Part shown: one piece after another, positions 1 through 37,883 of the stretch | Layout: each line of letters starts with the position of its first letter | Numbering within the stretch: position 1 is the stretch's first letter | NCBI GenBank assembly: GCA_026417755.1 | Contig: JAOACQ010000084.1 | Span: forward strand, 1-37,883 | DNA length: 37,883 bases | Source of the DNA: Brevinematales bacterium | Lineage (GTDB): Bacteria; Spirochaetota; Brevinematia; Brevinematales; JAOACQ01 | Direction of reading: 5' to 3' | Position numbers and translations under genes: made by a program | Notes under the pieces: model-generated | The model's database searches: none | What the model was told of the DNA's origin: nothing | The model's input: only the letters and a program-made list of their open reading frames with translations

Positions 1-548
1 CCATACAACTTTGCCTCATCAGCCGACATAAAAAAATCTCTTTCTGTGTCCTTTTCAATTTTGTCTATAGGTTGCCCGGTATGCTTTGAAAGTAAATTAT
101 CAAGTATGGATTTTGTTCTTAGCATCTCTTCTGCCTGAATCTTAATATCACTTGCCTGCCCTTGTACGCCACCAGAAGGTTGATGAATCATAACTCTTGC
201 ATTTGGAAGAATAAATCTCTTTCCTTTTGTCCCTGCTGCAAGAAGAACAGCCCCCATAGAAGCTGCTTGTCCTATACATATCGTAGACACATCACTTTTT
301 ATAAATTGAATGGTATCATATATAGCAAGCCCTGCAGAAACAACTCCACCCGGAGAATTTATATAAAGGCTGATATCCCTTTCTGGTTCTTCAGCCTCAA
401 GAAATAAGAGCTGTGCAATAACAAGATTTGCAATATCATCATCTATTGGTTGCCCTAAAAATATTATTCTGTCTTTAAGCAACCTCGAATAAATATCATA
501 AGCTCTTTCACCTCTTGAACTTTGCTCAATAACCATTGGTATTAACAT
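1..548 (-). CDS. clpP: ATP-dependent Clp protease proteolytic subunit ClpP (partial, C-terminus off the left edge)
   Basis: This is the serine peptidase subunit of the Clp protease. It forms the double-heptamer chamber that degrades proteins unfolded by ClpX or ClpA/C in the cytoplasm. I translated 182 codons by hand from an ATG at 548. The catalytic triad is intact: Ser97 in GQAASMGA, His122 in MIHQPSGG and Asp171 in ERDFFMSA, the same numbering as mature E. coli ClpP. The oxyanion stretch SPGGVVSAG is also present. The start is supported by GAGGGAGTGAG just upstream. Only about the last 10-15 residues should be missing. A promoter-like TTTACA-N17-TATATT lies in the 56-nt gap after the FAH-family gene, so clpP may have its own promoter as well as read-through. 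Any clpX partner would lie outside the window. The family assignment is very secure. Confidence 0.97.
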
Positions 549-571
549 AACTCACTCCCTCTGTTTTTTAA

Positions 572-600
572 AATATAAGAAAAAAACAAAAAAATGTAAA
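572..600 (-). promoter_or_regulatory. Candidate sigma70 promoter for clpP
   Basis: Reading the minus strand, TTTACA (600-595) and TATATT (577-572) are separated by 17 nt, within the gap between the FAH-family stop and the clpP start. The spacing is ideal and both hexamers are one base off consensus. The T-rich spacer makes chance occurrence possible. Confidence 0.45.
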
Positions 601-604
601 GTAT

Positions 605-1354
605 TTATGCTATGTAGTTTTCAAGTTCTGACATACCTTCAATTTTAATCACTATCTTATCACCTCTTTGCATAGGTCCAATTCTGGATGGAGTCCCAGT
701 AGCAATTATATCACCCGGAAAAAGTGTCATTATTTTACTAACATAACTAACAATATCAAAAACATCAAAAATCATATTAGAGGTATTGGAATCTTGCTTT
801 ACTTCTCCATTTAAAATAGCCTGAATTTTAAGACTACTTACATCGAGTTCAGTTTCTATAAAAGGCCCTACTGGAGAAAAAGTATCAAATCCTTTAGCCC
901 TTGCCCATTGCCCATCTTTCTTCTGTAAGTCTCTTGCTGTAACATCATTAAAAGCTGTGTATCCAAGTATGAAATCTTTTGCTTCTTCCTTTGAAATATT
1001 TTTTGTTACTTTTTTTATTACAACCGCCAGTTCGGCCTCATAATCAACCCTTTCCGAACAATCAGGATAAATAATCTTTCCTTTATGTTTTAAAATGCTA
1101 GAAGGTGGTTTTAAAAAAATCAGCGGTTCCTCCGGAAGTTTCATTTTCATCTCTTCTGCATGATCTTTATAATTTAACCCTATAGCTACAATCTTTGTAG
1201 GAATTACAGGCGGAAGTATTTCAAGTTTATTTATCTCAAATTCTTCTTTTAACTCCCTTGAAAATAGATCATCAATTTTATAAACCTTTTCTTCCTCAAC
1301 AATACCATAAAAAAATTCATTCTCTTCTTTATAATAAAAATGTCCTAACTTCAT
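605..1354 (-). CDS. Fumarylacetoacetate hydrolase (FAH) family protein
   Basis: This is a 249-aa single-domain member of the FAH superfamily, which includes acylpyruvases, oxaloacetate decarboxylases and 2-hydroxyhepta-2,4-diene-1,7-dioate isomerases. The core begins near residue 54 (KIVAIGLNYKDHAEEM). The divalent-metal ligands are visible as E106 and E108 in DYEAELAVVI and D137 in GYTAFNDVTARDLQ. The substrate loop KGFDTFSPVGPFI and the C-terminal FPGDIIATGTPSRIGPM are also present. An in-frame TTG at 1366 overlaps the pilZ stop codon. I chose the ATG at 1354 because GAGGG sits 5 nt before it and the TTG has no good ribosome site. It is the last gene of an xseB-pilZ-FAH group, probably translationally coupled to pilZ. 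No aromatic-degradation genes are near, so an acylpyruvase or oxaloacetate-tautomerase housekeeping role is more likely. The substrate cannot be read from the sequence. Confidence 0.9.
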   Translation of the reverse strand: MKLGHFYYKEENEFFYGIVEEEKVYKIDDLFSRELKEEFEINKLEILPPVIPTKIVAIGLNYKDHAEEMKMKLPEEPLIFLKPPSSILKHKGKIIYPDCSERVDYEAELAVVIKKVTKNISKEEAKDFILGYTAFNDVTARDLQKKDGQWARAKGFDTFSPVGPFIETELDVSSLKIQAILNGEVKQDSNTSNMIFDVFDIVSYVSKIMTLFPGDIIATGTPSRIGPMQRGDKIVIKIEGMSELENYIA

Positions 1355-1362
1355 CTTTTCCC

Positions 1363-1698
1363 TCAAAAACTCTCTTTTGCACCTTTTCCGGATTGAAGAA
1401 GAAGATTTGTAACATATTTGTCTATCTTCTCTCTATTTTCATTTGAAATTTCTTCAAAATTTATACCCACAAGATTACCGGTAACATTTCTGACAATACC
1501 CCAGAAATCTATTTCAACATTTGATTGATCTGGAATTCTAAACACTATACGAACAAGATCTCCGGAAACAAAAATCTGTCTCACCTCCATACCAATACCA
1601 CCGGTAGAAATATCAACTATCCTGCCTTCACCTTCAGAATTTTTAAGATAATAAATAGCTTTGATGTTTACAGGAATTCTTGTTGCTCTTTCTCCCAT
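1363..1698 (-). CDS. PilZ-domain protein (putative c-di-GMP effector)
   Basis: This 111-aa protein is essentially a lone PilZ domain, the family that binds cyclic di-GMP and controls motility, envelope or exopolysaccharide functions. The second binding motif is well formed: DISTGGIGMEV, fitting [D/N]xSxxG. The N-terminal arginine motif is less standard. ERATR carries arginines three residues apart rather than the usual RxxxR. Ligand binding is therefore likely but not certain. The core continues with strands GDLVRIVFRIP, IDFWGIVRNV and LVGINFEEIS and a C-terminal helix. A strong AGGAGG precedes the ATG at 1698. It starts 9 nt after the xseB stop and ends where the FAH-family gene begins, so it is co-transcribed with both. 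No diguanylate cyclase is in the window. Confidence 0.85.
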   Translation of the reverse strand: MGERATRIPVNIKAIYYLKNSEGEGRIVDISTGGIGMEVRQIFVSGDLVRIVFRIPDQSNVEIDFWGIVRNVTGNLVGINFEEISNENREKIDKYVTNLLLQSGKGAKESF

Positions 1699-1707
1699 AC
1701 CTTCCTC

Positions 1708-1962
1708 CTACTCCTCAAAAAGCCCAAGTTGAACATTTTCTTCTTCATCACTCAAGAGTTTTTGCATATTTTTAACTTCATAAACTTTTCTTTCAATTCT
1801 ATCAAGTCTTTCTTCAAGTTTTTTAACAAGAGATATTCCCTCTTCATAAAGTGTCACAGCCACTTCAATATCAGGCCCTTTCTCCATCTCTTCTACAATT
1901 GACTCAAGTCTTTTCAGAGCTTCTTCAAAAGATTCTCTTTTCTTTTCAACTTTCTTACCCAT
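1708..1962 (-). CDS. xseB: Exodeoxyribonuclease VII small subunit
   Basis: XseB binds XseA to make exonuclease VII, which cuts single-stranded DNA from either end to oligonucleotides. The 84-aa length is typical. The family core is visible as SFEEALKRLESIVEEME, followed by the IEVAVTLYEEGISLVKKLEERL helix, which together form the usual two-helix hairpin. GGTGGAG precedes the ATG. The large subunit gene xseA is not adjacent here; it commonly is in other bacteria. Instead xseB leads a small operon with pilZ and the FAH-family gene. A candidate promoter lies just upstream. Confidence 0.93.
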   Translation of the reverse strand: MGKKVEKKRESFEEALKRLESIVEEMEKGPDIEVAVTLYEEGISLVKKLEERLDRIERKVYEVKNMQKLLSDEEENVQLGLFEE

Positions 1963-1979
1963 ATTTCTCCACCAGAAAT

Positions 1980-2009
1980 ATTATAAAATAATAAAAATAA
2001 AAAAAGCAA
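1980..2009 (-). promoter_or_regulatory. Candidate sigma70 promoter for xseB-pilZ-FAH
   Basis: On the minus strand, TTGCTT (2009-2004) and a perfect TATAAT (1985-1980) are 18 nt apart and end 18 nt before the xseB ATG. A second TATAAT-like box lies further upstream in the same AT-rich gap. Either could serve. Confidence 0.45.
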
Positions 2010-2043
2010 TATTTTCTCTATTATAACTTCAAATATATTAAGA

Positions 2044-2072
2044 AAGGCTGCCCACTTTCTGTGAACAGCCTT
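2044..2072 (-). terminator. Imperfect hairpin after pfp, probable weak terminator
   Basis: The arms AAGGCTG and CAGCCTT (7 bp) are followed inside by a CC/AA internal loop and a 3-bp CAC/GTG stem around a TTTCT loop. On the minus strand it lies 9 nt after the pfp stop and is followed by TTTCTTAATATA, a poor U tract. It probably attenuates transcription between pfp and xseB. Confidence 0.6.
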
Positions 2073-2081
2073 CTCTAAGAT

Positions 2082-3839
2082 TTAAAAAACTTTTGTTTCC
2101 TTACCAAGATTAAATTCAAGAGAAGAATAGCCTCTATTCAAAGCAACAGTTATTGGCAACTGCTTTGAAACAGGTCCCCAGAGTTGTCGCGGCCCGGGAC
2201 TTGTGAATAGATCCTTTTCTGCCCAATCTTTTCGTCTCTTTTCAAAAAATTTAAAAGCTGGAGAATCTACCTCAACTAGACCTTTTTTAATAACCATCTC
2301 ATTTTTACCATGTCGTTTTTCTATATTAAGAAGCCCGGTAAGTGGAAGCGCAAGTACACTCCCACCTTTATCAAAATCAGTTACTGAAGCTATATATCCA
2401 GTCTTTCCATCAAGTATGAGAGAACCGGCACAAAGACCTAAATTAAGCGTATATGCAGCATCAAATAAACTTGGAGCTCCACATCTTCCCTCATACCCAA
2501 AAAAGTGATTATTTGTCGCAAATTTAAACTTTTTAATTCTTTCCAATCCTTTTTCATCAAAGTTCAGATATGCTATTTCATCCAAATGATTTTTAACTTC
2601 ATTAATTCTTTCTTCAACCATAGTAATCAAAAGCTTCTCTGTTGGAATCTGTGAAACCTGTAAATTTCCATGAGCATCTCTGTCAAGTAAAAGCATCTTT
2701 TCAAATTCATCAGGCAAAGATGCCATTAATTTTGCTGAGTCAGCATTAAGTTTTTTGTATATAAAATCTTTTTTCTCTTCAAACGTAAACATCTTAGAAA
2801 TATCTTCCCCATAATGCCCCATTATGTCATTCAATTCTGCAATCAAAGACTTCATTTCAGGAACAAACTCAATAAGACCTTCCGGAATTACTATAACACC
2901 ATGATTTATCCCTTTTGAAGCCCTCGTAAGTATAACATCACAAATTGACTTTACTATATCACCTAAAGACATCTTCTTTGCTTCAACTTCTTCAGAAATA
3001 AGAGCTATAGCCGGCCTTGTTTGCAGCGCCACTTCTAAAGCCACATGACTTGCTGATCTACCCATAAGTTTAATAAAATGCCAGTATTTTCTAGATGATG
3101 GTGTATCCTGCAAAATATTTCCCACAAGCTCACTATAAATCTTAGTAGCTGTATCAAAACCAAAAGAAATTGGAAGAATATCACCTATTTGCAAGTCTCC
3201 ATCTATTGTCTTTGGAACTCCAATCACCTGAACACCCATGTCATAAAGAAGTTCCGCCAGCACAGCTGCATTTGTATTAGAATCATCTCCTCCAACAACT
3301 ACAATGCCATTAAGTTGATAATCTTTTACTGTTTTTCTAACAGCCTCATATTGTTCCTCACTTTTTATTTTTGTCCTATCAGAACCTAAAAAATCAAATC
3401 CTCCAGTATTGAGAATTCTTTTTACATCTTCCTCTTTAATTTCAAACAAAGTGCCTTCAAGTAATCCCTTGGGACCGTTTTTTACACCAAAAAGAATATT
3501 ACCATCGCCAAGAACCTTCTTAAGCCCAATAATTACATTATGCCCGCCAGCAGCAGGCCCCCCGGAAAATAATACTGCAACTCTTTTACCACTAACATTT
3601 ACACTACCAGATATCCCTTTCAAAATTTTATTCTCAGTCTCTTTCACAGTTTTCGGAAATTCCTTGTTCACTTCAGCAACATCAGATGTTCCTATTTTCT
3701 TGTCTGTTTTTTCAAATTTAGCAGGAACAATTTTACCATCTTTAACAAAAATATCACATACAGGAACATTTAATTTTCTTATCTCATTTTCAAACAAAGA
3801 ATTATGGTTTTCCATAGAAATTAACAAATTTTCAAGCAT
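2082..3839 (-). CDS. pfp: Diphosphate--fructose-6-phosphate 1-phosphotransferase (long PPi-PFK)
   Basis: This enzyme reversibly phosphorylates fructose 6-phosphate with pyrophosphate in the cytoplasm, making the PFK step of glycolysis reversible. At 585 aa it belongs to the long PFP clade found in spirochaetes, chlamydiae and plants, not the ~320-aa ATP-PFK. Visible features are the FSGGPAAGG loop (residues 91-99), GGDDSN (183-188) and PKTIDGD (209-215). The second Asp in GGDDS and the Lys before TIDGD are the known markers of PPi rather than ATP use. MGRSASHVALEVAL and the substrate-binding FGYEGRCGAPS follow. An AGGAGG precedes the ATG, which lies 17 nt after the accA stop. It is therefore co-transcribed with accA, joining glycolysis with fatty-acid synthesis. 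PPi specificity is inferred from motifs and should be reliable. Confidence 0.95.
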   Translation of the reverse strand: MLENLLISMENHNSLFENEIRKLNVPVCDIFVKDGKIVPAKFEKTDKKIGTSDVAEVNKEFPKTVKETENKILKGISGSVNVSGKRVAVLFSGGPAAGGHNVIIGLKKVLGDGNILFGVKNGPKGLLEGTLFEIKEEDVKRILNTGGFDFLGSDRTKIKSEEQYEAVRKTVKDYQLNGIVVVGGDDSNTNAAVLAELLYDMGVQVIGVPKTIDGDLQIGDILPISFGFDTATKIYSELVGNILQDTPSSRKYWHFIKLMGRSASHVALEVALQTRPAIALISEEVEAKKMSLGDIVKSICDVILTRASKGINHGVIVIPEGLIEFVPEMKSLIAELNDIMGHYGEDISKMFTFEEKKDFIYKKLNADSAKLMASLPDEFEKMLLLDRDAHGNLQVSQIPTEKLLITMVEERINEVKNHLDEIAYLNFDEKGLERIKKFKFATNNHFFGYEGRCGAPSLFDAAYTLNLGLCAGSLILDGKTGYIASVTDFDKGGSVLALPLTGLLNIEKRHGKNEMVIKKGLVEVDSPAFKFFEKRRKDWAEKDLFTSPGPRQLWGPVSKQLPITVALNRGYSSLEFNLGKETKVF

Positions 3840-3856
3840 TATATCCTCCTAAAATT

Positions 3857-4810
3857 CTATTCACTTAATACAGCAAACTTACCCATTTTCCTGAACTTTT
3901 CATATCTTTTTTGTAATAATTTAGGTATTGAAAACTTCTTTATCTCACTGTAATGTTTCAATAAATATTCTTTAACATTCTTGAATGTAGTTTCTGGGTC
4001 CCTGTGGGCACCACCATAAGGTTCAGGAATTATCTCATCTATCACACCAAGTTCAAGAAGATCTCTAGAAGTAATCTTTAATGCCTTAGCAGCTTTATCC
4101 ATCTTTGTAGCATCATGCCAGAGAATAGAAGCACACCCTTCTGGAGAAATAACAGAATATATTGAATTTTCAAGCATCAAAACCCTATCTCCTACTCCTA
4201 TCGCAAGAGCTCCACCGCTCCCACCCTCTCCAATAACAGTAACAATAATCTGAGTCTTTAAACCCGACATTTCAAAAAGATTTTTAGCAATAGCTTCACC
4301 CTGCCCTCTTTCTTCACTATCGATACCAGGATAAGCCCCACTTGTATCAACAAAAGTCAAGATTGGCAATTTAAATTTTTCTGCAAGTTTCATTGCCCTG
4401 AGAGCCTTTCTATAACCCTCCGGTTGTGGCATACCAAAGTTCCTGTATATCTTATCCTTAGTGTCCTTACCCTTCTCCTGACCAATAACCATAAATTTTT
4501 GCCCATCAATCTTACCAAAACCGGTAATTATAGCCTTATCATCACCAAAATATCTATCACCATGAATCTCAAGAAAATCTTCAAACAGATTATTTACATA
4601 ATCAATAAAATTTGGTCTTTCTGGATGTCTTGCAACTTTTACAACCTGAAATGGAGATAGATTTTTATAAATAGTCTCTATAATGTATTTTCTCTGTCTT
4701 TCAAGTTCTGCAATTTCCCCTGACAGATCAGCCTTATCCGAATTCTTTTTAAGTAAATTGATATTTTCTTCAATTTCTTTAATAGGTGTTTCAAAATCTA
4801 AATAATACAT
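3857..4810 (-). CDS. accA: Acetyl-CoA carboxylase carboxyltransferase subunit alpha
   Basis: AccA and AccD form the carboxyltransferase that moves CO2 from carboxybiotin to acetyl-CoA, giving malonyl-CoA for fatty-acid synthesis. The 317-aa product is the usual length. Signatures include ARHPERPNFIDYV, EIHGDRYFGDD, GMPQPEGYRKALRAM, TFVDTSGAYPGIDSEERGQG and the oxyanion-hole region GEGGSGGALAIG, then SVISPEGCASILWHD. An in-frame GTG at 4822 would add four residues. I prefer the ATG at 4810 because GTGGAG is the ribosome site for it and nothing suitable precedes the GTG. It is first in the accA-pfp operon, with a good TTGATA-N17-TATCAT promoter upstream. accD is not in the window. Confidence 0.96.
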   Translation of the reverse strand: MYYLDFETPIKEIEENINLLKKNSDKADLSGEIAELERQRKYIIETIYKNLSPFQVVKVARHPERPNFIDYVNNLFEDFLEIHGDRYFGDDKAIITGFGKIDGQKFMVIGQEKGKDTKDKIYRNFGMPQPEGYRKALRAMKLAEKFKLPILTFVDTSGAYPGIDSEERGQGEAIAKNLFEMSGLKTQIIVTVIGEGGSGGALAIGVGDRVLMLENSIYSVISPEGCASILWHDATKMDKAAKALKITSRDLLELGVIDEIIPEPYGGAHRDPETTFKNVKEYLLKHYSEIKKFSIPKLLQKRYEKFRKMGKFAVLSE

Positions 4811-4840
4811 TTTTGACTCCACAAAATATATTTGGTATAT

Positions 4841-4869
4841 ATGATAAAAAAAAATCGATTAATTATCAA
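4841..4869 (-). promoter_or_regulatory. Sigma70-type promoter for accA-pfp
   Basis: On the minus strand, TTGATA (4869-4864) is followed after 17 nt by TATCAT (4846-4841), about 30 nt before the accA ATG. Each hexamer is one base from consensus. It diverges from the stronger promoter of the HATPase gene at 4895-4923. Confidence 0.6.
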
Positions 4870-4894
4870 GAAAAATAAAAGAAAAAAATCATAA

Positions 4895-4923
4895 TTGACA
4901 AAATTAAAATTAGCCTTTATAAT
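4895..4923 (+). promoter_or_regulatory. Perfect-consensus sigma70 promoter (TTGACA-N17-TATAAT)
   Basis: TTGACA (4895-4900) and TATAAT (4918-4923) are separated by exactly 17 nt, the textbook optimum. It points at the HATPase gene starting at 4995 and predicts a transcript start near 4930. That start falls just before two GTTAAC palindromes in the leader. It is the best promoter match in the window. Confidence 0.8.
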
Positions 4924-4931
4924 AAAAATCA

Positions 4932-4955
4932 GTTAACTTTTTATATGGTGTTAAC
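4932..4955 (+). promoter_or_regulatory. Paired GTTAAC palindromes at the transcription start, possible operator or leader stem
   Basis: GTTAAC occurs at 4932-4937 and again at 4950-4955. Each is a 6-bp palindrome, and together they can pair as a 6-bp stem with a 12-nt loop. They sit immediately downstream of the -10 box, a classic place for an operator or a 5'-leader hairpin. No known regulator can be named. Confidence 0.3.
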
Positions 4956-4994
4956 CGATAATCTTTATTATTTTATTGGGGGAGGTTTTATTTT

Positions 4995-5621
4995 ATGGTT
5001 CCCAATATTTACAATTATGAGACAGTGGGCTGGAAAAACGAAAATACGCTTATCGTAAGACTCGATGATGGCAAGGAGATTTTTGTAAAACAACTGACAA
5101 AAGTTGATGATAATCATATATTGTTTAACACTCACGGAATGTATTATAAAGAGTTCCCAAGTGATTTTATGAAAGTAAGAGCTTATACATCATATATTAT
5201 TCAATACGCACCAGAACTTTACAAAGAAATAAACCTGTTAGAACAACAGATAAGTGAAATAGTAAAAAATGGCATAGAACATGGTAACAAAATGGACCCA
5301 AATAAAAAGATAAAAGTATGGTTTGATTTTAATAAAAGAGCAAAGATTATCGTAGAAGATGAAGGGCCTGGTTTCAGAATTATGGAAGATTGGAATAAAT
5401 TTGCTTTAAACAGAACAATATGTCTTGTAAAACAAGATTTTGAACATTTTGCAGATTATGTTGCATGGAAAGGTCCCGAATCAAGAGAAATGGATGGAGG
5501 AAATGCCCTCTTTGCTGCTTTAGAATACTGGAATGGAGGTTTCCTCTATAATTCAAAAGGGAATAAATGTGTAGCTGTTCGTTACTTCCCTGACAATGCA
5601 GAATATAAAAACTACATATAA
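4995..5621 (+). CDS. HATPase_c ATP-binding protein, anti-sigma regulatory factor (RsbW)-like
   Basis: This 208-aa protein has an N-terminal part of about 75 residues that I do not recognise, followed by a GHKL ATPase domain of the anti-sigma/serine-kinase type. The N box is ISEIVKNGIEHGNK and the G1 box is VEDEGPGF. After about 50 residues comes DGGNALFAALEYWNGGF in the place of the usual glycine-rich lid. It has no phospho-acceptor His domain and no membrane segment. It may bind or phosphorylate an anti-anti-sigma (STAS) partner, but no sigma or STAS gene is adjacent. GGGGGAGG lies 9 nt before the ATG. It is a single-gene unit between a perfect promoter and a perfect terminator, so it is probably strongly expressed. 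The domain call is good; the biological role is inference. Confidence 0.75.
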   Translation: MVPNIYNYETVGWKNENTLIVRLDDGKEIFVKQLTKVDDNHILFNTHGMYYKEFPSDFMKVRAYTSYIIQYAPELYKEINLLEQQISEIVKNGIEHGNKMDPNKKIKVWFDFNKRAKIIVEDEGPGFRIMEDWNKFALNRTICLVKQDFEHFADYVAWKGPESREMDGGNALFAALEYWNGGFLYNSKGNKCVAVRYFPDNAEYKNYI

Positions 5622-5623
5622 AT

Positions 5624-5653
5624 AAAAAAGGGTGTTTTAAAACACCCTTTTTT
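5624..5653. terminator. Perfect bidirectional intrinsic terminator
   Basis: A 30-bp perfect palindrome (A6-GGGTGTTTT / AAAACACCC-T6) begins 3 nt after the stop of the HATPase gene and ends 2 nt from the stop codon of the convergent gene at 5656. With A-runs on one side and T-runs on the other, it should terminate transcription from both directions. Confidence 0.92.
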
Positions 5654-5655
5654 TA

Positions 5656-6513
5656 TTATCTAACAACAAGACCACCATTACCTGTCGAATAAACACTATA
5701 TTTCTTGTTTTTAGTTGGGTATAGCATAACAGCTTCACTATAAAACGTTCTTATACCCATCTTTAAGGCCTTATTTTTATCCACCAAGGCTTGAATCAAT
5801 TTTTTTATAGTAGAATCGTACTCATCTTTATCAAGTAAAAATATATCATCTCTATCAAGTTTTAAAGATAATGGAATATCATTATCTATAGAGTTAATAG
5901 AAATACCATCATTAAAGCTAACCTTATCCGAAAATATTTTATATGGTAAACTTAAATTGATAGCTTTCCCACTCTCAACAAGAGAATAATCAAAATTTAT
6001 AACTATAGAATCAATATAAACTCTACTACCCGGTATTTTATATTGAGCCTCACCAGTCATTACATCTGTATTTTTCACAGGAGAATATGCAAAATATCTT
6101 AAATTAACCACTATCTCATCTTTATCCTCTGTGAAATCAACAAAAGCCTCAAGAATCTTTCTTTCTGATTTGAGATTCTTTAATGCCGAATTTAAGTTTT
6201 TAACATCTTTATAGAGAGTTAATGCCTCTTTAGCTTCTTTAATTACGGGAATAAAAGAAATTAAAGCAGATATTAACAATACTCCAACAACTAGTTGAAA
6301 AATATTTGAAAAGAGAAAAAATGTTTTCTCAATACCATTAGCTACAAATTTACCTAAAGAAAAATAACCTTTTTCACTTTTTGAATTAACAAATACAACA
6401 AAAAAAAGTACTAAGCCAATAACTATCCACCCAAAGATATTAAAAAACAAAAATCTTACAATTCCATAAATCCATTCGAGATTTTTAAGCATAGGCAATA
6501 AATTTTCATTCAT
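5656..6513 (-). CDS. Uncharacterised membrane protein, paralogue of its upstream neighbour
   Basis: I do not recognise a named family. This 285-aa protein has two likely membrane helices, about residues 17-43 (FLFFNIFGWIVIGLVLFFVV) and 67-89 (FFLFSNIFQLVVGVLLISAL). A short coiled-coil-like stretch (ALTLYKDVKNLNSALKNLKS) and a soluble beta-rich domain of about 165 residues follow, probably periplasmic. That domain resembles the product of the gene at 6506-7105. GSRVYIDSIVI, LPYKIFSDKVSFNDGISI and a following helix have clear counterparts there. Its ATG overlaps the stop of that gene (8-nt overlap, ATGAATGA), and GAGGTGGAG serves as ribosome site, so translation is coupled. It ends at the shared terminator. 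The function is unknown. Confidence 0.75.
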   Translation of the reverse strand: MNENLLPMLKNLEWIYGIVRFLFFNIFGWIVIGLVLFFVVFVNSKSEKGYFSLGKFVANGIEKTFFLFSNIFQLVVGVLLISALISFIPVIKEAKEALTLYKDVKNLNSALKNLKSERKILEAFVDFTEDKDEIVVNLRYFAYSPVKNTDVMTGEAQYKIPGSRVYIDSIVINFDYSLVESGKAINLSLPYKIFSDKVSFNDGISINSIDNDIPLSLKLDRDDIFLLDKDEYDSTIKKLIQALVDKNKALKMGIRTFYSEAVMLYPTKNKKYSVYSTGNGGLVVR

Positions 6514-7105
6514 ACTCCACCTCTCTTAGTTCAAGCCCCCCATTAATATGAGCCATACATTCATAAACCCTTCCAGTTTTAACCCCATTTACAGTATGTA
6601 AAACAGCAATAAAAATATTCTCTATATATTCATTTTTACTATTCAAGCCATCTGAATACAAAGAATTAATAAAATTAAATAACTCTCTTCCTGAAGATTT
6701 ATAGAGCATTACTTCTCCATCAGGAGCATAATAATCTCCAATGAAAACACCATTCTCTGGAGCTATCACATCACTATAAATTTTCCAAGGGAAAACGACT
6801 AAATTTGATTTTTTAAGCACTATAACCTTACTTTCTATAAAAACATCTCGACCTCTATTAGTTAGGATAAAATTTGTAACCTTGACACCATCAAAACCAT
6901 ACAATTCAAAAGAAACCACCGAATTATCCTCGTCTTGCCCCAACACTTTAAAACTTAAGAAAACATATTCTTTCTTCAATTTTTCTATCTCTTCTGTTAA
7001 AATCTGCTTTCTATTAATTAATTCTATCTTAGTATAAAAAAATAAGACATATAACAAAAAACCCAAAACAAGAAGAAATAAAATGAAAATTAAAAAATTC
7101 TTCAT
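6506..7105 (-). CDS. Uncharacterised membrane-anchored protein, paralogue of the 5656-6513 product
   Basis: This 199-aa protein has one N-terminal membrane helix (residues 4-25) followed by a short charged helix (ILTEEIEKLKKEY) and a beta-rich domain. The order of landmarks is RGRDVFIESKVIVL, then FPWKIYSDVIAPENGVFIGD, then a helix LFNFINSLYSDGLNSKN. This parallels GSRVYIDSIVI, LPYKIFSDKVSFNDGI and TIKKLIQALVDKN in its neighbour. I infer diverged tandem duplicates. It starts 2 nt after the lacI-type gene ends and overlaps the next gene, so the three form an operon. The regulator may therefore control these membrane proteins. I cannot assign a function. Confidence 0.72.
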   Translation of the reverse strand: MKNFLIFILFLLVLGFLLYVLFFYTKIELINRKQILTEEIEKLKKEYVFLSFKVLGQDEDNSVVSFELYGFDGVKVTNFILTNRGRDVFIESKVIVLKKSNLVVFPWKIYSDVIAPENGVFIGDYYAPDGEVMLYKSSGRELFNFINSLYSDGLNSKNEYIENIFIAVLHTVNGVKTGRVYECMAHINGGLELREVEYE

Positions 7106-7107
7106 AT

Positions 7108-8175
7108 TTATCTAACTGCCTTACAACTATTTCTGGATATAAGTGTCATAGGCATAGTATAAACAAAAGTTTTTTCCTGATATTTACCTGCTTCTATTAA
7201 CTTAACAATTATATTAAAGGCTCTTTCGCTCATTTCATAAACCGGTAACTTAAAAGTAGTCAAAGACGGAGTTGAAAATTCTGCAAGCGAATTATTATCA
7301 AAACTAATTAAGGAAACATCATCAGGAACTTTTATCCCATTAGATTTTAAAACATTAATTGTCACAAGAGCCATATCATCATTACATACGATGAATGCAG
7401 TTGGCAATTTCCCGGCTTTAATAAGATGTTTAAGTTCCATCTCTGTTTTATAAAGTAAATAATCCCCCCTGATAAAAAACTCCTTTCTTATCTCAAGAGA
7501 ATTTTTTCTCATTACATCAAGGAAACCCCTCCATCTTTCATATGTAGAATAATTGGTAAATCTTCCAGATATAAACCCAATATCTCTATGACCAAGCGAA
7601 ATTAAATACTCGGTTGCCTGCACACCGGCCTCATAATCCATACTATTTACAAGCCCTACCTTGCTTTTCTCCGGCAAATTCTTAAGTAAATATTCCTCAT
7701 CATAATGAATAAGAACAAACGGTAACCCAACCCTTGCAATATCAAAAACGACAGGGTCTTTTCTATCAAGTCCGATTATTATCCCCCCATCAAATCTATT
7801 CTCGGCAAATATATCTACCAATTTTGAGACGCCATCTTTCTTATATATAATTTGAACAAGAGAATAATATCCATTCGCATTAGATATATCAATTAAAGCA
7901 TCAACAGTATTTCCAAAATAAAAATTTTGGAATAAATTAACCTTAAAGGTATTCTCCCCCTGAGGATTCAAACTTACTACAAAAATCCCTATAGTGTTGG
8001 TTTTTTTCCCGCATAGAACCTTTGCAGAAAAGTTTGGTCTGTAATTATATTCTCGTATAACTTTCAAGACTTTTTCCTTTGTCTTTTGTGGAACATTAGG
8101 ATAATTATTAATAACCCTTGAAACAGTACTTCTTGATACCCCCGCTATTTTGGCTATTTCTTTACTATTTATCAT
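7108..8175 (-). CDS. LacI-family transcriptional regulator
   Basis: This 355-aa DNA-binding regulator has the standard LacI layout. The N-terminal helix-turn-helix is SKEIAKIAGVSRSTVSRVIN (residues 4-23), followed by a hinge region ending near YNYRPNFSAKVL. A periplasmic-binding-protein-like effector domain starts at TNTIGIFVV. Typical later motifs include STYERWRGFLDVM, PTAFIVCNDDMALV and VPDDVSLISFDN. Members usually sense a sugar or nucleotide and repress nearby genes. Here no sugar transporter or catabolic gene is adjacent; the two downstream genes encode unknown membrane proteins. GGGGAAAATT precedes the ATG. A very good promoter lies upstream and diverges from the substrate-binding protein gene at 8327, so it may also control that gene. 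The effector is unknown. Confidence 0.93.
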   Translation of the reverse strand: MINSKEIAKIAGVSRSTVSRVINNYPNVPQKTKEKVLKVIREYNYRPNFSAKVLCGKKTNTIGIFVVSLNPQGENTFKVNLFQNFYFGNTVDALIDISNANGYYSLVQIIYKKDGVSKLVDIFAENRFDGGIIIGLDRKDPVVFDIARVGLPFVLIHYDEEYLLKNLPEKSKVGLVNSMDYEAGVQATEYLISLGHRDIGFISGRFTNYSTYERWRGFLDVMRKNSLEIRKEFFIRGDYLLYKTEMELKHLIKAGKLPTAFIVCNDDMALVTINVLKSNGIKVPDDVSLISFDNNSLAEFSTPSLTTFKLPVYEMSERAFNIIVKLIEAGKYQEKTFVYTMPMTLISRNSCKAVR

Positions 8176-8215
8176 AATTTTCCCCGTTAATTTTCCTAAT
8201 TACAATTCCCAGATT

Positions 8216-8244
8216 ATTATAAATCACATTTTCTTTTTATTCAA
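8216..8244 (-). promoter_or_regulatory. Sigma70-type promoter for the LacI-family gene
   Basis: On the minus strand, TTGAAT (8244-8239) and a perfect TATAAT (8221-8216) are spaced by exactly 17 nt, about 40 nt before the start codon. Confidence 0.6.
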
Positions 8245-8266
8245 CCAAAAAACAATTAGTGAAAAT

Positions 8267-8295
8267 TTGACTAAACTCTATTTTTTTTATATCAT
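8267..8295 (+). promoter_or_regulatory. Sigma70-type promoter for the ABC substrate-binding lipoprotein
   Basis: TTGACT (8267-8272) and TATCAT (8290-8295) are 17 nt apart, about 30 nt before the ATG at 8327. The spacer is T-rich. It is divergent from the LacI-family promoter 23 nt away, so one bound repressor could affect both. Confidence 0.6.
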
Positions 8296-8326
8296 ATTAT
8301 TAAAATTCGGGTTCAGGGGATAGTTT

Positions 8327-9277
8327 ATGAAAAAACTTCTTTTTCTTTTTTTAGTATTAATGTTTTCCTGTTCAAATCAAAACCATAATCTGATTGGGAT
8401 ATCAAAAATAGTTTCCCATCCAGCTCTTGACTCACTTGAGAAGGGTATTCAGGATGAACTTAATGAAAGAAAAATAAAAGTAACTTTTGATCTTCAAAAT
8501 GCCAATGGAGACATAAATACAGCTTTATCTATAGCAAAAAAATTTAAAGAGCAAAAAGTAAAAATAGCCGTTGGTATAGCAACCCCATCAGCCCAAACTC
8601 TTGTCAAAGAACTCAAAGATACTTCTACAACAATTGTCTTTTCAGCAGTAACAGACCCTGTAAAAGCAGGCCTCGTAAGTTCTCTTGAAAAAGGAGAAAA
8701 AAATGTGACTGGTATTTCAGATATGACTCCTGTAGAAACTCAAATAAAACTCATAACTCAGATTAAACCAGTAAAAAAATTGGGTCTGATCTATTCAAGC
8801 CACGAAGACAATGCTGTTACATTAGCAAAAATAACTAAAGATATTTGCAAAAAACTTAATATAGAACTTATAGAAGCTACAGTTACTTCATCTTCAGAAG
8901 TAAAACAGGCAACTCTATCAATTGTCAATAAAGTTGATGCAATCTATGTTACAACTGACAATACTGTAGTCTCAGCTCTACCCTCGCTCACCGAGGTTAC
9001 CATGAAATATAAAGTCCCGGTTATATCAGCTGATCCAAGTTCAGCAAAAGACACCCAAGTTCTTGCAGCTCTTGGTTTTGATTACTATAAAATGGGCAAA
9101 GCAACAGGTAAACTGATCATTGAAATATTAGAGGGTAAAAAGGCTGAAAATATCCCTACAAGATTTTTAACTGATAGAAAAGATTTAGAATTTTATATCA
9201 ACCTAGATGTTGCTAAGAAATTAAATCTTAATATTCCTGAAGAATTGCTTGATTCTGCGGACATTATTGTGAAATAA
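8327..9277 (+). CDS. ABC transporter substrate-binding lipoprotein (TrpX/ABC_sub_bind family)
   Basis: This 316-aa lipoprotein has a short hydrophobic signal and a lipidation Cys at residue 15 (LMFSC), a relaxed lipobox of the type seen in spirochaetes. The mature part matches the ABC_sub_bind family (PF04392), whose members bind tryptophan or related amino acids. Landmarks are GISKIVSHPALDSLEKGIQ, AVGIATPSAQTL, IVFSAVTDPVKAGLV, NVTGISDMTPVETQIKLI and the later DAIYVTTDNTVVSALPSL. AGGGGA precedes the ATG. It is normally followed by permease and ATPase genes. Here the next gene is a TetR regulator, so the transporter must be encoded elsewhere or the protein acts in sensing. The ligand is not predictable from sequence alone. 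Confidence 0.88.
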   Translation: MKKLLFLFLVLMFSCSNQNHNLIGISKIVSHPALDSLEKGIQDELNERKIKVTFDLQNANGDINTALSIAKKFKEQKVKIAVGIATPSAQTLVKELKDTSTTIVFSAVTDPVKAGLVSSLEKGEKNVTGISDMTPVETQIKLITQIKPVKKLGLIYSSHEDNAVTLAKITKDICKKLNIELIEATVTSSSEVKQATLSIVNKVDAIYVTTDNTVVSALPSLTEVTMKYKVPVISADPSSAKDTQVLAALGFDYYKMGKATGKLIIEILEGKKAENIPTRFLTDRKDLEFYINLDVAKKLNLNIPEELLDSADIIVK

Positions 9278-9280
9278 ATT

Positions 9281-9904
9281 ATGAAAAAAAAACAATTAAA
9301 TACAAAAGAATTAATACTTAGAACAAGTGAAAACTTATTTTCAAATCAGGGTTATGATTCTACAAGTGTCGATGAAATCGCCAAAAAAGCTAAGATCCCT
9401 AAGTCTCTCATTTACTATTACTTCAAAAGCAAAAAACAAATTCTAGAAACATTATTTGACAATTTTGAAAAAGAACTAATAGAACTTAAAGAAAAAACTT
9501 TTGAAAACATTTTCTCAGAAGAAACAAAAGAAATAAAATCAAAATTTAAAGAAAATTTGATAAAATACACCTTTCCATTTCTCGAAAAATGGAAAAATAT
9601 TATTAAAATTGCATTTACAGAGGAAATCAAATCTTTTTCAAAAGGCCCTCTATTTAAATATTTTGATATTAATCTTTCACTTGCAAGAGAATTATACAAT
9701 AAACATAACCTAAATCCAGATTTTTCTCAGGATAAGATAACCTCGACTTTTTTTATTTCATTTCTCCCTTTGATAGGTTATACTATCTTCATAGATGAGT
9801 GGTGCTCACATTACAGGGTTGAAAAAGAGAAAGTAAAAGAAATAATAACAGAAGAGCTGCTTAAAAATTTCACAAACATAATTGACAACCTAATATCTTT
9901 CTAA
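9281..9904 (+). CDS. TetR/AcrR-family transcriptional regulator
   Basis: This 207-aa one-component regulator has an N-terminal helix-turn-helix that is standard for TetR. TKELILRTSENLFSNQGYDS is followed by VDEIAKKAKIPKSLIYYYF and then KSKKQILETLFDNF. The rest is a poorly conserved all-helical ligand domain. The ATG follows the stop of the substrate-binding protein gene by 3 nt with no clear ribosome site, so it is probably translated by coupling with that gene. Its target may be the same operon. The 3' end overlaps the convergent ribE by 15 nt. The ligand is unknown. Confidence 0.88.
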   Translation: MKKKQLNTKELILRTSENLFSNQGYDSTSVDEIAKKAKIPKSLIYYYFKSKKQILETLFDNFEKELIELKEKTFENIFSEETKEIKSKFKENLIKYTFPFLEKWKNIIKIAFTEEIKSFSKGPLFKYFDINLSLARELYNKHNLNPDFSQDKITSTFFISFLPLIGYTIFIDEWCSHYRVEKEKVKEIITEELLKNFTNIIDNLISF

Positions 9905-10489
9905 AAATTTTTTTCCATATTTTGCAAAAATATTTATTTCAAGATTAACAATACTTCCTACTCTTTTATACTTAAGATTTGTCTTATTTATAGTTTCTGG
10001 AATTATAGCAACCTCAAAATTTCTATTTTTGATATTAAAAATAGTGAGGCTTATACCATCTATAGCGAGGGAATCCTTCTCAACGAGATAACTAAAAATA
10101 TTTTCATCTGTCCTGAACCTATATTTATAAGCCTCCCCAACTTTTTCAATGTTTATTATTTCCCCGACTCCATCAATATGTCCAAGCACAAGGTGTCCAT
10201 CAAGTAAGGTGTTCATAGTCAATGGCAATTCAAGATTGACAATCTCCCCCTGTCGTAACTCACCAATATTTGTTCTTTCAAGTGTTTCAAAACTAGAAAA
10301 AACAAAAAAACCCCCACTTTCTATCTTTTCAACTGTATGACATACACCATTGATCGCTATACTAGTTATTCCCTCTTCAAGATTTCCCAAAAACTCTTTA
10401 TCAGAAATAGAAATTAAAAGTCTCTTCCCACCACTTACGGCATTACTTTTTTTCAATTCCCCAATATATCTTATTATACCTGTAAACAA
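9890..10489 (-). CDS. ribE: Riboflavin synthase, alpha subunit
   Basis: This enzyme dismutates two 6,7-dimethyl-8-ribityllumazine molecules to riboflavin, the last step of riboflavin synthesis. The 199-aa length is normal and two lumazine-binding barrels are visible. The first opens with MFTGII and has SIAINGVCHTV. The second contains GHLVLGHIDGVGE and SLAIDGISLTI. The start is TTG at 10489. MFTGII is the conserved N-terminus of the family, and AAAGGAG lies 6 nt upstream, while the nearby ATG at 10494 is out of frame. The gene stands alone, without ribD, ribBA or ribH. A near-perfect promoter precedes it and I see no FMN riboswitch in the 200-nt leader region. Its 3' end overlaps the convergent TetR gene. 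Confidence 0.95.
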   Translation of the reverse strand: MFTGIIRYIGELKKSNAVSGGKRLLISISDKEFLGNLEEGITSIAINGVCHTVEKIESGGFFVFSSFETLERTNIGELRQGEIVNLELPLTMNTLLDGHLVLGHIDGVGEIINIEKVGEAYKYRFRTDENIFSYLVEKDSLAIDGISLTIFNIKNRNFEVAIIPETINKTNLKYKRVGSIVNLEINIFAKYGKKFLERY

Positions 10490-10519
10490 GACATGCTCCT
10501 TTTATTTGATTTATAGTAT

Positions 10520-10547
10520 ATTATAAAGTAAATATTTCGCCTGTCAA
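10520..10547 (-). promoter_or_regulatory. Consensus sigma70 promoter for ribE
   Basis: On the minus strand, a perfect TTGACA (10547-10542) and a perfect TATAAT (10525-10520) are separated by 16 nt, about 30 nt before the TTG start. Overlapping TATACT-type boxes follow. Confidence 0.72.
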
Positions 10548-10619
10548 AATGTTATCGAGTTATAAATAATCCGATCATAGAACAAAAATTAACAAAAATA
10601 ATATCTTAAAATCAAAAAA

Positions 10620-10647
10620 TTGACTTGAGGCTTTTAAATTTTACAAT
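10620..10647 (+). promoter_or_regulatory. Candidate sigma70 promoter opening the TPR-protein block
   Basis: TTGACT (10620-10625) and TACAAT (10642-10647) are spaced by 16 nt, about 50 nt before the first TPR gene. It likely drives the genes at 10699 and 11588, which overlap. Confidence 0.5.
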
Positions 10648-10698
10648 TTTCCTATTTCTTCCGAAAATAAAATAAGTTTTATTTTTAAGAAAGGTCTT

Positions 10699-11604
10699 AT
10701 GAAAAAAATAGCACTAATTTTAATTTTTATTCTACTGAGTTCTACCATAAAGATAGAAGATGCGAACTTTAATCTTGCAAAAAAATGGTATGATGAGAAA
10801 AAATTTGAAAGAGCCGCAAAAGAATTTGAAGAAATCTATAACAAATACCCTTTTTATGAATCAAATAATAATGTTCTTTACTATGCAGGCAAGTCATATT
10901 TTAACATAAAAGATTATAAAAAAGCTATTTATTTCTTTGACAAACTATATGTTAATGCAAAAAAGGAAATAGAAAAAAGGCAAGCTGTATTTGAGCTTGG
11001 CAAATCATATTTTTTCAGTGGCAACTATGCAAAGTCAGTTTTATTTTTTCATGAGTTTATCTCAAAATTTTCAGACTCTCCTGTAATGCATGCTGCTATA
11101 TATTATGCAGCAAATGGGAATGAAAAGATTGGAAGAAAAACAGAAGCAATCTTACTCTATGATTTTCTTATTCAATCCTATCCCGATAGCCCTTATGTAA
11201 ATCTGGCAAAAAGTTCTATTAATAATTTATTAACCACTTCACATTATATTCAAAAGAAAAGTAATATTATAGAAAATAAGCCAAAACTTGAACCAAAAAC
11301 AGAAATTCTAATAACTAATTTTATATCTATCACAAATGAAATAACTTATGAAAAAACAAATACTTATACAAATATATTTAACTTTTCAGTTACAAATATT
11401 ACTACAAACTCTATCGAAATTTCAGATAAAAGAGAAGATGAAAATGAAAAAATACTTCTTGAGACATTGAAGAAAGAAAATTTAAAGGATGAAGAAGAAA
11501 TAAAACGTTATCAACAGGTCATAGAATTAAAAAACAGGCTTCTAAAAATGAAACAGCGATTAATAGAGGAAAAAAAGGAAATAACAAATGAAATTGATGA
11601 GTAA
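10699..11604 (+). CDS. Secreted TPR protein (BamD/YbgF-like repeats) with C-terminal coiled coil
   Basis: This 301-aa protein has an N-terminal signal peptide (residues 1-18, IALILIFILLSS) and about four TPR units of the outer-membrane lipoprotein style. Examples are AKKWYDEKKFERAAKEFEEI, YYAGKSYFNIKDYKKAIYFF and FELGKSYFFSGNYAKSVLFF. A Thr/Asn-rich linker (about 205-245) follows, then a charged coiled coil (RYQQVIELKNRLLKMKQRL). There is no lipobox Cys. AGAAAGG precedes the ATG. Its last 17 nt overlap the next gene, implying coupled translation and possibly a physical partnership. The repeats suggest a protein-protein scaffold in the periplasm. I do not recognise a named family. Confidence 0.8.
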   Translation: MKKIALILIFILLSSTIKIEDANFNLAKKWYDEKKFERAAKEFEEIYNKYPFYESNNNVLYYAGKSYFNIKDYKKAIYFFDKLYVNAKKEIEKRQAVFELGKSYFFSGNYAKSVLFFHEFISKFSDSPVMHAAIYYAANGNEKIGRKTEAILLYDFLIQSYPDSPYVNLAKSSINNLLTTSHYIQKKSNIIENKPKLEPKTEILITNFISITNEITYEKTNTYTNIFNFSVTNITTNSIEISDKREDENEKILLETLKKENLKDEEEIKRYQQVIELKNRLLKMKQRLIEEKKEITNEIDE

Positions 11605-13030
11605 AATTTTCTTGTTTTTTAGTTGCTCTTTTTTATTTTCCGGGGAAATATTAAATATAGCAGGGAAAAATTTATCTTTTTATTTTGATAGTGATAGAGG
11701 TTCATTTTATCTTGAAAATCCATATCCAAAGGATAGTAAATCAAGATATTTACTTTTTAAAGACAATCCTCCCACCTCATTTATTACACTCTATGTAGAT
11801 AATACACCTTATAAACTTTCAGAAAAGGATTTAAAAGTTGAGGAAATATTCAATATCCAAAACAATCTTATAAAAGGTAAATTATCTTATAAATATTTAA
11901 CTCTTACAGTATATTTTATTTTAACAAACCTCAATAAAGGTAATTTTGATGATACTTTATTAAATTTGATAGAAATAGAAAATAGTTCAACAAACACAAA
12001 AAATCTTGAGATAAGATTTTTATTCGACACTGTTTTTGGAGAAGAAAAAAGAAGCCCAAAAATCTTTACTTCCGGTGGAGAAAAAATAGAATATGATAGA
12101 ATCTACGAAGAAGGAGCTATTCCAGAGGCTTTTTTTAACGGAGAAGTAGAAACACTGGATATGGAGTTTAAAGAGGGTCTTTATATATTCCCTGTTATTA
12201 ACAACTATTATCCTTCAAAAGTTATAATAGGTAACTGGAAAAAATTATCCATGATGCGTAATGTATTTATTCCAGAACCAAAAGCCCGTTTCAGATATAA
12301 TCCTTATTCAAACCCTGATGTTGCAATATTTTTAAGCTACAAAATAAAGATAAACCCAAGAGAAAAATTCTATTTTGGAAACGCACTGAGTCGCAATTAT
12401 ATTCCAAAAGAAAAACTTAAATTCAGCTTTATAGAACAAACCCCCAAAAAAGAGAGTCAATCTTCTGAAACATTAATATCAAAGGGAAATGAACCTGAAA
12501 TTCAAAAAACAACAAATGAACAAACAATTATAAAACCAGCCGAAGCAAATACAAACGAACTCCTATTGTTAAATGCAAAACTCGCATTATATGAAAAACT
12601 TAACAATCTTATTGATAAGATTGAAAAAAAATTTTTAACCACAAATATTAACGAAAAAAAAGAAGAAAAAAAAGCTATAGATATTAATCCTCCAGTGGTA
12701 ATAATCACAAATTATGGAGGTGCCAATCCAAATCCAGAACAAAAAGAACTCATAACAAAAGAACTTAAAAAATTACAAGAACTTTATGAACAGAGACTTA
12801 AAGAAGTAATGGATTATTATGAGAAAAAACTCTCTGAATATGAAAAAGATATGACTAAAAAAGAAACTCCACCATCAAAGAAAAAGGATATAGACAGAAA
12901 AATCAAAGAAATAGATAAGAACTTGCTCCTTATAGAAAAACTACTAAAAATAAACCCCGGCAAAACTGACGAAAATAAAATAAAAGAAATAGAACAAAAC
13001 CTCATAGAAATTGAAAAAAATTTTCCTTAA
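11588..13030 (+). CDS. Secreted protein: beta-rich domain plus C-terminal coiled coil, function unknown
   Basis: This 480-aa protein has a signal peptide (IFLFFSCSFLFSG, about residues 6-18). A beta-rich domain to about residue 275 includes SFYFDSDRGSFYLENP, TSFITLYVDNTPYKL and LIEIENSSTNTKNLEIRFL. These have the look of a carbohydrate- or peptide-binding beta-sandwich, but I cannot name the family. A Gln/Thr/Asn-rich linker follows, and then long charged helices that form a coiled coil to the end. The Cys in the signal region is not in a good lipobox. The start overlaps the preceding TPR gene by 17 nt, with AAGGA as ribosome site. The coiled coils at the ends of both products could pair, which is inference. 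Confidence 0.72.
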   Translation: MKLMSKIFLFFSCSFLFSGEILNIAGKNLSFYFDSDRGSFYLENPYPKDSKSRYLLFKDNPPTSFITLYVDNTPYKLSEKDLKVEEIFNIQNNLIKGKLSYKYLTLTVYFILTNLNKGNFDDTLLNLIEIENSSTNTKNLEIRFLFDTVFGEEKRSPKIFTSGGEKIEYDRIYEEGAIPEAFFNGEVETLDMEFKEGLYIFPVINNYYPSKVIIGNWKKLSMMRNVFIPEPKARFRYNPYSNPDVAIFLSYKIKINPREKFYFGNALSRNYIPKEKLKFSFIEQTPKKESQSSETLISKGNEPEIQKTTNEQTIIKPAEANTNELLLLNAKLALYEKLNNLIDKIEKKFLTTNINEKKEEKKAIDINPPVVIITNYGGANPNPEQKELITKELKKLQELYEQRLKEVMDYYEKKLSEYEKDMTKKETPPSKKKDIDRKIKEIDKNLLLIEKLLKINPGKTDENKIKEIEQNLIEIEKNFP

Positions 13031-13036
13031 AATTGC

Positions 13037-13065
13037 TTGAAGTTTTTTAATAAAAATTTTATTAT
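13037..13065 (+). promoter_or_regulatory. Candidate internal promoter before the 13083 TPR gene
   Basis: TTGAAG (13037-13042) and TATTAT (13060-13065) are spaced by 17 nt in the 52-nt gap. The region is very AT-rich, so chance is possible. Confidence 0.35.
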
Positions 13066-13082
13066 TTTAAACAAGGGAAAAA

Positions 13083-13775
13083 ATGAAACTAAAAATTATT
13101 TTAATTCTAATACCAGCAATATTTTTCTCACAACAGGCAAAGAATGATTTTGAAAGAGGGCTTGAATTGTATGCATCAAAAAAATTTCTTATGGCAGCCG
13201 GTAGCTTTAAAAAAGCTATAGATAGTGGTTTTCAAAATGAGAAGGTTTACTTTTATCTTGGAAATTCTTATGCCTTTATTGAAAATTATGACAAAGCCAT
13301 AGAAAACTTAAAAATGGCAAATGAGCTTTCAGAGAATCAGAAGTTTAAGTCTCTTGCCATACATAATATAGGTTATGTATATTATCTCAAAAAAGATTAT
13401 AAAAAATGCATAAATTACCTCAATATGGCATATTCGATAAACACCAATCTTAATCAGGTATTTTGGTATAAAGGTATGGCGTTTTATAAACTTAAAGACA
13501 AAGATAATACAATAATTGAATGGGAAAGATATCTCGAACTAGCCCCAAATGGTGAAGAAAGTGACAATATAAGGCGTGCCCTTGCAATCTTAAAATCAAA
13601 AGATTTTTCGTTTGAGAAAGATGGTGATAAAATTATAGTTAGTGATGGATTGTCAGATAAAGACAAAAAGATAGATGTATTACCACTGATTGATGTAGAA
13701 GGTGTTCTTGAAGAGATAAAACCTGAAGATAAAGGTAAGGTTTCTGATGAAGCGCTTGAAGAAATTGAGAAATAG
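13083..13775 (+). CDS. Secreted TPR protein
   Basis: This 230-aa protein has a signal peptide (residues 1-17, IILILIPAIFFSQQ) and about four consecutive TPRs. They are FERGLELYASKKFLMAAGSF, VYFYLGNSYAFIENYDKAIE, IHNIGYVYYLKKDYKKCINY and VFWYKGMAFYKLKDKDNTII. An acidic tail rich in Asp, Lys and Glu follows (after about residue 175). GGGA precedes the ATG. It lies between the secreted coiled-coil gene and the large TPR gene, all on the same strand with short gaps. It is likely periplasmic and a binding scaffold. The family is not recognised beyond TPR. Confidence 0.8.
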   Translation: MKLKIILILIPAIFFSQQAKNDFERGLELYASKKFLMAAGSFKKAIDSGFQNEKVYFYLGNSYAFIENYDKAIENLKMANELSENQKFKSLAIHNIGYVYYLKKDYKKCINYLNMAYSINTNLNQVFWYKGMAFYKLKDKDNTIIEWERYLELAPNGEESDNIRRALAILKSKDFSFEKDGDKIIVSDGLSDKDKKIDVLPLIDVEGVLEEIKPEDKGKVSDEALEEIEK

Positions 13776-13828
13776 TTTTCCATAAAAATGTAAAAAATAG
13801 ATAAAATTTTAATAATCAGGAGAAAAAT

Positions 13829-15682
13829 ATGAAAAAGAAAAAAAAGGATAACAAAGGTTTGTTAATCGGTCTTATTATACTTCTCTTGGCAATTGGTGGT
13901 GGAATCCTATACTACTCAATAAATGGTTCAAAAAACAAAAACCTTGAGCAATATCTTGCTTTAGCTAAAGAATATATGCAAAATGAAGCATACGATAGAG
14001 CTTTAGACTATCTGGATAAAGCATATCTTATTAATCCAAAAGATAAAAGAATCGAAGAGTTGAGAAAAAAAATCCTAGAGCTCAAACAAAAACAAAAAGG
14101 AGAGAAAACAGAACCCATTGTCAAAGTAACTGTTGTTCAACCGGAAGCAGGAACTTCAAAAAAGCCCAAAGGAACAGAAGAAAAACCTGAAATCATTGAA
14201 AATAAATCAAGTCAATCAGCCAAAGACAAAACTCCAGATAAGGGAAAAGATCTAAAGAAAGATAAAGGTATGGATGTTCCAGAAATAAAAGACACTGCAA
14301 ACAATGAAGAAAAAGCAAAAAAGTTAATAGAAGAGGGAAAAGCTCTTCTAAAACAAAATAAATTTAAAGAGGCACTGGATAAGTTTAAAAATGCAGAAAA
14401 GCTGGATAAGAAAAACGCTGATGCGCTCGGTTATCAGGCACTTGCACATTATAAAATGAACAACACAAAGGATGCAATAGAAAAGACAAGAGAGGCTTTA
14501 AAAGAAGACCCAGCAAATGGAGTTTCTCACTTTGTGCAGGGAAGTATCCTCTATGACAAAAAACTTCCAGATGAGGCACTTGAAGAACTTAAAGCAGCTA
14601 TAAATGGAGGATATGAAGACGCTGAAGCCTATTTCCTTATGGGTGTAATTTATTACCTTAAAAAGATGTATAATGATGCAAGAGAAAAATTTGAAAAAGC
14701 AATATCTATAGATCCAGACTTTGCAAAGGCGTATTATAATCTTGGTCTTACTTATTCAGCATTAAAGAACGATAATGCTGCTCTTAAAAATTTTCAGGAA
14801 TGTTTGAAAAGAGACCCTCAGAATGCAAAAGCTCTTGTAAACATAGGTTCAATTTACTACTCAAACAAGATGTATGATAAGGCAGAAAAATTTCTGGAAA
14901 AGAGTGTTGAAGTTGATCCTTCTAACGATAGAGCATTTGTAAAACTTGGTAATACTTATGAAGAAACCGGGAAAAGAAATAAAGCCATTGAAGCATATCA
15001 AAAGGCATATCAATTAAATCCACAAAATTCTTTGGCTCTTTACAATCTTGGCAGAATGCTTGCTTTACAAAATAAACATGCCGAAGCCGTAAAATACTAT
15101 GAAAAATCAATAGAGGTTGATAATACATTTTATGCCTCATATCTCAACCTTGGTAATAGCTATCTGGAACTCAAAGAGTATGATAAAGCAGAAGAAGCAT
15201 ACAACAAAGCCTTAAACTTTAATAAGAATGATTTTAATGCTTATATAGGACTTGGATATCTTAATCTCAAAAAAGAAAATTATGAAGCAGCATTAAAAAA
15301 CTTTAAAAGGGCTATAGATCTAAATCCAAGATCCGATATAGCATACAAAGGTATGGGGGACGCTTATGCAAAAAGTGAAATATATGATGAAGCTATAAAA
15401 GCCTATTCTAAAGCAATAGAAATATTTCCATCCGATGTAGAAACAATGGGCACTCTTGGAGATGTTTATGTGCGTATTAAAGATTATGAAAATGCTTCTG
15501 AATGGTATGAAAAGGCAATAAAACTGGACACCAAAAACCCAGATACATACCTTAAACTTGGTGAAACCTATATAAGACTTGGTAAGAGAGCAGAAGCGAA
15601 AAAGATTTTAGAAAATTTAAAGGCAAAATTTCCAAATTATAAAAATATGTCAAAGGTTGACGAATATTTATCAAAGTTGTAA
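13829..15682 (+). CDS. Membrane-anchored TPR protein with about 14 repeats
   Basis: This 617-aa protein starts with a lysine-rich tip (MKKKKKDNKG), one membrane helix (residues 11-30) and one TPR (about 39-72). A low-complexity Lys/Glu/Pro linker (about 90-160) and about 13 tandem canonical TPRs to the C-terminus follow. Repeats are near-textbook, for example AKAYYNLGLTYSALKNDNAA and SLALYNLGRMLALQNKHAEA. The positive residues before the helix predict the N-terminus inside and the repeats on the periplasmic side. AGGAG precedes the ATG. It is 30 nt upstream of the TPR/Mrr-like gene and very probably shares its transcript. It would form a long superhelical scaffold. No partner can be named. 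Confidence 0.85.
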   Translation: MKKKKKDNKGLLIGLIILLLAIGGGILYYSINGSKNKNLEQYLALAKEYMQNEAYDRALDYLDKAYLINPKDKRIEELRKKILELKQKQKGEKTEPIVKVTVVQPEAGTSKKPKGTEEKPEIIENKSSQSAKDKTPDKGKDLKKDKGMDVPEIKDTANNEEKAKKLIEEGKALLKQNKFKEALDKFKNAEKLDKKNADALGYQALAHYKMNNTKDAIEKTREALKEDPANGVSHFVQGSILYDKKLPDEALEELKAAINGGYEDAEAYFLMGVIYYLKKMYNDAREKFEKAISIDPDFAKAYYNLGLTYSALKNDNAALKNFQECLKRDPQNAKALVNIGSIYYSNKMYDKAEKFLEKSVEVDPSNDRAFVKLGNTYEETGKRNKAIEAYQKAYQLNPQNSLALYNLGRMLALQNKHAEAVKYYEKSIEVDNTFYASYLNLGNSYLELKEYDKAEEAYNKALNFNKNDFNAYIGLGYLNLKKENYEAALKNFKRAIDLNPRSDIAYKGMGDAYAKSEIYDEAIKAYSKAIEIFPSDVETMGTLGDVYVRIKDYENASEWYEKAIKLDTKNPDTYLKLGETYIRLGKRAEAKKILENLKAKFPNYKNMSKVDEYLSKL

Positions 15683-15712
15683 AATATTATAGTAAAATAA
15701 TGGGGAAATTAA

Positions 15713-17074
15713 ATGGTAGAAATTTTAGTGGTCTCTGGTTTAATAATCGGTATTGTTGGTATAGGGATAGTATACGTTGTTAAGCAATTCATTAAACCTC
15801 ATCAGCTTGATACAATAAAGACAATGATAGAAAATAAAAAATTTCAGGAAGCTATTAATGCATTAAATAATATTCTAAAAAAAGATGAAGCAAACCCTCT
15901 CGCTCATCTATACCTGGCAGAAGCATATTTTGGCAATGGAAGTTATGACCTTGCTCTTGTAGAGTATAAACAGGTTATATTCAGTGGTAAGTTTTCAAAC
16001 TCTGCGATAGAAAGGACAGTAAGAAGAAGGTTAGCTGATATATATATGAAGTTTAACCAGCTTGAAGAAGCACAGAAAGAATATCTCATATTAGCCAAAA
16101 TTGAACCACATAATGCTGAATATCTATACCAGATAGGTAACATATTTTATTTGAGAGGTATGAGAGAACAGGCTCTTGCCTATCTTGATAAATCTTTAAA
16201 AGGTGGAAAGAGTTCGGCTGACATATATTTCTTAATGGGAAAAATTTATTATGAACTGAGTAGGCCAAATGAAGCTCTCGCAATTTTATCAAACTGTGTG
16301 AAATTAGAACCAAAACATTTTGAGGCACATTACTATATTGGACTTATCCTCAAGTCAATGAATACATATGGTAAAGCTGTTCAGGAGCTTGAGCTTGCTG
16401 AACAGACAAAGGATCTCACCCTTAAAATCAAAGTTATATATCAAAAAGGTCTATGCAAGATGGAAGTTGGAGACCTTGAAGGTGCTAAGGCAGATTTTGA
16501 GAGAGGTTTAAAGTATTCAACAGAGGAAAATAATACCACTATTGCCATAAGATATGCTTTAGGTCTTGCCTTTGAAAGGGAAAGAAGGCTTGTAGAAGCA
16601 GTTGAACAATGGGAAAGAGTAGCTCAACTTCGTCCAAATTTCCAGGATGTTCAACTTAAACTTGCACAATATGAGGATTTAAGAGTAGATGATAAACTGA
16701 AGGATATTTTGACTTCTACGCCTACAACCTTTGAAATTATAGTTCAAAACTTACTTAAGGGTATGGGATATGAGCCCCTCGAAAGCACAATGATAGATGA
16801 TGATAATATTGAAATTGTAGGTATGGAAAAAAGCACCAAATGGCGAAATGTAAGGGGTGGCAAAGTTCTTGTGAGAGTATCTAGAGACAATGAAGATGTT
16901 GGAGAAGATCAGATAGCTTCTCTTGTTGAAAAATTAAAAAATGTCCATGGAATAAGAGCTGTATATATAACAACGGGTAAATTTACTCCTCAGGCTTTAC
17001 GTTATTCTGAAAATAGACCTGTTGATCTATATGATAGACAAAAACTGAGTAATATTTTTAAACAAATCAGATAA
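15713..17074 (+). CDS. Membrane-anchored TPR protein with a C-terminal degenerate Mrr-like (PD-(D/E)XK) domain
   Basis: This 453-aa protein has an N-terminal membrane helix (residues 3-24), about seven TPRs (residues 30-330) and a C-terminal domain of about 115 residues that resembles the Mrr restriction-endonuclease fold. FEIIVQNLLKGMGYEPLE gives the first helix. GGKVLVRVSR sits where Mrr proteins have the catalytic strand QxK. AVYITTGKFTPQALRYSEN and PVDLYDRQKLSNIF match the conserved end. The catalytic Gln and Lys positions appear as Arg and Ser, so nuclease activity is probably lost. The few charges before the helix and the Lys residues after it predict the TPR and Mrr-like parts in the cytoplasm, opposite to the preceding gene's product. 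The family call for the C-terminal domain is inference from motifs. Confidence 0.78.
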   Translation: MVEILVVSGLIIGIVGIGIVYVVKQFIKPHQLDTIKTMIENKKFQEAINALNNILKKDEANPLAHLYLAEAYFGNGSYDLALVEYKQVIFSGKFSNSAIERTVRRRLADIYMKFNQLEEAQKEYLILAKIEPHNAEYLYQIGNIFYLRGMREQALAYLDKSLKGGKSSADIYFLMGKIYYELSRPNEALAILSNCVKLEPKHFEAHYYIGLILKSMNTYGKAVQELELAEQTKDLTLKIKVIYQKGLCKMEVGDLEGAKADFERGLKYSTEENNTTIAIRYALGLAFERERRLVEAVEQWERVAQLRPNFQDVQLKLAQYEDLRVDDKLKDILTSTPTTFEIIVQNLLKGMGYEPLESTMIDDDNIEIVGMEKSTKWRNVRGGKVLVRVSRDNEDVGEDQIASLVEKLKNVHGIRAVYITTGKFTPQALRYSENRPVDLYDRQKLSNIFKQIR

Positions 17075-17224
17075 TCAAGGCTAATCCTATTTATACTTCA
17101 ATAAGTAATCTTTGCTAAAAAATATTACAAAATTTTATTGTTTATAGAATAGCTGTTATTATAAAACCAATGTTAAAGTTAGCTATTTTTATTCCGATTT
17201 TATAAGTATTGAGTGGAGGAAATA

Positions 17225-18292
17225 ATGAAAAAATTTTTATTCATTTTTTTAATAAATTATTCTTTTTTATTCCCTGTAGATGAAAAAGTAAGAGAATACT
17301 GGAAAAAAACAATGGAGTATGGGGTTTCAGGACAGAGAACTGGCGTGATTAAATCAATAGAAGAAAATAAATCCCAGGAAGATTATTATTTGATAGAAAA
17401 GGCTCTTGTAAGCGACATAAACCCAGACGTTCGTGGTTATGCTGCATATAGCCTCATAAATCTAAAAATTGCAAAACCCGATGTATGGATAAATGCCTTG
17501 CAAAACGAAAAAGACACAGAAGTATTACGAAAGATAGCTTATGGTATTTCAGAACTAAAGATTTCAAATGCTGGCCCAGTTTTATACAACCAATTAACAA
17601 ATAGAATTGAAAATCAGAAAGAAACACTTCTTGTTGCAACTATTATAAGAGCTATAGGAGAAATAGGTTACAAACCTTCTTCTCAATATCTTGCTAATAT
17701 TTTATCAAACATTACTTATCCTAATGAAATAAGAAGTGCCGCAGCAATTGCAATTGGAAGTTTTAATGATGAAGCAAACATCCCATTACTTCAGCAAATT
17801 CTAGAAAACCCCGGAGAAGCTAAAGAAGTAAGAATGTATGCAGCTTATGGGATAGGTAGAACAGGATCGCAAAAGGCTTTTGATATACTTTCTCCATATA
17901 TTGAAAATGAAAAAGAAGATTTGAACATAAGACTCTGGTCAATAAGCGGACTTTCTTTTGTGAAGGGAGAAAAATCGATACAAAAACTTATAGACTTTTC
18001 AAAAGTAGATAATGTAAGAATTAGGCTTGAAGCTATAAAATCCCTTGGTAAATATGAAAAGAATGATAGGATTATTGAAATATTAAAATACAAAGCAGAT
18101 TTTGACCCAGAATTTGCGGTTAAAAAAGAAGCAAAAAAAGCATTGCAAAATATGGGTATTGATTTAGACAAAGAAAAATCAACACAAGATAAAAAACAAG
18201 AACAAACTGCCACTTCCACAACAAGTTCAACTAACACAACACAAAAAATACCAGAAAAGACAACTTCAACAAACAAAAATCAATCAAAGTAA
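17225..18292 (+). CDS. Secreted HEAT-repeat protein
   Basis: This 355-aa protein has a signal peptide (residues 1-18, FLFIFLINYSFLFPV) and about eight HEAT/PBS-lyase-type repeats. Examples are DVRGYAAYSLINLKI, LLVATIIRAIGEIG, EIRSAAAIAIGSFND, EVRMYAAYGIGRTGS and NVRIRLEAIKSLGKY. The C-terminal tail (about 315-355) is Thr/Ser/Gln/Lys-rich and probably disordered. A GTG at 17213 is in frame, but GGAGG lies 4-5 nt before the ATG at 17225, which also gives a cleaner signal peptide. Its 3' end overlaps convergent purL by 13 nt. It closes a run of repeat-scaffold genes and may belong with them, although the 150-nt gap upstream leaves room for its own promoter. The function is unknown. Confidence 0.8.
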   Translation: MKKFLFIFLINYSFLFPVDEKVREYWKKTMEYGVSGQRTGVIKSIEENKSQEDYYLIEKALVSDINPDVRGYAAYSLINLKIAKPDVWINALQNEKDTEVLRKIAYGISELKISNAGPVLYNQLTNRIENQKETLLVATIIRAIGEIGYKPSSQYLANILSNITYPNEIRSAAAIAIGSFNDEANIPLLQQILENPGEAKEVRMYAAYGIGRTGSQKAFDILSPYIENEKEDLNIRLWSISGLSFVKGEKSIQKLIDFSKVDNVRIRLEAIKSLGKYEKNDRIIEILKYKADFDPEFAVKKEAKKALQNMGIDLDKEKSTQDKKQEQTATSTTSSTNTTQKIPEKTTSTNKNQSK

Positions 18293-21200
18293 GCCACTCC
18301 ACTTTCAAAGATAGGTTGCCATTTATTGCCTGGAATATTCTTTGCTATAAAGTTACCCCTTCTTTCAGAGTGTCCCATTTTACCTAAAATTCTACCATCA
18401 GGACTTGTGATTCCTTCTATTGCAAAGTATGAACCATTTGGATTATACGGCATATTCATAGTTGGTTTGCCATTTTCATCAACATACTGGCTTGCTATTT
18501 GACCATTTTTTTTGAGAATATTTAACGTATCCTCCGTGGCAATAAATCTTCCCTCTCCATGAGAAACCGGTATGGTATAAATCTCCTCGAGGTTACATTT
18601 CATAAACCATGGAGAAAGATTTGAAACTATTTTAGTGAAAACCATCTGGGAAACATGTCTGCCTATCTTGTTGAATGTCAAAGTGGGGGAATTTTCTGTT
18701 AACTCTCTGATTTCTCCATAAGGCACAAGTCCAAGTTTTATAAGTGCTTGAAAACCATTGCATATGCCGAGTATAAGTCCATCTTTCTTGTTTAAAAAAT
18801 TCATTACAGCATCTTTAATCTTTGGATTTCTAAAAACAGCTGCTATAAATTTACCTGAACCATCCGGTTCATCGCCAGCACTAAATCCACCAGGCAAATA
18901 AATAATCTGAGAATTTTCTATCTCTTTAACAAAAATATCTATAGAATCCTCAATATCCTTTGAAGTCATATTTACAAAAACTTTAACTACAGGCCTTGCT
19001 CCAGCTACCCTGAACGCTTCAGCAGATTCATATTCTGTATTCGTGCCAAAAAACACTGGGATGAAAACTCTTGGCTTTGCAATTTTTGTCTTTGATTTAA
19101 TTATGGTTTGAGACTTAAAATTGATTTCTTCAATCTTTAAATCTTCATCTTCAGTTTTGTAAGGAAAAACATTGGATAATGTTGAGAGATTGTTTTTAAT
19201 AATATCCTCAAGTGCTATTGATAAATCATTTATGATGATATTACTATCCTTAACTGTTCTTCCAATTTTATAGATTTCAATCTCTTTATCAATAATTTCT
19301 TCATCTGTTTCAATTACAAAAGAACCATATTGGGGTTTAAACAACCATTCGTCTTTAAAATTCTCAAATTTAAAACCTATTTTATTACCTATGCACATTT
19401 TACTTATAGTTTCCGATAAACCATAAAATTTTACACTTGATGCTGACAAAACCTTTCCCTCATAAATAAGTTTATAAATTTTTTCAAATATCTTTTTAAG
19501 ATAAACAAAATCAAAAGTTTCATCCTCTTTTAATTTTGCAGGGATAAAGTAAACGTTACTTCCTACTTTTTTAAACTCAGAAGATACAACTTTTCTTATA
19601 TCTCCCGTAGTAACTGCAAAACTTACAAGAGTAGGAGGAACATCAAGATTTTTGAATGTTCCAGACATACTATCTTTTCCACCTATTGCAGGTATAGAGA
19701 GTTCCATCTGTGTTATAAAAGCTCCCAGCAAAGCTGTAAATGGCTTTGCCCACCTTACCGGATCTTTGAATGGTTTTTCAAAATATTCCTGCAAGCTAAG
19801 TCTAATTTTTTTATAATCTCCACCAGTTGCAACAATCTTTGCAACAGACTCAACAATAGCAAACATAGCCCCATGAAAGGGAGAATAACTTGATATTTCG
19901 GGATTAAAGCCATAACTCATTATACTCACAGTATTAGTTTCCCCTTCGTAAACAGGAATTTTTGCAACCATTGCCTCAATCGGTGATAGTTGATATTTTC
20001 CACCAAAAGGCATTAAGACAGTTCTACCTCCAACTGTGCTATCAAACATTTCTACAAGTCCCTTTTGAGAAGCCAGATTAAGCTCGCTAACTATACTTAA
20101 CCAATCCTTGGGTGTTAATAGCTTATGTATATCAAAAAGAGAAGTTGTTTTATCAGGTGGAATATATGTTACCTTTGTATGTTTTTTTGCTCCATTTGAA
20201 TTGAGAAAATTTCTTGAGAGATTGACTATTTCTTTACCTCTCCAGAACATTTTCATTCTTGGTTCTTTTTTTATCTCTGCGATAATTGTTGCATTTAAGT
20301 TTTCTTTCCTTGCTTCTTCAATAAACTTTTGGGCATCTTTTTTACTCACTACTACAGCCATTCTTTCTTGAGATTCCGAAATAGCAAGCTCTGTCCCATC
20401 AAGTCCTTCATACTTTTTAGGAACAAGATCAAGATTTATGGTTAATCCATCAGCAAGCTCTCCTACAGCTACGGAAACACCACCAGCTCCAAAATCATTA
20501 CACTTTTTTATTAACTTTATCACCTCTTTTTTTCTGAATAACCTTTGGATTTTTCTTTCTTCAGGAGCGTTACCTTTTTGGACTTCAGCTCCAGCCTTAA
20601 CTATTGATTCTTCTGTATGGGCTTTTGACGAACCGGTTGCACCACCACAACCATCTCTACCAGTACCACCACCGAGTAGTATAACTACATCTCCCTCTAC
20701 TGGCTTTTTTCTGACAACATAGCTTTTTGGCACAGCACCTATCACAGCTCCTATTTCCATCCTCTTAGCTACATAGCCTTCATGGTAAATTTCAGATACA
20801 AGCCCTGTAGGAACACCTATCTGATTGCCATAAGAACTATAGCCATGAGCTGCTTCTGTGGTTATTTTTCTTTGTGGGAGTTTGCCAGCTAGAGTTTTAT
20901 CAATTGGTGTTCTTGGATCACCACTTCCAGTAACTCTCATAGCTTGATATACATAAGCTCTACCGGAAAGAGGATCTCTTATAGCTCCCCCTATACAAGT
21001 TGCTGCCCCACCAAATGGTTCTATTTCAGTTGGATGATTGTGAGTTTCATTTTTGAATTGAAGAAGCCATTTTTCTTTTTTACCACAGGAATTAACATCT
21101 ATAATTATACTGCAGGCGTTAATTTCTTCTGATTCATCAAGATCTTTAAGTTTACCCATTTTCTTTAATTTTTTCATTGCAATTGTCGCTATATCCATAA

Positions 21201-22020
21201 GACAGATGGGTTTGTTTGTATGATTATAAATATCCTTTCGTATCTCTAGATATCTATTATAAGCATTTGTAATTAATCTTTCATACTTTCCATTCTCTAT
21301 ACATACACTATCTATTTCTGTAAGAAAGGTTGTGTGCCGACAATGATCCGACCAATAAGTATCTATAACTCTGAGTTCTGTAATTGTTGGATCCCTCTTT
21401 TCTTCTTTAAAATAATTTTGACAAAATAGTAAATCATCCTCATCCATCGCAAGTTCAAGTTCTGTCTTTAATGTCATTAGTTCAGCCCTTTTCATCTTTA
21501 TGAAACCAGAAACTGTCATAATATCTTCTGGTATAGTAACTTTCTCAATAAGAGTCTCAGGTTTCTTAAGAGAAGCTATTCTAGAATCAACAGGATTTAT
21601 AACATAAGATTTTATCCTTTCAAATTCAACTTCAGAGATTTCTCCATATAGGATAATAACTTTGGCTGTTCTTATTATAGGTCTTTCTTTATGAGTAATT
21701 AACTGTATAGCTTGTGAAGCAGAATCTGCTCTCTGATCATACTGTCCCGGTAAATATTCTACCGCAAAAATTTTTAAATTCTCTTTTAGATATGGAATAT
21801 CTTCAACATATACTATATCTACTGGTGGTTCTGAGAATATTGTGTTTTTTGCTTTATCAAATGTTTGATCATCTATACCTTCTATGTCATATCTATTAAG
21901 TATTTTTAGATTTTCTACTTTTTTAATATTGAGATATTCTCTAATCTCTCGAAGAAGTTTTTTTGCCTCAATATCAAATCCTTCTTTCTTTTCTACATAT
22001 ATTCTTTTTATATCTGACAT
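18280..22020 (-). CDS. purL: Phosphoribosylformylglycinamidine synthase, single-chain (PurS/PurL/PurQ fusion type)
   Basis: FGAM synthase catalyses the fourth step of purine synthesis, converting FGAR, ATP and glutamine to FGAM. This is the long single-chain type (1246 aa). It has an N-terminal PurS-like part, the linker signature YWSDHCRHTTF, two synthetase halves (KNETHNHPTEIEPFGGAATC; STVGGRTVLMPFGGKY) and a C-terminal class I glutamine amidotransferase. The amidotransferase nucleophile Cys is in LGICNGFQALIKLG. PVSHGEGRF follows, and the triad His and Glu are in MGHSERRG. The frame stays open upstream to 22218. I chose the ATG at 22020 because GGGAGAAATT precedes it, MSDIKRIYVE is a normal N-terminus, and an earlier start would overlap the divergent gene. 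It stands alone, without other pur genes. A palindrome abuts its -10 box. Confidence 0.96.
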   Translation of the reverse strand: MSDIKRIYVEKKEGFDIEAKKLLREIREYLNIKKVENLKILNRYDIEGIDDQTFDKAKNTIFSEPPVDIVYVEDIPYLKENLKIFAVEYLPGQYDQRADSASQAIQLITHKERPIIRTAKVIILYGEISEVEFERIKSYVINPVDSRIASLKKPETLIEKVTIPEDIMTVSGFIKMKRAELMTLKTELELAMDEDDLLFCQNYFKEEKRDPTITELRVIDTYWSDHCRHTTFLTEIDSVCIENGKYERLITNAYNRYLEIRKDIYNHTNKPICLMDIATIAMKKLKKMGKLKDLDESEEINACSIIIDVNSCGKKEKWLLQFKNETHNHPTEIEPFGGAATCIGGAIRDPLSGRAYVYQAMRVTGSGDPRTPIDKTLAGKLPQRKITTEAAHGYSSYGNQIGVPTGLVSEIYHEGYVAKRMEIGAVIGAVPKSYVVRKKPVEGDVVILLGGGTGRDGCGGATGSSKAHTEESIVKAGAEVQKGNAPEERKIQRLFRKKEVIKLIKKCNDFGAGGVSVAVGELADGLTINLDLVPKKYEGLDGTELAISESQERMAVVVSKKDAQKFIEEARKENLNATIIAEIKKEPRMKMFWRGKEIVNLSRNFLNSNGAKKHTKVTYIPPDKTTSLFDIHKLLTPKDWLSIVSELNLASQKGLVEMFDSTVGGRTVLMPFGGKYQLSPIEAMVAKIPVYEGETNTVSIMSYGFNPEISSYSPFHGAMFAIVESVAKIVATGGDYKKIRLSLQEYFEKPFKDPVRWAKPFTALLGAFITQMELSIPAIGGKDSMSGTFKNLDVPPTLVSFAVTTGDIRKVVSSEFKKVGSNVYFIPAKLKEDETFDFVYLKKIFEKIYKLIYEGKVLSASSVKFYGLSETISKMCIGNKIGFKFENFKDEWLFKPQYGSFVIETDEEIIDKEIEIYKIGRTVKDSNIIINDLSIALEDIIKNNLSTLSNVFPYKTEDEDLKIEEINFKSQTIIKSKTKIAKPRVFIPVFFGTNTEYESAEAFRVAGARPVVKVFVNMTSKDIEDSIDIFVKEIENSQIIYLPGGFSAGDEPDGSGKFIAAVFRNPKIKDAVMNFLNKKDGLILGICNGFQALIKLGLVPYGEIRELTENSPTLTFNKIGRHVSQMVFTKIVSNLSPWFMKCNLEEIYTIPVSHGEGRFIATEDTLNILKKNGQIASQYVDENGKPTMNMPYNPNGSYFAIEGITSPDGRILGKMGHSERRGNFIAKNIPGNKWQPIFESGVAYFD

Positions 22021-22035
22021 AATTTCTCCCAATTT

Positions 22036-22061
22036 ATTATAACATATTTTCTTAAAATATG
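22036..22061 (-). promoter_or_regulatory. purL -10 box with adjoining 8-bp inverted repeat (possible operator)
   Basis: On the minus strand a TATAAT lies at 22041-22036, 15 nt before the purL start codon. Immediately upstream, CATATTTT (22043-22050) and AAAATATG (22054-22061) form a perfect 8-bp inverted repeat with a 3-nt spacer, within the -35/-10 spacer region. No strong -35 box is seen, which would suit an activated or repressed promoter. The regulator is unknown. Confidence 0.4.
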
Positions 22062-22073
22062 CTTGATTTTTAC

Positions 22074-22102
22074 TTGAAACTATACCAAATTGGAAGTATA
22101 AT
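22074..22102 (+). promoter_or_regulatory. Sigma70 promoter for the ExbB/ExbD operon
   Basis: TTGAAA (22074-22079) and a perfect TATAAT (22097-22102) are separated by 17 nt, about 30 nt before the ATG at 22134. It diverges from the purL promoter region. Confidence 0.68.
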
Positions 22103-22133
22103 ATTTTAGAGGGAATTTTGATAAGGATTAAAA

Positions 22134-22619
22134 ATGAGGATTCTTTTACTATTGTTGTTTTTTTCTCCTGTTTTTTCTTCAACAACAAATTACTCAAAAT
22201 TTGAACCACTTCAGGCAAAGGTTACCGTAATTGAGCAGAAAGGCTCGATGGTTGATGTTGTTTTTAATTTTTTTATAATTCTTCTTTTCCTATTTGCTAT
22301 CTTTTTCTCTTTTTTTTTATCAATTAAAATTAAAAGGTTAAATTTTTCAGATTTTAATAAAAATACTTTCTTTCAATTAAGAAAGATGTTAAGCCCATTA
22401 AGAGTAGTGATATGGTTAATGATAATTATAGGATTAACTTCGTTTTTTATAAATTTTTTTGTACTCATTTTTAGCTTAAAATTATCCTTAAATCTTATTT
22501 TGACATTAAATTCACAGATTTTAATGAGTGTTTTGAGGACCTCTTTTCAGTTATCTATAATTTTATTTCTTATCTACCTTATACTTGAGAAATGGATTGC
22601 AAAAAAAATTTCAAATTGA
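22134..22619 (+). CDS. Small membrane protein of unknown function leading the ExbB/ExbD operon
   Basis: This 161-aa protein has an N-terminal signal-like helix (residues 1-15, ILLLLLFFSPVFSS) and three further hydrophobic helices at about 41-65, 90-115 and 128-152. Between the first and second lies a short soluble stretch (FEPLQAKVTVIEQKGSMVD). I do not recognise a family. It ends 9 nt before the ExbB-like gene and shares its promoter, so it is probably an accessory subunit of the same energy-transducing complex, or is assembled with it. That is inference from position only. Confidence 0.7.
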   Translation: MRILLLLLFFSPVFSSTTNYSKFEPLQAKVTVIEQKGSMVDVVFNFFIILLFLFAIFFSFFLSIKIKRLNFSDFNKNTFFQLRKMLSPLRVVIWLMIIIGLTSFFINFFVLIFSLKLSLNLILTLNSQILMSVLRTSFQLSIILFLIYLILEKWIAKKISN

Positions 22620-22628
22620 GAGGAAAAT

Positions 22629-23246
22629 ATGTTTGGAGCGAAGAATATAATTGAATTTTTTCAGATTGGTGGATTTGCGATGTATTTTCTCGCTTTGTGT
22701 TCTATTATTGCTTTAGGAGTTTTTATTGAAAGAAGTATAACATATTATAGAAAATCAAGAATAAAGAGAGAATTAATTATGCATGAATTAAAAAAGGCTA
22801 TCAAAAATAAAAAAATAGAGAGTTTTAAAGAGAGATATAACTCTAGTATCTCTCCTCTTGCAGAGTTAACCCTCAAATATCTTGAAAATAAAGAACTTAA
22901 AAAGGATAAGTTAAAAAGTCTTATGGAAAGAACAATATTAGAAAAAGAAACAGAACTTGACAGGTATAATTCAATACTTGGAACTATAAGTAATGTTTCA
23001 ATCTATTTTGGTTTGCTTGGTACTGTTCTTGGTATTATAAAGGCTTTTGAAAGTATCGCCGTAACAGGTGCAAGCAGCGTATCTTCTGTAATAAAAGGTG
23101 TGGCAGAGGCATTATCTACAACTGCAGTCGGCCTTATGATAGCTATCCCTTCCAGCATAGCTTATAACTATTTTACAAATAAAGTAAATTCTTTTACTAC
23201 TGAGATGGAACTAATTGCTATGGAACTAAGTGAACTGGATGATTAA
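22629..23246 (+). CDS. exbB: ExbB/TolQ/MotA-family proton-channel subunit
   Basis: ExbB-type proteins form the pentameric inner-membrane channel that, with an ExbD dimer, uses the proton-motive force to drive TonB-dependent uptake or Tol-Pal envelope work. This 205-aa protein has a first helix at about 13-32 (GGFAMYFLALCSIIALGVFI) followed by the IERSITYYRK basic loop. A large cytoplasmic domain comes next, and then two helices with the family signature: YFGLLGTVLGIIKAF and STTAVGLMIAIPSSIAYNYF. GAGGAAAAT precedes the ATG. The ExbD-like gene starts at its stop codon. ExbB and TolQ cannot be told apart here, because neither TonB nor TolA, TolB and Pal are present. Confidence 0.93.
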   Translation: MFGAKNIIEFFQIGGFAMYFLALCSIIALGVFIERSITYYRKSRIKRELIMHELKKAIKNKKIESFKERYNSSISPLAELTLKYLENKELKKDKLKSLMERTILEKETELDRYNSILGTISNVSIYFGLLGTVLGIIKAFESIAVTGASSVSSVIKGVAEALSTTAVGLMIAIPSSIAYNYFTNKVNSFTTEMELIAMELSELDD

Positions 23247-23247
23247 A

Positions 23248-23649
23248 ATGAAAAGAATGAGAAAAAAAATAAAAAGTGAAATAAATATTACTCCTCTTAC
23301 AGATGTTTCACTTATGTTACTTTCCATATTTCTCATTACTACACCAATGATGGTTCAATCGGGACTTAATATAGAACTTCCTAAGTTAAAAAATGTAGAA
23401 AAAAATTTCCACAATAAAAATATAGAACTTAATATTGATAATAATGGAAATATATTTATAGATAACAAAAGATTGAACCTTATCAATCTTGAAGACGAAT
23501 TGAAGCAAAAAATTAAAGACACCAATGAAACCATAATTTTTATCAAAGCAGATAAAAATATAAAGTATGAGCTATTAATGAAGGTAATAGATACATCTAA
23601 AAAAGCTGGTGTTAAAAAGATTGCATTGGGTGTCGAAATTGATAACTAA
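23248..23649 (+). CDS. exbD: ExbD/TolR-family subunit
   Basis: This 133-aa partner of ExbB has one membrane helix followed by a periplasmic domain. The family signature is clear: a basic N-terminus, then INITPLTDVSLMLLSIFLIT, where the Asp is the proton-carrying residue. The periplasmic part ends with FIKADKNIKYELLMKVIDTSKKAG, the usual C-terminal motif. Three in-frame starts are possible: GTG at 23230, ATG at 23239 and ATG at 23248. None has a strong ribosome site. I chose 23248 because it gives the usual short basic tail and follows the exbB stop by one base, which suits re-initiation. No TonB gene follows. Confidence 0.9.
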   Translation: MKRMRKKIKSEINITPLTDVSLMLLSIFLITTPMMVQSGLNIELPKLKNVEKNFHNKNIELNIDNNGNIFIDNKRLNLINLEDELKQKIKDTNETIIFIKADKNIKYELLMKVIDTSKKAGVKKIALGVEIDN

Positions 23650-23660
23650 GGAGTTTTTGC

Positions 23661-24425
23661 GTGTATAGGATAGGTTTAAAGTTATGGTCAACAAACGAAA
23701 ATTATATTGAAGAGGCTATAAAACTTTATGAAGAGAACTATTATGATTACATTGAACTTTACGCTGTACCTGATAGTTATGATAGATTTGCAAAAATCTG
23801 GCTTGCCTTAAAAGCTCCATTTGTAATTCATGCACCTCACTTTGGTAGTGGTCTCAATTTCTCGATTAAAGAACAGTATGAAGTAAATAAAAAATACGCC
23901 TTTGAGAGTTTTAAATTCGCTGATTTACTTAAATCAGATAAGATAATCTTCCATCCCGGTGTAAACGGCAAAATAGAAGAAACAATAAGACAGATAAATT
24001 CCATTAAAGATGAAAGAATGATCATAGAAAACAAGCCTTATCTAGGTAATGGAGAAAATCTTTTTTCCATTGGATCAACACCTGAAGAAATAAAATACAT
24101 TCTTGAAACAACTGGTTTATCTTTTTGTCTTGATTTTGGTCATGCTATATGTGCTGCAAATGCACACAAAAGGGAAGTATATAGCTTCATAAAGGAGTTT
24201 TTAAATTTTTCTCCAACTATATACCATCTGACAGATGGTGATTTTAGCGGCGTATATGACTCGCATTTACATTATGGAGAGGGAAGTTTTCCACTTAAAA
24301 AATTACTTTCTTTTGTTCCTGATGGTAAAATGATAACAAATGAATCAGTTAAAAAATATCCTGACAAACTTGATGATTTTAAGAATGATGTTTTATATTT
24401 GAAAAAATTAATTTCTGAAAAATAG
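23661..24425 (+). CDS. Xylose isomerase-like TIM-barrel protein (AP endonuclease 2 family)
   Basis: This 254-aa protein fits the PF01261 TIM-barrel family, which includes endonuclease IV, sugar-phosphate isomerases and epimerases. Likely metal or catalytic residues are visible at strand ends: HAPHFGSGLNF, IIFHPG, IIENKP, CLDFGHA, IYHLTDGDF and TNES. The pattern FHPG...ENKP...DFGHA resembles endonuclease IV, but the protein is shorter and lacks several endonuclease IV motifs. A sugar isomerase or epimerase role is therefore equally possible. The start is GTG with AAGGAG 7 nt upstream. It follows exbD by 11 nt and is probably co-transcribed, with no obvious functional link. The substrate is unknown. 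Confidence 0.82.
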   Translation: MYRIGLKLWSTNENYIEEAIKLYEENYYDYIELYAVPDSYDRFAKIWLALKAPFVIHAPHFGSGLNFSIKEQYEVNKKYAFESFKFADLLKSDKIIFHPGVNGKIEETIRQINSIKDERMIIENKPYLGNGENLFSIGSTPEEIKYILETTGLSFCLDFGHAICAANAHKREVYSFIKEFLNFSPTIYHLTDGDFSGVYDSHLHYGEGSFPLKKLLSFVPDGKMITNESVKKYPDKLDDFKNDVLYLKKLISEK

Positions 24426-24434
24426 TTGATGTTT

Positions 24435-24452
24435 TTAAAGATTAATCTTTAA
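24435..24452. promoter_or_regulatory. 18-bp perfect palindrome upstream of the two-component operon
   Basis: TTAAAGATTAATCTTTAA is a perfect palindrome without a loop, 34 nt before the ATG at 24487. The lack of a loop and of a T tract argues against a terminator. A dimeric regulator site for the DUF4390-kinase-NtrC operon is possible. AT-richness makes chance a real alternative. Confidence 0.35.
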
Positions 24453-24486
24453 CGATTTAGAAACTTAAAAATAAAAAGGATTTTAT

Positions 24487-24987
24487 ATGGAATTAATTAA
24501 AAATTTTTTCAGAGTTATACTTGTTGTCCTTGGTATTATAAATTATTATCCTGATGTTGAAGTTGAAAATGTTTTTGTTTACAAGGACTTTAATGATAAA
24601 GAATTAATAAGATCTCAAATTAAGTTTAAAAATTTATTAAATTCGGCAATGATGGAAGTGATAAAAAGTGGAAACAGATTAGAAATTTCTTGTATTATCA
24701 AGAGTTATTATGAAAATAAACTTGTTTTTTCAGATAAGATAACAAAAAATATTTCTTATGAAAGCAATGTTTATTATTTGGATAATAAAAAATTTCACAC
24801 TGAGGAAAGTATAATAGACTGGATCTCTGTTTTTGATTTTGTTATTCTTAAAGAAAAATCAAAGTTTGTTTCAAAAACTATAGAAACTCAAATTGAAATA
24901 TACTGTAGTTCAGATTTAAATGTAGATATTATGGCTCTCTGGGGAAATAAACCAAAAATTATAATCTCTTACGAAATAGAGAAATGA
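24487..24987 (+). CDS. DUF4390-like protein upstream of a NtrY-type kinase
   Basis: This 166-aa protein has an N-terminal hydrophobic segment (about residues 8-20) and a beta-rich domain. Its layout fits DUF4390, which is often encoded beside NtrY-like kinases in other bacteria. LLNSAMMEVIKSGNRLEISC corresponds to the domain's 'sGipl' strand region, and the body continues through YYLDNKKFHTEESIIDWISV to a final strand IIISYEIEK. It lies 1 nt upstream of the sensor-kinase ATG, so the three genes are one operon. It may present a signal to the kinase outside the membrane. The family match is by eye and moderately sure; the role is inference. Confidence 0.6.
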   Translation: MELIKNFFRVILVVLGIINYYPDVEVENVFVYKDFNDKELIRSQIKFKNLLNSAMMEVIKSGNRLEISCIIKSYYENKLVFSDKITKNISYESNVYYLDNKKFHTEESIIDWISVFDFVILKEKSKFVSKTIETQIEIYCSSDLNVDIMALWGNKPKIIISYEIEK

Positions 24988-24988
24988 A

Positions 24989-26095
24989 ATGAAGGTGCGA
25001 TTTTATTTAATTTTTATAATTGCCTCTGTTGTTATACTTACTTTATCTATTTATACAAGTTATATCTCTATATACAATCACCAAAAACTACTCGAAAAAG
25101 AATTATGGAAAATAGGTAAGATTGCAGAAAATAATATCGAAATTCAAAAAAGACTTTCTTTATTCAAGGTTTTTTCAGAAAAAATGGTTGTTGAAACAAC
25201 AAGAAAAGTATGGTTTATGTTTTTGTTAAATATTCTTTTGCTTTTATCTATTTTTGGAATATATATAATCGGCGTTGTAAGACCTATTTATAAACTATCC
25301 AAAAAAGTTAATTCAATCTATTTTGAACAAGGGATTAAGGATATAAAAATAAAAGAACAAGGAACAGAAGAAGTAAGACTTTTGATAAAGGCATTTAATG
25401 AAATGTTTGAAAAACTTAAAAACTACGAAAATGTGGTTGGGAATATTCAAAAGTATAGAGGTTGGAAAGAAATATCAAGAGTTTTGGTTCATGAAATAAA
25501 CAATATCCTATCTCCAGTTCAAACCTATCTCGAATATTTAATGGATGAAGTAGAAGACACAAAAAAAATTACAATGATATTAAGCAAGATTAGTGAAATC
25601 AAAGAAATACTCAATAGACTAAGAGAATTCTCCCATTTTCCTGATCCTGTATTTCAGGAATATAGTATTGTAAGTCTTCTGAAAGAGGTGACATTAGAGT
25701 TCAAAAATGTTGAGTTTACCGATTCTATAGATTACAAAATAAGAATTGACCCTCTTCTTACAAAAGAAATTTTAAGAAATTTAATAAAAAATGCTCTAGA
25801 AAGTAAAGAAAATGTGTCTGTTAAAATTTCATTTGAAGAAGAAAAAAATTATGTTAAAATAAAAGTAGAAGATAACGGACCCGGCATCTCTAAAGAAAAC
25901 TTAGAAAAAATATTTTCCCCGGGTTTTTCAACAAAAAAGAAAAAAGGGAATATTGGTATAGGCTTATCTATAGTTCAAAGCCTTATTCAAGAACAACATG
26001 GGATTATTTCTGTAGAAAGTGAGGTTGGGAAAGGAACTATCTTTAATATATACTTCCCTTTAAATGGAGGAATAAATGAAAATACTGGTAGTTGA
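24989..26095 (+). CDS. Membrane sensor histidine kinase (NtrY/AtoS-like)
   Basis: This 368-aa kinase has two membrane helices (about residues 5-28 and 74-96) bounding a short periplasmic loop of about 45 residues. A HAMP-like segment (RPIYKLSKKVNSI) and a HisKA-type dimerisation helix with the phospho-acceptor His168 (VLVHEINNILSP) follow. The ATPase domain has N box ILRNLIKNALES, G1 DNGPGIS, F box FSPGFSTKK and G2 GNIGIGLSIVQSLI. There is no PAS domain. The ATG follows the DUF4390-like gene by 1 nt and the 3' end overlaps the response-regulator gene by 20 nt. The cognate partner is therefore almost certainly the adjacent NtrC-type activator. The signal is unknown. Confidence 0.92.
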   Translation: MKVRFYLIFIIASVVILTLSIYTSYISIYNHQKLLEKELWKIGKIAENNIEIQKRLSLFKVFSEKMVVETTRKVWFMFLLNILLLLSIFGIYIIGVVRPIYKLSKKVNSIYFEQGIKDIKIKEQGTEEVRLLIKAFNEMFEKLKNYENVVGNIQKYRGWKEISRVLVHEINNILSPVQTYLEYLMDEVEDTKKITMILSKISEIKEILNRLREFSHFPDPVFQEYSIVSLLKEVTLEFKNVEFTDSIDYKIRIDPLLTKEILRNLIKNALESKENVSVKISFEEEKNYVKIKVEDNGPGISKENLEKIFSPGFSTKKKKGNIGIGLSIVQSLIQEQHGIISVESEVGKGTIFNIYFPLNGGINENTGS

Positions 26096-27413
26096 TGACA
26101 ATGTAGATGTTATAAAAAGTCTTCAAGATGTTCTCGAAGACTATGAAATAATAGGTTGTTCAAGCATTGGAGAAGCCAAGGAAATTTTATCCCAAGAAAA
26201 TGAAATAGAGGTTGCTATTATTGATATTATGCTTGGAGAAGAAAATGGGCTTGATCTCCTTTCTTATATAAAATCAAGTTTGAGTAACATCGAATGTATA
26301 ATGATCTCGGGTTATTCAAATATAGAAAAAGCTGTCCTATCTATAAAAATGGGGGCTTACGATTTCATAGAAAAGCCAATCTCTTACCAAAAAATCAAGG
26401 TTGTTTTAAATAACGCAATAGAACATAAGAAATATAAAGAATTATTTTCAAAAGAATTAAAAAAATATGAGATAATTGGAAACTCAAAGGCTACAAAAAA
26501 AATTAATGAACTTATAGAAAAGGCATCAAAATTGGATTTTCCAGTCCTGATTTACGGCGAAAGTGGTGTTGGTAAAGAGCATATTGCTAATCTCATCCAT
26601 CTCAAATCAAAAAGGGGTAAAAATGAAATGGTTAAACTCAACTGTGCAGCTATCCCAGAAAGTCTGTTTGAAAGTGAATTTTTTGGATATGAAAAGGGTG
26701 CTTTCACTGGAGCAGTAACACAGAAAAAAGGTAAAATAGAACTTGCACATAATAGCACAATCTTTCTTGATGAAATTGGAGAGCTCCCTCTTTCCCAGCA
26801 GGCAAAATTGCTAAGAGTTCTCGAAGACAAAAATATTATTCGTGTTGGTGGAAATAAACCTATACCAGTTGATTTCAGACTTATTACAGCTACCAATAAA
26901 GATTTACAAAATCTGGTTAAAGAACAAAAATTCAGGGAAGATCTATTCTATAGAATAGGAGTGATAATAATAGAAGTTCCACCATTAAGAGAAAGGAGAG
27001 AAGATATTCCATTACTTACAACACATTTTCTTAAACAGGTTTCTATAGAAAATAACATAGAAAAATCAATCGATAAAGATGCCCTTGATATTATCTCTCA
27101 AATGGATTTCAAAGGTAATATAAGAGAATTAAAAAATTTAATATTAAGACTTTTTGGACTTTCAGAAGGAAAAATAATTACAAAAAATGATTTAGAATAC
27201 ATCTTAAATCCCTGTAAACAAATAGCAACAGATTCAATCTTTGAAAAAACTCTACCTCTTTCCGAAGCCAAAAAACTACTTGAGAAAACATATATACTCA
27301 CCCAACTGAGACTGAATAACAACAATATTTCAAAGACAGCTATAAGCCTCAATGTTCTACCAAATAATCTTATAAGAAGAATGAAAGAGCTTGATATAAA
27401 AGTTAGTCAATAA
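26076..27413 (+). CDS. NtrC-family sigma54-dependent response regulator
   Basis: This 445-aa activator has the three standard parts. The receiver has DDN at 7-9, phospho-acceptor Asp50 (IIDIML) and Lys100 (EKPIS). The AAA+ domain has Walker A GESGVGKE (161-168), the sigma54-contact loop GAFTGA (208-213) and Walker B FLDEIGE. A C-terminal Fis-type helix-turn-helix closes it ([20 protein letters not shown]). GGAGG precedes the ATG, which overlaps the kinase gene. The intact GAFTGA shows it acts with RpoN, so the genome should encode sigma54. The 3' end overlaps convergent rpoD by 11 nt. Target genes are unknown; I found no convincing -24/-12 promoter in this window. Confidence 0.95.
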
Positions 27414-29103
27414 AGTCCATCAATTCTTTTACTCTCTTTGGATTTCTTAACTTTCTTAAAGCCTTTGCTTCAATCTGCCTTATCCTTTCTCTTGTTACCT
27501 GAAATAGATAACCAACCTCCTCCAGTGTATGAGCATATCCATCATCAAGACCAAACCTCATTCTTAAAACCTTTTGTTCTCTTAAAGGTAACTCATTAAT
27601 TACCTCTGCAAGTTTTTCTTTCAACATACTGTTCATTGTAGAATGCATCGGACTTGAGGCCTTAATATCTTCTATAAAATCTCCAAGCGAAGAATCTTCA
27701 TCCCTTCCTACTGGTGTCTCAAGTGAGACAGGATCATTCGCAACATTTTTGATATTTTTAACTTTGTTAACCCCCCATCCTACTTTACTTGAAATCTCTT
27801 CAACTGAAGGAGCTCTTCCTAAATCCTGTGTAAGATCGAGTTCTGCTTTTTTAATCTTATTTATCTGCTCTATCATATGAATGGGGACTCTTATAGTTCT
27901 TGATTGTTCTGATATTGATCTTGTGATCGCCTGTCTTATCCACCATGTTGCGTAGGTAGAAAATTTATAACCCTTTTTGTATTCAAACTTCTCTACAGCC
28001 CTTATCAAACCTATATTTCCCTCTTGGATCAAATCAAATAAATGAACACCCCTGTTTATATATCTCTTACCTATTGAAACCACAAGTCTTAGATTTGCCT
28101 GGATTAATTCTTTCTTTCTTTCTTCTACTACCTGTCTACCCTCTCTGATTTCATGAGTCCAGTGCAAAAGTTGTTCTTTTGTCGCTTTATAGATATTTTC
28201 TATCATTTCTATCTTTTGCATTTTTTCTTTTATTGTGTTTTTTAAAGATTGTAATTCAACATTCTCCGCATGCTCTTTAGCCAAACTAATGATTTGTTCA
28301 ATTGAATGCCCGTTTGTTATCTCTACCTTGCGAAAATATTCAAGTAGCTTCTCTATCTCCTCTCCAACCTGAAGAAGTCTTTCTGCCGCATTAACTAAAA
28401 TTTTTGGATTGAGGTCAATCGTTTTGATTGATTCAATAAATGACCATCTGATTTTCTTGATCTGAGATAGTAATTCTTCTTTTTCTTTGTCTGAGAGATC
28501 TTTTTTGTCCCACAATTCATCTATAGCACTTAGTTCTTCTTTTATTTGAGTAAGAACCTGTGCTACATTACTTACTATTTTCATTCTTTCTTTTCTTTCT
28601 TTAGCTGAAATGTTGTAGATTTTTGGGAGGTTAAAGAAATTATACAACTTTCCCTTACCCTGTAAAATTTCCTTAACTATATCTTCAATCTCGTGAATTA
28701 AAAAACCCGAATCAAATATTGAGGTGTTTATCTTAAGCTGCCCTTCTTCTATTTTTTTAGCTATCTCTATTTCCTGTTCCTGTGTAAGTAATGGAATTTT
28801 ACCAATTTTCTTGAGATATATTCTTAGTGGATTATCGGTTTGATCATCTTCACTTTCGATAATTATAGAATCAAGATCTTCAAAATCATCCGTCAAAAAT
28901 CCATCAAAATCCTCAAGGAAAGGATCTTCAACAGTAATCTCATTTTCTTCAAGTAATTTTATTACATTTTCAAGAATCTCTGGAGAAGCGGCCATATCTT
29001 CTGGAAGAAAATCCATAATCTCTTCATAACTTAAAATCCCTTTTTCTTTACCATGTTTAATTAAATTATTAATTTCTTCACTTTCAAGCAAATCATAATA
29101 CAT
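27403..29103 (-). CDS. rpoD: RNA polymerase primary sigma factor RpoD (sigma70)
   Basis: This 566-aa primary sigma factor is complete. Region 1.1-like residues occupy about 1-80, region 1.2 is [20 protein letters not shown], and a non-conserved spacer follows. Region 2 contains [35 protein letters not shown] and [19 protein letters not shown]. Region 3 and region 4 come last, the latter with [13 protein letters not shown] and the -35-recognition helix [17 protein letters not shown]. The window's TTGACA/TATAAT boxes fit this protein. AGGAGGG lies 9 nt before the ATG. It follows dnaG by 23 nt, the common dnaG-rpoD arrangement. Confidence 0.97.
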
Positions 29104-29126
29104 ATATACTTATCCCTCCTATTATC

Positions 29127-30839
29127 TTAATAACTTACGGCGTGACTGAAACTTTTAATTATTTCTTCAAGTTCAAAAAGCTCTCTCTTAAGATTTTTTT
29201 TCTCTTCAAGATCCCTGACATTTATAAGTTTCCTTTTGATATGCAGATATCTTATCTTATAGGCTTTTTCCAAAACCATTTCGTAAGTAAAATTTTCATC
29301 CATTACACCTCTTGATATTGAATCAACCAATTCATTATTTAAACCAAAAAGAAGAGTTTTTGTGTTTTTCTCTCCATTTTCTATCTTAAGGAATAAATTT
29401 CTCACTTCTGAATTTATTAACATTTCAGAGGAAATTAATGGTAAAACCTCATCACTTTTCTCTATATATTTTATCATTCCTCCAATAAACTCCATTTCTA
29501 TATCTTCATTTTTAGAATTTTTATTATCAATTAATCGACCAAAACTACTCTCTTTCTTTAAAAAATTTTGATATTCTATCAAAACTGTTTCAAGTTTTTC
29601 ACTTATAAAATTCGCAGTTTTTTTCAATGCCGCCTCTCTTTCTATCGCTGTTTTGATTGTCCTAATATATAAAAAAATATTTCGGACAAAAGATATCTTG
29701 TCTTTTTTAACTGAAATCTTCTTACTAAAAAATATCAATTTAAAATCTATAGGGTCAAGTAATTTTTTATCAAAATATTCAATAGTTTTTGCCTTACCAT
29801 ATTTCATCACAAAATCATATGGATCCATTTTACCTGGTAAAATGACTACTTTTATGTTAACTTCAAGATTAGCGGCTATATCTATAGCCCTATTGGCAGC
29901 ATTTATGCCAGCTTCATCCCCATCAAAGATAAAAACAATATTTGAAGTATATCTTTTCAATTGTAAAATTTGATTCTCAGTAATTGATGTCCCTAGCGGT
30001 GCAACTACATTCTTTATATTATGTTGAAATAAAGCTATGACATCCATATACCCTTCAACTACATAAGCTATTTTCTGCTTTATTATTTCATCTTTAGCAT
30101 AATTCAATGCAAAAAGTAAATACCCCTTGTGAAATACCGAATTCTCCGGTGAATTCACATATTTTGCGATATCTTTTCTATCCTGTAATATTCTACCACC
30201 AAAACCTACAGGATTACCTTCTCTATCAAATATTGGAAAAATAACCCTATCCCTGAATCTATCATAAACTCCATCATTACTTTTTATACACAGACCAGAC
30301 TTATAGATAAAATCTTCTGAATAGCCTTTTGATTTAAGAAACTGAAATAGATTATGATTTAAACCACCATAACCAATCTTAAAAAATTTTATTGTTTCTG
30401 GTGTAAGTTTTCTCCCTGATAGATATTTTCTTGCATTTTCGGCTTCCTCAGAATTGAGTAGTTTATTATGAAAATAATCTAAAGCATCTCCGGTTATTTT
30501 TTGTATAGCTTTCTTTTCGATTGTAATAGATTTATTATCTGAGTCTTCATATTGTGAAAGATCAATCCCAGCCATATCAGCTAACTTCTCAAGGGCTTCT
30601 CTAAAATTTACCCTATAATAATCCATTAGAAATTTAATTGTATTTCCTGAAGCTCCGCAACCAAAACAATGATATAAACCCTTTTCATCACTTATAGACA
30701 TCGAAGGTGTTCTTTCATTATGAAAAGGGCATCTTGCCATATAATTCTTACCACTTTTTTTAACTTCAGTCACCTTGCCAATAATATCAACAATAGAAAT
30801 TCTATCAACAAGCATTTGTATTACATCATCCGGTATCAA
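29127..30839 (-). CDS. dnaG: DNA primase
   Basis: DnaG makes the RNA primers for lagging-strand DNA synthesis. The 570-aa protein has an N-terminal zinc ribbon (Cys37, His40, Cys58, Cys61 in CPFHNE and YHCFGCGASGN). The catalytic TOPRIM core has VVEGYMDVIAL and FIFDGDEAGINAANRA, and a C-terminal helicase-binding part follows. The start is TTG at 30839. MIPDDVIQ matches the usual MIPxxxIxx start of DnaG, GAGGG lies 5 nt upstream, and the next Met (residue 9) would cut a conserved segment. It leads the dnaG-rpoD pair. No rpsU (S21) gene precedes it, unlike in E. coli. Confidence 0.96.
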   Translation of the reverse strand: MIPDDVIQMLVDRISIVDIIGKVTEVKKSGKNYMARCPFHNERTPSMSISDEKGLYHCFGCGASGNTIKFLMDYYRVNFREALEKLADMAGIDLSQYEDSDNKSITIEKKAIQKITGDALDYFHNKLLNSEEAENARKYLSGRKLTPETIKFFKIGYGGLNHNLFQFLKSKGYSEDFIYKSGLCIKSNDGVYDRFRDRVIFPIFDREGNPVGFGGRILQDRKDIAKYVNSPENSVFHKGYLLFALNYAKDEIIKQKIAYVVEGYMDVIALFQHNIKNVVAPLGTSITENQILQLKRYTSNIVFIFDGDEAGINAANRAIDIAANLEVNIKVVILPGKMDPYDFVMKYGKAKTIEYFDKKLLDPIDFKLIFFSKKISVKKDKISFVRNIFLYIRTIKTAIEREAALKKTANFISEKLETVLIEYQNFLKKESSFGRLIDNKNSKNEDIEMEFIGGMIKYIEKSDEVLPLISSEMLINSEVRNLFLKIENGEKNTKTLLFGLNNELVDSISRGVMDENFTYEMVLEKAYKIRYLHIKRKLINVRDLEEKKNLKRELFELEEIIKSFSHAVSY

Positions 30840-30941
30840 CTGAACCCTCGCTATAAAATATGATTTTTTATAGAGTAATTGATTAGTATAATATTATATA
30901 CAAAAAAAAATAGATTTTTCCTAAATTTTGAGAAAAAAAAT

Positions 30942-32462
30942 TTAAAAATTCGATAAAATTTTGTCAAGACATCTATATCTCAAAGCCTCAGTAATATGTG
31001 TTTCTTCTATAATTTCTGCTGAAGTTAAATCAGCTATTGTTCGTGAGATTTTTAAAATTTTTTCATAGCTTCTGATACTTAGGGAATATTTCTGCATTAT
31101 TGCCTCAAGCAAATCTTTTGCTCCTTTCTTGAGCTCACAAAACTTTGATACAAGTTTGTGAGACATTTCTGCGTTTGTAAAAATATTATATTTTTTGAAT
31201 CTTTCAAGTTGAATATTTCTTGCTTTAATAATTCTTTCTTTTATCTGTTTTGAGCTTTCTCCTCTATTTTCATAATTAATATCTTTTAAATCTACCTTTG
31301 AAACGGCAAGATGCATATCTATCCTGTCAAGTAAAGGTGTCGAAATTTTTTTCAATACACTTTTAATTTCTTCAGGATCCCACCTATCAACATCACTACT
31401 TTTATATGAAGGGTTCATAGAGGCTACAAGCATAAATCTCGCAGGAAATTCTACCATTCCCTCTGCTCTCGAAATCGAAACCTTTCCATCTTCAAGTGGT
31501 TGCCTCAAAACCTGAAGAACATTGCTCCTGAAAAGCTGAAACTCATCAAGATATAAAACTCCATTATGTGAGAGACTTACTTCTCCTGGCTTTGGAAATT
31601 TGCCCCCACCAATTATTGAAACATCAGAAGCTGTATGATGGGGGCTTCTGAAAGGCCTTTTAAGAATAAGGGGATTATCCGGTTCTATCATTCCAGATAT
31701 GCTATATAACATGGTTGTTTCAAGAGATTCTTCTATTGAGAGTGGAGGAAGAATTGATGGTATTCGTTTGGCAAGCATTGTTTTCCCAGTACCAGGTGGA
31801 CCTATAAGTAGAATATTATGCCCACCCGCACAGGCAACCTCTATACCTTTCCTTGCTATGAATTGTCCACAAACTTCGTTCATATCAACATTTTCATCCT
31901 CTTCAATTTTGGTTATTATTTCTTTAAAATTAAAGGTGTTAATCGGGGTTTTCTGCTTTATTTTGCATAGATGCTCTATCGCCTCTTTAAGGGTTCTGAT
32001 AGGTATTACATCAATCCCATCTACAATTGACATTTCTTTACCATTCTCTTCTGGACACATTATTGTATCAAACCCCATTTTTTTAGCATAAATAGCTATA
32101 AGAAGTCCACCTGGTATTTTTCTCAACTCCCCATTTAAAGATAATTCCCCAACAAAAGCTATTTTATCTAGATTTTCCATCTCATATCTCTCTGATAAAA
32201 TACCTAAAGCAATCGGAAAGTCAAAAAAAGTTCCGTTTTTTTTAATCCCTGCTGGAGCAAGATTAACAATAATTCTTTTACCTGGAAAATGAAAGCCAGA
32301 ATTTTGGATGGCTGTCTCAATTCTTCTACAAGACTCTTTAACCGATTGGCTGGCAAGCCCTACTATCTCAAATTCTGGAACTTTAGTCTGAATATCAATC
32401 TCAATATCAACCTTTATCACCTGCATACCAAAAAAAGTAAAAGAGTTTAACTTTACTACCAT
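30942..32462 (-). CDS. comM: ComM/YifB-family AAA+ ATPase (Mg-chelatase-like)
   Basis: This 506-aa protein matches the ComM/YifB family, a hexameric helicase that drives branch migration during natural transformation in species where it has been studied. The N-terminal Lon-protease-like fold spans about residues 1-170 (VPEFEIVGLASQSVKESC; GKRIIVNLAPAGIKKNG; DFPIALGIL). The AAA+ domain has Walker A GPPGTGKT (221-228), GVLYLDEFQLF as Walker B, and MNPSY in sensor 1. A C-terminal Mg-chelatase-type helical domain follows. TATGGAGGAATAG precedes the ATG. No other competence gene is nearby. Presence in a non-competent genome is common, so transformation should not be assumed. Confidence 0.93.
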   Translation of the reverse strand: MVVKLNSFTFFGMQVIKVDIEIDIQTKVPEFEIVGLASQSVKESCRRIETAIQNSGFHFPGKRIIVNLAPAGIKKNGTFFDFPIALGILSERYEMENLDKIAFVGELSLNGELRKIPGGLLIAIYAKKMGFDTIMCPEENGKEMSIVDGIDVIPIRTLKEAIEHLCKIKQKTPINTFNFKEIITKIEEDENVDMNEVCGQFIARKGIEVACAGGHNILLIGPPGTGKTMLAKRIPSILPPLSIEESLETTMLYSISGMIEPDNPLILKRPFRSPHHTASDVSIIGGGKFPKPGEVSLSHNGVLYLDEFQLFRSNVLQVLRQPLEDGKVSISRAEGMVEFPARFMLVASMNPSYKSSDVDRWDPEEIKSVLKKISTPLLDRIDMHLAVSKVDLKDINYENRGESSKQIKERIIKARNIQLERFKKYNIFTNAEMSHKLVSKFCELKKGAKDLLEAIMQKYSLSIRSYEKILKISRTIADLTSAEIIEETHITEALRYRCLDKILSNF

Positions 32463-32575
32463 CTATTCCTCCATATATATCTTATTCAATAATAATTGTT
32501 AAACTTTGTTAAAAAAATTAATTGATAAAATAATTTTTTTGATTTAAAATAGTTATGGAGTAAATTTTAATTTAT

Positions 32576-32899
32576 ATGGACAAGACAGCAAAAAATTTTT
32601 TTAAAAAACAGATAGATTTTGCCTGTAGACATTTTAGTTTCAAGGATTGTCCTTATTATCCCTGCCATAAAACAAAAGAAGAATTAAATTGTATATTATG
32701 TTATTGTCCATTTTATCCATGCAATAACAAAATTGGAAATGGAAGGTGGATAATCACAGATAAAAAGAAAGTCTTTGATTGTAGTGAGTGTGATTTTGTT
32801 CATCGAGATGAAGTTGTAAAAAGGATTTTTGAACTTCTCTATGAGAATAAAACCCTCAAACAGATTGCCAAAATTATAAAAAAGGAATTTAAAAAATGA
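32576..32899 (+). CDS. Cysteine-rich small-domain protein, probable metal binder
   Basis: This 107-aa protein has nine Cys residues in its first 72 positions (17, 25, 30, 39, 42, 44, 49, 69, 72) and two His (31, 76). The order CPYYPCHK, CILCYCPFYPC, GNGRWI and VFDCSECDFVHR matches the cysteine-rich small domain family (PF04071), often seen near cobalamin genes in methanogens and clostridia. It probably binds zinc or an iron-sulfur cluster. A basic helix ends the protein. GGAG lies 15 nt before the ATG, too far to be a good ribosome site, so the start is uncertain. It overlaps coaE by ATGA. No cobalamin gene is near. The function is unknown. Confidence 0.78.
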   Translation: MDKTAKNFFKKQIDFACRHFSFKDCPYYPCHKTKEELNCILCYCPFYPCNNKIGNGRWIITDKKKVFDCSECDFVHRDEVVKRIFELLYENKTLKQIAKIIKKEFKK

Positions 32900-33477
32900 A
32901 AAAGAAGTATGTTATAGGCATTTTTGGCAAAACTGGTAGTGGTAAATCAACTGTTTCTAAAATTTTAAGTGAAAAATATGGATTTTATCACATTGATGTA
33001 GATAAAATTGGGCATATTGTTCTTGAGAAATTAAAAGATAAAATTTTAGCTAATTTTGGTAAAGGAATTTTAACTGATGGAAAAATAGACAGAAAAAAAC
33101 TTGGAGAAATAGTTTTTAAAAACAGAAATGAACTTTATAAGTTAAATTCTATTGTTCACCCAGAAATAAAAAAACTTACATATCAGGAAATAAAAAACAC
33201 TGACAAAAAGTATGTTGTAATTGACGCTGCATTACTTTTTGAAATAGGTCTTGATGAATATTGTGATTTTCTCATTATGGTTGAGAGTAATGAAAATCTA
33301 ATATATCAAAGAAATAACAAGAATAGAAATTGGGATTTCAATAAAACAGCAGATATTTTAAAATCCCAGGAATACTTAGACATACTAAAGGGAAAGGCTG
33401 ATTTCATTATATACAATAATGAGAATGAAACTAAACTTTTAAAACAGATTGAATTTTTAGTTCATATAATTTTTTAA
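32896..33477 (+). CDS. coaE: Dephospho-CoA kinase
   Basis: CoaE phosphorylates the 3'-hydroxyl of dephospho-CoA with ATP, the last step of coenzyme A synthesis. The 193-aa length is typical. Visible motifs are the P-loop GKTGSGKS (residues 11-18), the substrate loop HIDVDKIGH (usual DADxxxH), then LVHPEIKK-like IVHPEIKK, DAALLFEIGLDEYCD and the lid region QRNNKNRNWDF. The ATG overlaps the stop of the Cys-rich gene (ATGA), so the two are translationally coupled. The Asp of the usual DAD motif is Val here (DVD), a mild variation. Confidence 0.94.
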   Translation: MKKKYVIGIFGKTGSGKSTVSKILSEKYGFYHIDVDKIGHIVLEKLKDKILANFGKGILTDGKIDRKKLGEIVFKNRNELYKLNSIVHPEIKKLTYQEIKNTDKKYVVIDAALLFEIGLDEYCDFLIMVESNENLIYQRNNKNRNWDFNKTADILKSQEYLDILKGKADFIIYNNENETKLLKQIEFLVHIIF

Positions 33478-33499
33478 AAATTTTCCGATAAGGTTAAAT

Positions 33500-34603
33500 A
33501 TGAAGTGTAAAAATGCCATTTTTGTAATTATTTTCTTATTTTTGTCTTGTGGAGAAGAACGACCAATTAGTAAAGTAGCTCCTTTTATTAATGTATTGCT
33601 TTTCACTTCTGACAGTGCAAATATAGAAGCTGAAAATTTTGTATTAATTTCTGGTAAAGGAAGAGAAATCGGAAAAGGTAAAATCAACTTCACTCTATCT
33701 AATAACTCAATTGTAATTAATGAAATGATTGTTGGTGAAAATAAATTTGAGATTTCACCTGAAAATTATTTTAAAATCAACGGTAAAAGTTATAGAGGTA
33801 ATCTTTTAATTATTAACACAAATGGCACCCTATATTTCATAAACATAATTGATATAGAATCATATCTATATTCTGTAGTGCCTGGTGAAGTTTATTCTTC
33901 TTGGGAAACAGAAGTTTTAAAAGCTCAAACAGTTGTTTCAAGAACATATGCTCTTTATGAACTTTCTTTCTCCAGAGGTAAAAATAGGTTATTTGATGTA
34001 TATTCTGACACCCGTTCACAGGTCTATAAAGGAATAGAATCTGAGAATGAGTTAATCAGGAATATTGTTAACTCAACGACAGGCGAAGTCTTGAGATATA
34101 ATGGGAAGATAATACCGGCATTCTTTCATTCATCAAGTGGTGGAATGACAGAATCATCTCTTGAATTTTTTGGCTATGATAAGCCTTATCTCATCGCAAA
34201 AGAATCCCCATATGCGGCAACATTTCCAGAAAATAGATGGGAATACAAAATTAAAACAAAAGACTTTTCAAAGATTTTTAATATATCACAGGATTTAACT
34301 TCAATAAAAGTTACAAAGAGAACAACTTCAAAACGTATAAAAGAGATTACAATTTCATCTTCTCAAAGTAATATAGTAATAAGTGGAAAAGAACTAAGAA
34401 GTAAACTTGGAGAATCAAATATTAAAAGTCTAAGGGCAAATATCTTCATTACAAACGATACAGTTTTATTTCAGGGAGTTGGTTACGGGCATGGTGTCGG
34501 ATTCGCTCAATGGGATGCTCAGGGTATGGCAAAAGAAGGGAAGGATTATAAAAGTATTCTTAAATTCTTCTACCCCGGAGTTTCAATAGAAAAGATATGG
34601 TAA
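33500..34603 (+). CDS. SpoIID/LytB-domain lipoprotein (putative peptidoglycan lytic transglycosylase)
   Basis: This 367-aa protein has a hydrophobic signal ending FLSC, giving a lipid-anchored Cys17. A middle beta-rich region is followed by a SpoIID/LytB domain (about residues 105-365). Landmarks are ESYLYSVVPGEV (the family's catalytic Glu is in this motif), AQTVVSRTYALYE, DVYSDTRSQVYKG, PAFFHSSSGGMTE and the closing GYGHGVGFAQWDAQGMA. The family cleaves or remodels denuded glycan strands, as in sporulation or cell separation. No sporulation genes are present, so a general wall-remodelling role is likelier. TAAGG precedes the ATG. The HAD-type gene overlaps its 3' end. Confidence 0.9.
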   Translation: MKCKNAIFVIIFLFLSCGEERPISKVAPFINVLLFTSDSANIEAENFVLISGKGREIGKGKINFTLSNNSIVINEMIVGENKFEISPENYFKINGKSYRGNLLIINTNGTLYFINIIDIESYLYSVVPGEVYSSWETEVLKAQTVVSRTYALYELSFSRGKNRLFDVYSDTRSQVYKGIESENELIRNIVNSTTGEVLRYNGKIIPAFFHSSSGGMTESSLEFFGYDKPYLIAKESPYAATFPENRWEYKIKTKDFSKIFNISQDLTSIKVTKRTTSKRIKEITISSSQSNIVISGKELRSKLGESNIKSLRANIFITNDTVLFQGVGYGHGVGFAQWDAQGMAKEGKDYKSILKFFYPGVSIEKIW

Positions 34604-35295
34604 GAAATGCTTATCTATTTGACATCGATGGAACATTGCTCCACGCAAGAGGTTTAGGAAAATGGGCTTTTGAAAATGCACTCTCTAAAATTTTAGGAAA
34701 AAATTTTTCACTTGAAAAAGAGGATTTCAGTGGCAGAACTGATAAAGATATTTTATACTCTTTTCTTGAAAGATTAGGATATAAAAAACAAGAGATTGAT
34801 AATTTTATTCCACTACTCTATGAGACCTACCTTTTTGAATTTAAAGAACTAAGCGAAAAAAATAAAGAAATGTTTCTAGTTTTTCCAAAAGTATATGAGA
34901 TTCTATCTGAATTAAAAGGAGAATGTATAGGTTTACTGACAGGTAATCTCCTAGAATCCGCTTTTATAAAATTAAAAGCAGTTGGTTTAAGTGATTTTTT
35001 CCCATATGGGGTAGGTGGATTTGGTAATGAAAGCAGAAATAGGAGTAAATTATTCCCTATAGCTATAGAAAGAATGAAAAATTTCTATAAGGTTAACAAT
35101 TTCAATAAAATATGGATAATTGGTGATTCCCATAGAGATATAATCTGTGCAAAGGAGAACAATGCTCTTTCTCTTATTGTCGCAACTGGTAAAGAAAAAA
35201 AAGAAAAACTCATAACCTATAAACCAGATTATATATTTAATGATTTCAGTGACACAAAGGCTATTCTCAATATACTAAAATACCAATATTTGTAA
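34597..35295 (+). CDS. HAD-family hydrolase (phosphoglycolate phosphatase-like)
   Basis: This 232-aa phosphatase of the haloacid dehalogenase superfamily has motif I LFDIDGTL (catalytic Asp9, Asp11). A helical cap of about 70 residues follows, then motif II LLTGN, motif III with a conserved Lys region (SRNRSKLFPIAIERM) and motif IV IGDSHRDI. It resembles the Gph group, which removes phosphate from 2-phosphoglycolate, although a sugar or nucleotide phosphate is also possible. The ATG overlaps the stop of the SpoIID gene by 7 nt, so translation is coupled. It is cytoplasmic. Confidence 0.9.
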   Translation: MVRNAYLFDIDGTLLHARGLGKWAFENALSKILGKNFSLEKEDFSGRTDKDILYSFLERLGYKKQEIDNFIPLLYETYLFEFKELSEKNKEMFLVFPKVYEILSELKGECIGLLTGNLLESAFIKLKAVGLSDFFPYGVGGFGNESRNRSKLFPIAIERMKNFYKVNNFNKIWIIGDSHRDIICAKENNALSLIVATGKEKKEKLITYKPDYIFNDFSDTKAILNILKYQYL

Positions 35296-35318
35296 AAAAA
35301 ATAATTTTACTTTATAAT
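35290..35318 (+). promoter_or_regulatory. Candidate sigma70 promoter for the Omp85-like gene
   Basis: TTGTAA (35290-35295) and TATAAT (35313-35318) are spaced by 17 nt. The first overlaps the stop of the HAD gene, and the start codon is 19 nt downstream, so any leader would be very short. Confidence 0.42.
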
Positions 35319-35336
35319 TACTTATGGGAGAAGTGA

Positions 35337-36503
35337 TTGAAGAAAATTTTAGCTATTCTTTTATTTTTTAATACCGGCTATTCTGTAACTATAAAAAATA
35401 TAAACTTTATTGGTGATGCTGTTACAAAAAAAGTTACTTTGCTTTCATTTTTTCCTGAATATTATGAAAAAAAAGATTTGTCAGATGAAGAATTAAAAAA
35501 AATTATTAAAAACTGGAAAAGACGACTGGAAAGAACTGGCTGGTTCAGAAATATTAAAATTGATGTGATTAATCTAGAAAATAATGAGGTAGATATAAAT
35601 TTAAGTTTTACCGAAAAAATACCTTATACTGTATATTTCAAAAATAACTATATTGGCATAGGTAAATACAATATCTGGGGAGAAGGTAAAGAACTTTATT
35701 TTGAAGCTGGACTATCACATAAAAGCATAAAAATTATAGATAGAATATTTAATGGAACATCTTATTTCTATGAATTTTATGCAGGTAGTGAACTTTTCAC
35801 TCTTCACGAATATTTGAATGGTGAAATAGAAAAAAAAGATTTATCCCGACAAAAATTAGATGCAAAGATAGGCAACAATATATTACCAGATCAAAAAATA
35901 TCTTTCAAAATATCTCTTGAGTGGTTTCAGGATACAAATGACAACGAAAATTCAAAAAATATAAATTATTCAACTATAAGCTGGAGTTATGATACAACAG
36001 AAGGATATCCTGTTGTTAAAAACGGTCTTAAATGGGAAAATAACCTTAAGTTTTACACTGATTTTAAATTTCTAGTTGAAACTGATTTTAAAGGTTATTT
36101 TATGATATTTGAAACATTAATATTGGGTTCAAGACTTCATATCGCATTTTCTTATCCTGAATTACCTATTTATCATAAATTTAATCTCCAGGGAATAAAT
36201 GGTTTAAGAACCCTCTCAATTATGCCCGGCCTTATAGGTAGTAACATCTGGGAAACACATATAGAGTTACGCTGGGCTTTCTGGGATGTTGTACCATTTT
36301 TACTTTATGATCTTCAACTTGAGGCTTTAGGATTCGTAGATATAGGTGAAGCTAAAGATAAAATAGAAGAATTTGGTAAACCTCATATAGTTTATGGCTG
36401 TGGTATAAGAATATATCTAGATACTTTTGCTATAAGAACTGAAATTGGTGTAGATGAATCTTCAAAAGTTAGTGTAATGAGTAGTTTTGAACTGCCATTT
36501 TAA
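35337..36503 (+). CDS. Short Omp85/BamA-like outer-membrane beta-barrel protein
   Basis: This 388-aa protein has a signal peptide (about 1-17), one POTRA-like domain (about 18-95: VTIKNINFIGDAVTKK, WKRRLERTGWFRNIKIDVIN, VDINLSFTEK) and a beta-barrel to the C-terminus. The barrel contains FNLQGINGLRTL, the place of the RG[F/Y] motif in Omp85 proteins (here QGI), then ALGFVDIGEA. It ends in Phe, as outer-membrane barrels do. BamA has five POTRAs and is about 800 aa, so this is a short Omp85 paralogue. The start is TTG at 35337 with GGGAG 6 nt upstream. Nearby ATG codons are out of frame. The role is unknown. Confidence 0.8.
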   Translation: MKKILAILLFFNTGYSVTIKNINFIGDAVTKKVTLLSFFPEYYEKKDLSDEELKKIIKNWKRRLERTGWFRNIKIDVINLENNEVDINLSFTEKIPYTVYFKNNYIGIGKYNIWGEGKELYFEAGLSHKSIKIIDRIFNGTSYFYEFYAGSELFTLHEYLNGEIEKKDLSRQKLDAKIGNNILPDQKISFKISLEWFQDTNDNENSKNINYSTISWSYDTTEGYPVVKNGLKWENNLKFYTDFKFLVETDFKGYFMIFETLILGSRLHIAFSYPELPIYHKFNLQGINGLRTLSIMPGLIGSNIWETHIELRWAFWDVVPFLLYDLQLEALGFVDIGEAKDKIEEFGKPHIVYGCGIRIYLDTFAIRTEIGVDESSKVSVMSSFELPF

Positions 36504-36507
36504 AGCC

Positions 36508-37317
36508 TTAATTTTTTCCAACCACCTTGCCACAGTAATAAATATAATTCTTATCTATTGCATCAACTTTTCTTCCACGAACAAGCTGAAATGTTTTTGG
36601 ATCTGCCTCTTTTATAACAAAAAATCCACTGTCACGAAAATAATAAACTTTATTTTTGTCTTTTCCATAACCAAGACCAAGATACTCAAAACTCTCTGGA
36701 TCGGCACCTTCCACCATTTTATCATGAAAATAAACAAATCTCCCATCCGTTCCCCAGTAATTTTCACCCGCAAAATCTAAGTCATAGGCTTTGAATTTCT
36801 TTGCTTGAATCCCTTTTAAGGGAATGAATTTCAACTCCCTTATGTCAAAATAATAAACATTCTTGCCATCAGAAAAATAAGCTGGAGATAAGTACATACT
36901 TTTTGCCGGATAGCAAAACAATTTTTTAGCATTCATCCCGAAGGGAATTTTTATAACCTCAATGGCAGGATCACTATCCATCTTATATATTTTATTCTCA
37001 TACTCAAAAATGTATAGACAAAAGCCATTGTTAAAGGCAGCAATTTCTCTCACTTTATGAGCATTAGCAAACAACACTCTTTTTTCATAAAGATAAAAAG
37101 CATTTTTATCTGCTGCCGCAACTGAAAAATACTTAACATCTGTCGGATTCTTTAATTCTCTGAAAGTTTGAACATCCACATCTTGTAATGGCTCATTCTC
37201 GAAATAGTAGATTTTATCACCTATTCTTTTGTAATGAACCAATTCTGAGGCTGATAGAATTGTATATTTAATCATAACTAAAAATAAGATTAAACCAACC
37301 CTTAACTTATTAGTCAT
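36508..37317 (-). CDS. Secreted DKNYY-repeat protein
   Basis: This 269-aa protein has a signal peptide (about residues 1-25) and then repeated motifs of the DKNYY family (PF13644), in which short YxxD-x-x-VYY units recur. Examples here are IGDKIYYFENEPL, SDGKNVYYFDIREL, GTDGRFVYFHDKMVEGADPE, GKDKNKVYYFRDSGF and DKNYIYYCGKVV. The frame is open upstream to a TTG at 37344. I prefer the ATG at 37317 because it gives a clean signal peptide. Its ribosome site is weak (GAAAAG). It converges on the Omp85-like gene with a 4-nt gap. The biochemical function of DKNYY proteins is not known. Confidence 0.78.
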   Translation of the reverse strand: MTNKLRVGLILFLVMIKYTILSASELVHYKRIGDKIYYFENEPLQDVDVQTFRELKNPTDVKYFSVAAADKNAFYLYEKRVLFANAHKVREIAAFNNGFCLYIFEYENKIYKMDSDPAIEVIKIPFGMNAKKLFCYPAKSMYLSPAYFSDGKNVYYFDIRELKFIPLKGIQAKKFKAYDLDFAGENYWGTDGRFVYFHDKMVEGADPESFEYLGLGYGKDKNKVYYFRDSGFFVIKEADPKTFQLVRGRKVDAIDKNYIYYCGKVVGKN

Positions 37318-37450
37318 AAAATACTTTTCGTAAAAATAGAGCAAATTCTTAAGTTTTTTGAGACGCTACCAAAAAACTTTAGTTTTAAGGATGACTGCCT
37401 TGCAATTACAAACGCATCTCTACAAGTTACAAGTCATTGGGTGGAATCTT

Positions 37451-37508
37451 TTTCCTCTCTATATGTCATCGCGAGGAGTCCTTTCTCTCTATGTGTCATT
37501 GCGAGGAG
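37451..37508. repeat. Tandem 28-bp repeat, 30-bp period (GTCATTGCGAGGAG type)
   Basis: The units at 37451-37478 and 37481-37508 match at 24 of 28 positions. Both contain TCTCTAT, then GTCAT and GCGAGGAG. The second copy is followed by CAAAGCGACGAA. This matches a repeat family dispersed in many unrelated bacterial genomes (GTCATTGCGAGGAGC-AAAGCGACGAAGCAATC). Confidence 0.8.
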
Positions 37509-37526
37509 CAAAGCGACGAACCACCC

Positions 37527-37551
37527 CCACACCCCGCTTCGCGGGGTGTGG
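37527..37551. repeat. Perfect 11-bp GC-rich hairpin
   Basis: CCACACCCCGC and GCGGGGTGTGG form a perfect 11-bp stem around a TTC loop. It is one of the strongest stems in the window but is not followed by a T tract, so it is not a typical terminator. It is probably part of the repeat element. Confidence 0.85.
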
Positions 37552-37587
37552 CTCGCTATCGCTATGCCGTCTCTGCTTGCTAAGCAA

Positions 37588-37852
37588 ATGAATTTTTCCG
37601 CTTTAGCCAACTGTAGCAAGAATCGACAGCAACTCGACATCCTGTCTTCGGATGTTTATTCAAAAACTTTGCGAAACTTTTAGAAAGCTACCTCTTTCTG
37701 TTAACTTATCTCATTAGACCTTTAGTTAGCTACTTTCAAAAGCCCTCAACCACTCGCAAAGTTTTTTCATTAGTAGAGTCAACATATCTGTCTCAACGGC
37801 AACATCCTTGTTGCCTTAGCTAAGCATTAGTTGTCTAAAGCGGAAAATTCAT
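37588..37852. mobile_element. Nested inverted repeat, MITE-like element (about 265 bp)
   Basis: The outer arms are ATGAATTTTTCCGCTTTAG (37588-37606) and CTAAAGCGGAAAATTCAT (37835-37852). They pair over 18-19 bp with one base gap, then continue through a mismatch as CAACT (37608-37612) and AGTTG (37829-37833). Inside lie AAAAACTTTGCGA (37662-37674) with its exact complement TCGCAAAGTTTTT (37754-37766), and hairpins at 37798-37815 and 37682-37699. No transposase is encoded. It could be a MITE or a structured RNA. Confidence 0.5.
37798..37815. repeat. Perfect 7-bp hairpin within the inverted-repeat element
   Basis: GGCAACA and TGTTGCC pair perfectly around a TCCT loop. Confidence 0.7.
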
Positions 37853-37883
37853 ACTCAAGAAGTAAACCAGCAGAGACTTATAC

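Follow-up and report, generated by a model that had tools for sequence, protein, structure and literature searches.

Do two neighbouring genes, whose products are each predicted to anchor a long TPR array on a different side of the inner membrane, encode the two halves of one trans-membrane scaffold, or are they parts of something larger? The question was raised by an earlier note on a 37,883-nucleotide stretch of DNA (hereafter the window) from a draft genome of a spirochaete of the order Brevinematales (1.87 Mb in 119 contigs, 86.65% complete). The two genes, here called A and B, are indeed adjacent open reading frames encoding 617 and 453 amino acids (aa) and separated by 30 nt (Table 1). 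We find that the arrangement is real, conserved and under-described, and that it takes in a third TPR gene, T, and a nuclease-related domain at the C terminus of B, neither of which figured in the earlier note.

Table 1. Coordinates of the T, A and B genes, their domains and the upstream companion genes within the window
Feature	Position	Strand	Basis or remark
Companion gene, secreted TPR protein, 301 aa	10699..11604	+	YbgF/BamD-like, below cut-offs
Companion gene, secreted protein, 480 aa	11588..13030	+	no known family
T, secreted TPR protein, 230 aa	13083..13775	+	signal-peptide-like N-terminus; T. pallidum counterpart TP0470
T acidic C-terminal tail, last 15 aa, ends EALEEIEK	13728..13772	+	charge comparison
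A, signal-anchored TPR protein, 617 aa	13829..15682	+	predicted periplasmic; T. pallidum counterpart TP0468-0469
A membrane helix, ~residues 10-34, behind Lys-rich tip	13856..13930	+	mean Kyte-Doolittle hydropathy 2.51; flank net charge
A main TPR array, ~residues 162-605	14312..15643	+	Pfam
B, membrane-anchored TPR and pseudo-nuclease protein, 453 aa	15713..17074	+	predicted cytoplasmic; T. pallidum counterpart TP0471 (by position)
B membrane helix, ~residues 4-23	15722..15781	+	mean Kyte-Doolittle hydropathy 2.73; predicted N-out/C-in
B TPR superhelix, ~residues 38-319	15824..16669	+	Pfam, structure model
B C-terminal Mrr_cat-fold domain, residues 334-447	16712..17053	+	PF04471; catalytic residues lost

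Conservation of the gene cluster across spirochaetes

With a limit of E<=1e-15, a profile built for B matches 212 of 218 spirochaete genomes, some of them weakly. Among 104 non-redundant B loci, T and/or A flank B at 44 (both at 38, one at the other six, of which some lie at the end of a contig), and none of the 603 genes lying more than three positions from B is T-like; the neighbourhood is conserved in relatives far beyond the order, and the lack of conservation that would have spoken against the earlier interpretation is not seen. Within the Brevinematales the three genes run co-directionally as T>A>B (loci L068-L072 and L105), while many other spirochaete families, that of Treponema pallidum included, have the divergent order <A <T B>. 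In the sister group (f5), the genes for T, A and B lie apart.

The constant partner of A in this cluster is T. In 24 of the 30 genomes that list both places (from a sample of 60), T immediately precedes A on the same strand, and the linkage holds even where the B gene lies elsewhere, which marks T and A as the constant pair and B as a gene that joins them in many, not all, lineages. No T or A adjoins B at 60 of the 104 loci, including 8 that lie at the end of a contig; that 28 of these 60 have a STAS gene downstream of B indicates that B can work without T and A as neighbours. The real unit is accordingly better described as three genes, T, A and B, than as an A-B pair.

Two further genes encoding secreted proteins precede T in the window, and their counterparts stand in the same gene order at L068-L070, with 24-28% identity for the first and 24-37% for the second; both are kept with T>A>B in two families of the order. 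The 480-aa product of the second has no match in Pfam or NCBIfam. No terminator-like site was found on the + strand between 10400 and 18400, a result that fits an operon, if weakly. Downstream of B, the gene for a HEAT-repeat protein (17213-18292) probably starts at ATG 17225, behind GGAGG, rather than at GTG; farther along the window, at 22629-23649, the gene for a MotA/TolQ/ExbB-type protein is followed by a 139-aa open reading frame, perhaps its ExbD/TolR partner.

Charge patterns around the membrane helices of A and B

The description of A and B as TPR proteins with one N-terminal membrane helix each holds: the helix listed in Table 1 is the sole hydrophobic one in either protein, and the repeats give strong Pfam TPR_2 matches (7e-85 for A, 4e-24 for B). 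So does the account of their flanks, with a Lys-rich tip before the helix of A (MKKKKKDNK-TM) and, in B, no such tip and lysines behind the helix (MVE-TM-KQFIKPHQLDTIKTM).

We extended the positive-inside rule, from which opposite topologies had been proposed, to about 100 homologues of B and 35 of A. The 15 residues behind the helix are richer in Lys and Arg than those ahead of it in 95 of 101 B homologues (means 3.33 vs 0.29), which, although related sequences are non-independent events here and in the counts for A, points to an N-out, C-in orientation with the TPRs and the nuclease-like domain predicted to be cytoplasmic. Lys/Arg counts alone leave A homologues tied, 16 vs 16; by net charge, however, the N-flank is above the C-flank in 22 and below it in 4 of the 26 informative homologues, predicting the reverse orientation, N-in and C-out. 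Moreover, the A proteins of L071, L072 and L105 have ~140 basic, Lys/Ala/Pro-rich residues ahead of the helix, ending in KDRR, a stretch that would be hard to place outside the cytoplasm. The charge pattern thus supports arrays on opposite sides of the membrane, with no same-side result. As an observation apart, the Lys/Ala/Pro-rich basic tail of these three A orthologues resembles nucleic-acid-binding tails.

Database models are a poor guide to the identity of A. It exceeds the NCBIfam cut-offs of MamA (model NF040959, 206.7 bits against 200), PilW, LcrH/SycD and YbgF simultaneously, which speaks for generic TPR similarity; we set these names aside as cross-hits and note that automatic annotation, faced with four curated models passed at once, would misname the protein.

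The acidic tail of T

T, with its Pfam TPR_2 match of 6e-12, combines the features of the TP0470 family: a signal peptide, TPRs, an acidic tail, and A and B adjoining. The tail sets T apart from its surroundings, the mean net charge of the last 15 aa being -4.8 in 43 T proteins vs +0.5 in 1176 unrelated proteins encoded at these loci, and the last two residues including D or E in 41 of the 43 vs 22% of the 1176. Ahead of the tail, by contrast, the linker is freely variable, and in T. pallidum it is occupied by repeats. Assignment of T to BatC of Leptospira was rejected (23.2 bits against a cut-off of 175, model NF047507). TPR grooves accept acidic C-terminal tails of the EEVD type, and by this analogy it is plausible that the tail of T docks in the TPR groove of A.

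A degenerate Mrr fold in B

The C-terminal 120 residues of B match Mrr_cat (PF04471) at 6e-15, with 55.8 bits against a cut-off of 21, and the domain is present in all 17 family members scanned. AlphaFold2 modelled full-length B with a mean pLDDT of 89.3, the membrane helix running on into the first TPR helix, and the C-terminal domain alone with a pLDDT of 87.1. TPR structures dominate the fold matches of the full-length protein. For the domain alone, the best matches in the PDB are the nucleases MspJI and EndoMS; a sequence search of the PDB with the domain profile gave no match, so that the nuclease fold was recovered by fold search only.

The catalytic Asp and the Q-x-K lysine of the D..QxK motif are absent from 17 of 17 aligned B family domains (an alignment that leaves out rows L207, L209, L217, L220 and L228). 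In the Brevinematales, true Mrr-type proteins (L206 and L208) by contrast keep GDGGIDG or GDQGIDG followed by FQCKK or FQSKK; opposite the latter, B has VRVSR, and an invariant Arg sits beside the lost Q-x-K position throughout the family alignment. Judged by its sequence, the domain is a nuclease-dead Mrr fold, and it probably serves as a binding module.

Three observations lie beside this family. The window's genome encodes a second TPR and Mrr_cat protein, of ~570 aa (G000:C45:2241-3836), and the B operon of L121 contains such a protein too, behind its STAS gene. At L121, L136, L174 and their relatives, B lies upstream of a cNMP-binding/patatin or 912-aa protein, a STAS protein and a 730-810-aa protein without known family. 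At L200 (genome G074), a spirochaete without a FliF match, a B-like stretch is embedded in an open frame of 2,600-2,900 aa.

Counterparts in Treponema pallidum

The divergent form of the cluster is found at locus L186 of a T. pallidum genome (G068; one contig, 1,139,633 bases). Its T protein contains 17 copies of EAEEARRK, the repeat that defines TP0470 (PMC9531955), identifying TP0470 as the counterpart of T; its A protein is 650 aa long, which agrees with the published size of the fused TP0468-TP0469 (PMC2408589) and identifies that protein as the counterpart of A. TP0471 is assigned to B by position. TP0470 is described as periplasmic, with four pairs of TPR helices and a long repeat helix (PMC9531955), and differs from the window's T in that an array of 24-bp repeats separates its TPRs from its tail, an arrangement which suggests that the variable repeats are a spacer between the TPR domain and the conserved acidic tail. 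The papers found treat TP0470 mainly as a strain-typing marker and antigen and propose no joint function with its neighbours, and our literature search returned no publication linking TP0470, TP0468/0469 and TP0471, or T, A and B, as a system. A long-used typing marker of the syphilis bacterium is thereby placed in a conserved module, and three unlinked hypothetical genes become one such module with a testable architecture.

A proposed envelope adaptor module and its alternatives

The original interpretation, a scaffold made of A and B, is partly supported. Its claims on topology and neighbourhood are upheld, the former as a prediction from charge; an A-B complex is only putative, and the pair is incomplete without T, the constant partner of A, and without the apparently dead nuclease domain of B, a protein that often keeps company with STAS instead. 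We give even odds to a broader proposal, that T, A and B make up an old spirochaete envelope adaptor module of three TPR docking proteins. T would be secreted to the periplasm, carrying the acidic tail at its end, while A would stay tethered to the inner membrane through a signal anchor that is not cleaved, with its TPR superhelix in the periplasm; B, inserted the opposite way, would expose its own superhelix and the nuclease-dead Mrr-fold domain to the cytoplasm. A would receive T, plausibly by taking the acidic tail into its TPR groove, and would organise a periplasmic assembly, and B may recruit a cytoplasmic client to the same patch of membrane. If so, most spirochaetes have turned a restriction-enzyme fold to non-catalytic use within a membrane adaptor. 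That A and B are in contact is a conjecture prompted by the closeness of their genes and their predicted opposite topologies, and we think it rather improbable that the module goes as far as a spirochaete-specific relay, in which A and B would touch via their membrane helices, A would capture the tail of T, and the dead nuclease of B would pass the state of a signal or cargo to a cytoplasmic client.

The main rival makes B independent: T and A would form one periplasmic unit, and B a cytoplasm-facing adaptor that shares their locus or regulation in some lineages, with no trans-membrane complex. The persistence of T-A linkage where B lies elsewhere is what this reading expects, as is the separate conserved context of B with STAS and signalling genes; that B neighbours T/A in many families, whichever of the two gene orientations they have, goes against it, suggesting that selection keeps the genes close or that their adjacency is very old, and we consider this reading a serious possibility, though less probable than the adaptor module. 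The same STAS context could be taken further, to a partner-switching regulatory pathway scaffolded at the membrane by B, with a STAS antagonist, a SpoIIE-type phosphatase and a GAF or cNMP-binding protein as its components; A and T would provide its periplasmic sensor side in some lineages. A STAS gene of the anti-sigma antagonist type lies 2-4 genes downstream of B, on the same strand, at 34 loci, few of the 38 STAS genes across the loci lie anywhere else, and SpoIIE/GAF and cNMP-binding/patatin neighbours occur in the examples scanned. Neither in the window nor elsewhere in its order, however, is B directly followed by such genes, and T/A and STAS coincide at only 6 loci; we regard this role as unlikely.

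Two readings borrow from known machinery of other kinds. Membership of the periplasmic flagellar collar, alongside Borrelia FlcA and FlcB, is disfavoured and seems to us very unlikely. FliF is present in the window's own genome, and the known collar proteins (FlcA, FlcB, FlcC and BB0236) are, like T, A and B, spirochaete proteins that are secreted or sit in a membrane, and several of them contain TPRs (PMC8609358); yet A, B and T score just 79.4, 33.4 and 22.5 bits on the FlcA model (NF047371, cut-off 300), and B is predicted to face the cytoplasm. Flagellated families f36 (apparently Borrelia-like, and taken here as Borrelia) and f9 (apparently Leptospira-like) also have weak B matches (1e-16 to 1e-21 over both, 1e-16 to 1e-19 in f36) or none, compared with up to 1e-190 elsewhere. 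Co-occurrence of B with flagella is uninformative, since FliF is found in nearly all genomes and few good-quality genomes are without it. We find it scarcely credible that B acts at the membrane as a nuclease of restriction or anti-phage defence: the Mrr_cat match and weak PADLOC matches to mREase_IV and PDC-S02 would suit a nuclease, but the catalytic residues retained by true Mrr-type proteins of the order are gone from B, and near-universal presence in a phylum is unlike a defence gene.

Relation to known systems

The fold of the B C-terminal domain is shared with Mrr-family restriction endonucleases and with NACHT-associated inactive REases (NA-iREase1), but in B it is without catalytic residues and fused to a membrane helix and TPRs. 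The resemblance of A to the magnetosome TPR protein MamA consists in its model score; unlike MamA, A is a 617-aa protein with a membrane anchor and phylum-wide conservation, and no mam genes were found among the window proteins scanned. The direct counterparts of T, A and B remain those of T. pallidum, in their divergent arrangement (PMC9531955, PMC2408589).

For B, the nearest working parallel is LapB (YciM) of enterobacteria, a regulator docked at the inner membrane that has an N-terminal membrane segment, nine cytoplasmic TPRs and a small C-terminal domain and is complexed with the membrane protein PbgA/LapC (PMC11025326). B would share this build, an N-terminal membrane helix followed by TPRs predicted from the charge pattern to be cytoplasmic and by a C-terminal domain. 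It is nonetheless not a LapB: the NCBIfam LapB model, with a cut-off of 363, gives B 23.2 bits, an order of magnitude too few (A scores 79.1), and the C-terminal domain, which contains no Cys, has no LapB-type rubredoxin-like metal site. Where LapB ends in a rubredoxin, B ends in a predicted dead Mrr-fold domain, and where LapB has PbgA as its partner, the gene neighbours of B, A and T, encode TPR proteins.
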